Shown in pieces: positions 1 to 55,113 of a stretch of DNA of 55,113 bases. A program made the translations under genes and the position numbers. The notes under the pieces were generated by a model. The model ran no database searches. It was not told the DNA's origin and worked only from the letters and a program-made list of their open reading frames with translations. Within the stretch, counting starts at the first letter, position 1. Each line of letters opens with the position of its first letter. The stretch comes from an uncultured Collinsella sp. (GTDB lineage Bacteria > Actinomycetota > Coriobacteriia > Coriobacteriales > Coriobacteriaceae), in assembly GCA_934630855.1 (NCBI GenBank), contig CAKTWW010000009.1, positions 1 through 55,113 of the forward strand, in the 5' to 3' direction.

Positions 1-864
1 GCTACCGACGGCCCCATGGCTCAGACCCGCGAGCACATCCTGCTCGCCCGTCAGGTCGGCGTTCCCTACATCGTCGTCTTCCTGAACAAGTGCGATATGG
101 TCGACGATGACGAGCTCATCGACCTCGTCGAGATGGAGACCCGTGAGCTCCTCTCCGAGTACGATTTCCCCGGCGACGACATCCCCGTCATCCGTGGCTC
201 CGCTCTGGGCGCTCTCGAGGGCGACGCCAAGTGGATGGACGCTATCCGCGAGCTCATGAACGCCGTCGATGAGTACATCCCGACGCCTGCTCGTGACAAC
301 GACCTCCCGTTCCTGATGGCCGTTGAGGACGTTATGACCATCTCCGGCCGTGGTACCGTTGCTACCGGCCGTGTCGAGCGCGGTGAGCTCAAGCTCAACG
401 AGCCCGTCGAGATCGTCGGCATCAAGGATACCCAGAACACCGTCGTTACCGGTATCGAGATGTTCCGTAAGTCCATGGACTTCTGCGAGGCTGGCGACAA
501 CGTCGGTCTGCTGCTCCGCGGCATCAAGCGAGAGGACATCGAGCGCGGCCAGGTTCTTTGCAAGCCTGGTTCGGTTACCCCGCACACCAAGTTCACCGGC
601 GAGATCTACGTTCTGACCAAGGAGGAGGGCGGCCGTCACACCCCGTTCTTCGATGGTTATCGTCCTCAGTTCTACTTCCGTACCACCGACGTTACCGGTA
701 CGGTCAAGCTCCCCGAGGGCACCGAGATGGCTATGCCTGGTGACCACATCACCATCGAGGGCGACCTCATCCACCCGATCGCCATGGAGGAGGGCCTGCG
801 CTTCGCTATCCGCGAGGGTGGCCACACCGTTGGTTCGGGCATCGTCTCCACGATCATTGAGTAA
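1..864 (+). CDS. tuf: Elongation factor Tu, 5' end outside the window
   Basis: EF-Tu, the GTPase that brings aminoacyl-tRNA to the ribosome. The reading frame is open from base 1 (A-T-D-G-P-M-A-Q-T), so roughly the first 100 residues lie outside; 287 residues are visible against about 395-400 for the family. The visible part starts just after the switch region and holds the G4 motif NKCD near visible residue 30, then beta-barrel domains 2 (around [13 protein letters not shown]) and 3 (ending [11 protein letters not shown]). A strong terminator follows directly. Its place upstream of rpmG-secE-nusG is the tufB-like arrangement; no tuf lies between fusA and rpsJ at the other end of the window. 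Confidence 0.98.
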
Positions 865-891
865 ATTAGCTCTCTGATATAGCTGACTTAG

Positions 892-927
892 AGAACCCGG
901 CACTTATATGGGTGCCGGGTTCTTTTC
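892..927 (+). terminator. Intrinsic terminator after tuf
   Basis: A 12-bp perfect stem (AGAACCCGGCAC / GTGCCGGGTTCT) with a short loop is followed by TTTTCT. It lies 28 bases after the tuf stop and separates tuf from the rpmG-secE-nusG unit. Confidence 0.9.
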
Positions 928-1067
928 TGCAATGGTTATTGAGCCGTTGCTGGTGTTGAAAGGATCGATTCGGTCCTGGGCACACCGTCGATTAGCTCTC
1001 GATGGCTTCATTGATGTGTTCCAAATATGAATGGATCCACCGAGAACCAATTGACTCGAGGTTTTCG

Positions 1068-1097
1068 TTGACAGCACTTACGTAGAGCTGATAAAGT
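1068..1097 (+). promoter_or_regulatory. Probable sigma70-type promoter for rpmG-trnW-secE-nusG
   Basis: TTGACA (1068-1073), an 18-base spacer and TAAAGT (1092-1097), about 45 bases before the rpmG start and after the tuf terminator. Position and match to consensus support it; no transcript data. Confidence 0.6.
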
Positions 1098-1142
1098 AAC
1101 AACTCGTGCCCGTACGGGGCGGAAATGAAAGGTTCAGGATAC

Positions 1143-1292
1143 ATGCGTACTCTAGTTACTCTTGCGTGCACTGAGTGCAAGCGCCGCAACTATACGACCA
1201 CCAAAAACAAGGCGAACATGCCTGATCGTATGGAGATCAAGAAGTATTGCCCCTGGTGCCGTCACCACACGCTGCACAAAGAGACTCGCTAG
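1143..1292 (+). CDS. rpmG: 50S ribosomal protein L33
   Basis: A 49-residue L33 of the large ribosomal subunit. The sequence starts [12 protein letters not shown] and ends HHTLHKETR. Two CxxC pairs (C9/C12 and the CPWC pair near residue 36) make this the zinc-binding form. It is followed within 14 bases by tRNA-Trp and then secE, the common bacterial rpmG-secE-nusG order, and should be co-transcribed from the TTGACA promoter just upstream. Confidence 0.95.
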
Positions 1293-1305
1293 TCTCTAGT
1301 CACAT

Positions 1306-1381
1306 ACGCCAGTAGTTCAATTGGTAGAGCATCGGTCTCCAAAACCGAGTGTTGAGGGTTCGAGTCCTTCCTGGCGTGCCA
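1306..1381 (+). tRNA. tRNA-Trp (anticodon CCA)
   Basis: A 76-base cloverleaf. The 7-bp acceptor stem pairs ACGCCAG with CTGGCGT, the D arm includes AGTTCAATTGGTAGAGC, the anticodon loop is CTCCAAA with anticodon CCA, and the T arm carries GGTTCGAGTCC. The 3' CCA is encoded (1379-1381). It sits between rpmG and secE, a frequent place for tRNA-Trp in bacteria. Confidence 0.97.
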
Positions 1382-1390
1382 GTCATTATT

Positions 1391-1421
1391 CCGTAAGTTC
1401 CCATTTGGGGGCTTACGGTTT
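1391..1421 (+). terminator. Hairpin between tRNA-Trp and secE
   Basis: CCGTAAG pairs with CTTACGG (1412-1418), followed only by GTTTACT. The weak T-run suggests a partial terminator or a processing hairpin separating the tRNA 3' end from the secE message. Confidence 0.45.
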
Positions 1422-1457
1422 ACTCATGTATAAGCGCATTGCGCGGAGGTAACCCAA

Positions 1458-1796
1458 ATGGCCAACAAGAAGAACAAGAAGAAGGCTCAGCAGCAGGCTC
1501 CTGCCAACAACGCTGCCGCCAACTCCAAGGTTGAGGCCAAGAAGGCCGTTGCCAAGAAGAACGAGAAGGCTGCGAAGTCCAAGAAGAACGAGAAGCCTGG
1601 TTTCTTCGCCCGCACCAAGAAGTATTTCGCTTCGGTCAAGTCCGAGATGAAGCGTGTCACGTGGCCCGATAAGAAGGAGCTCGTGAACTACTCGGTCGTC
1701 GTTTGCGCTTCTCTGATCGTCGTCGGCGTCGTCATCGCTCTGCTCGATGCTGGCTTTGGCGAGGCTCTTGCTCTGTTCTCTGGATTGAGGGGCTAA
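1458..1796 (+). CDS. secE: Preprotein translocase subunit SecE
   Basis: SecE clamps SecY in the SecYEG channel. This 112-residue protein has a Lys/Ala-rich N-terminal extension of about 50 residues, the conserved amphipathic segment around KSEMKRVTWPDKKEL (residues 62-76) and one membrane helix (about 80-105). It is the short, single-helix Gram-positive form with an extended basic N-terminus. GGAGG lies before the ATG. nusG begins 3 bases after the stop, so the two are translated together. Confidence 0.95.
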   Translation: MANKKNKKKAQQQAPANNAAANSKVEAKKAVAKKNEKAAKSKKNEKPGFFARTKKYFASVKSEMKRVTWPDKKELVNYSVVVCASLIVVGVVIALLDAGFGEALALFSGLRG

Positions 1797-1799
1797 ACC

Positions 1800-2336
1800 A
1801 TGTCTAAGCGTTGGTACGTCGTTCACACTTACTCTGGATACGAGAACCGCGTTAAGTCCGATCTCGAGCATCGTATCGAGACCATGGGCATGCAGGATCG
1901 TATCTTTGATATCGAGATTCCTATGGAGCGCGTCACCGAGATTAAAGAGGGTGGCAAGCGCGAGACCAAGGATTCCAAGATTTTCCCGGGTTATGTCCTG
2001 GTCCGCATGGAGATGGATGACGATGCATGGACGTGTGTTCGCAACACGCCTGGCGTCACCGGTTTCCTGGGCGGCAACGGCAAGCCCGCTCCGCTTTCCC
2101 GCGACGAGTACAATAAGATGACTCGTCGTCCCGGTAAGGGCGATTCGCCCAAGCGCACCTCGGTTGATATCCAGGTCGGCACGTCCGTCCGCGTCACCGA
2201 TGGCCCGCTTACCGACTTTGATGGCAAGGTCTCCGAGGTTAACACCGAGGCTGGCAAGCTCAAGGTCACGCTGATGATCTTTGGCCGCGAGACGCCGGTC
2301 GAGCTCGACTTTAACCAGGTCGCTGTCATCGCTTAA
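1800..2336 (+). CDS. nusG: Transcription termination/antitermination factor NusG
   Basis: NusG binds the RNA polymerase clamp and links it to Rho or to ribosomal protein S10. The 178-residue protein begins KRWYVVHTYSGYENRV, the standard NGN domain. The KOW domain is at the C-terminus (around VRVTDGPLTDFDGKVSEV, from about residue 130). Length is ordinary. It follows secE by 3 bases and precedes rplK by 120 bases. Confidence 0.97.
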   Translation: MSKRWYVVHTYSGYENRVKSDLEHRIETMGMQDRIFDIEIPMERVTEIKEGGKRETKDSKIFPGYVLVRMEMDDDAWTCVRNTPGVTGFLGGNGKPAPLSRDEYNKMTRRPGKGDSPKRTSVDIQVGTSVRVTDGPLTDFDGKVSEVNTEAGKLKVTLMIFGRETPVELDFNQVAVIA

Positions 2337-2456
2337 GTTTTCGTCCGTTCGCGCGAGCGTGCTTCTTCTGTGACTGCTCATCTCAGGAGTGCTTCTAACA
2401 CGTGCGTGCTTACGATATAGCAAGTACTTCACACTCGTGATTCGAAAGGAATGACC

Positions 2457-2885
2457 ATGGCTGAGAAGAAGGTTGCCAACGTCATTAAGCTCCAGATTCC
2501 TGCTGGTGCCGCTAACCCCGCTCCTCCCGTCGGCCCCGCCTTGGGCGCTGCTGGCGTGAACATCATGCAGTTCTGCCAGGCCTTTAACGCCGAGACGCAG
2601 GACAAGAAGGGCGACATCATCCCCGTTGAGATTTCTGTCTACGAGGATAAGTCCTTCTCCTTCATCACCAAGACCCCGCCGGCGGCTCACCTCATCAAGA
2701 AGGAGCTGAACCTCAAGTCTGGTTCCGCTAAGCCCCAGGCCGACAAGGTCGGTCAGCTCTCCCAGGAGCAGCTCACCAAGATCGCCGAGATCAAGATGCC
2801 GGACCTCAATGCCAACGACATTGATGCCGCCAAGAAGATCATCGCCGGTACCGCCCGTTCCATGGGTGTCACCATCGCTGAGTAG
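2457..2885 (+). CDS. rplK: 50S ribosomal protein L11
   Basis: L11 of the GTPase-associated centre. An ATG at 2451 is also in frame, but the Shine-Dalgarno AAAGGA (2445-2450) abuts it and lies at proper distance from the ATG at 2457, which also gives the family N-terminus [17 protein letters not shown]. The product is 142 residues, the family norm, with the Gly/Pro-rich NTD segment [15 protein letters not shown] and the RNA-binding C-terminal domain ending [10 protein letters not shown]. Confidence 0.97.
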
Positions 2886-2903
2886 CGATTTCTTTAGGTA
2901 ATG

Positions 2904-2929
2904 ACGGGTGCTCCGACCGGGGCGCCCGT
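2904..2929 (+). other. Hairpin in the rplK-rplA gap
   Basis: ACGGGTGCTCC and GGGGCGCCCGT pair with G-U wobbles around a short loop. No T-run follows, so it is not a clear terminator; it may be a processing site or a protein-binding site on the L11-L1 message. Confidence 0.4.
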
Positions 2930-3002
2930 TATATGTGTGCAATAGGGCACACGATACGATGTGGGAGGGCATAAGCCCGTTTAACCACAGGAGGTAATGC
3001 AC

Positions 3003-3710
3003 ATGGCTAAGCATGGTAAGAGCTATAACGCCGCTGCCGAGAAGATCGACCGCGCTACGCTCTACACCCCCCTTCAGGCTGCCAAGCTCATCAAGGAGCT
3101 CGACACCGCTAAGTTCGACGAGACCGTCGAGGCCCACTTCCGTCTGGGCATCGATACTCGTAAGGCTGACCAGAACATCCGTGGTTCCATCTCCCTGCCC
3201 CACGGCACCGGCAAGACCGTTCGTGTTGCCGTCTTCGCCGAGGGCGAGAAGGCCCGCGAGGCCGAGGCTGCCGGCGCCGACATCATCGGTTCCGACGAGC
3301 TCGTCGCCCAGATCCAGAAGGGTGAGATCAACTTCGACGCCGCTATCGCTACGCCGAACATGATGGCCAAGGTTGGCCGCATCGGTAAGATCCTTGGTCC
3401 CCGTGGCCTCATGCCGAACCCCAAGCTCGGCACCGTGACCATGGACGTCGCCAAGATGGTCTCCGAGCTCAAGGCTGGCCGCGTTGAGTACCGCGCCGAC
3501 CGCTACGGCATCTGCCACGTGCCCCTGGGCAAGAAGTCCTTCTCTGAGCAGCAGCTCGTTGAGAACTACGCTGCCCTGTACACCGAGATCCTGCGCGTCA
3601 AGCCCTCTTCTGCTAAGGGCAAGTACGTCAAGTCCATCTCCGTGTCTTCCACCATGGGCCCTGGCGTCAAGGTCGATCCCGCTGTCCAGCGTGACTTCCT
3701 GGCTGAGTAA
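3003..3710 (+). CDS. rplA: 50S ribosomal protein L1
   Basis: L1 of the ribosomal stalk, and a translational repressor of its own operon in many bacteria. An ATG at 2997 is too close to the AGGAGGT at 2989-2995; the ATG at 3003 has correct spacing and gives [17 protein letters not shown]. The protein is 235 residues and holds the family signature around [19 protein letters not shown]. In most relatives rplJ follows; here a terminator and about 34.6 kb of unrelated genes intervene. Confidence 0.97.
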
Positions 3711-3746
3711 CTGTTAGTTACTGCCTGAGCAAAGCAAGCATTGCTA

Positions 3747-3785
3747 AAGAAGCCCGGTTCTGCCTCGCGCAAGACCGGGTTTCTT
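3747..3785 (+). terminator. Intrinsic terminator after rplA
   Basis: AAGAAGCCCGGTTCT-type arm pairs with AAGACCGGGTTTCTT across a short loop, 37 bases after the rplA stop. It closes the secE-nusG-rplKA unit. Confidence 0.8.
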
Positions 3786-3803
3786 GCTATCGAGCCGCCA
3801 ATT

Positions 3804-3836
3804 CCACCACGAAGGGGACAGGCACCTTTGTGGTGG
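3804..3836 (-). repeat. CCTGTCCC-core palindrome, copy R1
   Basis: CCACCAC and GTGGTGG form a perfect 7-bp stem around the core GGGGACAGGCACC (minus-strand core GGTGCCTGTCCCC). Same core and stem as the copies at 9081 and 11959, in opposite orientation. Confidence 0.85.
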
Positions 3837-3855
3837 TTTTGGTACAAAATCCCCG

Positions 3856-3883
3856 TTGCTCAATGCTTTGCCTGTGTTACACT
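3856..3883 (+). promoter_or_regulatory. Possible promoter of the leucine operon
   Basis: TTGCTC (3856-3861), 16-base spacer, TACACT (3878-3883), about 44 bases before the leader peptide start. Moderate match; position is right for an attenuated operon. Confidence 0.4.
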
Positions 3884-3926
3884 TTAGCGCGATGTAGTGA
3901 ATACCCGAGGCCGAGAGGAGCCAGAC

Positions 3927-3986
3927 ATGTTCAATAACACGCAGCAGCTCCTAGGCCTAGCGCTACTAGATTGGATAGCGCGCTAG
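3927..3986 (+). CDS. leuL: Leucine operon leader peptide
   Basis: A 19-codon reading frame (MFNNTQQLLGLALLDWIAR) with GAGAGGAG as ribosome-binding site 5-10 bases upstream. Five of 19 codons are leucine, four of them CTA, a codon rare in this CTG/CTC-rich genome, with two in tandem. CCTAGCGC (3956-3963) and GCGCTAGG (3980-3987) form an 8-bp hairpin within the reading frame, as expected of a pause hairpin. A terminator follows at 4016 and leuA at 4138. All parts of a classical ribosome-stalling attenuator are present, so low leucyl-tRNA(CTA) should raise leu expression. Confidence 0.85.
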   Translation: MFNNTQQLLGLALLDWIAR

Positions 3987-4015
3987 GGTTGTAATCTCGC
4001 TATAACGATGAGTCG

Positions 4016-4073
4016 TACCCGGGTGCGTTATCGTCCGCCGCTTTTGGGCGTGATGAGCGACACGGGTATTTTT
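4016..4073 (+). terminator. Attenuator terminator of the leu leader
   Basis: TACCCG (4016-4021) pairs with CGGGTA (4063-4068), and within it the CGCC/GGGCG region forms a long imperfect stem; TTTTT follows. ATAACG (4002-4007) can instead pair with CGTTAT (4026-4031), which would consume part of the terminator stem and is a candidate antiterminator. Confidence 0.7.
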
Positions 4074-4137
4074 CTATCTTGGGGCACTCCATCTCTCCTG
4101 AAAGCCATCTGTATCTCAGGCCTATCAGGAGGAAATC

Positions 4138-5673
4138 ATGAGCCGCAAAATCGCAATCTTTGACACCACCCTGCGCGACGGAGAGCAGTCCCCCGGCGCC
4201 AGCATGAATACCGAGGAAAAACTCGTCATCGCACGCCAGCTCGTGCGAATGAACGTGGACGTTATCGAGGCGGGCTTTCCCATCTCGAGCCCCGGTGATT
4301 TTCGCTCCGTGCAGGAGATTGGCAAGATCGCGGGCGACCGTTGCACGGTATGCGGCCTCACCCGCGCGGTGGACAGGGACATCGAGGTGGCCGCAGAAGC
4401 CCTCAAAACGGCTCAGAGGCCCCGTATTCACACCGGTCTGGGTGTGAGCCCCAGCCATCTGCGCGACAAGCTCCATATGACCGAGGATGAGGCTATTGAA
4501 CGCGCTATCCATGCCGTGAAGTATGCTCGTAAGTTTGTCGATGACGTTGAGTTTTATGCCGAGGACGCGGGCCGATCCGACCAGGAATTCCTCGTCCGCA
4601 TTATCGAGGCCGCGGTCAAGGCCGGCGCAACGGTCGTGAACATTCCCGACACCACGGGCTACAACATGCCCTGGGAGTTTGGCGCCCGCATTCGTTATCT
4701 GCGTGAGCGCGTCGCCGGTATCGAAGACGTCACGATCTCGGTCCACACCCACAATGACCTGGGTATGGCCACAGCCCTTGCGCTCGAGGCCGTCCGCAAC
4801 GGCGCGACGCAGATCGAGTGCACGATCAACGGCTTGGGCGAGCGCGCGGGCAACACGGCACTCGAGGAAGTCGTGATGGCCATGAAGATGCACGAGCAGG
4901 ATCTGGACGCCCACACCGACATCGTGACGACCGAGCTCACGCGCGCCTCCAAACTCGTCAGCTCTATTACCGGCATTAACGTGCAGCCCAACAAGTCCAT
5001 CGTGGGCGCCAACGCCTTCGCCCACAGTTCGGGCATTCATCAGGACGGCGTGCTCAAGGCGCGTGATACTTACGAGATCATCGATCCCAAGGACGTGGGC
5101 GCCGCCGGTTCCGAGATCATCCTTTCGGCACGTTCGGGTCATGCGGCGCTGCGCCACCGTCTCGCCGAGCTGGGCTATACCTTTGCCGACGAGGAGTTCG
5201 AGGCCATTTACCAGCGCTTCTTGGAGATTGCCGACCAAAAGAAGGAAGTCTTTGACGAGGACCTGGAGTCGATGATCCAGGAGCGTCAGCGCGAGGTCAA
5301 AGCTATCTACACGCTCGATGCACTTCAAGTTTCCTGCGGCGACCCGCTCATTCCTACGGCCACGGCAACTATTACCGACGAGGAGGGTGAGGCCCACGTG
5401 GTGTGCTCGACGGGCACCGGCCCGGTCGATGCGGCGTACAAGGCGGTCGACAAGGCAATCTCGGCCCACGGCGAGCTGACGGAGTTCAACGTCAAGGCCA
5501 TCACGCGCGGTATTGATGCCATCGGCGAGGTAACGGTGCGTATTACCGCCGAGGACGGCAAGATCTACACCGGTCGCGGCGCAGACACCGACATTATCGT
5601 AAGCTCGGCCAAGGCCTACATCAACGCCGTCAACCGCATGATCCAGACCAATCGCTCCAAGGCGGGCAAATAA
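4138..5673 (+). CDS. leuA: 2-isopropylmalate synthase
   Basis: First committed step of leucine synthesis: acetyl-CoA plus 2-oxoisovalerate to 2-isopropylmalate. The 511-residue protein starts with the HMGL-like barrel motif [16 protein letters not shown] and carries metal-site HTHNDLGMA and GERAGN. The last third is the LeuA dimer/allosteric domain, so leucine feedback inhibition is expected. AGGAGG lies 4 bases before the ATG. It is preceded by the leader peptide and attenuator and followed 42 bases later by leuC. Confidence 0.97.
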
Positions 5674-5715
5674 CGATATTCAGCAGGGCATAAGCCCGCA
5701 TGAGAGGGGAATCAC

Positions 5716-6981
5716 ATGGCACGTCCCATGACCGTAGCAGAGAAGATTTTGGCGGCACACGCAGGCTTGGACGAGGTAAAGCCGGGCCAGCTGGTCGAAT
5801 GTGACCTGGACATTGTGCTCGCCAATGACATCACCGCACCTATCGCCATCGATGTCTTTCGCGAGCTGGGGGCGACCGAGGTGTTCGATCGTGATCGCAT
5901 TTGCCTGGTGCCCGACCACTACGCGCCCAACAAGGACATCAAGAGCGCCGAGCAGACCAAAAAGATGCGCGATTTTGCGCACGAGCAGCACGTGACGCAT
6001 TACTACGAGCAGGGGTGCGCGGGCATTGAACATGCTCTGCTGCCCGAGCGCGGCGTGGTGGTGCCCGGTGACCTGATTATCGGTGCCGACTCGCATACCT
6101 GCACCTATGGCGCGTTGGGTGCGTTTTCTACGGGCGTGGGTTCAACGGACGCCGGCGTGGGCATTGCCATGGGGCGGGCCTGGTTTAAGGTGCCGCCGAC
6201 GATTCGCTTTGAGATCAACGGCGAGCTCACGGACGGCGCTACCGCCAAGGATATCATCTTGCACATCATCGGCATGATTGGTGTTGATGGTGCCCTCTAC
6301 CAGGCTATGGAGTTTGCCGGCAGCACCATCGAGAGCCTGTCGATGGAAGGCCGCATGACTATCTCGAACATGGCGATCGAGGCGGGCGGCAAGGCGGGCA
6401 TTATCGAGGTCGATGATGTCGCTCGCTCCTGGCTCAAGGGGCGTTGCGAGCGCGAGTACGTGGAATATCACGCTGATCCAGATGCCGAGTACGCTCGGGT
6501 CATTACCGTCGACGCTGCGGACATTGAGCCGTGCGTGTCGTGGCCGCATCTGCCGAGCAACACCCATCCGGTGAGTGAGAGCCGTCATATCACGATTGAC
6601 CAGGCGGTCATCGGTTCGTGCACCAACGGCCGTATTGAGGACATGCGTGCGGCGGCCGAGGTCATGCGCGGCCATAAGGTTGCAGACGGCGTGCGCTGCA
6701 TTGTGATTCCGGCGACGCAGGCGGTCTTCCGTCAGTGCATGCAAGAGGGCCTGGCCGACATCTTCCTGGATGCTAACTGCGTGTTCTCTACACCCACGTG
6801 CGGTCCGTGCCTGGGCGGCTATATGGGCATCCTGGCGGCGGGGGAGCGGTGCGTCTCCACGACCAACCGAAACTTTGTCGGCCGTATGGGCGACCCCACG
6901 TCCGAGGTCTATCTGGCCTCGCCGGCTGTTGCTGCGGCTTCTGCTGTGACGGGGCATATTTGCTTGCCGTCTGACCTGTAG
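5716..6981 (+). CDS. leuC: 3-isopropylmalate dehydratase, large subunit
   Basis: The large subunit of isopropylmalate isomerase, an aconitase-type [4Fe-4S] enzyme converting 2- to 3-isopropylmalate with LeuD. Of 421 residues, the cluster cysteines are visible in GSCTNGR and PTCGPC, and GADSHTCTYGALG is the family substrate-site motif. It belongs to the shorter LeuC type of archaea, Clostridia and Coriobacteria. Normally leuD follows within a few bases; here a 393-bp gap with two nested palindromes intervenes. Confidence 0.96.
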   Translation: MARPMTVAEKILAAHAGLDEVKPGQLVECDLDIVLANDITAPIAIDVFRELGATEVFDRDRICLVPDHYAPNKDIKSAEQTKKMRDFAHEQHVTHYYEQGCAGIEHALLPERGVVVPGDLIIGADSHTCTYGALGAFSTGVGSTDAGVGIAMGRAWFKVPPTIRFEINGELTDGATAKDIILHIIGMIGVDGALYQAMEFAGSTIESLSMEGRMTISNMAIEAGGKAGIIEVDDVARSWLKGRCEREYVEYHADPDAEYARVITVDAADIEPCVSWPHLPSNTHPVSESRHITIDQAVIGSCTNGRIEDMRAAAEVMRGHKVADGVRCIVIPATQAVFRQCMQEGLADIFLDANCVFSTPTCGPCLGGYMGILAAGERCVSTTNRNFVGRMGDPTSEVYLASPAVAAASAVTGHICLPSDL

Positions 6982-6990
6982 GGTCTACGG

Positions 6991-7099
6991 GGCCCTTCGA
7001 CCTTTGCTCGCTACTGCGGACAGTCCTGGCTCGCACGGAGGCCACATTAAGTGGCCTCCGGCTCGTGCGGAACTTGTATCGAGCAAAGGTCGAAGGCCC
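6991..7099 (-). repeat. Nested palindrome, copy A (core on minus strand)
   Basis: Outer arms 6991-7010 and 7080-7099 are complementary over 20 bases with one mismatch (CCTTCGACCTTTGCTCG type). At the centre (about 7021-7072) lies the conserved core, read on the minus strand as TTCCGCACGAGCC, stem GGAGGCCAC / loop TTAAT / stem GTGGCCTCC, then GTGCGAGCCAGGACTGTCCG. The core is identical to copy D over about 50 bases; the arms are not. Confidence 0.9.
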
Positions 7100-7105
7100 T
7101 GCAGT

Positions 7106-7239
7106 TATGAGGTCTGACATGACATGTTTGCCACGGTAGAGGCCGCTGTACTGCTGAGTAGGGCCAGATGGACCCGCGCCGTGGAAAGGTCTTATCTGAT
7201 ATTGAAACATGAGCTTTTTTGTAGTCGAAACGAGACCGA
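7106..7239. other. Spacer between nested palindromes A and B
   Basis: This 134-base stretch between the two palindromes in the leuC-leuD gap holds no convincing reading frame, terminator or promoter. It contains CATGACATG but nothing I can name. Confidence 0.4.
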
Positions 7240-7345
7240 GGGATTTGATATTTGCTTGCGTTGAGTTCCGCACGAGCCAGAGAGCACTTAATGTGCTCTC
7301 CGTGCGAGCAGGACTGTCCGAATAAGCAAGTAAATATCAAATCCC
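7240..7345 (+). repeat. Nested palindrome, copy B
   Basis: Outer arms 7240-7259 (GGGATTTGATATTTGCTTGC) and 7326-7345 pair over 20 bases with one mismatch. The core at 7266-7320 is TTCCGCACGAGCC, stem AGAGAGCAC / TTAAT / GTGCTCTCC, GTGCGAGCAGGACTGTCCG. Stem bases differ from copy A on both sides, so pairing is kept. It ends 30 bases before the leuD start. Confidence 0.9.
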
Positions 7346-7374
7346 CCGCATTCCATGTTTGAACGGAGAACGAT

Positions 7375-7887
7375 ATGAACTTTGAAGGAACGGTTTTTCG
7401 TTACGGTCGTGACGTTGATACGGACGTCATTATTCCTGCTCGGTATCTGAATAGTTCTGACCATGCGCATCTGGCTGCTCATGCGATGGAGGACATTGAC
7501 CCGACGTTTGCCTCCACCGTTAAGCCTGGTGACATCATTGTGGCTGAGGAGAACTTTGGGTGTGGCTCTTCGCGTGAGCATGCTCCGGTTGCCATTAAGG
7601 CTGCGGGGGTGTCGTGCGTTATTGCTAAGAGCTATGCTCGCATCTTCTATCGCAATGCTATTAACGTGGGTCTGCCCATTATGGAGTGCCCTGAGGCGGT
7701 TGATGCAATCCGTGCGGGCGACACCGTGAAGGTTGATACCGAGGCCGGCGTCATTACCAACGAGCGTACCGGTGAGGCCTTTACAGCTGAGCCGTTTCCG
7801 CCGTTTATTGCCGAGATTATCGAGGCCGGTGGCCTGGTCGCGCGTACGCGGGCCAAGATTGCCGCTGCTAAGGCTCAGGAGGCGTAG
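7375..7887 (+). CDS. leuD: 3-isopropylmalate dehydratase, small subunit
   Basis: Small subunit partner of LeuC. The 170-residue protein starts [23 protein letters not shown] and has the swivel-domain signature [10 protein letters not shown] (residues about 59-68), both diagnostic of the family. ACGGAG precedes the ATG. leuB begins 6 bases after the stop. Because the long palindrome-bearing gap lies upstream, leuD-leuB may depend on read-through of two hairpins or on a separate promoter that I cannot see clearly. Confidence 0.96.
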
Positions 7888-7893
7888 ACGATT

Positions 7894-9066
7894 ATGACCG
7901 TGAAACTGGATAACCCGTTTGCAAAGGGGCCGAGTAGCGAGAGCTGGAGCTGCAACGTGAAGAAGAGCTATGAGATATGCTGCCTTCCAGGCGACGGCAT
8001 TGGCCCCGAGGTCATTGCCGAGGGCAAGAAGGTGCTGGCTGCGGTGGGTAAACGCATCGGCGTTGACTTTCAGTTTGAAGACCATCTGATTGGCGGTGCG
8101 GCGATCGATGCATGCGGAGACCCTCTGCCTGCAGAGACCCTTGCGGCGGCGAAGGCCTCAGACGCTGTGTTGCTGGCGTCGGTGGGCGGCCCCAAGTGGG
8201 ATTCGACCGATCCTTCGGCCCCCCGTCCTGAGCAAGGCCTGCTGCGCATCCGCAAGGAGCTCGGCCTCTATACCAACCTTCGTCCCGTTAAGATCTACGA
8301 TGCGCTGGCCGGTGCGTCGACGCTTCGCCCCGAGGTCATCAAGGGTGTGGATATGGTGCTCGTCCGCGAGCTTACCGGTGGCATTTACTTCGGCAAGCAT
8401 GAGCGCTTCTACGATGAGGACGGCGCGGGTGCCAACGGAGCGAACGGTCAGCGTGCCATCGACATCATGGAGTACCGCGAGTACGAGGTGGAGCGCATCG
8501 CCCGTCAGGCGTTTGAGGCGTCGCGCAAACGTCGTGGCAAGGTGACGAGCGTGGATAAGCGCAACGTGCTGGAGACGAGCCGCATGTGGCGCGAGGTCGT
8601 GCATCGCGTGCATGACGAGGAGTATCCCGATGTGCAGCTCGAAGACCTGCTCGTTGACAACGCCGCCATGCAGCTCATCAACCGACCGGCGGACTTTGAC
8701 GTCGTGGTGACCGAGAACATGTTCGGCGACATTCTGTCCGACGAGGCCGCTCAGATTACGGGCTCACTCGGCATGCTCGCCTCTGCCTCGCTGGGCGATG
8801 GCGTATCGCTGTTTGAACCGAGCGCCGGTAGTGCACCCGATATCGCGGGGCTCGGTATCGCCAATCCGCTGGCGCAGATCCTGTCGGCGGCAATGTTGCT
8901 TACCTATGCACTCGACATGGACGAGCAGGCAGCTTGGATCGAGGCCGCCGTGGCAAGCGTGCTCGACGAAGGCTGGCGCACCCGAGACATCGCCGACGCC
9001 AATACCCCGGCCGACAAAATCCTCGGCACCGCAGCGATGGGCGACAAGGTCGTCGCCGCGCTGTAG
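7894..9066 (+). CDS. leuB: 3-isopropylmalate dehydrogenase
   Basis: NAD-dependent oxidation and decarboxylation of 3-isopropylmalate, the third leucine step. It is 390 residues from the ATG at 7894, which has AGGAGG (7878-7883) at 10 bases. Conserved blocks are LPGDGIGPEV, ELGLYTNLRPVK, VRELTGGIYFG and MFGDILSDEAA. The family usually begins just before KKSYEICCLPGDG, so the first 21 residues are extra; a GTG at 7957 is an alternative start but lacks an equally good ribosome site. Last gene of the operon. Confidence 0.95.
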   Translation: MTVKLDNPFAKGPSSESWSCNVKKSYEICCLPGDGIGPEVIAEGKKVLAAVGKRIGVDFQFEDHLIGGAAIDACGDPLPAETLAAAKASDAVLLASVGGPKWDSTDPSAPRPEQGLLRIRKELGLYTNLRPVKIYDALAGASTLRPEVIKGVDMVLVRELTGGIYFGKHERFYDEDGAGANGANGQRAIDIMEYREYEVERIARQAFEASRKRRGKVTSVDKRNVLETSRMWREVVHRVHDEEYPDVQLEDLLVDNAAMQLINRPADFDVVVTENMFGDILSDEAAQITGSLGMLASASLGDGVSLFEPSAGSAPDIAGLGIANPLAQILSAAMLLTYALDMDEQAAWIEAAVASVLDEGWRTRDIADANTPADKILGTAAMGDKVVAAL

Positions 9067-9080
9067 CGTTGGCGAACCCA

Positions 9081-9119
9081 AAACCACCACAAAGGTGCCT
9101 GTCCCCTTTGTGGTGGTTT
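9081..9119 (+). repeat. CCTGTCCC-core palindrome, copy R2
   Basis: AAACCACCAC pairs with GTGGTGGTTT around AAAGGTGCCTGTCCCCTTT. It lies 15 bases after the leuB stop and could double as a terminator. Same stem and core as R1 and R3. Confidence 0.9.
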
Positions 9120-9157
9120 GTCTATTTTGGCAGGTTAATGTTATGGCATCGCAGCGA

Positions 9158-9257
9158 GCCGGTTCCAAGTGCCCCAGGTCGCCCCGAAAGAGGAGTGACG
9201 CGTACTTCGGTACGCGAGCGACGGCTTGAGGGGCGAGATGGGGTGCTTGGGGCCGGC
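9158..9257 (+). ncRNA. Candidate structured RNA after leuB
   Basis: A 28-base arm at 9158-9185 pairs with 9230-9257. Read as plus-strand RNA the helix is continuous through four G-U wobbles, with only a 2x2 GG/GA internal mismatch; on the minus strand the wobbles become mismatches. Inside it sits a 7-bp hairpin CGCGTAC-TTCG-GTACGCG (9199-9216) with a UUCG tetraloop. No reading frame is convincing here. Family unknown to me. Confidence 0.4.
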
Positions 9258-9280
9258 GCAGCGTCAAGCCTTAAAGGTTG

Positions 9281-9991
9281 TTACCAGGGCGTCTTGCCGA
9301 ATGAGGACTCGATGGCGTCGTGGCGTTTGAGCTCGCGGCGCATGGTTTGTGAATTGAGCCAGGCTGCCTGCCATCCACGGATGGGGTAGCGCGCTTCGTC
9401 GAGATCGAACTGCGTGTAGCCGCAGGTATTGATAATCGTCGTTCCGCATGCGTGCTGCCGCTCGCGCTGGAAATCGCAACCGTAGCATTGGTGCACATGC
9501 CCGTGCACCATGTAGTCGGCGCCCCAGGACTCAAGCGCCGTGTTAAAGCATTCGAACCCTCGATGTGGCAGATCGTCCAGATCGCCCATGCCGGCGGCGG
9601 GGGCGTGGGTAAGCAGGATGTCGCAGCCGCCGACCATCCTGACTTTGCGGGAAAGCTTGCGCACGCGCTTGGCCATCTCGCGCTCGGTGTACATGTTGGC
9701 TCCGTCGCGATAGCGCATGGAGCCGCCGAGGCCCGCAATGCGAATCCCTCGGTACGTGTACACGCTGTCTTCCACGCAGATGCATCCTCCCGGCGCATGG
9801 CGTGCGTAACGATCGTCGTGGTTGCCGCGTACGTAGATGAGCGGTTTGTTGATGACGGTGACCAAAAACTCAAGATAGTCTGGGTCCAGGTCGCCGGCGG
9901 ACAAAATCAAATCGACACCCTCAAAGCGCTCCTTACGAAAGCACTCCCAAAGGCATCGTTCTTCGGTATCGGCTATGGCAAGGATCTTCAT
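9281..9991 (-). CDS. Metallophosphoesterase
   Basis: A calcineurin-like phosphoesterase of 236 residues from the start MKILAIADTEE. Metal-site motifs are in order: D8 in IADTEE (usual DxH replaced by D-T-E), SAGDLD, RGNHDDR, LLTHAPAAG and HGHVH. It resembles small YfcE-type or Mpp phosphoesterases; substrate not predictable. The first DxH histidine is absent, seen in some subfamilies. Its ATG overlaps the stop of the upstream gene (ATGA), so it is translationally coupled to the BMP-like/ParB-like protein, and the two probably act together. Confidence 0.85.
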   Translation of the reverse strand: MKILAIADTEERCLWECFRKERFEGVDLILSAGDLDPDYLEFLVTVINKPLIYVRGNHDDRYARHAPGGCICVEDSVYTYRGIRIAGLGGSMRYRDGANMYTEREMAKRVRKLSRKVRMVGGCDILLTHAPAAGMGDLDDLPHRGFECFNTALESWGADYMVHGHVHQCYGCDFQRERQHACGTTIINTCGYTQFDLDEARYPIRGWQAAWLNSQTMRRELKRHDAIESSFGKTPW

Positions 9992-11904
9992 AGGGTGGTG
10001 ACTCCCGGCTCGTCGTCGAGCTGCGGAATGGTGCCCACCACGTTGTCGGCCAGCCAATCCATCTCGACAATCTGCGTACTCGGCAGCGGAGGAAAGCCCT
10101 CGATCTGCACCACGCCCGCCTGACTGTGAAGCTCGCCGCCAAAGGGGTTGATGGAGCCCTCGACGATGCCGTTGCGGAGCAGCTGGACGAGCTTGCGCGT
10201 CTGATAGGGCAGGCCCGGAGCGTAGCGAATATCGATGACGCCCGAGTTCATGCCGTACCAGTAGTTGACGGCGCGCACTTGGTTGTCATCGCTGGTTTCG
10301 TCCCACGTACCGTGCAGTAGGCTGCGCACGATGAGCTCGTAGTAGCGGCCCCAATTCCATACCGGCATGGCGATGCCGGCGACTTTACCGTCGACCAGGC
10401 GGTGGAGTCCGTAGGCCGTGGGATCCTCCAGTGACTTTGACATGTCAGCGCCGGTCATGACGCTCACGCCTTCGCGGCACATGGCCTCGGCAAGACCGCC
10501 GGCGGGTACATCGCCCCAGGTCAGAATGATTTGAGCGCGAGGGTCGAGCAGCGATGCGCCAATGGCAAAGGCGTTAATCTCGCTGAGCGCGCCGGATGCG
10601 AAGACCGACGCATGGTAGCCGATACGGTGGTTATCCGCCATGCTGGCGGCGAGGGCGCCCAGCAGGAATTTGGCCTCGTACATCTTGCCAAAATACGAGC
10701 GGACGCTTTGATGGGGGAGGCCAATGGAACAGTTGAGGAACCGTACCTGGGGATACTCGACGGCTGCCCTGAGCGTGTATTCCATCAGGCGGTGCGAAGT
10801 CGAGAAGATTACCTTGGCCCCATGTTTGACGGCGGTCTCCACGGCGGCGTAGAACACGTCCGGATCGTGGCAGTCCTCGAATGCCTCGGTACGCACGATG
10901 CCGCCAAAGTGCTCGTCGAGATACTGGCGCCCTTGATCGTGCAGGCTGTCCCAGCTCGATGTAGCGCAGGGGAATTCGTGGATGAAGGCGATGCGCAGAG
11001 GATTGGCCGCCGAGTAGACGGTCTTGCCCATAAAGAAGTTGAGGACGCCGGAGGTCGACTTGGCGGGCGCCTCTTCCTCATCGACGCTCGGCGCCTCGAC
11101 AAGATCGACCTTCTCCTCGTCGCTTTTACCGGCAATGACCAGCTCGCGCCAAATCTTGCACAGACGGTTAACGACGATGTCCGTTGGCGTGTCCAGCAGG
11201 CGGTCCTGGTTGTATACGTTGAGGTAGACAAGCATGGCGTCGGCGGGCGTTATGTCCAGGTGGTCGCCACCTGCGCGAAGGTAGGCGCGCTTAAAGAGCA
11301 GGAAGGTGTGGCGCAGGTAGTCGATCTTTTTCTGCGGCCATTTTTCGGTAAGGTTCTGACTGAGCATCTTGGCGAGCGTCTCGTAGCTTCCCTCGCGCGA
11401 GAACTCGATCTCGTATAGGGGGCAGACGCGCCAAAACGCGCAGAACTCACCGTACAGGCGGCTTTCGACGGAATCCCATTTGCCGGGGTAGAGACGGGTG
11501 ACCTTAGCCGAAACCGTGGGAGCGTCCAGGAATTTGAGGACACTGACGCGCTTGTTGCCCTCCTGGACATAGAACCGATGCATGAATTCGGTGACGATGA
11601 TGGGGTCGCGATAGCCCTCGGTTACCTGGATGTCGTAGAGGTTGGACCACTTGCGGGCAAACTCGGTGTTAAACGGCAGCAGGGGCATAAAGTTGCACGA
11701 AAAGGCGGACTGACGGCCTTTGGTGACCGTGCCGACGACCATTTCGAGCGGAATATCCCGCAGACCGACGCTCTCTCGCTGACCTAAGGGGAGCTGGGCA
11801 ACGAGGCTATCGAGGTCCGTAAGGTATGGATGCTCGCTTTGGCTGATGGCGCGTCGACGTCCTTGCTCGCCGCGCTTGCGTGCTTGACGATAGGCCTCTT
11901 CCAT
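9988..11904 (-). CDS. Cytoplasmic BMP/PnrA-like protein with N-terminal ParB-like motif
   Basis: A 638-residue protein in two parts. Residues 90-130 hold VTEFMHRFYVQEGNKRVSV, resembling the ParB/sulfiredoxin substrate motif (V-x-E/D-G-x-x-R). From about residue 305 (NPLRIAFIHEF) to the C-terminus it is like basic membrane protein/PnrA substrate-binding proteins, with sugar- or nucleoside-binding folds. There is no signal peptide or lipobox, so it should stay in the cytoplasm and not serve an importer; no permease is adjacent. A ligand-sensing role is inference. AAGGGAG precedes the ATG. Coupled to the downstream phosphoesterase. Confidence 0.7.
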   Translation of the reverse strand: MEEAYRQARKRGEQGRRRAISQSEHPYLTDLDSLVAQLPLGQRESVGLRDIPLEMVVGTVTKGRQSAFSCNFMPLLPFNTEFARKWSNLYDIQVTEGYRDPIIVTEFMHRFYVQEGNKRVSVLKFLDAPTVSAKVTRLYPGKWDSVESRLYGEFCAFWRVCPLYEIEFSREGSYETLAKMLSQNLTEKWPQKKIDYLRHTFLLFKRAYLRAGGDHLDITPADAMLVYLNVYNQDRLLDTPTDIVVNRLCKIWRELVIAGKSDEEKVDLVEAPSVDEEEAPAKSTSGVLNFFMGKTVYSAANPLRIAFIHEFPCATSSWDSLHDQGRQYLDEHFGGIVRTEAFEDCHDPDVFYAAVETAVKHGAKVIFSTSHRLMEYTLRAAVEYPQVRFLNCSIGLPHQSVRSYFGKMYEAKFLLGALAASMADNHRIGYHASVFASGALSEINAFAIGASLLDPRAQIILTWGDVPAGGLAEAMCREGVSVMTGADMSKSLEDPTAYGLHRLVDGKVAGIAMPVWNWGRYYELIVRSLLHGTWDETSDDNQVRAVNYWYGMNSGVIDIRYAPGLPYQTRKLVQLLRNGIVEGSINPFGGELHSQAGVVQIEGFPPLPSTQIVEMDWLADNVVGTIPQLDDEPGVTTL

Positions 11905-11958
11905 AGTTTTGCTCCCTTAGTCGTTTAAACAACTATATGAACCATGGTACCACGAATG

Positions 11959-11998
11959 AAAACCACCACAAAGGTGCCTGTCCCCTTTGTGGTGGTTT
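11959..11998 (+). repeat. CCTGTCCC-core palindrome, copy R3
   Basis: AAAACCACCAC and GTGGTGGTTT enclose AAAGGTGCCTGTCCCCTTT. Its right end supplies bases of the mscS stop codon (TAA on the minus strand, 11997-11999), so the repeat abuts the coding region exactly. Confidence 0.9.
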
Positions 11999-12764
11999 AG
12001 GCGATGATGGGGGCGATGGCGCGGATGCAGGCGTCGGCTGCCGTGAAGGTGGTGCTGTCGTCATTGACGATAAAGATGATCTTGCCCTTGATGCCAAAGT
12101 CGCCGATCTCGCTAAAGAGCACGTAGGGCTCTTTGTCAAAGCCCGAGATGGGCGAGACAGCCGTTTTGGTGGCGCTCGTGAGCTCGCCTGCCAGCGCGTC
12201 AAGGGAGGCCCACTTAGACGTGTCCTTTACGGCAACGGGTACGGCCACGCGCCCAAAGGGCATGAGATGCACGAGCGTGTTCTTGGAGATGTTGGAGTTG
12301 GGGACGATGATGGTCTGCCCACAGGTGTCTTCGATGGTCGTATGGCGCCAAGTGATGTCTTGGACCACGCCCGACACGCCGCCGACCTCGATGTTGTCGC
12401 CGGGCTTGATGATGCCCATAAACGTCACCTGCATGCCGCCGATGAGGTTCGAGAGCGTGTCCTGAAAGCCGAGCGAGATGGCGATGCCGCCGACGCCAAG
12501 AGCAGCGACGAGGGCGTTTGCGTTAATGCCAAAGCAGTTGTCGAGGATAAAGCTGCCGCCGATCATCCAGATGACGGCGCGCGCGATGTTGATGAAGATG
12601 CTCGATGACGGAAGCGGATTGTCATCACGGTTGAGTAGATGGTGCAGGGTCTTGGACGCGACCTTGGCGGCAACGGCGGTGCCGATGGCCAAGATGCCGG
12701 CCCAGATGATGTTATGGACCCATCGTTGCGTAAAGAAATGAAGAATCGGCTCAAACAATTCCAT
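11997..12764 (-). CDS. Small-conductance mechanosensitive channel (MscS family)
   Basis: A 255-residue MscS-type channel that opens under membrane tension during osmotic downshock. The start at 12764 (MELFEPILHFF) has AGGAGG at good spacing. There are two to three membrane helices, then the pore helix and first beta-domain signature GVGGIAISLGFQDTLSNLIGG, followed by the cytoplasmic cage with GVVQDITWRHT and VPNSNI. Length fits a short three-helix MscS. The stop codon falls in palindrome R3, which may also end its transcript. Confidence 0.9.
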   Translation of the reverse strand: MELFEPILHFFTQRWVHNIIWAGILAIGTAVAAKVASKTLHHLLNRDDNPLPSSSIFINIARAVIWMIGGSFILDNCFGINANALVAALGVGGIAISLGFQDTLSNLIGGMQVTFMGIIKPGDNIEVGGVSGVVQDITWRHTTIEDTCGQTIIVPNSNISKNTLVHLMPFGRVAVPVAVKDTSKWASLDALAGELTSATKTAVSPISGFDKEPYVLFSEIGDFGIKGKIIFIVNDDSTTFTAADACIRAIAPIIA

Positions 12765-12807
12765 GTAGGGAAAACCTCCTAATGATCGTCCAACCATGAT
12801 ACCCACC

Positions 12808-12841
12808 AAAAAGCCCGTCCGATCAAATTCGGACGGGCTTC
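12808..12841 (-). terminator. Terminator after the 5'-nucleotidase gene
   Basis: AAGCCCGTCCGA pairs with TCGGACGGGCTT and on the minus strand is followed by TTT. It ends the 5'-nucleotidase message before mscS; the plus-strand T-run is weak. Confidence 0.85.
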
Positions 12842-12894
12842 TGTGCTCGGTGTAAGGTTGGCGTGGCGCGGAGCGCGCGGACCGACGGCGCGGC

Positions 12895-14949
12895 TTAGCG
12901 GCGACGCTTCCAGATGATGCCGAGGACGATGATGACAATGCCGCCGATGAGGCATGCGCCGACCACGGCCAGCGTGCGGTCTCCCGTTGCGGCGAGCTTG
13001 CCGGTCGTCTTCTTGGTGATGACCGTCGTGGTCGTCATTTCCGTCTTAGGCGAGGGCTCGGGCGTCGGAACCGGCGTGGGCGCGGGGTCCACGGCTGCGG
13101 AGCCAAAGCTGATGGTGCCCGCGAGCGAGGCCATCTTGCTCTCCCAGTCGCTTTGACCGATCAGTGCCCTCAGGGCCGTCTCGCACGTGCCCCATTCGGT
13201 TTGCTTGATGGCGTTTGCGAAGGTGGGGAAGTCGGTCGTGTTGGTGATGATGTAGTTGTTGGTGGCGACGGTATAGGTCTTGGCAGGGTCGAGCGCGGTG
13301 CCGTCCTTGGTGAGCGTGGCGCTCACGATGCGCTTGCCCTCGGGCTGCGTCCAGTCGATTGTCACGTTGATGCCGCCGAAGGAAAGGACGCTGCCGGAGT
13401 CATTGGGCATCTTGTACTCGTCTTGCGCCTCCTGCTCGGTGTGGCCCTCTGCCACATAGGCTTGCTGCAGCTCGTAGATGTCGTTGCATTTGTTACTGAT
13501 CTCCAGCGAGTGCTCAAGCGCGGCGAGGAAGTCCGCGCCGGTCATGGTCCAGGTCTCAACGGTGTTACCGTAGGGCGAGATGGCGATGACGTTGCCGGCG
13601 GTCACGTCTCCTGTCGTGATGCCGCCGCGGATGCCGCCGGCGTTCTCAATAGCAAGGTCCGCGCCCGTCAGGTCAGGGTCCGCGCCCGTCAGGGCAAGAT
13701 AAGAGCCACAGATCACGTGGCCGATGGTCTGGGCCTTGGTGGTGTCGCCCGGGTTGCTGGGGCGGAAATCGGTGGTGAGTACCATTTCCCAGCCGTGCGT
13801 GCCAGATGCGTTCTCGCCGTAGAAATAGTCGGCCGAGCTCGTGCCGAGCACCTCTCCCGATGCTTTGTCAAAGGCTTCGTCGAGCGGCTTGATTTTGCTG
13901 TCGTGGACCTCGTTAAGGATACTCTTATAGGTAGAACCCTTGTCAGGGTCGGCCAAAAGGCCATCCACATCCTTGGCGGTGTAGAGCTTCTCGTCGCTTT
14001 TGCCTGCGGCTACCGATACCGTGTCGTCGGCGGTGTCATCGGTGCCCTTGGTGTCGTACTGGTACGGAATGGAGAGCAGCCCCACCTCGGCAAAGGCGCT
14101 GCCCGCCTCGACGACGCGGACCGGCTTGCCGTCGGCTCCCGTTACGTTCTCGTTTAGGTTGATGTGCTCATGGCCTGCGACCAGTGCGTCGACGCCATTG
14201 AGCTTCGCAGCAAAGGTCTTGGCATTGAGCGTGTGCGCGATGCAGACGATCACGTTGCAGCCCTCGTCTTCGCGTAGTCGCTTGGCTTCGGCATTGATGG
14301 CGTCCGCCGCGCCCGAGAACGACGTGCCCTTGACCAAGTCCGCGCGCAGCGAGGATTCCAGCGACTCATCAATGGCGCCCACGACACCGACTTTGATCTT
14401 GTACTTGAATGTGGAATGGCTCTCGCTGTCCTCCCACGTGCGGTCGAGCGTTTTGGTGATGCTGGTGCTCCACACGCCGTTTGCAGACGTTGCATTTGCG
14501 CAGAGCATGGCGAAGGGCGTGCTCGTGGTGGTGTAGCCGGTCATGGTGCGAAGCGTATCCGCACCATAGCTCCAATCGTGGTTGCCCGGCGTGGTCGCGT
14601 CGTAGCCGTTTGCGTAGAAAGTGTCCATGAGCTCGGCGATGCTCTTACCCTCGCTCATGGTGGCGAAAGACTGCCCGTGGAAGGTATCGCCCGCGTCGAG
14701 CAAAAAGTCGGGGGCGGTGCTTTGGGCGCTATAGAGAACCGCCAGTCCGTCGAAGCCGACAGTACCGGTGCCCTTGCTTGCGTCGTAGTCGTACTTGTAG
14801 CTGCCGTGGATATCGTTGGTGTGCATCACGGTCACGTTGCCGTTGATTGTCTGGGGCAGATCGCCCGCAAGGGCGAGGCTGGGTGCGCCAGTGAGCACGC
14901 CGGCAAGCAGCGTGGCGGTCAGGGCAAGGCGGGGGAGGAATCTTTTCAT
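12895..14949 (-). CDS. Cell-wall-anchored 5'-nucleotidase / 2',3'-cyclic phosphodiesterase family
   Basis: A 684-residue secreted phosphohydrolase. The signal peptide is residues 1-28 (cut ALA-GD). The metallophosphoesterase domain has TNDIHG (44-49), GNHDW and AGHEH; the 5_nucleotid_C domain follows with NAGGIRGG and SPYGNTVETWTMTG. The C-terminus is a wall-sorting signal: LAATG at about 652-656, a hydrophobic helix and KRRR. LAxTG suggests class E-type sortase anchoring, common in actinobacteria. Likely releases nucleosides and phosphate outside the cell. Start chosen for the signal peptide and AAGGAAG site; longer frame upstream translates a repeat. Confidence 0.93.
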   Translation of the reverse strand: MKRFLPRLALTATLLAGVLTGAPSLALAGDLPQTINGNVTVMHTNDIHGSYKYDYDASKGTGTVGFDGLAVLYSAQSTAPDFLLDAGDTFHGQSFATMSEGKSIAELMDTFYANGYDATTPGNHDWSYGADTLRTMTGYTTTSTPFAMLCANATSANGVWSTSITKTLDRTWEDSESHSTFKYKIKVGVVGAIDESLESSLRADLVKGTSFSGAADAINAEAKRLREDEGCNVIVCIAHTLNAKTFAAKLNGVDALVAGHEHINLNENVTGADGKPVRVVEAGSAFAEVGLLSIPYQYDTKGTDDTADDTVSVAAGKSDEKLYTAKDVDGLLADPDKGSTYKSILNEVHDSKIKPLDEAFDKASGEVLGTSSADYFYGENASGTHGWEMVLTTDFRPSNPGDTTKAQTIGHVICGSYLALTGADPDLTGADLAIENAGGIRGGITTGDVTAGNVIAISPYGNTVETWTMTGADFLAALEHSLEISNKCNDIYELQQAYVAEGHTEQEAQDEYKMPNDSGSVLSFGGINVTIDWTQPEGKRIVSATLTKDGTALDPAKTYTVATNNYIITNTTDFPTFANAIKQTEWGTCETALRALIGQSDWESKMASLAGTISFGSAAVDPAPTPVPTPEPSPKTEMTTTTVITKKTTGKLAATGDRTLAVVGACLIGGIVIIVLGIIWKRRR

Positions 14950-15014
14950 AGTGGCTTCCTTAGTCCTTAACCAGAATGCCTGGTTGAATATCGCCAATAT
15001 CGACATGATATGCG

Positions 15015-15054
15015 AAAACCGCCGCAAAGGCGCTTGTCCCTTTGCGGCGGTTTT
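15015..15054 (+). repeat. CCTGTCCC-core palindrome, copy R4
   Basis: AAAACCGCCGC pairs with GCGGCGGTTTT around AAAGGCGCTTGTCCCTTT. Compared with R1-R3 both stem sides changed together (CCACCAC/GTGGTGG to CCGCCGC/GCGGCGG). Confidence 0.85.
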
Positions 15055-15073
15055 GACGTTTGCGCAGATAAAG

Positions 15074-15106
15074 CCTGCCAAAATAAACCTGTCCCTATTT
15101 GGCAGG
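15074..15106 (+). repeat. CCTGTCCC-core palindrome, copy R5
   Basis: CCTGCCAAA pairs with TTTGGCAGG around ATAAACCTGTCCCTA. It lies just downstream of the ABC ATPase stop, 19 bases from R4. The stem differs from R1-R4 but is fully complementary. Confidence 0.85.
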
Positions 15107-15108
15107 TG

Positions 15109-15903
15109 TTAGCTCAGCAGCATGCGGTCGTTGGCGAGCTCGCCGCCCGAGACCTCCTCGAACTTCTGGAGCAGGTCGGCGACGGTGAGCGACTTCTTCT
15201 CGTCGCCGGACACGTCGTAGATCACGTGGCCCTCGTGCATCATGATCAGGCGGTTGCCCAGACGGATAGCGTCGTTCATGTTATGCGTGACCATGAGCGT
15301 GGTCAGGTGGTTCTCGTCGACAATCTCCTCGGTCAGATTGAGCACCTTCGATGCCGTCTTGGGGTCGAGGGCCGCCGTATGCTCGTCGAGCAGCAGCAGG
15401 CGTGGCTTGGTGAGCGTGGCCATCAGCAGGGTGAGTGCCTGGCGCTGGCCGCCCGAGAGCAGGCCGACCTTGGCGTTGAGGCGCGTATCCAGACCAAGGT
15501 CCAGACGCTTGAGCAGCTCAACGTACTCGTCCTTCTCGGCCTTGGTGACGCCCCACGAAAGGCCGCGACGCTGGCCACGGCGCTTGGCGAGGGCCAGGTT
15601 CTCGGCGATCTGCATATCGGCAGCGGTGCCGCGCATGGGGTCCTGGAACACGCGGCCCAGGTACTTGGCGCGCTGCGACTCGCTCAGACGCGAGATATCG
15701 GTGCCGTCGAGCTCGATGACACCCGAATCGAGCGGATACACGCCGGCGATCATGTTGAGCAGCGTGGATTTGCCGGCGCCGTTGCCGCCAATCACGGTTA
15801 CAAAGTCGCCGTCGTTAAGGGTGAGGTCGACACCGGTGAGCGCGCGCTTCTCGGTGACGGTGCCCTTGTTAAAGGTCTTTTTGACGTGCGAGAGCTTAAG
15901 CAT
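15109..15903 (-). CDS. ABC transporter ATP-binding protein (TrpXYZ-type importer)
   Basis: A 264-residue ATPase: Walker A GGNGAGKST, signature LSGGQRQAL, Walker B LLLLDEHTA, and H-loop VTHNM. The start at 15903 (MLKLSHVKKTF) has GGGGAG at about 8 bases; an ATG at 15912 abuts that site. The start lies 8 bases inside the end of the permease gene, so translation is coupled. With the permease and the lipoprotein it forms a complete importer of the family annotated for tryptophan/tyrosine or related compounds. Confidence 0.93.
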   Translation of the reverse strand: MLKLSHVKKTFNKGTVTEKRALTGVDLTLNDGDFVTVIGGNGAGKSTLLNMIAGVYPLDSGVIELDGTDISRLSESQRAKYLGRVFQDPMRGTAADMQIAENLALAKRRGQRRGLSWGVTKAEKDEYVELLKRLDLGLDTRLNAKVGLLSGGQRQALTLLMATLTKPRLLLLDEHTAALDPKTASKVLNLTEEIVDENHLTTLMVTHNMNDAIRLGNRLIMMHEGHVIYDVSGDEKKSLTVADLLQKFEEVSGGELANDRMLLS

Positions 15904-16819
15904 CTGCCTCATCTCCCCTCGTGTAGGAGCTGCGGAGCTTGTAGCGCTCCCAAACCACAGGTACGCACAGGGCAACGGCGACGATCACGGCGGAGAGCAG
16001 CTTCATGTCGTTGGCGTCCATGCCCAGCTGCAGCACGATGGCGCGGATAAGGAAGTAGACCACGGAGCCAAAGACGGCGGAGGCCAGACGGACGGAGAAC
16101 TGCGTGAGACCGCCGGGCAGCAGGCGGCCGAGCACCTCGCCGATGACGATGGCGGCAAGACCGATAACGATGGCGCCGGTACCCATGCCAATGTCGGCAT
16201 ACTTTTGGCTCTGGCAGATAAGCGCGCCAGAGAGACCGATGAGGGCGTTGGAGAGCACGAGGGCGATCATTTTGGTGGAGTTGGTGTTGACGCCCAGGGC
16301 GCGGATCATGTACTCGTTGTTGCCGGTAGCGCGCAGTGCGGAGCCGATCTCGGTACCAAAGAACCAGTACAGGATGGCGACGATGGCCACGGCCAGCACA
16401 ATGCCCAAGATAATGGCAACGGTGGACTGCGGCAGGCCGGTCATGTTGCTGACGGACGAGAAGATGGTGCCCTTGGCGAGGATGGGCGTGTTGGACTTGC
16501 CCATGATGCGCAGGTTGATGGACCACAGGCTGATCTGCGTCAGGATTCCGGCAAGGATCGCGGGGATCTCAAAGACGGTGGTCAGGATGCCCGTGACGGC
16601 GCCCGCGATGGCACCGGCACACATGCCGGCAAGCACGGCGAGCAGCGGGTCGACGTTATTGTTGACGATGAGTACGGCGCAGACACAGCCGCCGAGGGCA
16701 AAGCTGCCGTCGCAGGTCATATCGGGGATGTCGAGCAGGCGGAACGTGATAAACACGCCAAGCACCATAATGCCCCAGAGGACGCCCTGCGAAATGGCGC
16801 CCTGCAATGCAATGAGCAT
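15896..16819 (-). CDS. ABC transporter permease (TrpXYZ-type importer)
   Basis: A 307-residue membrane protein with about eight to nine hydrophobic segments and the LivH-like permease segment ALGVNTNSTKMIALVLSNA that contacts the ATPase. N-terminal motif RLLDIPDMTCDGSFALGG is typical of permeases paired with the ABC_sub_bind lipoproteins (TrpY-like). AGGAGG lies before the ATG. Overlaps the ATPase gene by 8 bases; the lipoprotein gene is 204 bases upstream with a hairpin between them. Confidence 0.92.
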   Translation of the reverse strand: MLIALQGAISQGVLWGIMVLGVFITFRLLDIPDMTCDGSFALGGCVCAVLIVNNNVDPLLAVLAGMCAGAIAGAVTGILTTVFEIPAILAGILTQISLWSINLRIMGKSNTPILAKGTIFSSVSNMTGLPQSTVAIILGIVLAVAIVAILYWFFGTEIGSALRATGNNEYMIRALGVNTNSTKMIALVLSNALIGLSGALICQSQKYADIGMGTGAIVIGLAAIVIGEVLGRLLPGGLTQFSVRLASAVFGSVVYFLIRAIVLQLGMDANDMKLLSAVIVAVALCVPVVWERYKLRSSYTRGDEADA

Positions 16820-16923
16820 GCTTCATACCTCCTAGGATAGGGTGGACACGTGAGTCACCATGATAGCGGTAACAATGCATGAAAGAGCTGCGGCCGGATG
16901 TTTTGTCTCATCCGTAACAAGCA

Positions 16924-16953
16924 GGGCGAACGCCGGTCTTTGGCGTTCGCCCC
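16924..16953 (-). terminator. Hairpin between lipoprotein and permease genes
   Basis: GGGCGAACGCC pairs with GGCGTTCGCCC. No proper T-run follows on the minus strand. In importers of this kind such a hairpin often protects the message of the abundant binding protein and lowers permease transcription; that role is inference. Confidence 0.5.
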
Positions 16954-17023
16954 TGTGGCTCAGATATTGAATAACACGGCAACGGCGCGAGCATGGGCCC
17001 TAGGCACATCGCCGCGCATGCCG

Positions 17024-18004
17024 CTACTCGTCCAGAGCGGAGAGGTCGATGCCCAGTGCCTCGGCCATCTCGTCGTTCTTGACAACGACCAGGTCCTTGC
17101 TCGAGAGGTGCTTGATCGGCATATCCTCGGGCTTGGCCTCGCCCTTCAGAATCTTGACGGCCATCTCGCCCGCGGCGTAGCCCAGGTCCTCGTAGTTAAT
17201 GGAGAGGGTGAACAGGCCACCGGCCATGCACATGCCCTCCTCGCCGGTCACAAAGGGAAGCTTGTTCTCCTTGCAGATCTGGCCCACCTGCGAGGCGCCC
17301 GCTGCAATGGTGTTGTCGGTGGGGGAGTACAGCGCGTCGACCTTGCCCACGGCGGACTCGACGACGGACTGGATCTCGTTGGAGCTCGAGACGGTGAAGT
17401 CGGTGTACTCCAGGCCCAGCTTGTCGAGCTCCTTCTTGGCGGCCTTGATCTGGACGTCGGAGTTGGACTCGGCGGTGCAGTAGAGCAGGCCGACCTTCTT
17501 AACGTCGGGCAGGACCTTCTGCATCATCTCGAGCTGCTCAGCGACCGGAGTGAGGTCGGAGGCGCCGGTGACGTTGGTGCCGGGCTTGTCGTTGTCCTGA
17601 ACCAGGCCCGAGGCGGCGTAGTCAGTGATGGCGCAGCCAACGATGGGGATATCGGCCGTAGCGCCGGCGGCAGCCTGCGCGGCGGGCGTAGCGATGGCAT
17701 AGATCAGGTCGACGCCGTCGCCCACGAACTTGTCGGCAATGGACTTACACGTGGACTGGTCGTTCTGGGCGTTCTTCTGGTCGATCTTGACCTTAAGGCC
17801 GCTCTTCTTGATGGCCTTGACAAAGCCATCGTTGGCGGCATCGAGTGCGGAGTGCTCGGTGAGCTGCAGAACGCCGATGGTGTAGTCGGAACCGGCGGCA
17901 GCGGAGCCGGAACCAGAGTTGCCGCCGCATCCGGCGAGCGGAGCGAGCGCGAGCAGGCCGGCGGAGACCAGAAGGCTCCTACGGCTGATGGTGATGTCCT
18001 TCAT
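17024..18004 (-). CDS. ABC transporter substrate-binding lipoprotein (ABC_sub_bind family)
   Basis: A 326-residue lipoprotein. Signal peptide with twin arginines (ISRRSLLVS, residues 6-14) and lipobox LAGC with Cys26, so probably a Tat-exported lipoprotein. The mature part starts after a Gly/Ser linker with YTIGVLQLTEHSALDAANDG, characteristic of the TrpX-like binding proteins. Ligand in this organism is unknown; tryptophan, tyrosine or related aromatic compounds are candidates from the family. First gene of the importer operon. Confidence 0.92.
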   Translation of the reverse strand: MKDITISRRSLLVSAGLLALAPLAGCGGNSGSGSAAAGSDYTIGVLQLTEHSALDAANDGFVKAIKKSGLKVKIDQKNAQNDQSTCKSIADKFVGDGVDLIYAIATPAAQAAAGATADIPIVGCAITDYAASGLVQDNDKPGTNVTGASDLTPVAEQLEMMQKVLPDVKKVGLLYCTAESNSDVQIKAAKKELDKLGLEYTDFTVSSSNEIQSVVESAVGKVDALYSPTDNTIAAGASQVGQICKENKLPFVTGEEGMCMAGGLFTLSINYEDLGYAAGEMAVKILKGEAKPEDMPIKHLSSKDLVVVKNDEMAEALGIDLSALDE

Positions 18005-18063
18005 ATCATTACCCCCAGTATAAAAATGGCTGGAAACACTGCACTGGGAAAAAGTGCAAGTGG

Positions 18064-18092
18064 GACTATAGTAACGCGGATGTCCATTTTTA
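18064..18092 (-). promoter_or_regulatory. Possible promoter of the importer operon
   Basis: On the minus strand TTGTAA, 16 bases, TACTAT followed by AG, some 60 bases before the lipoprotein start. Coordinates approximate. Confidence 0.4.
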
Positions 18093-18161
18093 CAACATCT
18101 GGGCGGGTTATTTAATAGGGAATTGCGCGGACGGCGGAATCAGCCGATGGACGGTTGCGGT

Positions 18162-18944
18162 TTAGGCGGCGGGCCGCTCGTCCGCGTCTAGGGCGGCGAA
18201 GAGCTTTTTACCGTCGAGCAGGCGCGTACAGACGTTTCTCATGCGCCTGACCTCTACGGTGCGTAGGGTGTCGTCGATGCCCCGGTCGTCGTGGACGGTG
18301 CCCAGCAGATACGAGATCCCGCCTCGCTGCCTGATGGCAAACGGCTGTATGGTCATTCGGATTGCCTCGTCCGCGCCGTGCGGCCCGGTGCCCAAGAGGT
18401 CGAAGCTAACAGAGGTTCCCTGGTCTATAGCTTGCTCGATAAGCTCGCAGGCGTCGATGTGCGTGACGGGCGGTTTGGCGCCCTTGGTGGGCGTGCTGGA
18501 GATGGCAGGTGCCGGCTCGGGTACATTGAGGTAACCGCGAACGTCGACGCTCGCCATGTCGACAAGGTGCTTGGCCATGCGCTTTCTAATCGCGATGGGG
18601 GTGGAACGGTTGCGCATGACCATACCGTGCAGGCGGACGATCTCCTCGTCTGTGAGCGGGCGAGTCAGCAAGCGGTAGCCCACGCCGCGCTTGTATTCGA
18701 TTTCGTATCCGGCATGACGCAGTGCGGAAATGGCGGTGTAGATGCTGCGACGTGCTGCCGAGATGGGCATCTGGGCGGGATTGTCGGGATGGGCAAGATG
18801 TTCTGCCAGCTCATCGGGAAGCAGGGCTTTGTCTTCGCCGGTGTGGTCGCTCAGAACCTGCAGGATTCGCACGGCGCGGTAGGCAGCAAGTGAGGCAGCT
18901 CCCCTGGTGGTGGTCTCGTAGTTTTCAACAGCGATTTCGGTCAT
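18162..18944 (-). CDS. WYL-domain transcriptional regulator
   Basis: A 260-residue DNA-binding protein. The N-terminal half is a winged helix (RRSIYTAISALRHAGYEIEYKRGVGYRLL); the C-terminal half is a WYL-type ligand domain, with IRMTIQPFAIRQRGGISYLLG. The ATG at 18944 is preferred; a GTG at 18953 is in frame but too near the GGAAAGG site. It lies upstream of the importer genes on the same strand with a gap of 157 bases, so it may control them. Tandem and inverted repeats just upstream suggest self-regulation. Confidence 0.85.
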   Translation of the reverse strand: MTEIAVENYETTTRGAASLAAYRAVRILQVLSDHTGEDKALLPDELAEHLAHPDNPAQMPISAARRSIYTAISALRHAGYEIEYKRGVGYRLLTRPLTDEEIVRLHGMVMRNRSTPIAIRKRMAKHLVDMASVDVRGYLNVPEPAPAISSTPTKGAKPPVTHIDACELIEQAIDQGTSVSFDLLGTGPHGADEAIRMTIQPFAIRQRGGISYLLGTVHDDRGIDDTLRTVEVRRMRNVCTRLLDGKKLFAALDADERPAA

Positions 18945-19061
18945 GGCGCCCACATCCTTTCCGTCCCGGGCGATGGCGGCTTTGAGCCTAAGATGTCGCC
19001 GCCACCCGGGGGCGCCGGGCGTCTTGGACGGTCGGTTTGCGCCGGCAGGCGGTAGGGCAAG

Positions 19062-19124
19062 TTTTCAACAGGCCTGCTCAACTGACCAAAAGCTTGCCAA
19101 AAGCTTGACGGATGCTGTTGAAAA
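19062..19124. promoter_or_regulatory. Candidate operator upstream of the WYL regulator
   Basis: Two perfect tandem copies of CCAAAAGCTTG (19086-19096, 19097-19107) lie between an inverted pair TTTTCAACAG (19062-19071) and CTGTTGAAAA (19115-19124). A third TTTTCAACAG is at 18922-18931, inside the start of the regulator gene. Confidence 0.45.
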
Positions 19125-19156
19125 AAGCGTCTCTCGACCGATGTCGAGAGACGCTT
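19121..19156 (-). terminator. Intrinsic terminator after asnS
   Basis: AAGCGTCTCTCGA pairs with TCGAGAGACGCTT (13 bp) and on the minus strand is followed by TTTTTT. It ends the asnS message 46 bases after its stop. Confidence 0.92.
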
Positions 19157-19202
19157 GTGCGATAAGCGTTGGCGCGTGACGACGCGAGCTGGCGTCCGAC
19201 GA

Positions 19203-20606
19203 TTAGAAGTCGGCGTTGCCCACGGTGCGCGGGTGCGGCAGGACGTCGCGGATGTTGCCCACGCCGGTGAGGTACATCACCAAGCGCTCGAAGCCCAGAC
19301 CGTAGCCGGCGTGCTTGCAGGAACCGTAGCGGCGCAGGTCAAGGTAGTACTTGTACTGCTCGGGATTCATACCCAGGTCCTTGATGCGGGCCTCGAGCAG
19401 ATCCAGGCGCTCCTCGCGCTGGGAGCCGCCGATAATCTCGCCGATACCGGGAACCAAGCAGTCGGCGGCGGCGACGGTCTTGCCGTCCTCGTTCATGCGC
19501 ATGTAGAAGGCTTTGATCTCGGCCGGGTAGTCGGTCACGAAGGTCGGGCGCTTAAAGTGCTCCTCGGTCAGGAAACGCTCGTGCTCGGTCTGCAGGTCAA
19601 TGCCCCAGCTCACGGGATAGTCAAACTTGTGACCGGCGGCGACGGCCTGCTCCAGGATCTCGACGGCCTCGGTGTAGGTGACACGGGCAAAGTCGGAGTT
19701 GGCGACATGGTCCAGGCGCTCGAGCAGACCCTTGTCCACAAACTTGTTGAGCATATTGAGCTCGTCGGGGCAGGTTGCCATGACGTCCTTGAGGACATAC
19801 TTGAGCATGGCCTCGGCGTTATCCATGTAGTCGTTGAGGTCGGCGAAGGCCATCTCGGGCTCGATCATCCAAAACTCGGCGGCATGGCGCGTGGTGTTGG
19901 AGTTCTCGGCGCGGAAGGTGGGACCAAAGGTGTACACGTCGCCAAAGGCCATGGCGAAGTTCTCGGCGTTGAGCTGGCCGGATACGGTAAGGCTTGCGTG
20001 CTTGCCAAAGAAGTCCTGGCCCCAGTCGACCTCGCCGGCCTCGGTGAGGGGCGGGTTTTTGGGGTCGAGCGTGGTCACGCGGAACATCTCGCCGGCGCCC
20101 TCGCAGTCACTCGTGGTGATGATGGGGGTGTTGACGTAGACAAAGCCCTGCTCTTGGAAGAAGCGGTGGATGGCGGCTGCGGCAACGGAGCGGATGCGGA
20201 ACACGGCGCGGAACAGGTTGGTGCGCGGACGCAGGTGCTGCTGGGTGCGCAGGAACTCGACGGTGGCGCGCTTCTTCTGCAGCGGGTAGTCCGGAGCGCT
20301 CGTGCCTTCGACCTCGATTGAGATGGCGGAGAGCTCAAAGGGCTGCGGGGCGTCGGGCGTCAGCTTGACGGTGCCAGTGCAGATGAGAGCGGCCGAGACA
20401 TTTTGATGGGCGATCTCGTCGTAGTTGTCGAGCGCCTCGCGGTTCATGACGACCTGCAGGTCGCGAAAGCAGCTGCCGTCGTTGAGCGTAACGAAGCCAA
20501 AGTTCTTCATGTCGCGGACGGACTTGACCCAGCCGGCGACGGTGACGGTTTGGCCGCCGAGCGACTCGGCATCGGCATAGAGCTGCGCGATTTTGGTGCG
20601 GTTCAC
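19203..20606 (-). CDS. asnS: Asparaginyl-tRNA synthetase
   Basis: Charges tRNA-Asn with asparagine. The 467-residue class IIb synthetase has the N-terminal OB fold ([21 protein letters not shown]), motif 2 [19 protein letters not shown], and motif 3 at the C-terminus ([13 protein letters not shown]). The ending [11 protein letters not shown] separates it from AspRS. The GTG at 20606 is preceded by GGGAGG; the longer frame upstream has no family similarity. No T-box is visible in the 135-base gap upstream. Confidence 0.95.
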
Positions 20607-20741
20607 GTATCCTCCCAGAGCGGTTGTACGGATTATTTCCAAACAGTTAACCATTCTAACCCGCGAGCGGGAGCGTAGCAAAACGGCGGTGCCGATGTAT
20701 GGGCGTGGCGTGGGCGCCATGCGGGTCGGGCTTTACGTTGT

Positions 20742-22661
20742 CTAGTGCCCGCAGATGGCTTGGCGGATGAGGGCTGCGTAGGTGTCGATTCCCGCCTGGG
20801 TGAGGTGCGTGCCGTCGTCGACGAGATATTCGCTGTGACCCTCGGAGGCGCCGTTCCAGTCGATGACGCCGGCGTTGTCGTTTTGGGCGCATACGTCGCG
20901 GATCGTCTGGTTGTTGCGGTCCTGCAGCTCGAGCGGCACGCGCACGGTCACAAAGTAGATGGGCTTGCCGCCCACGGCATTGATCACGTCCTGTACCTGC
21001 TGCGGGTCGCGGATCAGTCCGTTAGTGCCAAGCGCGCAGATGACCACGCTCGGGTCGTAGTTGGCGCTGTCCTGTGCATAGACATCCTGGAAGGTGTAGA
21101 ACTGGCGGCTCACCACGCCGTCGATGTACGCGTTGGGAAGCGCGGCCTGAATACCGGACTGTGCGCCCGCGGTGACCGAGTCGCCGATCATCAGCACGCG
21201 GGCATCGCAGGTTCCGGTCGCCTCGTCGTAGGCAAAGCTCTTCCAGTCCAAGTTCTTGGGGACCTTTTCGGCGATGGGACCCTCTTTGGGCTTTTGTTGA
21301 GCGGCGTCGTTAGGCTGAGTGTCTTGGTCAGATGCAGGCTCGGCGCCCTTGTCGCTGTCGCTGCTGTCCTTGGGCGAGGTTGCGTTCTGGGTAAGCTCGG
21401 GACGGAGCTGCTCGGCGCGGGCGGTGGCGATGCCCGCCCAGTCGAGCGGCGCGAAGGCAAGCGCGACGACGCATGCGGCACCAAGCGCGGGGAGCGCCAT
21501 GGCGGGCGTAAGGACGTGCTTCTTTGTCGTACTGTCCTGCTGGGCGGGCTTGCGGGACCAAGGACGCTCAGCCAAACGATAGAAGACCTCGGCCACCGCA
21601 AGGACCGCTACAAGCTGTAGCGCCTGCTCCCACCAGGCGATGCGGGTAGTGCGGGTTGCCGGATTCATAAGAAGCAGCAGGGGATAGTGCACCAGATAGA
21701 CCGAGAACGAGCGCTGCCCCAGCCAGACGAGCGGTTTGACTGACAGCAGACGTCGCACGATGCATTCCGTGTTCTGCACGCAGATGATGAGCAGTCCGGT
21801 GAGCAGCGCGAACAGCAAAAAGCCGCCGCGGTAGAGCCAAGCGCTCTCTCCGGTCAGCATGAGCGCGCCGGCTACAATGGCGATGAGCCACACGATGGAG
21901 ATCGCGTTGACCTTTGAGATGCCCTTGCTGGCGACGGGGGTAGGGACGTTACCGCCCAGCATCTCGCGCAGACGCGGAGCGGCGATGGCGGCCAAGGCTC
22001 CGCATAAAAGCTCGGCGGCGCGGGCGTCGGTTCCGTAGTAGACGCGTGACGTGTCGGCGGCGGGGTTAAACATAAGGACCATGGCTGCCGTCGATACTAG
22101 CGTGAATGCGACTGTGACGCCGATAGCGGTATTGCGCGACCTGGTTTTGCTGCACAGCGTCATAAGGATGACCGGCCATACCAGATAGAACTGCATAGTG
22201 ACACCGCAGAACCACAAATGCGTGAGCGGCGAGGGGAGTCCCGCGGCGGCAAAATACGAGACGTTGCGGAAGATGTAGAACCAGTTGCTCAAAAAGAGCG
22301 CCGACGGCAGGGCGTCCTGCTGCACCTTAGGGAGTAGGCTCGGGGCCGCGATGTAGGTGACGACGGCGGCGAGCGCGATGGTCACAAGAATTGGTGGCAT
22401 CATGCGCGTGATGCGGCGGCCGATATAGCGCGGATACGAGAATCCGCCGCGAGCCGTAGCACGCATGATGCTTTTGGTGGCGAGATAGCCACTCAGCGTA
22501 AAGAAGAGTGTAACGCCCAAAAAACCGCCGGTCAGGCGGCTGGGGCGAAGGTGATATAGGACGACGCCGGTGATGGCGAGGGCGCGAAGCCCGTCGAGTG
22601 CGGCGATGCGTTGGCTGCGTTGAGACGCTGCGTGTGCGGCGCCCGTGGGTGTGTTTTGCAT
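20742..22661 (-). CDS. Membrane acyltransferase with C-terminal SGNH domain (OatA-like)
   Basis: A 639-residue two-domain protein that probably O-acetylates a wall polymer. The N-terminal acyltransferase-3 domain (about 1-370) has some ten membrane helices, LDGLRALAITGVVLYH near residue 25 and FFTLSGYL. After a Ser/Asp/Gln-rich linker, an extracellular SGNH esterase/transferase domain carries GDSVTAG (block I) and DGTHLTQAG (catalytic Asp-His). Peptidoglycan O-acetylation, giving lysozyme resistance, is likely but the acceptor cannot be read from sequence. The ATG at 22661 has GGAGG at 8 bases; an in-frame TTG upstream lies on that site. Confidence 0.88.
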   Translation of the reverse strand: MQNTPTGAAHAASQRSQRIAALDGLRALAITGVVLYHLRPSRLTGGFLGVTLFFTLSGYLATKSIMRATARGGFSYPRYIGRRITRMMPPILVTIALAAVVTYIAAPSLLPKVQQDALPSALFLSNWFYIFRNVSYFAAAGLPSPLTHLWFCGVTMQFYLVWPVILMTLCSKTRSRNTAIGVTVAFTLVSTAAMVLMFNPAADTSRVYYGTDARAAELLCGALAAIAAPRLREMLGGNVPTPVASKGISKVNAISIVWLIAIVAGALMLTGESAWLYRGGFLLFALLTGLLIICVQNTECIVRRLLSVKPLVWLGQRSFSVYLVHYPLLLLMNPATRTTRIAWWEQALQLVAVLAVAEVFYRLAERPWSRKPAQQDSTTKKHVLTPAMALPALGAACVVALAFAPLDWAGIATARAEQLRPELTQNATSPKDSSDSDKGAEPASDQDTQPNDAAQQKPKEGPIAEKVPKNLDWKSFAYDEATGTCDARVLMIGDSVTAGAQSGIQAALPNAYIDGVVSRQFYTFQDVYAQDSANYDPSVVICALGTNGLIRDPQQVQDVINAVGGKPIYFVTVRVPLELQDRNNQTIRDVCAQNDNAGVIDWNGASEGHSEYLVDDGTHLTQAGIDTYAALIRQAICGH

Positions 22662-22804
22662 CGATCTTTCCTCCAATGTCGACCTAGCAGTCTAGCGCTC
22701 TGCGCGGACAAAGGAAGGGGGTTCGCATGGTTGAACAACACGCCGATGGGCGATGCCTCGCCATGCAAAAGCCGCACCTGCGCTGATGCTTAGCTGCCTA
22801 TGTA

Positions 22805-22814
22805 GAAACGTTTC
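22805..22814. promoter_or_regulatory. GAAACGTTTC palindrome downstream of the EIIA gene
   Basis: Perfect 10-bp palindrome of LacI-family operator type. The same decamer is in the EIIA promoter region at 23508. Confidence 0.35.
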
Positions 22815-22896
22815 AGAATCTCTTCATAAGCAAAAACAACAACACAGATGCGGCAAAGATGCGCAGGGGGTTGACCCTTTGTGCGACGGTGCTCGG

Positions 22897-23460
22897 CTAC
22901 TTGGTCTTGGCCACCAGCAGCGGATCGCCGAGCTTGACGAGCGGGTTGCCGCCGATGAGCGTGCCGGACTCGCCGACGTGGTCAATGCTCTTGAGGCGGT
23001 CGAGCTCAGAGATGATGACGGTCACGATGTCCTCATGGCCGGCGGCCTTGATGGCGTCGCGGTCGAAGCTGATGAGCGGCTGGCCGGCCTTGACCGTGTC
23101 ACCCATCTCGACAAAGCGAGCAAAACCCTTGCCGTTCATTTGCACGGTGCCCAGGCCAACGTGGATAAACACGCGCAGGCCGTCCTCGGTAATCATGCCG
23201 ATGGAGTGGTTGGTGACGGTGGTGGCGCCGATGCGGCCGTTAGCGGGGGCGTAAATGGTGTCGGTAATGGGTTCGATGCCATAGCCCTGGCCGAGCATGC
23301 CCGAGGCGATGGTCTCGTCGGGAATCTCGTCCAGATTGACGAGCACGCCGTTGACGGGGGCGTAGATGACGCCTTCGCGGGTGGCGAAGCTTGCTGCGGG
23401 CGGAACGGATGCCTCGCCCGTCGAGGTGAAGGTGGACTTAAGCGAATCGAGCAGACCCAT
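22897..23460 (-). CDS. crr: PTS glucose-type EIIA component
   Basis: A 187-residue stand-alone EIIA of the phosphotransferase system. It receives phosphate from HPr and passes it to an EIIB. His85 (TNHSIG) and His100 (FIHVGLGTV) are spaced 15 apart, as in the family; His100 is the phosphorylated residue by homology. MGLLDSLKS start has GGAGG just upstream. No EIIBC is nearby, so it serves a permease encoded elsewhere and may have a regulatory role. Two GAAACGTTTC palindromes flank the gene. Confidence 0.92.
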   Translation of the reverse strand: MGLLDSLKSTFTSTGEASVPPAASFATREGVIYAPVNGVLVNLDEIPDETIASGMLGQGYGIEPITDTIYAPANGRIGATTVTNHSIGMITEDGLRVFIHVGLGTVQMNGKGFARFVEMGDTVKAGQPLISFDRDAIKAAGHEDIVTVIISELDRLKSIDHVGESGTLIGGNPLVKLGDPLLVAKTK

Positions 23461-23507
23461 AGTTGCCTCCAACTTAAATAGGCGCATATCGCGCGCTTGG
23501 TTTGCCG

Positions 23508-23517
23508 GAAACGTTTC
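23508..23517. promoter_or_regulatory. GAAACGTTTC palindrome upstream of the EIIA gene
   Basis: Perfect 10-bp palindrome about 48 bases before the EIIA start, at a place suited to a LacI/CcpA-type repressor. A second half-like ATGTTTCG follows. Confidence 0.45.
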
Positions 23518-23703
23518 ATATATGTTTCGCGGCTTGGTCAACGCCCCTATTCTACGCTGCTCAACGATACCTCTGAACTGGGATTATGTGATATATCAGT
23601 TGAAGGGAAACTTATTGCCGGAGCGTTTCTGTGCCGCGGGCCCAACTGGGGTACGCTAAGGTGCGAAAAATGAGTGCGCATAATCTGCGCGAAGGGAGCA
23701 CAT

Positions 23704-24606
23704 ATGATTGTCGAGAACCATGCGCTGTGGGGCGAGGAGCCGACCGAGGAATATCCGGCGACGTTTACCTATTTGGGTGCCGAGCCGTTGCCCAATAAGC
23801 CCAATGGCCGCCGCCCGGCCGTGATCATCTGCGGCGGAGGCGGGTTTACGCACATCGCTCCGCATGAGCAAGATCCCGTGGCGTTTGCATTTTTGGACCA
23901 CGGCTACCAGGCTTTTGTGCTCAATTATGTGACGAGCGCCACGGGCGATGTGAGTTTTCCGCACCCGCAGGCAGACCTCGCCAAGATGATCGCTACGGTA
24001 CGTGCCAACGCCGAAGAGTGGCATGTCGATCCCAAGCGCGTGTGCGTCGTGGGCTTCTCGGCGGGCGGCATGATCTGCGCCTCGTTGGCAACGCAGTGGA
24101 AGACCGGCCCCTTCGTGGGCCTTGTTGGAGCTCGTCCGGAGGATATTCGCCCCGACGCCGTAGTGCTGGGCTACCCGTTGCTCGACCTTGCCTATGTGCG
24201 TGACATGCAGACGCGCGACCCGCGCATCGACCTGCGCGTGCCCAAGACGGGCGGCAAGACGGGTCGCGACCTGCTCAACGATTACCTGTCGATGGTGACG
24301 GGCGGCGAGGCGACCGACGAACATCTGGCTGACATTTGTCCTACCACGCACGTCTCGCGTCAGATGCCCCCGACCTTTGTGTGGGGCGTTTCGGACGACA
24401 AGACGGCGCCGATTGCGCAGGTCTATCCGTTTGCGCAGCGCATGGCCGAGGAAGGCGTCGCCTGCGAGATGCACGTCTTTGACCAGGGCGGCCATGGCCT
24501 TTCGCTCGGCAACGCCAACACCGCGGTCGACAACGAGGACAAGCAAGTGGCAGTCCGTCCCTGGATCCGCCTGGCCTTCCGCTTCTTAGGCCGCCACGGC
24601 TTCTAG
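23704..24606 (+). CDS. Alpha/beta hydrolase, esterase/acetylxylan-esterase-like
   Basis: A 300-residue serine hydrolase. Oxyanion-hole segment CGGGGFTH (43-50), nucleophile elbow GFSAGG with Ser119, acid in WGVSDDKTAP, and His in GGHGLSLG. This layout matches the small BD-FAE-like esterases and lipases that deacetylate plant glycans. No signal peptide, hence cytoplasmic. The ATG at 23704 has AAGGGAG at 5 bases; the frame extends 10 codons further without support. It converges with the GntR gene, with a perfect 27-bp palindrome between. Confidence 0.85.
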   Translation: MIVENHALWGEEPTEEYPATFTYLGAEPLPNKPNGRRPAVIICGGGGFTHIAPHEQDPVAFAFLDHGYQAFVLNYVTSATGDVSFPHPQADLAKMIATVRANAEEWHVDPKRVCVVGFSAGGMICASLATQWKTGPFVGLVGARPEDIRPDAVVLGYPLLDLAYVRDMQTRDPRIDLRVPKTGGKTGRDLLNDYLSMVTGGEATDEHLADICPTTHVSRQMPPTFVWGVSDDKTAPIAQVYPFAQRMAEEGVACEMHVFDQGGHGLSLGNANTAVDNEDKQVAVRPWIRLAFRFLGRHGF

Positions 24607-24617
24607 CTCGCGCAGCG

Positions 24618-24683
24618 CGAGGGTGGATAATCTCCCGTTTTTGGTCTGCTTTCCGTCCAAAAACGGGAGATTATCCACCCTCG
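24618..24683. repeat. Perfect 27-bp inverted repeat between convergent genes
   Basis: CGAGGGTGGATAATCTCCCG-TTTTTGG (24618-24644) is exactly complementary to 24657-24683 across a 12-base loop. It lies between the hydrolase and GntR genes and probably ends transcription from both sides. Confidence 0.9.
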
Positions 24684-24719
24684 TTAAGCTGGCGCCTGAT
24701 GGCGTCCCTTGTTGCTTTC

Positions 24720-25370
24720 CTACCAAACGGTGAACTGGGCGTTCTCCGTATTCCAATGGACATCGCGAACGTAGTCGCGCGCGCCCGTCGCATCTCGTGC
24801 TTCGAACAACTCAAGAATATGAGCATGTTCGTTGTTGGCTTTATTGAGCAGTTTACAAGCCGTCTCTTGGTCGACAGTCTCGTAATCGCGCTTGATAAAG
24901 CAGCGCTCGAGCTGCGAGATCATATCGCGCAGGCGGTCGTTGCCGCAGCGGTTGAAGTACGTAAGGTGAAAGTCTCGCTGAATATCGTCGTACTTACGGA
25001 TGAGGCCGCCTTGGATCGCGAGGTCCATGGAGCCGACGAGAAATTTAAGCTGCGTAATGTCATCGTCGGTTAGGTTCGGACAGGCGAGATATGCGGCCTG
25101 CCCGTCGAGTGGCCCCATAATCTCAAAGACTTCAACGGCGTTTTGCTGATCGAACCCACGGACGCGGAATCCGCGGCGGGGGAGATTGTCCAGATAGCCG
25201 TCGCTTGCGAGCTGGATGAGTGCCTCGCGAACCGGCGTGCGCGACACGCCCATGGCATCGCAGATCGCTTGCTCGCTCAGCCGGTCGCCGGCGGACAACT
25301 CGCCGGCGTCAATACGGCTCGAAATATAGTCGTATACGTGGTCCTTCAGGGGCCTTCTGAGCGTTTCCAT
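24720..25370 (-). CDS. GntR/FadR-family transcriptional regulator
   Basis: A 216-residue regulator. The winged helix (residues 1-70, with SEQAICDAMGVSRTPVREAL) is of GntR type and the rest is an all-helical FCD ligand domain with metal-type residues (FHLTYF, NNEHAHILELF). It is divergent from the DDAH-like and permease genes, with a palindromic candidate operator in the 254-base gap. Most likely a repressor of that pair that responds to an amino acid derivative; the ligand is inference. Confidence 0.92.
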   Translation of the reverse strand: METLRRPLKDHVYDYISSRIDAGELSAGDRLSEQAICDAMGVSRTPVREALIQLASDGYLDNLPRRGFRVRGFDQQNAVEVFEIMGPLDGQAAYLACPNLTDDDITQLKFLVGSMDLAIQGGLIRKYDDIQRDFHLTYFNRCGNDRLRDMISQLERCFIKRDYETVDQETACKLLNKANNEHAHILELFEARDATGARDYVRDVHWNTENAQFTVW

Positions 25371-25516
25371 GAGCTTATGTTCCTTAACTGTATTTTTCTA
25401 AAATTTAATACGTTTCGCTTGAATAGCTCAGTTGAAGTATAGAACGACCAGTTAAATCGTGCTACTTTGCGCCGATAAGCAAGAATACGCTTACCGAAGA
25501 ATATCTACCGTTCATG

Positions 25517-25534
25517 ATTGTATACAATATACAA
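25517..25534. promoter_or_regulatory. Candidate GntR operator
   Basis: ATTGTATACAAT (25517-25528) is a perfect 12-bp palindrome, overlapping a wider dyad TTGTATA-CAA-TATACAA. FadR-subfamily sites are often of TNGTNNNACNA form. It is about 90 bases before the DDAH-like gene, between divergent genes. Confidence 0.55.
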
Positions 25535-25624
25535 AACAGAAAACCGCTCTAAGATAAAGCCATCGAAAGGAAGGCGGGCGCGAAGAAGTCCCGCTCTCTG
25601 CTAAGAGATCCAAGGAGGATCATC

Positions 25625-26401
25625 ATGACCAAGTTCAGCCACGTCATCATCCGCCGTCCCGGCAAGTCCCTGAGCAATGGCATCACGAGTGCCCCCGAGC
25701 TTGGCCAGCCCATCTACGAGCGCGCCATCGAGGAGCACTACGATTACGAGCATGCGCTCGAGCAGTGCGGCGTTGACGTGTCGGTGCTGCCCGCCCTCGA
25801 GCAGTATCCCGACAGCTGCTTCGTCGAGGATCCGGCCGTCATTACTCGCTGCGGTGCCATCATTACCAACCCCGGCGCCGATAGCCGCAACGGCGAGAAG
25901 GACGAGATCGAGCCGGCTGTCCGTCGCTTCTTTGACGACGAGCACGTCAAGCACATCGTTTTTCCGGGCACGCTCGATGGCGGCGACGTCATGATGGTCG
26001 GTGACCATTTCTACGTCGGTCGCTCCGCTCGCACCAACGAAGAGGGCATCCGCCAGTTCTGCGAGATTCTCGAGGGCTGGGGCCTCGAGGGTTCCGAGGT
26101 TCCGCTGGAGGAGGTCCTGCACCTCAAGACGGGCGTCAACTACATCGAGGACAACAACATGCTCGTCTCCGGTGAGTTCATCGATAAACCCGACTTTGCC
26201 CAGTACAACAAGATCGTCGTGCCCGAGGACGAGGCCTATGGCGCCAACTGCATCTGGGTCAACGGTACGGTCATCGTTGCCGAGGGCTATCCGACCGTGC
26301 TCAAGGCCGTGCAGGATCTGGGCTACAAGACGCTCGTTGTCGACACCTCCGAGTATCGCAAGGTCGACGGTGGTCTCTCCTGCCTGTCGCTTCGCTTCTA
26401 A
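25625..26401 (+). CDS. Dimethylarginine dimethylaminohydrolase-like amidinohydrolase
   Basis: A 258-residue guanidino-modifying enzyme of the DDAH type. It fits hydrolysis of N-methylated arginine to citrulline and methylamines. Visible signatures: PDSCFVEDPAV, FPGTLDGGDVM, HLKTGVNYIEDNNML, and the C-terminal catalytic Cys253 in GGLSCLSLRF. It is too short for arginine deiminase. AAGGAGG lies before the ATG. An amino-acid permease follows and a GntR regulator is divergent, together forming a small uptake-and-use module. Confidence 0.85.
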   Translation: MTKFSHVIIRRPGKSLSNGITSAPELGQPIYERAIEEHYDYEHALEQCGVDVSVLPALEQYPDSCFVEDPAVITRCGAIITNPGADSRNGEKDEIEPAVRRFFDDEHVKHIVFPGTLDGGDVMMVGDHFYVGRSARTNEEGIRQFCEILEGWGLEGSEVPLEEVLHLKTGVNYIEDNNMLVSGEFIDKPDFAQYNKIVVPEDEAYGANCIWVNGTVIVAEGYPTVLKAVQDLGYKTLVVDTSEYRKVDGGLSCLSLRF

Positions 26402-26436
26402 CGCGGTAGCTGTAATAGTCTGCTGATCGCTTGACC

Positions 26437-26475
26437 GATGGCCCGGCACCCGATTCGGGACGTCCGGGCCATCTT
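26437..26475 (+). terminator. Hairpin between the DDAH-like and permease genes
   Basis: GATGGCCCGG pairs with CCGGGCCATC, with an inner CCCG/CGGG stem, followed by TTTC. Probably a partial terminator that lowers permease expression. Confidence 0.65.
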
Positions 26476-26510
26476 TCGCTCGATCACATGATGAAGGGAG
26501 CGCACATACA

Positions 26511-27974
26511 ATGGCCTCTAAAGCTCAAACCGACGAGATTATCGACCCCAATGGTCTGGATCTCTTTCGACTGACCATGATGGTCATTACCGCCAGTATT
26601 TGCGGCGGTATCTTCTCTCTTGCTGGCGATATGGCCGCGGGCGGAGCCAATACCGGCGCAGTTATCGTCTCGTGGGGAATTTGCTTTATTGGCGTCTTTG
26701 CGCTGATGATGGTGTTCAACGGTTTGTCTCAGGCCCGTCCCGACCTGACCGGCGGCATCTATGCATACGCTGCGGCCGGTTTTGGCGATTACATTGGATT
26801 CAACTCCGCCTGGGGCTACTGGATCAGCGCATGTCTTTCCAACGTGAGCTTTGCGCTCTTGCTGTTTAGCGCGCTGGGCTATTTCTTCCCTGCGTTTGGC
26901 GCGGGTAACAACCTGCTTTCCATCGTCTGTGCCAGCGTGTTTTTGTGGTTCCTTACCGCCCTTGTGCTTCGTGGCGTTAAGGAGGCTGCAGGCATTAACA
27001 CGATCGTCACGTTGGCAAAGCTGGTGCCGCTGGGACTCTTTGTGCTGAGCATCGTGCTCCTGGGCAAGTTCGACGTCGATATCTTTATGGACAACTTCTG
27101 GGGAGAGCCGGCTGGTCCTGGCTTTGGCGAGCAAGTCGTCTCGACCATGATCGCCCTTGTCTGGGTTTTCACGGGCATCGAGGGCGCTGTTGTTATCTCG
27201 GGTCGCGCAAAGTACGTGCGTGACGTCGGCCGCTCGACGGCGCTCGGATTTGCGGCTGTGTTCACGCTGTATCTGATTATCTCGATGCTGTCGCTCGGCA
27301 TTATGCCGCGCGAGGAGATGGCGCAGCTCGCAACGCCCTCCATGGCGGGAATTCTCGAGTGCGCAATCGGTCCAGTTGGCGCTGCCATCGTAAACCTTGG
27401 CGTTATCCTTTCGCTGGTCGGCGCACTGCTGGGCTATGTCATCATTGCGTCCGAGACGCCGTTCGAGGCAGCGCGCCAGGGATCCTTCCCTTTGGCGTTT
27501 GCCAAGACGAACAAGCACGACGCCCCGGTGGTGACGGTCCTCGTGAGCTCCGGCATCACGCAGCTCTTCTTGATTGTTTCGTATGTGGCGGCGAGCACCT
27601 ACCAGTTCTTCTATAGCTGCGCAGTCAATACGATCCTGGTTCCGTACGTGTGCTCGGCAGCCTATTACATGGTGATTGGCTGGAAGAACGAGCATCTGGA
27701 CGGGCCGCATGCGCCAAGCGTCGGCAAGGCGCGCTTCTTCGGCACGCTCGGCTTCATCTACACATTGTTCCTGGTGTGGTCGACGGGTCTCCAGGGCGTC
27801 ATGATTACGACGATCCTTTTTGCTCCGGCCATTCCCGTCTATATGCTGGGCGAGCGAGGCCGCGGTAAGCCGGTGCTTCCGCACCTGCACGATAAGCTGA
27901 TCGCGGCAGTGGTCATTGTCGTGGCAATCATTTCGCTGTATCTGCACTTTGCCGGCATCGCGCCGATCGTCTAA
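26511..27974 (+). CDS. APC-superfamily amino-acid permease/antiporter (ArcD2-like)
   Basis: A 487-residue integral membrane protein with about 12-13 helices. Helix 1 has ITASICGGIFSLAGDMA and the APC signature region follows with RPDLTGGIYAYAAAGFGDYIGF. It resembles basic amino acid:polyamine antiporters of the arginine/ornithine group. Its place after the DDAH-like enzyme suggests import of methylarginine or arginine, possibly in exchange for citrulline or ornithine. AAGGGAG precedes the ATG. Confidence 0.85.
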   Translation: MASKAQTDEIIDPNGLDLFRLTMMVITASICGGIFSLAGDMAAGGANTGAVIVSWGICFIGVFALMMVFNGLSQARPDLTGGIYAYAAAGFGDYIGFNSAWGYWISACLSNVSFALLLFSALGYFFPAFGAGNNLLSIVCASVFLWFLTALVLRGVKEAAGINTIVTLAKLVPLGLFVLSIVLLGKFDVDIFMDNFWGEPAGPGFGEQVVSTMIALVWVFTGIEGAVVISGRAKYVRDVGRSTALGFAAVFTLYLIISMLSLGIMPREEMAQLATPSMAGILECAIGPVGAAIVNLGVILSLVGALLGYVIIASETPFEAARQGSFPLAFAKTNKHDAPVVTVLVSSGITQLFLIVSYVAASTYQFFYSCAVNTILVPYVCSAAYYMVIGWKNEHLDGPHAPSVGKARFFGTLGFIYTLFLVWSTGLQGVMITTILFAPAIPVYMLGERGRGKPVLPHLHDKLIAAVVIVVAIISLYLHFAGIAPIV

Positions 27975-28088
27975 GGCTATGGCAAGCTTCATTGCTTGGT
28001 AAGCCGGCAGGGCATCGCTTATCGGTGCTGTTCGGCATTCCATAACCGATGTGGGTCTCTGTAACGTGCCTTTGGGAGTGCCCGCCAA

Positions 28089-28127
28089 GCCCGCGCAGGT
28101 GACATTTTGTCGCCAGCGCGGGCATTT
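28089..28127 (+). terminator. Terminator after the permease gene
   Basis: GCCCGCGC pairs with GCGCGGGC, with inner GGTGAC/GTCGCC pairing, then ATTTT. It lies about 115 bases after the stop. Confidence 0.75.
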
Positions 28128-28140
28128 TCCCAGCCCTCAT

Positions 28141-28209
28141 AAGTTGCGGTGAAATAGTTCTTGTTTTTGCTGGCTGAAGCCCCAGGCAGGAACTATTCCA
28201 CCGCAACTT
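28141..28209 (+). repeat. 69-bp GTTGCGGTGGAATAG palindrome, copy 1
   Basis: Arms of 23 bases (28141-28163 and 28187-28209) match with two differences around a 23-base loop that includes CTGAAGCCCCAGG. The same arms, with a different 23-base loop, are at 33816-33884. No reading frame is supported. Confidence 0.9.
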
Positions 28210-28228
28210 TGTTTTTGATGCCCGGCCC

Positions 28229-28436
28229 GGAAACTGCGTCCCAGTTTTGTCCTTCAAGGTGGGACACAGTTTCCCATAGGGCCTCGATTTGGAAACCACA
28301 TCCCGTTTCGAGCCAGAATTCTGGGTCGCAGTTTCCCCGAGGGGGCCCGTTGGGAAACTGCGACCCGCTTCGAGTGGGAATAACGTGACACGCTTTCCGC
28401 AAGGGCACCGTTTGGGAAACCGCGTCCCGGATCCAC
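28229..28436 (+). repeat. 62-bp hairpin array 1
   Basis: Three complete 46-bp hairpins start at 28229, 28291 and 28353, and a half unit at 28415: an exact 62-base period. Each runs GGAAA...CCC, variable middle, ...GGG...TTTCC. The 16-base spacers are related and centre on GGGC or GGGCCC. Lies downstream of the zinc-ribbon gene. Confidence 0.92.
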
Positions 28437-28479
28437 CGGGGGCGGAGGAGAGCGGATCGTTTTGAGTGGCGGCAGGCTG

Positions 28480-29688
28480 CTATTTCAGCGTAATGCAGGA
28501 TGCGAGGAGGTTGCAGTACGTTTCTCCCGTGAAATCATAATTGATCCCAAGCGGGCGGTATCCATCCTGAACATATCCCCAGTAAGGCCCGCCGGACAGC
28601 ACTACAGTCTTGCCCGATGACGTCTTTCCAATCGTCTTTGAGAAGGCGGTCTCTGCGCCGCGCGGCGATCCATCGGTTGCGTATACCGTAAAGTTCGCTT
28701 TCGAGGCAACATCTTGCGCTTTAACGTCATTGGCGGTAAGGGTGTCGGACGTCGTTTCGAATTCCAGCCAATCCATGGGGAACCAGTCGGGGAGGACCAT
28801 CGTAAAGTAGTCGGTCTCAAACGTCCTTGCCCGCTTTGCCTCCTCGGCCTTCTTCGCCTCTTCCTCCGCCTGGCGCCTGGCCTCCTCCTCGGCCTGCTTG
28901 GCGGCCACTGCGTCGTCGCGGCGCTTGGTCGCGGCGGCCGCGAGCGCCTCGGCGTCAATGTTGAAGCCGGCCTTTTTGGCCCCCTTGTCCTCCTCGGCGT
29001 ACTTCTTCGCCGCGGCTATCTGGTCGTCGGTCACCTCAGATGCCTCGACCGGCTCCAGTGCCACGTCGCCCGCGTCGACGGCCTTCTTCCCGTCTGCCTT
29101 CTCGCCCAGTTTGATGCTGAGCTTTTCGGCGGGGACGGCGTAGACCGTGCCGTCGGCCGCGATGGGGGAGGCGGCGACCTCCACCTTGTAGCTGCCGCGG
29201 CGGAGCTCGACGCCCTCGCCGTCGCTGTCAACGTAGCGCACGGCGTCGACCTTCTTGCCGCGCTCCTCCCTGCCAGTGATGTGAACCGGCAGCCTGCTCG
29301 CGCCGGCCGAGGTGTCCCAGCCCTGTGCCGAGACGCTGAAGCGCACGGCGTGCTTGGCCGCGAGCGCCTCCTGCTCTGCCGCCTCCCGTGCCTGCTCGGG
29401 GGCGTAGACGCCGAAGTAGTAGCCGGCGCCGCCTCCCGCGGCGAGCAGCGCGGCCACGACGGCGGCGATCACGAGGGGCTTCTTCGAGCGCTTGGCCTTG
29501 GCCGGCGCCGGCGCAGCCTCATTGGCTGGTGCGTTTATGCCCGCGGCCGGCATCTCGTCCGTCGGGGCCGCTGCGCCGTCAGGCTGCGCTTCGACTGGGG
29601 CTTCATATTCGGCGGCGACGGGCTCTCCGCACACGGGGCAGAACTTGGCCCCGTCCTCGATTTTCGATCCGCAATTTCGGCAGAACAT
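28480..29688 (-). CDS. Zinc-ribbon membrane protein of unknown function
   Basis: A 402-residue protein. The N-terminal zinc ribbon has C3/C6 and C17/C20 (MFCRNCG, FCPVCG), followed by a Pro/Ala-rich linker, a membrane helix (about 71-94), a beta-rich region, a charged coiled coil (AEEEARRQAEEEAKKAEEAK) near residue 270-290, and a C-terminal domain. Architecture resembles the many double-zinc-ribbon-type sensors of Gram-positive gut bacteria, for which no function is firm. The gene is bracketed by hairpin arrays 1 and 2 in direct orientation. Confidence 0.8.
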   Translation of the reverse strand: MFCRNCGSKIEDGAKFCPVCGEPVAAEYEAPVEAQPDGAAAPTDEMPAAGINAPANEAAPAPAKAKRSKKPLVIAAVVAALLAAGGGAGYYFGVYAPEQAREAAEQEALAAKHAVRFSVSAQGWDTSAGASRLPVHITGREERGKKVDAVRYVDSDGEGVELRRGSYKVEVAASPIAADGTVYAVPAEKLSIKLGEKADGKKAVDAGDVALEPVEASEVTDDQIAAAKKYAEEDKGAKKAGFNIDAEALAAAATKRRDDAVAAKQAEEEARRQAEEEAKKAEEAKRARTFETDYFTMVLPDWFPMDWLEFETTSDTLTANDVKAQDVASKANFTVYATDGSPRGAETAFSKTIGKTSSGKTVVLSGGPYWGYVQDGYRPLGINYDFTGETYCNLLASCITLK

Positions 29689-29801
29689 GGATTCTCCCCT
29701 CGACCGGTACCCGCGCGAAGGCCGGGCGCATTTCCTTCTGTCCTCATGCTAAGGACGAACGCTCGCCCGTTGTTGCGCAACATTGCCGGACTTCTTGCCT
29801 C

Positions 29802-29945
29802 GGAAACCGCATCCCAGTTTTGTCCTTCAAGGTGGGACACAGTTTCCGGAAGAGGCTTGCTTGGGAAACTGTGTCCCAGTTTGAGTGCGGATTCCGGGAT
29901 ATGGTTTCCGGAACAGGCCTGTTTGGGAAACTGCGACCCGGAACC
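29802..29945 (+). repeat. 62-bp hairpin array 2
   Basis: Complete 46-bp hairpins start at 29802 and 29864, with a half unit at 29926: again exactly 62 apart. The first is nearly identical to the first unit of array 1 (including the shared middle TTTTGTCCTTCAAGG), in the same orientation. Lies upstream of the zinc-ribbon gene. Confidence 0.92.
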
Positions 29946-29961
29946 CTTCTGCCGGATTGCT

Positions 29962-29994
29962 TTGGTGCAAAGTAACCTGTCCCCCTTGCACCAA
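29962..29994 (+). repeat. CCTGTCCC-core palindrome, copy R6
   Basis: TTGGTGCAA pairs with TTGCACCAA around AGTAACCTGTCCCCC. Just upstream of the feoAB promoter. Confidence 0.85.
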
Positions 29995-30002
29995 TATGGC
30001 AA

Positions 30003-30032
30003 TTGAACGTCGCCCTGCGTTCGCGCTATCAT
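30003..30032 (+). promoter_or_regulatory. Probable feoAB promoter
   Basis: TTGAAC (30003-30008), 18-base spacer, TATCAT (30027-30032), some 90 bases before the chosen start. Transcription would begin near 30040, right before the tandem operators. Confidence 0.5.
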
Positions 30033-30046
30033 GCATGGTTACAATT

Positions 30047-30080
30047 GGTTAGCCGTGGCAAACGGTTAGCCATGGTAAAC
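30047..30080 (+). promoter_or_regulatory. Tandem 17-bp candidate metal-regulator operators
   Basis: GGTTAGCCGTGGCAAAC (30047-30063) and GGTTAGCCATGGTAAAC (30064-30080) are adjacent direct repeats with two differences; each is itself a dyad (GTTxGCC...GGCxAAC). Placed directly after the expected start site of feoAB, they suit a DtxR-family Fe or Mn repressor. Confidence 0.55.
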
Positions 30081-30122
30081 ATGTATGCAACGCCCTGTGG
30101 GCGCCGGGGGAGGAACACGGAC

Positions 30123-32483
30123 GTGAGGCTCGATACGCTCGAGATCGGAAAAGACGCCGTTGTCGCATCGGTGACATCGGACGACCAGGCACTCCGACAA
30201 CATATTTTGGACATGGGCCTAACGCCGGGCACCGAAGTCACCATGATGAAGTATGCCCCCATGGGCGACCCGCTCGAGATTCGCCTGCGCGGCTACGAGC
30301 TGACGCTGCGCAAGGACGATGCCGCCCGCATTGAGCTCGTAGATGTCCACGACACGGATACGGCCCCGCGCGTCAACGCGGCAATCGGCACGACGGAACA
30401 CCCGGCACTGGGCGAGGGGACGTATTCGCCCCGCGCTGCCAAGACGGCCGTGCCCGAGGGTGCGCCGCTGCATTTTGCCCTTGCCGGCAACCAAAACTGC
30501 GGCAAGACCACGCTGTTCAACCAGCTGACGGGTTCTAACCAGCACGTCGGCAATTTTCCCGGCGTGACGGTCGACCGCAAGGACGGCACCATCCGTAACC
30601 ATCCCGAGGCGAGCGTCACCGACCTTCCCGGCATCTACTCGCTGTCGCCGTACACGGGCGAAGAGATCGTCAGCCGCCAATTCATCCTTGATGAGAACCC
30701 CGATGCGATTATCGACATCATCGATGCCACCAACATCGAGCGCAATTTGTATCTGACGCTGCAGCTCATGGAGCTCGATCGCCCCATGGTTATCGCGCTC
30801 AACATGATGGACGAGGTAACGGCCAACGGCGGCGCCGTGGACGTCAATCTGCTCGAGAGCCTGCTGGGCGTGCCGGTCGTTCCCATTAGCGCCGCCCGCA
30901 ACGAGGGCATCGGCGAGCTCGTGGAGCATGCCCTGCACGTGGCACGATTCCGCGAGCGCCCCGGCCGCTTGGACTTTTGCGCGCCCGACGGCCCGGACAA
31001 CGGCGCGCTGCACCGCTGCATCCACGGCATCGCCAACCTTATCGAGGACCATGCCGCAACGGCGCGCATTCCCGTGCGCTTCGCGGCGACCAAGTTGGTT
31101 GAGGGCGATGAGCTGGTAACAGAGGCGCTTCACCTGGACCGCAACGAGCTCGACGCCATCGAGCACATCATTACCCAGATGGAGGGCGAGGCCGGCACCG
31201 ATCGCCTGTCCGCGCTGGCCGACATGCGCTTTAGCTTTATCGGCGACGTGTGCGGGCGCTGCGTGGTCAAGCCGCACGAGAGCCGTGAGCACGTGCGTTC
31301 CGTCAAAATCGACCGCATCCTGACCGGGCGCTACACGGCCATTCCGGCGTTCATCCTCATCATGGGCCTCGTCTTTTGGCTGACGTTTGGCGTGATCGGC
31401 GCCGCGTTGCAGGGCCTCATGGAGGACGGCATTGCGGTCGTCATTGCCTCGGCCGATGCGGGCCTCAAAGCGTTTGGAACCAACGACGTGGTCCGCTCGC
31501 TGGCGGTCGACGGTGTGCTCACGGGCGTGGGCAGCGTGCTGACCTTTCTGCCGATCATCGTCGTGCTCTTCTTGTTCCTCTCCATTCTGGAAGACTCCGG
31601 CTACATGGCGCGCGTGGCCTTTGTTATGGACAAAGTCCTGCGCCGCTTTGGCCTTTCGGGCCGCAGCTTTGTCCCCATGCTCGTGGGCTTTGGCTGCACT
31701 GTGCCGGCCATTATGTCGACGCGAACTCTGCCGTCCGAGCACGATCGCAAGATGACGGTCATGCTTACACCGTTTATGAGCTGCTCGGCCAAACTGCCGG
31801 TCTACGGCCTGCTGTGTGGAGCGTTCTTCCCAAAGGCGACGGTCCCCGCCATGGTTTCGCTCTATGTGCTGGGCATTGTGGTCGGCTGCATTGCGGCACT
31901 CGTGCTCAACCGCACGGCGTTTAAGGGCGACCCGGTGCCGTTTATCATGGAGCTTCCCAACTATCGTCTGCCGAGCGTCAAGACGACAGTGATGCTCGCA
32001 TGGGACAAGGCTAAGGACTTTATTACCAAGGCCTTCACCATTATCTTTGCCGCCACGGTCGTGATCTGGTTCCTGCAGACGTTCGATATCCGCTTTAACG
32101 TGGTTGCCGACCAGTCACAGAGCTTGCTTGCCGGTCTGGGCAGTATCATCGCGCCGGTGTTGGCGCCGCTCGGCTTTGGCGACTGGCGCGCGTCGACGGC
32201 ACTCGTTACGGGACTTATTGCCAAAGAGAGCGTCATCTCGACGCTCACGGTGCTTTTGGGTACAACCTCGCCCGCGGCGCTGTCGACGATGTTCTCGCCG
32301 TTTACCGCCTACGTGTTTTTGGTCTTTACGCTGCTGTATCCGCCGTGCGTGGCGGCCATCGGCGCCGTTAAAAGCGAGCTGGGCGGGCGTTACGCCGTGG
32401 CGGTGTTCGCGTTCCAGGTGGCGGTCGCCTGGATCGTGGCGTTTGTTGTGCATTCAGCGGGCATATTGCTGGGGTTGGCTTAG
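30123..32483 (+). CDS. feoB: Ferrous iron transporter, FeoA-FeoB fusion
   Basis: Imports Fe(II). The GTG at 30123 follows GGGGGAGG; frames further upstream run through the operator region. From this start the 786-residue protein has a FeoA SH3-like domain (about 1-75, ILDMGLTPGTEVTMM), the G domain with G1 GNQNCGKTT (about 122-130), G3 DLPGIYS and G4 NMMD, a helical GDI-like spacer, and a membrane part with the two gate repeats (MLVGFGCTVPAIMSTRTL; YPPCVAAIGAVKSELG). FeoA fused to FeoB is found in several anaerobe lineages. A metal-regulator operator lies upstream. Confidence 0.95.
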   Translation: MRLDTLEIGKDAVVASVTSDDQALRQHILDMGLTPGTEVTMMKYAPMGDPLEIRLRGYELTLRKDDAARIELVDVHDTDTAPRVNAAIGTTEHPALGEGTYSPRAAKTAVPEGAPLHFALAGNQNCGKTTLFNQLTGSNQHVGNFPGVTVDRKDGTIRNHPEASVTDLPGIYSLSPYTGEEIVSRQFILDENPDAIIDIIDATNIERNLYLTLQLMELDRPMVIALNMMDEVTANGGAVDVNLLESLLGVPVVPISAARNEGIGELVEHALHVARFRERPGRLDFCAPDGPDNGALHRCIHGIANLIEDHAATARIPVRFAATKLVEGDELVTEALHLDRNELDAIEHIITQMEGEAGTDRLSALADMRFSFIGDVCGRCVVKPHESREHVRSVKIDRILTGRYTAIPAFILIMGLVFWLTFGVIGAALQGLMEDGIAVVIASADAGLKAFGTNDVVRSLAVDGVLTGVGSVLTFLPIIVVLFLFLSILEDSGYMARVAFVMDKVLRRFGLSGRSFVPMLVGFGCTVPAIMSTRTLPSEHDRKMTVMLTPFMSCSAKLPVYGLLCGAFFPKATVPAMVSLYVLGIVVGCIAALVLNRTAFKGDPVPFIMELPNYRLPSVKTTVMLAWDKAKDFITKAFTIIFAATVVIWFLQTFDIRFNVVADQSQSLLAGLGSIIAPVLAPLGFGDWRASTALVTGLIAKESVISTLTVLLGTTSPAALSTMFSPFTAYVFLVFTLLYPPCVAAIGAVKSELGGRYAVAVFAFQVAVAWIVAFVVHSAGILLGLA

Positions 32484-32524
32484 TTATTTATTGACGGCGC
32501 AACCCCTGTGTATTGAGTTGATTG

Positions 32525-32561
32525 CGGTCCCGCATCTGTTGCTGACGGATGCGGGACCGTT
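32525..32561 (+). terminator. Terminator after feoAB
   Basis: GGTCCCGCATC pairs with GATGCGGGACC, followed by GTTGCTATATAAT. The T-run is weak; the TATAAT just after it may be the -10 of the MFS gene. Confidence 0.65.
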
Positions 32562-32604
32562 GCTATATAATCGCCTCCGCTCAAAATGATTGGAGACGTT
32601 ATAT

Positions 32605-33801
32605 ATGAGTCAGGCAAGGCAAGACGGCATCACACTCAAGCAGTGGCTCCCGCTCATCGGGCTCACCTGCTGTGCGTTCGTGTTCAACACGTCGGAGTTC
32701 ATGCCCATCGGCCTACTGACCGACATCGCCGCGTCGTTCTCGCTCACCGAGGCCCAGGCGGGCATCATGATCTCGGTCTACGCCTGGGGTGTCATGCTGC
32801 TGTCGTTGCCGCTCATGGTGTTTGCTTCGCGCTTTGAGTTCAAGCGTATGCTGCTCGGCGTGCTCGCCGTGTTCTCGCTGGGCCAGTTCCTGTCCGCCTT
32901 GGCACCGACCTATCCCATCTTAGTCTGCGCGCGCCTGGTGGTTGCCTGCGCGCACGCCGTGTTCTGGTCGGTCGCCTCGATCATGGCGTCGCGTCTGGTT
33001 GACACGCGTCATGGGGCGCTCGCCATCAGCATGATCGCCACGGGCTCTTCCATCGCACAGATCTTCGGCCTGCCGCTCGGCCGCGCCATTGGCCTGGCCG
33101 TGGGCTGGCGTATGACGTTTGCCGTGGTCGGAGCGCTGTCTGCTGTCGCGGTCGTCTACCAGGCGACCGTGTTTCCCGCCATGTCGGCGGGCGAGCGTTT
33201 TACGCTCAAGCAGCTGCCCGAGCTGCTCAAGAACCCGTTCCTCATCGCGCTCTATGTGGTCACGGTGTTCATGGCAACTGGCTATTACGCGGGTTATAGC
33301 TATATCGAGCCTTTCCTGGCCCAGGTCGCGCATGTCGACGCAAGCGCCATCACCATGACGCTGACGGCGTTCGGCTGCTCCGGCTTGGTGGGCAGCTGGC
33401 TGTTCGGCCGGCTGTTCGATGGGCACCGGTTCCCGTTTCTCGCGATCACGCTCTCCGGAGTGCCGGTCGCCTTGCTGCTTATGGGCCCGGCTGCATCGTC
33501 GCTCGCTGCGGTTCTCGCTGTTTGTGCGCTATGGGGCTGCTGCGCCACGGCCTTTAATGTGGCGTTTCAGGCCGAGCTCATCAAGTACACGCCGGCGGAC
33601 TCGTCGGCCGTCGCCATGTCGATCTTCTCGGGCCTGTTCAATCTGGGCATTGGCACGGGTACCGCGATCGGCGGAGCCGTGGTTTCGGGCCCCGGTATCG
33701 TCTGGATCGGCTTCGCGGGCGGGTCGATTGCCGTCGTGGGCGTTATCCTCGCCATCACGGTGCTATTCCCGGCCATCCGCCGCGCAAAGCCTGTCGCCTA
33801 A
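32605..33801 (+). CDS. MFS transporter, SotB/DHA1-type efflux
   Basis: A 398-residue major facilitator with 12 predicted helices. The N-terminus carries NTSEFMPIGLLTDIAASF, typical of the sugar/arabinose efflux SotB-YdeA and chloramphenicol-resistance-like group, and the loop 2-3 signature is near FASRFEFKRMLLG. Substrate unknown; export of sugars or drugs by analogy. The ATG at 32605 has GGAG at 9 bases; a TTG at 32590 is in frame but overlaps the site. Confidence 0.88.
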   Translation: MSQARQDGITLKQWLPLIGLTCCAFVFNTSEFMPIGLLTDIAASFSLTEAQAGIMISVYAWGVMLLSLPLMVFASRFEFKRMLLGVLAVFSLGQFLSALAPTYPILVCARLVVACAHAVFWSVASIMASRLVDTRHGALAISMIATGSSIAQIFGLPLGRAIGLAVGWRMTFAVVGALSAVAVVYQATVFPAMSAGERFTLKQLPELLKNPFLIALYVVTVFMATGYYAGYSYIEPFLAQVAHVDASAITMTLTAFGCSGLVGSWLFGRLFDGHRFPFLAITLSGVPVALLLMGPAASSLAAVLAVCALWGCCATAFNVAFQAELIKYTPADSSAVAMSIFSGLFNLGIGTGTAIGGAVVSGPGIVWIGFAGGSIAVVGVILAITVLFPAIRRAKPVA

Positions 33802-33815
33802 TCACGTTCCCTCAT

Positions 33816-33884
33816 CAGTTGCGGTGGAATAGTTCCTGTTTAAGGCCTCTGAAGGCCCAAGCAGGAACTATTCCACCGCAACTT
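33816..33884 (+). repeat. 69-bp GTTGCGGTGGAATAG palindrome, copy 2
   Basis: Perfect 22-base arms (33817-33838 and 33862-33883) around a 23-base loop with GGCCTCTGAAGGCC. It follows the MFS stop by 15 bases and ends in ACTTATTTTG, so may end that transcript. Confidence 0.9.
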
Positions 33885-33954
33885 ATTTTGGGGAAGAGGA
33901 TGCAAGCCGGGCATACAATGGATGTCGTTGTGTTGAGCTTACCGGGAGGTTGCT

Positions 33955-35331
33955 ATGTGGGCATACGAGACGACGTTCTATCAGATCTATCCGCTGGGCT
34001 TTTGCGGTGCCTCGCGCGAAAACGCCGCGCCCGTTGCCGAGGATGAGCTCGCCCAGGCAGCCGATGCCGCCGTCAACCCCGATGCCCCCATCATGAAAAT
34101 CGCCCGCTGGGCTGAGTACCTGCAGAATCTCGGCGTTGGCGCTGTGCTCATCAACCCGCCCCTCGAGTCCGACAGCCATGGCTACGATACGCGCAGCCTG
34201 CGCCACATCGACCGTCGCCTGGGTGGGGACGCCGACTTTGCCGCCGTGTGCGAGACACTGCACGCTCATGGCATCCGCGTGGTGCTCGATGCCGTCTTCA
34301 ACCACGTCGGTCGCGGCTTTTGGGCCTTCCGCGATGTGCAGGAGCGCAAGTGGGACTCGCCTTACAAGGATTGGTTCCACATTAGCTTTGACGGTGACTC
34401 GTGCTACGGCGACGGCTTTTGGTACGAGGGCTGGGAAGGCCATTTTGAGCTCGTGAAGCTCAACCTGCAAAACCCCGCCGTGGTCGATTATCTGCTCGAA
34501 TCCGTGCGTCGTTGGGCCGAGGTCTTTGGCGTCGATGGCCTGCGTCTGGACGTCGCCTACATGCTCGACCGCGACTTTATGCGCCGCCTGCACGCCTTTA
34601 CCCGCGAGCTCAAGCCCGACTTTGTGCTGATCGGTGAGACGCTCCACGGCGACTACAACCAGATCGTCAACGACGAGATGCTCGACTCCTGTACCAACTA
34701 CGAGTGCTACAAGGGCCTGTACTCCAGCTTTAACTCGGTCAACATGTTCGAGATCGCTCACTCGCTGCATCGCCAGTTTGGCGGCGACCCGTGGTGCATC
34801 TACCGCGGCAAGCACCTGCTGTCGTTTGTCGACAACCACGACGTGCCGCGCCTGGCGAGCATCCTGACGGACAGGTCCTGCCTGCGCCCCGCCTACGGCA
34901 TGCTCTTTGGTATGCCGGGCATTCCGTGCGTCTACTACGGCAGCGAGTGGGGGATTGCCGGCGAAAAGGGCGGCCCCGACGGCGACTGGGCGCTGCGTCC
35001 TGCGCTTGACGAGCCGGCGCCCAACGAACTGACGGCATTTGTGACGCAGCTCGCGCACCTGCGCTCGGCAAACGACGCGGCGGCCCGCGCCCTCAACTAC
35101 GGCGCCTATCGCAACGTGGTGATTCAGAACAAGCAGTTGCTGTTCGAGCGCGCCTGCGACGACGCGACGGTGCTTGTGACGGTCAATGCCGTAGACGAGC
35201 CCTATACCTTTGGGGCCGGCGAACTCAACGGCTCCTTCGTGGACCTGCTTGCCGACGATGCGCCCACGGTCGAGTTGTCGGGTTCCCTTGAGCTCGCGCC
35301 CTACGGGGTGCGCTATCTGCTGAGGGCCTAA
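33955..35331 (+). CDS. GH13 alpha-amylase-family glycosidase
   Basis: A 458-residue (beta/alpha)8 enzyme for alpha-glucans or maltooligosaccharides. Family motifs: DAVFNH (112-117), GLRLDVAY with nucleophile Asp199, IGETLHG with acid Glu228, FVDNHD with Asp296, and a short C-terminal beta domain. No signal peptide, so it acts in the cytoplasm on imported oligosaccharides or stored glycogen. The exact specificity cannot be read. CGGGAGG precedes the ATG. The DNA glycosylase gene starts 4 bases after its stop. Confidence 0.92.
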   Translation: MWAYETTFYQIYPLGFCGASRENAAPVAEDELAQAADAAVNPDAPIMKIARWAEYLQNLGVGAVLINPPLESDSHGYDTRSLRHIDRRLGGDADFAAVCETLHAHGIRVVLDAVFNHVGRGFWAFRDVQERKWDSPYKDWFHISFDGDSCYGDGFWYEGWEGHFELVKLNLQNPAVVDYLLESVRRWAEVFGVDGLRLDVAYMLDRDFMRRLHAFTRELKPDFVLIGETLHGDYNQIVNDEMLDSCTNYECYKGLYSSFNSVNMFEIAHSLHRQFGGDPWCIYRGKHLLSFVDNHDVPRLASILTDRSCLRPAYGMLFGMPGIPCVYYGSEWGIAGEKGGPDGDWALRPALDEPAPNELTAFVTQLAHLRSANDAAARALNYGAYRNVVIQNKQLLFERACDDATVLVTVNAVDEPYTFGAGELNGSFVDLLADDAPTVELSGSLELAPYGVRYLLRA

Positions 35332-35334
35332 CTC

Positions 35335-35898
35335 ATGGCCGCGCCGGACGAGGGGTATCAGCATATTGAGCATGGGTTTGAGCCCGTGTTCGACGAGCGC
35401 TCGCGCATCTTGGTGCTGGGCTCGTTCCCCTCGGTACTCTCGCGCGCCAACGCTTTCTATTATGGCAACCCCCAGAACCGGTTTTGGCGCGTGATGGCCG
35501 CGTGTCTTGGTGCGCCCGTGCCGCCCAACGAGGGAGACCCTTTGGCGAGCGGTGAGCCCGCGACACTCGACGCCTCGATTGCCGCCAAACGGGCCATGCT
35601 ACTAAACGGCGGCGTGGCCCTGTGGGATGTGATCGAGAGCTGTGACATCAAGGGCTCGAGCGACGCCAGTATCAAAAACGTCGTGCCGGCGCATATCGAG
35701 CGCATTGCCGATGCAGCTCCTGTCGAGGTCGTTGTTTGCAACGGCGGCACGGCCGGGCGGCTCTACAAGCGCTACCTGCAAGAGCGCACGGGGCTACCCG
35801 CCATCGTCCTGCCGTCGACAAGTCCCGCCAATGCGGCATGGCGCCTGGAGCGGCTTGTTGAGCGTTGGGGCGAGGCTGTAGACTGGGGTGCTCTGTAA
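35335..35898 (+). CDS. DNA-deoxyinosine glycosylase (uracil-DNA glycosylase superfamily)
   Basis: A 187-residue base-excision repair enzyme. Motif I is LVLGSFPSVLS near residue 28-38, with FYYGNPQNRFW following, and the C-terminal motif is LPSTSPANAAW. This set is that of the small hypoxanthine/xanthine-removing DNA glycosylases (family 6 type); uracil activity is less likely. It sits 4 bases after the GH13 gene, so probably co-transcribed although unrelated in function. Confidence 0.8.
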   Translation: MAAPDEGYQHIEHGFEPVFDERSRILVLGSFPSVLSRANAFYYGNPQNRFWRVMAACLGAPVPPNEGDPLASGEPATLDASIAAKRAMLLNGGVALWDVIESCDIKGSSDASIKNVVPAHIERIADAAPVEVVVCNGGTAGRLYKRYLQERTGLPAIVLPSTSPANAAWRLERLVERWGEAVDWGAL

Positions 35899-35899
35899 T

Positions 35900-36562
35900 C
35901 TAGATATTTGATTGGGAGCGGCTGCCGAGGTGTTTGATGATGGCATGCCAGATCGGTGCGGGCAGAGCGGGTTTGGCGCGCACCATGCCGTCCGCCTCGC
36001 CGCTACCGGCATTGCCGCCGCCGAGCAGCTGCGCATGCTCAATAGAGCAGCCCATGCGAATGGCGCCTACCAGCTTGTCCATGGCTTCGGAAAATGGCCG
36101 TCGCAGGAGTCCCATGCGCGGTGAGTGACGAAGAGCCGCAATGTCGCTGCCGGCACAGACGACAACGCCGTCGCACCACGGCAGATCGCGTAGAAGACAT
36201 GCCCGATACAGGCGGTCGAGGGCTTCGTCCGCCTGCTTGGTGTTTTTGGACAGGGCCTGGACGATGACATAGGCGCGCGCGTCTGTATTCTTAAGGCGAT
36301 CGAGTATCTGCTCGACAGCCGTCATCGCTTCATCATCAAATGCATCATCAACGGCGAGCACAATGCCATCGACGGCGGCATCGGCATCATCAGCCTTTAA
36401 ATCAACCGGGCTGGGGTGCGTGGTGCCGGAAAGCCGCGCATATGCCGCGATGGCATCCTGCAGGTCCCAAAGCAAAAACTCAAGATCGGCGCTATCGGGA
36501 ACGCTGATATACGCGATGGTTTGCAGCGTTTTTGGTGCATCGCCGCGCGCGGTCACCTCCAT
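35900..36562 (-). CDS. Unrecognised protein, perhaps flavodoxin-like fold
   Basis: A 220-residue soluble protein I do not recognise with confidence. It has alternating beta-alpha pattern: IAYISVP, GIVLAVDDAF, DARAYVIVQAL, and DGVVVCAGSDIAALRHSPRMGLLRRPFSEAMDKLVGAI. The last block resembles the C-terminal part of NADPH-dependent FMN reductase-like or flavodoxin-like proteins of Gram-positive bacteria, without clear FMN-loop motif. AGGAGG lies before the ATG. It converges with the DNA glycosylase, with stops almost abutting. Confidence 0.6.
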   Translation of the reverse strand: MEVTARGDAPKTLQTIAYISVPDSADLEFLLWDLQDAIAAYARLSGTTHPSPVDLKADDADAAVDGIVLAVDDAFDDEAMTAVEQILDRLKNTDARAYVIVQALSKNTKQADEALDRLYRACLLRDLPWCDGVVVCAGSDIAALRHSPRMGLLRRPFSEAMDKLVGAIRMGCSIEHAQLLGGGNAGSGEADGMVRAKPALPAPIWHAIIKHLGSRSQSNI

Positions 36563-36655
36563 GCCGCCTCCTTTCCAGTCCGTTTCCGTTTAGGTTACAC
36601 CGTCTGTTGGCCGGACGGCGCGCTATCCTAGTGCAACCCTTACGAAAGGAATGCC

Positions 36656-37792
36656 ATGCGTCTGCCCATGAATACCTCGCTTGCCACGCTCAAGCCTTCC
36701 GGCATCCGCCGAATCAACGCGCTCGCTGCCCAGCATCCGGGATGCATTGCGCTTGCGCTCGGCGAGCCCGATTTTCCCACGCCCGACGTGATCAGCGCCG
36801 AGGTGACGGCATCGCTCAATCGCGGTGACACACACTATCCGCCCAACAACGGCCGCCCCGCCCTGCGCGAGGCACTGTCTGCTTATATGGAAGACGCAGG
36901 CCTTTCGTTTTCGGCTGACGAGGTCATCCTCACGGACGGTGCGACCGAGGCCCTGTCGGCCACGTTTATGGCTATGCTCAACCCCGGCGACGAGGTCATT
37001 ATCCCCGCGCCGGCTTTTGGCCTATACGAGAGCATCGTCGTGGCCAACCACGCCAAGGCGGTCTTTTTGGATACGGAGCCCGCGCAATTCCAGATCGACG
37101 AGGAAGCGCTTCGCGCCTGTGTGACCCCGGCGACCAAGGCCATCGTCATCTGCTCGCCCAACAACCCCACGGGCTGCATCCTCAACGCGGCATCGCTCGA
37201 CGCCGTGGCGCGCGTGGCAGAGCAGACGGGCATCTACGTAATCTGCGACGACGTCTACAACCGTCTCGTCTATGTTGACGGCTACGAGCGCTTTGCCCAA
37301 CGCCATCCAGAGCTGCGCGAGCAGACGGTCGTCATCGAGAGCTTCTCCAAGCCCTGGGCCATGACGGGCTGGCGCCTGGGCTGGCTCGCAGCCGCGGCCC
37401 CCGTCATCGCCGAGATTGCCAAAGCCCACCAATACTTAGTGTCGAGCGCCGTCTCCTTCGAAATGGACGCAGCAGCCCGAGCCCTCACCGTCGACCCAAC
37501 CCCCATGCTCGAAGTCTACCGAGCCCGCCGCAAACGAGTCCTCGCAGCCTTAGACGCCATGGGCTTGGACGTAGTAGAACCCGCAGGAGCCTTCTACACT
37601 TTCCCGAGCATCAAAAAGTTCGGCCTAACAAGCGAGGATTTCTGTATCAAAGCCATCAAAGAAGCCAACGTAGCCCTAGTCCCCGGAAACTGCTTCGGCA
37701 CCGAAAACCACATCCGCCTAAGCTACTGCGTTTCCGACAAAGACCTGGACGAAGGCCTCCGCCGCCTGTCCACCTTCGTCTCAACTCTATAG
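36656..37792 (+). CDS. PLP-dependent class I/II aminotransferase
   Basis: A 378-residue fold-type I aminotransferase for aspartate, aromatic or similar amino acids. Key residues: Asn170 (SPNNPTG), Asp198/Tyr201 (ICDDVYNR), Lys232 as the Schiff-base lysine (ESFSKPWAMTGW) and Arg240. LALGEPDFPTP near the N-terminus is typical. AAAGGA lies 5 bases before the ATG. The last 100 or so codons, from about 37470, switch to A-ending codons (GAA, GCA, CTA, CGA), unlike the rest of the gene. Confidence 0.93.
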   Translation: MRLPMNTSLATLKPSGIRRINALAAQHPGCIALALGEPDFPTPDVISAEVTASLNRGDTHYPPNNGRPALREALSAYMEDAGLSFSADEVILTDGATEALSATFMAMLNPGDEVIIPAPAFGLYESIVVANHAKAVFLDTEPAQFQIDEEALRACVTPATKAIVICSPNNPTGCILNAASLDAVARVAEQTGIYVICDDVYNRLVYVDGYERFAQRHPELREQTVVIESFSKPWAMTGWRLGWLAAAAPVIAEIAKAHQYLVSSAVSFEMDAAARALTVDPTPMLEVYRARRKRVLAALDAMGLDVVEPAGAFYTFPSIKKFGLTSEDFCIKAIKEANVALVPGNCFGTENHIRLSYCVSDKDLDEGLRRLSTFVSTL

Positions 37793-37842
37793 CCATCAGG
37801 GACCCAACCCATCAGCCCACCGACCTAAGCATTATGAGTGGG

Positions 37843-38065
37843 GGCGTCGCTCAACGGAAACCCTGGCTGCCCCAAAGTCAACACAGGTCGCGCCGCCAGA
37901 GGCCGGGCGCAAGCTTTTCGTAGATTCCGCACGAGCCGAAGAGCACTTAATGTGCTCTTCGTGCGAGCCCAGGACCTGACCGAGCGAAAAGCTTGCGCCC
38001 GGCCTCTGGCGGCGCGACCGAGATGGTGGAATTGTGTGCAGCCAGGGTTTCCGTTGACCGACGCC
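37843..38065 (+). repeat. Nested palindrome, copy C (three nested layers)
   Basis: Outer arms of 28 bases (37843-37870 / 38038-38065) have one mismatch; middle arms of 35 bases (37886-37920 / 37985-38019) are perfect; the core is at 37924-37979 (TTCCGCACGAGCC, stem GAAGAGCAC / TTAAT / GTGCTCTTC, GTGCGAGCCCAGGACC). The right outer arm contains TTGACC, the -35 of the rplJ promoter. Confidence 0.92.
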
Positions 38066-38082
38066 GGGGTCCCCGCCATAAT
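38054..38082 (+). promoter_or_regulatory. Probable rplJL promoter
   Basis: TTGACC (38054-38059), 17-base spacer, CATAAT (38077-38082). It lies upstream of the L10 leader. Its -35 box is in the right outer arm of nested palindrome C. Confidence 0.6.
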
Positions 38083-38099
38083 ACTTTCGGTTCACGCAC

Positions 38100-38233
38100 G
38101 AATCCGCTGCCAGAGACAGCCGGCGCAAACGGGCTTTGCCCGCGAGCTTAATGGGACATCCCGCCAGCCGAGGTGGTCGAGTAGATATGTCTTCTCGCCC
38201 CCGTCGCTCATGCAGCGCGGGGGCTTTCTTTTT
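38100..38233 (+). promoter_or_regulatory. Ribosomal protein L10 leader RNA with terminator
   Basis: The segment CCAGAGACAGCCGG (38110 on), followed by GAGCTTAATGG and CCGCCAGCCGAGG, matches what I recall of the L10 leader that binds L10(L12)4. It ends in a terminator: GCCCCCG-T-CGCT pairs with AGCG-CGGGGGC (38197-38224), then TTTCTTTTT. Excess L10 should favour termination before rplJ. Confidence 0.65.
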
Positions 38234-38298
38234 GGACATGCCCCCGTCACGTCCTTGTGGCGGACCGTGCCCGGAAAGAATTCGAGGAGGTGTAATTC

Positions 38299-38820
38299 AT
38301 GCCCCAGCAGTACAAAATCGACAAGGTTGCAGAGATCGAGTCCCGTATCGCCGAGAACGCCGGTCTGTTCGTCGTCAACTACAACGGTCTGACGGTTAAG
38401 CAGGCTCAGGAGCTGCGTCATCAGCTTCGCGAGTGCGGCGCCGAGATGAAGGTCTACAAGAACAACCTGGTCAAGATCGCTCTCAAGAACCAGGAGCAGC
38501 CCGAGCTCGACGAGATTCTCGCCGGCCCCGTCGCTTATGTGTTCTACGAGACCGAGCCGGTCGAGGCCGCTAAGGCCCTTAAGGACTTCTCCGCTAAGTC
38601 CAAGGGCGTCCTTGAGATCAAGGGCGGTATCTCCGACGGCAAGGCCGTTTCCGCTGATGATGTTAAGGCTATCGCCGAGCTGCCCACCAAGGATCAGCTT
38701 CTCGGCCAGATCGCCGGTCTCATCTCCGGTTTCGCTCGCGACATCGCTGTCTGCGTCAACGGCGTTTCCTCTGGTCTCGCTCGTTCGATCCAGCAGGTCT
38801 CCGAGCAGAAGGCAGCCTAG
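38299..38820 (+). CDS. rplJ: 50S ribosomal protein L10
   Basis: L10, base of the L7/L12 stalk and autogenous regulator via the leader upstream. The 173-residue protein has the conserved N-terminal RNA-binding domain (LFVVNYNGLTVKQAQELRHQLR) and the C-terminal helix that binds L7/L12 dimers. GAGGAGG precedes the ATG. rplL follows after 102 bases. Elsewhere rplJ follows rplA directly; here it has its own promoter. Confidence 0.97.
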   Translation: MPQQYKIDKVAEIESRIAENAGLFVVNYNGLTVKQAQELRHQLRECGAEMKVYKNNLVKIALKNQEQPELDEILAGPVAYVFYETEPVEAAKALKDFSAKSKGVLEIKGGISDGKAVSADDVKAIAELPTKDQLLGQIAGLISGFARDIAVCVNGVSSGLARSIQQVSEQKAA

Positions 38821-38922
38821 TCGCTGTTTTCACCCGCGGCGGCAACGCCGCACCCCTGGCGCGTCCGCGCCGTGTTTTAACTGATCTCCGTGCATTCGCA
38901 CGGAAACCGAAAGGACTTAGAA

Positions 38923-39300
38923 ATGGCTAAGCTTACCACCGATGAGATCATCGATGCTCTTAAGGAAATGACCCTTCTCGAGGCTTCCGAGCTCGTCAAG
39001 GCTATCGAGGACACCTTCGGCGTTTCCGCCGCTGCTCCTGCCGCTGTTGTCGCCGCTCCTGCTGCTGGCGCTGCTGAGGCCGAGGAGAAGACCGAGTTTG
39101 ACGTCGTGCTCGAGGGCTTCGGCGACAACAAGATCCAGGTCATCAAGGCCGTTCGTGAGCTCACCAACCTTGGCCTGAAGGAGGCCAAGGAGGTCGTCGA
39201 GGGCGCTCCCAAGGCTGTTCTCGAGGGTGCCAAGAAGGAGGACGCCGAGGCTGCCAAGGAGAAGCTCGAGGCTGCTGGCGCTGCTGTCACCCTCAAGTAA
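38923..39300 (+). CDS. rplL: 50S ribosomal protein L7/L12
   Basis: The stalk protein that recruits translation GTPases. It is 125 residues: an N-terminal dimerisation helix ([20 protein letters not shown]), an Ala-rich hinge (about 40-55) and the C-terminal factor-binding domain with [20 protein letters not shown]. The start MAKLTTDE at 38923 has AAAGGA about 8 bases upstream; the frame upstream is not conserved. A strong terminator ends the unit before galU. Confidence 0.97.
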
Positions 39301-39327
39301 TCAGGCTTTCTCGCCAGATTTCTTTGC

Positions 39328-39361
39328 AGACGGGGTTCGCATTGCGGGCCCCGTCTTTTTT
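39328..39361 (+). terminator. Intrinsic terminator after rplL
   Basis: AGACGGGG pairs with CCCCGTCT followed by TTTTTT, 28 bases after the rplL stop. Confidence 0.93.
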
Positions 39362-39396
39362 GTTTAGACCCCTCGGCTTCGTTTGCCCGGCATGCA

Positions 39397-39547
39397 AATT
39401 GCCGTCGTTGGCGTTGCTTTGGGGCCGATACCGTTGGGCGATAAAATTGCGCCATTCGTGCAATTATTTGCGTTGACCTGCTGAAGAATTGCGTTTGCCT
39501 TACGGCTGCGCCTGCTCCCGGCGGTAAGATACTTCGGTATCGCAATT
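39397..39547 (+). promoter_or_regulatory. Five AATTGC/GCAATT hexamers upstream of galU
   Basis: AATTGC at 39397, 39445 and 39487, and its complement GCAATT at 39460 and 39542, all within 151 bases of the 252-base stretch before galU. TTGACC at 39473 has no good -10 partner, so the promoter is unclear. Confidence 0.35.
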
Positions 39548-39613
39548 TGGTCTGCGGCCGCCGTGCCGCACGCACAGGGCGCATGCGCGCCTGCGAAAGG
39601 ATCCTTGAATAAC

Positions 39614-40522
39614 ATGAAGGCAATCATCCCCGCCGCCGGTCTGGGCACGCGTTTTCTGCCTGGCACCAAGTGCACGCCTAAAGAGATGCTGCCGGTACTC
39701 GACAAGCCGGTCATCCAGTATGTCGTTGAGGAGGCGCTCGACCCCGAGGAGGTCGACGATGCCATTATCGTCACCTCTCCCGGTAAGCCCGAGCTGCTGA
39801 GCTACTTCCAGCCCGATCGCTCGCTCGAGAACCTGCTGCGCGAGCGCGGCAAGGATGCTTACGCCGATGCCGTTGCCCATGCGGGCGGCATGCCGGTCGA
39901 CTTCCGCTATCAGTACGAGCCCAAGGGCCTCGGTCACGCCATTCGCTCTGCCGCCGACGCGGTGGCAGGGGAGAACTTCCTGGTTCTTCTGGGCGACTAC
40001 GTTGTGCCTAACCGCGACATCTGCGACAAGATGCTCGCCGTCTCTAAGGAGCACGGCGGCGCTTCCGTTATCGCCGTTGCCGCGTGCTCTCCCGAGGAAG
40101 TCAGCCGTTACGGCGTTATCGCCGGCGAGCGCGTTGGTGCCCTCGAGGGCGCCGAGGACGTTGCCGACGACGAGCCCGGTGCCGTTTGGCGCATCGGCGG
40201 TCTGGTCGAGAAGCCCGCTCCTGAGGCGGCTCCGTCCAACCTGTACATCGTCGGTCGTTACCTGCTGAGCCCGCTGGTCATGGACCTGCTCGCCGATCAG
40301 CAGGCCGGCAAGGGCGGCGAGATCCAGCTCACCGACGCCATGGCCCGTTCGCTCGACCGCGAGGCCATGTACGCCGTCGTCATCGACCCGCTGTCGGGCT
40401 ACGACACCGGTACGCCCTCTGGCTGGATGGCCACCAACGCCCTCATGGCTGCAAGCGACCCTCGCTTCGCTAGCGCCTTCTGGGACGCCATCGACGAGCG
40501 CGGCGGCTTGATGCGCAAATAA
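39614..40522 (+). CDS. galU: UTP-glucose-1-phosphate uridylyltransferase
   Basis: Makes UDP-glucose for wall polymers, glycolipids and galactose use. The 302-residue enzyme has the nucleotide-binding start MKAIIPAAGLGTRFLPGTK, PKEMLPVLDKPVIQYVVEEA, and the later GLGHAI and GGEIQLTDA motifs. The ATG at 39614 gives the conserved N-terminus. It lies between rplL and rpoB, which is not usual, and has its own terminator, so it interrupts the rplL-rpoB link. Confidence 0.95.
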   Translation: MKAIIPAAGLGTRFLPGTKCTPKEMLPVLDKPVIQYVVEEALDPEEVDDAIIVTSPGKPELLSYFQPDRSLENLLRERGKDAYADAVAHAGGMPVDFRYQYEPKGLGHAIRSAADAVAGENFLVLLGDYVVPNRDICDKMLAVSKEHGGASVIAVAACSPEEVSRYGVIAGERVGALEGAEDVADDEPGAVWRIGGLVEKPAPEAAPSNLYIVGRYLLSPLVMDLLADQQAGKGGEIQLTDAMARSLDREAMYAVVIDPLSGYDTGTPSGWMATNALMAASDPRFASAFWDAIDERGGLMRK

Positions 40523-40542
40523 GCCTTTGGGCATCGACATTT

Positions 40543-40574
40543 ACGGGTGCGGACTTCGGTCTGCACCCGTTTTT
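40543..40574 (+). terminator. Intrinsic terminator after galU
   Basis: ACGGGTGCGGAC-TTCG-GTCTGCACCCGT: a 12-bp stem with a UUCG loop, then TTTTT. Confidence 0.95.
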
Positions 40575-40596
40575 ATGTGCGCTGCTGTTCGGCTCC

Positions 40597-40827
40597 GGAA
40601 AGTGCGTCCCGCTATTTGGTTGAATTCTGGGATGCGCTTTCCGGTTGGGGCCCCTAGCGGAAAGTACATCCCGGAATGCTGGTTCAAACTGGGATGCAGT
40701 TTCCCCGACGGGGCTGTTCCGGAAAGTGCGACCCGGAATATCGGCTCAGAATGGGATGCGGTTCCTAAACAGGGCTCAAGCGAAAGCTGCATCCCAGTTC
40801 GAGGCCTCAAAACGGGATGCAGTTTCC
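40597..40827 (+). repeat. 62-bp hairpin array 3
   Basis: Four 46-47-bp hairpins start at 40597, 40659, 40721 and 40781 (periods 62, 62, 60). Arms are GGAAAGTGCG-TCCC type and GGGATGCAGTTTCC; middles differ. The 14-16-base spacers centre on GGGGC or GGGGCCCC. Lies between the galU terminator and the rpoB promoter. Confidence 0.92.
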
Positions 40828-40989
40828 GCCTGATTAACCCTCACCGCCATTCCGCCATTCAGCGGCTCGCATCAGCAGTCTCGTTCACAGAAAATATATG
40901 AACACCTGTTCGATGCACCTATATCTACCTGCATCTTTTCTGTCGAAAATCTTTGCTACTCCAAAAACTCAATCGCGTCAAGGCTTTTC

Positions 40990-41017
40990 TTGCTCAACGG
41001 TCGGTACCTGATAAACT
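40990..41017 (+). promoter_or_regulatory. Probable rpoBC promoter
   Basis: TTGCTC (40990-40995), 16-base spacer, TAAACT (41012-41017), 74 bases before the rpoB start. Needed because galU and its terminator cut rpoB off from rplJL. Confidence 0.5.
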
Positions 41018-41090
41018 ATTAGGTTGCGATAACTGGCGAAGCTATGCCTCGCCAACCCACCGAGCATTTCCGTGAAGGAGGAAAAACCTG

Positions 41091-44582
<3,492 letters not shown>

Positions 44583-44588
44583 TTGACT

Positions 44589-49067
<4,479 letters not shown>

Positions 49068-49094
49068 CTTCCTAGTACGTTAACCGCCCTTCCA

Positions 49095-49130
49095 AAGACC
49101 CGTTTCCCAACAGGGAAGCGGGTCTTTTTT
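49095..49130 (+). terminator. Intrinsic terminator after rpoC
   Basis: AAGACCCGTTTCCC pairs with GGGAAGCGGGTCTT (one wobble) then TTTTT. Confidence 0.95.
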
Positions 49131-49133
49131 GTA

Positions 49134-49171
49134 AACCCGCCAATAAGGGACAGGTTTATTTTGGTAGGTTT
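49134..49171 (-). repeat. CCTGTCCC-core palindrome, copy R7
   Basis: AACCCGCCAA pairs imperfectly with TTGGTAGGTT around TAAGGGACAGGTTTATT (minus-strand core AAACCTGTCCC). Directly after the rpoC terminator. Confidence 0.75.
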
Positions 49172-49262
49172 TTCCTGCTTGAATTTGAAACATTTCGTCT
49201 CGCCAAAGCGTATCTATGGTGAGGACCTCATCAAGAACCATCAACGTCACCGGGAGGTGATT

Positions 49263-49781
49263 ATGGAAGAACAAGCTTTTAGACAGGCGGTTGAAGATCA
49301 CCGGGATGTCGTATTTCGGATCGCATTGACGTATCTGCGCGATCGTGCCGACGCCGATGATGTCGCTCAAGATGTCTTTCTTAAGCTGCTCAAAAGTGAT
49401 GGCCATTTTGAAAGCTGGGAACACCTTCGCCGTTGGCTCATTCGGGTCACAATCAACGAGTGCAAATCGCTCTTTCGAAAGCCATGGAGGCGCGTGGAGG
49501 ATATTGAGAGCCTGACCGATTCGCTCTCGACGGCACAGGATGAGACCAAGGATGTCCTACTCGACGTCATGCGACTTCCGGAACGATTCCGAATTCCCAT
49601 CGTGCTCTATTACTATCTAGGCTTTTCGACCTCAGAGATTGCCGAGTTATTGCATGTGCCGGCCGCGACCGTCCGAACGCGTTTAGCGCGCGGCCGATCA
49701 AAGCTTAAGTTCATCCTGGAGGAGAGCGACCGTGAAATCCAATCAAATCAAGCAAGCCTTCGAGTCCGTCCAAGCCGATAG
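49263..49781 (+). CDS. ECF-type RNA polymerase sigma factor
   Basis: A 172-residue extracytoplasmic-function sigma factor. Region 2 covers about 20-85 (VVFRIALTYLRDRADADDVAQDVFLKLL) and region 4 about 110-160 (LPERFRIPIVLYYYLGFSTSEIAELL, then VPAATVRTRLARGRSKL). The ATG at 49263 has GGGAGGTGA upstream. Its end overlaps the next gene by 50 bases; that gene has the features of its anti-sigma factor. The pair is set between rpoC and rpsL. Confidence 0.93.
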   Translation: MEEQAFRQAVEDHRDVVFRIALTYLRDRADADDVAQDVFLKLLKSDGHFESWEHLRRWLIRVTINECKSLFRKPWRRVEDIESLTDSLSTAQDETKDVLLDVMRLPERFRIPIVLYYYLGFSTSEIAELLHVPAATVRTRLARGRSKLKFILEESDREIQSNQASLRVRPSR

Positions 49782-50808
49782 CGATCTTGCCGATCGCGTT
49801 CTTAATGCAGCTGCTGGCGAGCCCCTCCGTCGAAAGGGTCACGCAAAGCCTCTGTACGTTGCCGTAATCGGGTGTCTTGTCGGAGTGCTGGCGACCGGAG
49901 GGGTCGCCTACGCCGTTATCAATTCCAGCTATTTTGCCTCAGCCTGGGGAAATCACGGCAACGGGGATTCCATTACCTGGACCAATGGCGGCTCGTCGGG
50001 GACTAAATATACCTACACCAGAGAATTTGGTGATGGCACCGCGCCCCAAAGCCTGGAGGGTGCGGTCCAGGAGGTTAATCTCTCCGTCGAAGGTAACGGT
50101 TACACGCTCGATATCCATGAAATGGCAATCGACCAAAACGGTTGCGGCGCCGTGACTTTTACGTTGTCCAATCCGAATGGTGTTAACTACTACAAGCCGG
50201 CAGCAGAGATTGGCGAACTTGTTCTTTATGGTGAAGAAGAACAGGGCATCGGCACGCCCGACATGAAGTTCGGCGAGGAATGGGCTGATACACGCTGCAC
50301 AATTGATAAAGACACATCAAGCGATACTGTCATTAATGGCACGATGTACTTTGCCTCTATGGATCGCGAGCGAGGTTTGCAAAATGCGGTCACCTGGAAT
50401 ATCCAGTGGACCGAGGGCGAAGGTGAGGATGCGAAACTGTTCGAAGCATCGACGCCCGAGTTTAGCGTCGGAACATACGTCGATACCAAGGAACTTCACT
50501 CCGATGATTTGCCTCTCGAGATCAGTCCGTTTTCCATTCAGACGCATATCGATGATCTGGGCTATGAAGCAGTTGATCATAAACTGACCGTCACCTACAA
50601 GGATGGATCGGAGCAGATTATCGAAGATGACGACGCAGGGGTGTTCAACTTATATTTTTCTTATGCGCGCAATAGCGGAGAGAACATCTGGGTGCCAACG
50701 AAGTTGATTGATGTCGACCAAGTGGTCTCAGTAACGCTTGAGGGCACACGCTACACTTCAACAGGGGGCGCCGAAACGTCGGAACCCTTTACCATCGTCT
50801 ATTCGTAA
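49732..50808 (+). CDS. Membrane-anchored anti-sigma factor / DUF4179-like protein
   Basis: A 358-residue protein starting at a GTG with GGAGGAG upstream, overlapping the sigma gene by 50 bases and so coupled to it. The N-terminal cytoplasmic part is only about 40 residues (KQAFESVQADSDLADRVL), a membrane helix spans about 41-63, and the rest is an extracytoplasmic beta-rich domain with an ELHSDDLPLEISPFSIQTHI segment. Position and topology point to an anti-sigma that senses a wall or surface signal; no zinc (HxxxCxxC) motif is present. Confidence 0.75.
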   Translation: MKSNQIKQAFESVQADSDLADRVLNAAAGEPLRRKGHAKPLYVAVIGCLVGVLATGGVAYAVINSSYFASAWGNHGNGDSITWTNGGSSGTKYTYTREFGDGTAPQSLEGAVQEVNLSVEGNGYTLDIHEMAIDQNGCGAVTFTLSNPNGVNYYKPAAEIGELVLYGEEEQGIGTPDMKFGEEWADTRCTIDKDTSSDTVINGTMYFASMDRERGLQNAVTWNIQWTEGEGEDAKLFEASTPEFSVGTYVDTKELHSDDLPLEISPFSIQTHIDDLGYEAVDHKLTVTYKDGSEQIIEDDDAGVFNLYFSYARNSGENIWVPTKLIDVDQVVSVTLEGTRYTSTGGAETSEPFTIVYS

Positions 50809-50815
50809 GATCTGA

Positions 50816-50848
50816 GGCCGCTTTCCGCTAGGGGAAGCGGCCTATTTT
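50816..50848 (+). terminator. Intrinsic terminator after the anti-sigma gene
   Basis: GGCCGCTTTCC pairs with GGGGAAGCGGCC, then TATTTT. Confidence 0.88.
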
Positions 50849-50887
50849 GCGTTAAATAGGCGGTTGAATTGAGCGATATCCGTCTGA

Positions 50888-51020
50888 TTTTCGGAAGTAT
50901 GCGGCAAATTCCCGAATGCCCGACCACACCCGATATGCCCAAGCCATCTACCTGCGGGTTTGTTATCGAAAAACCCCGATGTGCTCGGCAAGTCCAAAAT
51001 TTGCCGCATACTTCCGAAAA
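50888..51020. repeat. Long inverted repeat with 87-base centre
   Basis: TTTTCGGAAGTATGCGGCAA-ATT (50888-50910) is exactly complementary to 50998-51020 (23 bp). The centre continues as a degenerate inverted repeat: CCGACCACACCCGA on the left echoes CCGAGCACATCGGG on the complementary strand of the right. No reading frame is supported. Confidence 0.85.
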
Positions 51021-51087
51021 CGCAGCCGATTTCCATGCGACAGACGGGAGCGGGTCGTCACTGGAGCGCGATGTTTCCCCAGATAAA

Positions 51088-51122
51088 ACCGACAAAAATA
51101 AACCTGTCCCTTTTTGGCAGGT
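51088..51122 (+). repeat. CCTGTCCC-core palindrome, copy R8
   Basis: ACC-GA-CAAAAA and TTTTTG-GC-AGGT flank TAAACCTGTCCC. Stem decayed relative to R5 but recognisably the same element. Confidence 0.7.
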
Positions 51123-51145
51123 AGCGTTGCCCCGACGAGTACGTC

Positions 51146-51284
51146 GGATTCCCGGACCGGGCGGCACAGGGGTTAAGTTTGTCGCGAGTTCCGCACGAGC
51201 CGGAGGCCACTTAATGTGGCCTCCGTGCGAGCCAGGACTGTAGAGCAGCAAACTTAACCCCTGTGCCGCCCTGCCCGGGAATCC
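51146..51284 (+). repeat. Nested palindrome, copy D
   Basis: Arms of 36 bases (51146-51181 / 51249-51284) pair with two mismatches (GGATTCCCGG... and ...CAGGGGTTAAGTTTG). The core (51188-51241) is TTCCGCACGAGCC, stem GGAGGCCAC / TTAAT / GTGGCCTCC, GTGCGAGCCAGGACTGT, identical to the reverse complement of copy A. Confidence 0.92.
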
Positions 51285-51369
51285 GCCCCCGCGCACAGCA
51301 GGGGATTCCACTTTGTGTAGGCTTTGCGGAAATGTGCCTATTTTAGGATACGCCCGGCGGCGTGGTCTG

Positions 51370-51398
51370 TTGACGGCACAGCTAACGCCACGTATCCT
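51370..51398 (+). promoter_or_regulatory. Probable promoter of rpsL-rpsG-fusA-rpsJ
   Basis: TTGACG (51370-51375), exact 17-base spacer, TATCCT (51393-51398), about 90 bases before rpsL. No terminator separates it from the genes. Confidence 0.65.
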
Positions 51399-51491
51399 AT
51401 CGAACTGCGTGTTTCGTAGGGGGATGCTGACCCCTCGATTCAAGCCGTTGCACTTTACAGAAAGCTGGAATCATTCGAGAAGGAGTACGCT

Positions 51492-51869
51492 TTGCCTACT
51501 ATTAACCAGCTGGTTCGCCAGGGCCGCCATTCCGTGCCCAAGAAGTCCAAGAACGCTGCTCTGCAGCACAACGCACAGAAGCGCGGCGTGTGCACCCGCG
51601 TCTTCACCACGAGCCCCAAGAAGCCGAACTCGGCTCTTCGTAAGGTTGCCCGTGTTCGCCTCGTCAACGGCATCGAAGTTACCGCCTACATCCCGGGTGA
51701 GGGCCACAACCTGCAGGAGCACTCCATCGTGCTCGTCCGCGGCGGTCGTGTCCGTGACCTCCCTGGTGTCCGTTATCACGTCATCCGTGGCGCCTACGAC
51801 GCTGCTCCGGTCCAGAACCGTATGCAGGCCCGTTCCAAGTACGGTGCTAAGCGCCCCAAGGCTAAATAA
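51492..51869 (+). CDS. rpsL: 30S ribosomal protein S12
   Basis: S12 of the decoding centre, the streptomycin target. The 125-residue protein begins [15 protein letters not shown] at a TTG start; AAGGAG lies just upstream and no ATG is available in frame. Family blocks [19 protein letters not shown] and [21 protein letters not shown] are intact (given as motifs [11 protein letters not shown] and [13 protein letters not shown]). Lys at the usual streptomycin positions suggests a wild-type allele. First gene of the str operon. Confidence 0.97.
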
Positions 51870-51942
51870 GCCAGATAACGTTTTGATACTTTCGCCGTGT
51901 GCCGCCTAAGCGCCGCACGGTAGACACTTAAGGAGATTTCAC

Positions 51943-52416
51943 ATGCCGCGTCGTGCAGCAGCTAATCGTCGTGAGGTTCAGCCTGACGCCGTTTACAACA
52001 ACCGCCTGGTGACTCAGCTCATCAACAAGGTCCTTCTTGACGGCAAGAAGGCCACCGCTGAGCGCATCGTTTACACCGCTTTCGAGATCGTTGCCGAGAA
52101 GTCCGAGGGCGGCGACGCTCTCGCTACCTTCAAGAAGGCTATGGACAACGTCAAGCCCACGCTCGAGGTTAAGCCCAAGCGTGTCGGTGGCGCTACCTAT
52201 CAGGTCCCGATGGAGGTCAACTCCCGTCGTTCCACCGCTCTGGGCATCCGCTGGATCGTCAACTTCTCCCGCGCTCGCAAGGAGAAGACCATGGCCGAGC
52301 GTCTCGCCAACGAGATCCTCGACGCTTCCAACGGCCTGGGCGCTTCCGTCAAGAAGCGTGAGGACGTCTTCAAGATGGCCGAGGCCAACCGCGCGTTCTC
52401 TCACTATCGTTGGTAA
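51943..52416 (+). CDS. rpsG: 30S ribosomal protein S7
   Basis: S7, the primary 16S rRNA binder of the small-subunit head. The 157-residue protein starts [20 protein letters not shown] and ends [15 protein letters not shown], both standard. GGAG precedes the ATG. It lies 73 bases after rpsL and 19 bases before fusA. In other bacteria S7 represses this operon; no target is obvious here. Confidence 0.97.
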
Positions 52417-52435
52417 GTTAAGGTAAGGAACTAAC

Positions 52436-54535
52436 ATGGCTAAGCCTAAGTACAAGCTTTCCGATACCCGTAACATCGGCATCATGGCCCACATCGATGC
52501 TGGTAAGACCACCACGACCGAGCGTATTCTTTACTACACCGGTAAGACCCACAAGATCGGTGAGGTCCATGAGGGCGCTGCCACCATGGACTGGATGGTT
52601 CAGGAGCAGGAGCGCGGCGTAACCATTACCTCCGCTGCTACCACGTGCTTCTGGAACAAGGACGGTAAGGATTACCGCATCCAGATCATCGACACCCCGG
52701 GCCACGTTGACTTCACCGCCGAGGTCGAGCGCTGCCTGCGCGTCCTCGATGGCGCTGTCGCCGTCTTCGACGCCGTTGCCGGCGTTCAGCCCCAGTCTGA
52801 GACCGTTTGGCGTCAGGCTTCTACCTTCAACGTCCCCCGCATTGCCTTCATCAACAAGTATGACCGCGTGGGCGCTGACTTCTTCAACGCTATCGAGACC
52901 ATGAAGGATCGTCTCGACGCTAACGCCGTGGCCGCTCAGGTCCCGATGGGCGCCGAGGACAACTTCTGGGGCGTCATCGACCTGGTCACCATGACCGCTT
53001 GGGACTTCAAGGCCGATGAGAAGGGCATGACCTACCCCGAGCCGATGGACGAGATCCCGGCTGAGTTCGCCGACATCGTTGCCACCAAGCGCGAGGAGCT
53101 CCTCGACGCTGCTGCCAGCTTTGACGACGAGCTCATGGAGAAGATCCTCATGGAGGAGGACTTTACCGTCGAGGAGCTCAAGGCTGCCCTGCGCAAGGGC
53201 GTTCTGGCCAACGAGCTCAACCTCGTCTTCGTGGGCTCCGCCTACAAGAACAAGGGCGTCCAGGAGCTGCTCGACGCTGTCGTCGACTACCTGCCCAGCC
53301 CGATCGACGTCGAGGCCGTCACCGGTACCGATCCGGACACCGGCGAGGAGATCGAGCGTCATCCTTCCTTCGACGAGCCCTTCTCCGGCCTGGTCTTCAA
53401 GATCATGACCGACCCGTTCGTCGGTAAGCTCACCTACGTCCGCGTTTACTCCGGCCGCGCCGAGTCCGGCTCCTACGTTGTCAACGCTTCCAACGGTCAG
53501 CGCGAGCGTCTCGGCCGCATCCTCGAGATGAACGCCGCCGAGCGTATCGACCGTGACGACGCTGCCGCCGGCGACATCGTCGCTTGCGTCGGCTTCAAGA
53601 ACTCCACCACCGGTGACACCCTGTGCACCGAGGGCAAGGAGATCGTCCTCGAGAAGATCGAGTTCGCTAAGCCCGTTATCGACGTTGCCATCGAGCCCAA
53701 GACCAAGGCCGAGCAGGACAAGATGTCCCTGGCTCTGACCAAGCTCGCCGAGGAGGACCCGACCTTCACGGTGTCCACCAACCACGAGACCGGCCAGACC
53801 ATCATCGCCGGCATGGGCGAGCTGCACCTCGAGATCATCGTTGACCGTCTGCTCCGTGAGTTCAAGGTTGACGCAAACGTCGGTAAGCCCCAGGTTGCTT
53901 ACCGCGAGACCGCTGGTCACGACGTCGAGAAGGCTGAGGGCAAGTTCGTCCGTCAGTCCGGTGGTCGCGGTCAGTACGGCCACGCCGTCATCAAGCTCGA
54001 GAAGATGGAGGAGGGCTTCGGCTACGAGTTCGTCAACGCTATCGTCGGCGGCGTCGTGCCCAAGGAGTACATCCCGTCCATCGACAAGGGCATCCAGGAG
54101 GCCCTGAACACCGGTGTTATCGCCGGCTTCCCGGTCCTCGACGTTAAGGTCACCCTGTTCGACGGTTCTTACCACGAGGTCGACTCCTCCGAGGCCGCCT
54201 TCAAGATCGCCGGTTCCATGGCTATCAAGGACGCCCTCAAGAAGTCCGACCCGCAGCTGCTCGAGCCGATCATGGCTGTCGAGGTCGAGACCCCCGAGCA
54301 GTACATGGGCGACGTTATGGGCAACCTCTCCGGTCGCCGCGGCAAGATCGAGGGCATGGAGGATCGCAAGAACAGCAAGCTCATCCGTGCCAAGGTGCCG
54401 CTGGGCGAGATGTTCGGTTACGCTACCGACCTTCGCTCCCAGACCCAGGGCCGTGCATCCTACACGATGCAGTTCGACTCTTATGAGCCCGCGCCCAAGT
54501 CCATCGTGGACGAGGTCATGAGCAAGAACGCCTAA
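52436..54535 (+). CDS. fusA: Elongation factor G
   Basis: The translocation GTPase, 699 residues. G1 is [13 protein letters not shown]3 DTPGHVDF, G4 INKYDR (most EF-Gs have NKMD or NKLD), then domains II-V, with the domain IV loop region near [11 protein letters not shown] and a domain V ending near [18 protein letters not shown]. Length is normal. AAGGTAAGGA lies before the ATG. tuf does not follow; rpsJ does after 60 bases. Confidence 0.98.
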
Positions 54536-54595
54536 GTTCGAGCTCCCTGTTACGTAATCCGCGAGAACATCTCTCGCACTCTTTGGAGGTTTAAG

Positions 54596-54904
54596 TTGGC
54601 TACCCAGAAGATCCGCATTCGCCTCAAGGGCTATGATCACGAGGTCGTCGATCAGTCCGCGAAGCTCATCGTCGAGACCGCTCAGAAGACCGGCGCTCGC
54701 GTTTCCGGTCCTGTCCCCCTGCCCACCGAGCGCAACCTGTACACGGTTATCCGCTCGCCGCACGTGAACAAGGACTCCCGTGAGCAGTTCGAGATGCGCA
54801 CCCACAAGCGTCTCATCGACATCCTCGACCCCACCTCGGGCACCGTTGATTCGCTCATGCGTCTCGACCTCCCCGCTGGCGTCGACATCGACATCAAGCT
54901 CTAA
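54596..54904 (+). CDS. rpsJ: 30S ribosomal protein S10 (NusE)
   Basis: S10, 102 residues, also the NusG-binding antitermination factor. It starts with TTG ([18 protein letters not shown]) after TTTGGAGG; no ATG is in frame. [20 protein letters not shown] is the family signature. Normally the first gene of the S10 operon, here it is the last gene of the str transcript and is followed by a strong terminator instead of rplC. Confidence 0.97.
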
Positions 54905-54925
54905 GCGATATCGCTCATAGCTTAC

Positions 54926-54965
54926 AGAGCCCCGCTGCCATTACGGTAGCGGGGCTCTTTTGTTT
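54926..54965 (+). terminator. Intrinsic terminator after rpsJ
   Basis: AGAGCCCCGCT pairs with AGCGGGGCTCT, followed by TTTTGTTTT. The stem also ends in A-residues on the other strand, so it could serve convergent transcription. Confidence 0.93.
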
Positions 54966-55019
54966 TGAATGATGGTTTGGACTGCCGGGTAATGCTGCCG
55001 AGTAGGTGGCTGCGGCGCT

Positions 55020-55112
55020 CTATTCGCTCAATGGGCGCAATGACGCCTCCTCAAAATGGAAGGAACGCAAGCCGTCTTCCGTTTCGATACACGCGCGACC
55101 AAAGGCATCGAC
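55020..55112 (-). CDS. Possible C-terminus of a minus-strand gene
   Basis: The minus strand is open from the window edge for 30 codons (VDAFGRACIETEDGLRSFHF, then EEASLRPLSE) to a stop at 55020-55022. The residue mix looks protein-like and the orientation, convergent on the rpsJ terminator, is plausible. Too short to identify. Confidence 0.3.
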   Translation of the reverse strand, partial: VDAFGRACIETEDGLRSFHFEEASLRPLSE

Positions 55113-55113
55113 C

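Follow-up and report, generated by a model that had tools for sequence, protein, structure and literature searches.

A dispersed palindromic element of Coriobacteriales with a constant tip and concertedly variable arms

Four copies of a hairpin in one Collinsella contig

Four copies of a long hairpin are distributed over the window, i.e., the whole stretch of 55,113 nt that was analysed (Table 1). Copies A and B are paired head-out in the interval between two leucine genes, of which leuC was assigned by its NCBIfam cut-off and leuD is the best NCBIfam match, 5 bits below the cut-off of that model. Copy C has an aminotransferase gene on one side and, on the other, the promoter-like site (judged by eye) of a gene that is presumably rplJ, as named from its sequence, while copy D resembles a copy (L036) in genome G015. 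A covariance model of the element (R1) matched copies A-D at E-values of 3e-30 to 4e-27; four weaker matches (E 4e-5 to 9e-3) were opposite-strand readings of the same palindromes, and the model found no fifth copy in the window.

Table 1. Positions of the four copies in the window, with their cores and arms.
Copy	Position	Strand	Core	Arms	Setting
A	6991..7099	minus	7023-7072	6991-7014 and 7076-7099	between leuC and leuD
B	7237..7348	plus	7266-7314	7237-7259 and 7326-7348	immediately upstream of leuD
C	37843..38065	plus	37925-37975	inner 37886-37920 and 37985-38019; outer 37843-37882 and 38026-38065	two-tier hairpin
D	51145..51285	plus	51189-51238	51145-51181 and 51249-51285	intergenic, toward the right end of the window

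An earlier reading of this DNA, made without database searches (hereafter the sequence-only reading), had described four sites with a shared core at the centre of a palindrome, and all four cores, of about 50 nt, lie where it placed them. The arms are complementary over 24 nt (92%) in copy A, 23 nt (91%) in copy B, and 37 nt (95%) in copy D, and in copy C over 35 nt (100%) in the inner and 40 nt (85%) in the outer tier. Arm alignment scores of copies A-D range from 17 to 35, compared with a maximum of 11 among 300 shuffles per copy. The same reading held the arms to be unrelated between copies; they do differ by locus, but the 6-18 nt beside the core recur in several forms, which include GGTCGATCGCGAG, ATACAAG, and TCGTAGA.

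The core is composed of TTCCGCACGAGCC, a nine-pair covarying stem, CTTAATG, the second stem strand, GTGCGAGC, 0-3 nt, and AGGAC, and its outer ends are TTCC...AGGAC in all four copies of the window. At some loci of relatives it takes an alternative version, GCACGCAAAG...CGTCTTGCGC, and in other taxa the core loops are shorter (e.g., CCAGTGG). The covariation of the core stem noticed in the window recurs in a set of 44 copies, where A-U and G-C stand at 22:22 at one pair and double changes occur at 16 of the 27 predicted pairs.

As a unit, the element is a long hairpin with a strongly conserved, asymmetric core at its tip. Next comes a well-paired helix, roughly 20-40 bp long and unconstrained in sequence, and many copies have another internal loop, partly conserved, outside this free helix. 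Further, some words are enriched relative to shuffles 5' of the arms (GCAAG, 21 versus 3; TCAAC, 19 versus 2) and 3' of the arms (CGGAC, 28 versus 6; CAGGT, 25 versus 6), and thus the free helix seems to be enclosed by a second, semi-conserved module. Among 18 copies in genome G205 and 9 copies in genome G102, conservation is 1.0 immediately next to the core and has dropped to about 0.4 at a distance of 40-50 nt. Sequence common to the 18 G205 copies falls off about 17-20 nt beyond the core, and the outer arms are paired and, for the most part, unique; an inner-arm stretch of 15 nt (TGCTCACCAAGCGAG) is common to 17 of the 18, most of which share little farther out, and the same T.T inner-arm mismatch is kept in 17 of the 18. 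Nesting was also encountered, in that one G102 copy appears to be inserted in the tip of another.

Distribution and genomic context of the family

The covariance model, built from 44 copies, matched 128 of 247 genomes and 38 of 99 genera sampled from the GTDB order Coriobacteriales, which holds Collinsella, in a scan that scored at most 16 candidates per genome. In a sample of the phylum, 23 of 396 genomes were matched and all 23 fall inside the order. A search with the exact core yielded matches in 20 of 39 relatives, or in 17 after genomes G016, G022, and G026 were dropped as chance, their sole matches (L015, L016, and L020) being without the TTCC and AGGAC sides. Among the matches listed (80 of at least 120 stretches), the exact core was found in Collinsella, Gordonibacter, Adlercreutzia, Slackia, Rubneribacter, Ellagibacter, Paraeggerthella, Parvibacter, Olsenella, and Tractidigestivibacter. 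A total of 14 carriers from other genera contained 2-35 model matches per genome, the lower-scoring of which are perhaps related variants, and the sample assembled here amounts to 92 locus clusters. These copies represent an old family of non-coding palindromic elements dispersed in Coriobacteriales. No printed description of it was found in searches of listings of open-access papers.

The single match to a viral contig is without arms, and another candidate member (L257) was rejected as a chance match with no arms. A typical copy (L289) was found on a contig labelled Corynebacterium, which is probably mis-binned. An Ellagibacter copy (L266) and a copy in a Collinsella-group genome (L006) are shared together with the adjacent permease gene, a region that was perhaps transferred between lineages.

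Neighbour protein clusters common to more than one family group numbered 9 of 185, one of the 9 being from this permease region of L266 and L006, where group labels were assigned by hand and 29 of 241 copies had none, and no recurrent neighbouring gene or enzyme stood out among the 185. Such rarely shared neighbours are more in keeping with a dispersed element than with a leader RNA. Nor was a common rule apparent among the matches listed when the core strand was compared with the sign of GC skew, taken from the nearest of coarse sampled windows: 6 of 11 copies were co-directional in G015, 8 of 23 in G102, and 2 of 10 in G096.

In 51 of 76 locus clusters, the 3' side of the core is directed toward a stop codon, with a median distance of 63 nt (quartiles 51-99); for the 5' side the figure is 38 of 76, with genes called by a home-made codon score rather than by a gene finder. 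The placement of the 3' side is what would be expected if cores inserted into the loops of pre-existing hairpins, e.g., intrinsic terminators. Such an origin is nevertheless hardly probable, as a terminator T-tract (at least 5 T in the 9 nt after the hairpin) followed 0 of 259 copies on the core strand and 7.7% on the opposite strand, and arm sequence is absent at two empty sites described below. On the former count, the element was also rejected as an intrinsic terminator in its own right.

Pairing, divergence, and alleles of the arms

Left and right arms pair (score of at least 12) in 94.5% of 217 distinct copies, compared with 3% of 400 swapped left/right pairs. The arms are thus locus-specific, and these frequencies contradict the two outcomes that the sequence-only reading had named as fatal to it, namely that most cores elsewhere would be without arms, or that the arms would be identical everywhere, as in an ordinary MITE. 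Arm scores of at least 14 were reached by 259 of 273 copies; in these, the paired stretch is 30 nt long at the median and 92% identical on average, with 50 copies perfect. Within loci, own pairing exceeded swapped pairing at 11 of 12 loci (at one of the 11 barely), in a comparison whose allele pairs, like those used for rates below, are not independent.

To relate arm change to flank change, 450 allele pairs were kept and 187 whole-allele swaps were excluded, including 13 of 43 pairs at 1-3% flank divergence. At mean flank divergences of 0.6, 2.2, 4.9, 7.8, and 12.6% (6, 30, 112, 208, and 94 pairs, respectively), arms had diverged by 1.9, 5.1, 9.5, 10.7, and 12.2%, against a flank baseline that includes coding ends and is hence lowered. 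Arms therefore change 2-3 times faster than flanks where flank divergence is below 6%, and the excess fades above that value (10.7% versus 7.8%, then 12.2% versus 12.6%). The change is concerted: double changes per pair-site in the first three bins were 0.0056, 0.037, and 0.077, whereas independent change at the flank rate would yield 0.00003, 0.0005, and 0.0024. Double arm changes exceed this expectation 5- to about 160-fold, although use of the arm's own rate would give an expectation that is several-fold higher, and from the second divergence bin upward they outnumber single changes. Between nearest alleles of at least 90% identity (83 pairs), 105 single and 30 double changes were counted; since single changes are common, mismatches in the arms are tolerated, yet many are mirrored.

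Relative to 4-fold sites, and with swaps included, arm divergence was higher at three loci (0.268 versus 0.206, 0.374 versus 0.085, and 0.210 versus 0.025) and lower at the HAD gene locus (0.022 versus 0.203, 3 copies), using a search pattern that missed copies with two extra C before AGGAC and that covered 3 copies at HAD and 5 at rplJ. Double changes cluster mildly, with 113 adjacent, a count that matches the highest of 500 shuffles (91 ± 7), a degree of clustering that does not provide evidence of long conversion tracts.

Alleles at single loci illustrate how the arms change. At least two unrelated arm types (that of L125 and that of L124 and L140), plus variants, occur at the HAD gene locus between the same outer flanks; one allele (L142) has its two arms drawn from two allele types, and in three others (L138, L141, and L143) the element is lost except for the tip of the 3' arm. 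Alleles of the HPr gene locus include one with no change (L173), one with a change in one arm (L156), and one with the same change in both arms (L159), along with an allele whose arms are mixed from two alleles (L158) and a deletion allele (L157). In another HPr allele (L162), the core is inverted between unchanged arms when compared with 13 copies with the same flanks, a spacer inversion of the kind described for template-switch mutation. This is the sole clear inversion, as the other flipped pairs examined (top of 116) trace back to a locus where two copies are neighbours. Arm alleles of the L052 locus differ at many mirrored positions. Recombinant and deleted alleles thus exist in the family, and recombination (L142 and L158) may have imported part of the arm divergence.

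The element is interpreted here, with a probability of about 0.58, as a REPIN- or MITE-like dispersed hairpin in which the core is constrained by selection and the arms are homogenised by fold-back template switching. The replicating strand would fold at the core, and the polymerase would switch template inside the hairpin and copy one arm onto the other. Such switching could correct arm mismatches in either direction, and it would raise the mutation rate of the arms and occasionally flip the core. The core would remain constant through selection, as a putative binding site or mobility signal, and a core held constant while arms are rewritten would leave the arms unrelated between copies. The pattern of mirrored change matches template switching, the process by which the arms would have been homogenised. 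Selection for pairing alone predicts arms that change more slowly than neutral DNA, and homogenisation with a raised mutation rate therefore fits better. Fold-back copying had been proposed in the sequence-only reading; on the arms, their concerted, fast change and the one core inversion fit it, whereas the duplication of local flank that was to accompany arrival is not borne out (see below). Against template switching stand the single clear inversion, recombination between alleles, the coding ends in the flank baseline, the loss of the excess above 6% flank divergence, and the mildness of the clustering.

A structured RNA, in which RNA of the core strand takes up a rod-like fold, pairing is selected, and the helix drifts by compensatory mutation, is possible but doubtful. 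The core stem and internal loops covary, the core is conserved across families, and G.T mismatches exceed A.C mismatches over all arm positions (81.9 versus 31.2; one copy per cluster, 90 clusters). Flank substitutions (936 C/T versus 1185 G/A) indicate no C-to-T bias that would match and explain this excess. RNA folding as a force on the outer arms, as had been suggested by unsplit counts (G.T 178 versus A.C 82, or 79 versus 30 with one copy per cluster), was rejected when a split by distance confined the excess to positions less than 20 nt from the core (about 58 versus 8, by subtraction); at positions at least 20 nt from the core, the values are 23.8 and 23.0. Equality of G.T and A.C in the outer arms speaks against RNA folding as the force there, whereas the core-adjacent part of the arms may be under selection as a folded single strand, or its mismatches, such as the T.T of the G205 copies, may be shared by descent. 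Also at odds with a structured RNA are arms that at low divergence diverge faster, not slower, than flanks, a gene context and transcription direction that are not constant, and the lack of an Rfam family: at the gathering threshold the window gave one tRNA only, and 10 loci searched at E 0.1 gave a single microRNA match of 33 bits versus a threshold of 137. More generally, compensatory changes alone are no proof of RNA function. A screen for structured RNAs in the human microbiome lists 250 palindromic candidates, some of them gut-bacterial, and one Collinsella candidate upstream of L7/L12 (PMC8040213). The present element may be among these candidates.

A further reading, which is rather unlikely, would make the core a programmed fold-back signal. 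In this case, a folded single strand would be selected, in three families, and a U-turn of replication would rewrite both arms such that pairing is kept while the arms are diversified. If true, the element would constitute a self-correcting, self-diversifying hairpin module.

Arrival of copies and relation to known elements

At two loci, a copy is present in G102 and absent in the same-genus genomes G106 and G249. In the sequence-only reading, the arms were, as the likelier of two options, an inverted duplication of local flank made upon arrival of the core, and strains lacking the element were to be inspected for one pre-existing arm. At these two empty sites, G102 arms share 7-9 nt with the approximately 600 nt around them, which is the chance level (shuffle means of 7.2-8.5). 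One G102 insertion is flanked on both sides by GCATGA, which may be a target-site duplication but is also a start-codon context. In G205, the locus near 36.3 kb of contig 119 and the one near 46 kb are 96% identical over 135 bp that include the arms, where a mirrored change sets the two apart on both sides. The 46-kb locus is present in G250, which has a different sequence at the 36.3-kb locus. Copies can therefore arise with arms, since a unit of about 135 bp comprising core and arms arrived at the new G205 locus, and neither this result nor the empty sites support arms duplicated from local flank.

Insertion of the core alone, with arms made on arrival as an inverted duplication of local flank, would account for the outer arms of G205, which are mostly unique and paired beyond the point about 17-20 nt outside the core where shared sequence ends. 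It also predicts that alleles without the element at the HAD and HPr loci retain one arm tip, as they do. However, three carriers (L136, L137, and L139) share an upstream insert with the element-less HAD alleles, which makes deletion likelier there, and with the two empty sites and the G205 copy that carried its arms along, this origin is improbable. That most G205 copies share little beyond the inner arm is nevertheless compatible with arms made upon arrival in other cases.

The element might instead belong to a REP/REPIN system with a dedicated RAYT (Y1) transposase as its mover (PMC3116915; see also PMC8266576 and PMC2817692). It resembles REPINs (PMC3116915) in being a short, dispersed, extragenic hairpin with conserved modules and a paired spacer that changes by compensation. 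A linked transposase had been proposed as something to look for, and a Y1 domain (PF01797) was indeed detected in 8 of the 13 carriers tested and in none of 5 non-carriers; it is missing from the other 5 carriers, namely G205, G102, G077, and G215, with 19-35 model matches each, and G046. Moreover, conservation is concentrated in the tip, with a free outer helix, and not in two outer inverted REPs, and 2-35 model matches per genome (14 carriers) are found here, not hundreds. A system of this kind is therefore improbable. A Y1 transposase is not needed for upkeep of the element, with a historic role as mover being possible.

Template-switch (quasipalindrome) mutation is the closest process to that favoured here. 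Its outcomes at hairpins include homogenisation of arms, inversion of the spacer, and double changes (PMC8604942; PMC8794818), and these are described there for single, unrelated hairpins, whereas in the present case the process would recur at many loci (92 clusters) of one dispersed family whose core is constant. Repetitive or double hairpin elements of mitochondria are likewise dispersed, and some are thought to be mobile; two sponge types have conserved stems and differing loops (PMC2800124), the reverse of the present arrangement.

With a constant tip and concertedly variable arms, the element is unusual among dispersed hairpins. MITEs are small, non-coding, dispersed palindromes. No terminal inverted repeat is common to all copies of the present family, and nearly every locus has arms of its own. 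Work on template switching at hairpins usually concerns single loci, and a near-identical core at many loci in many sequenced gut strains would allow its homogenisation rate, direction, and tract length to be measured in nature. In this sense, the element offers a record, kept in nature, of how hairpins may be rewritten when DNA is copied.

Other features were noticed alongside the family. An open frame of 2629 codons on the minus strand of the window (41019-48908) has no NCBIfam match and may be spurious, there being two long frames on the other strand. About 125 nt to the left of copy D lies a separate long hairpin without the core (50888-51020; 41-nt arms, 83%), and a perfect 27-bp inverted repeat with a 12-nt loop occupies 24618-24683. 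A repeated hairpin with GTTGCGGTG(G/A)AATAG in its arms is found at 28141-28209 and 33814-33886, and also upstream of the HPr gene in L157. Inverted repeats at 29801-29946 and 40627-40833 have similar GGAAAC/TGGGAC/GGGATGCAGTTTCC words and are maybe another dispersed repeat. In G102, other dispersed repeats of the GTCATCCTGAGC...GAAGGATC type, with many matches, adjoin a copy at about 9400-9620 of L416.
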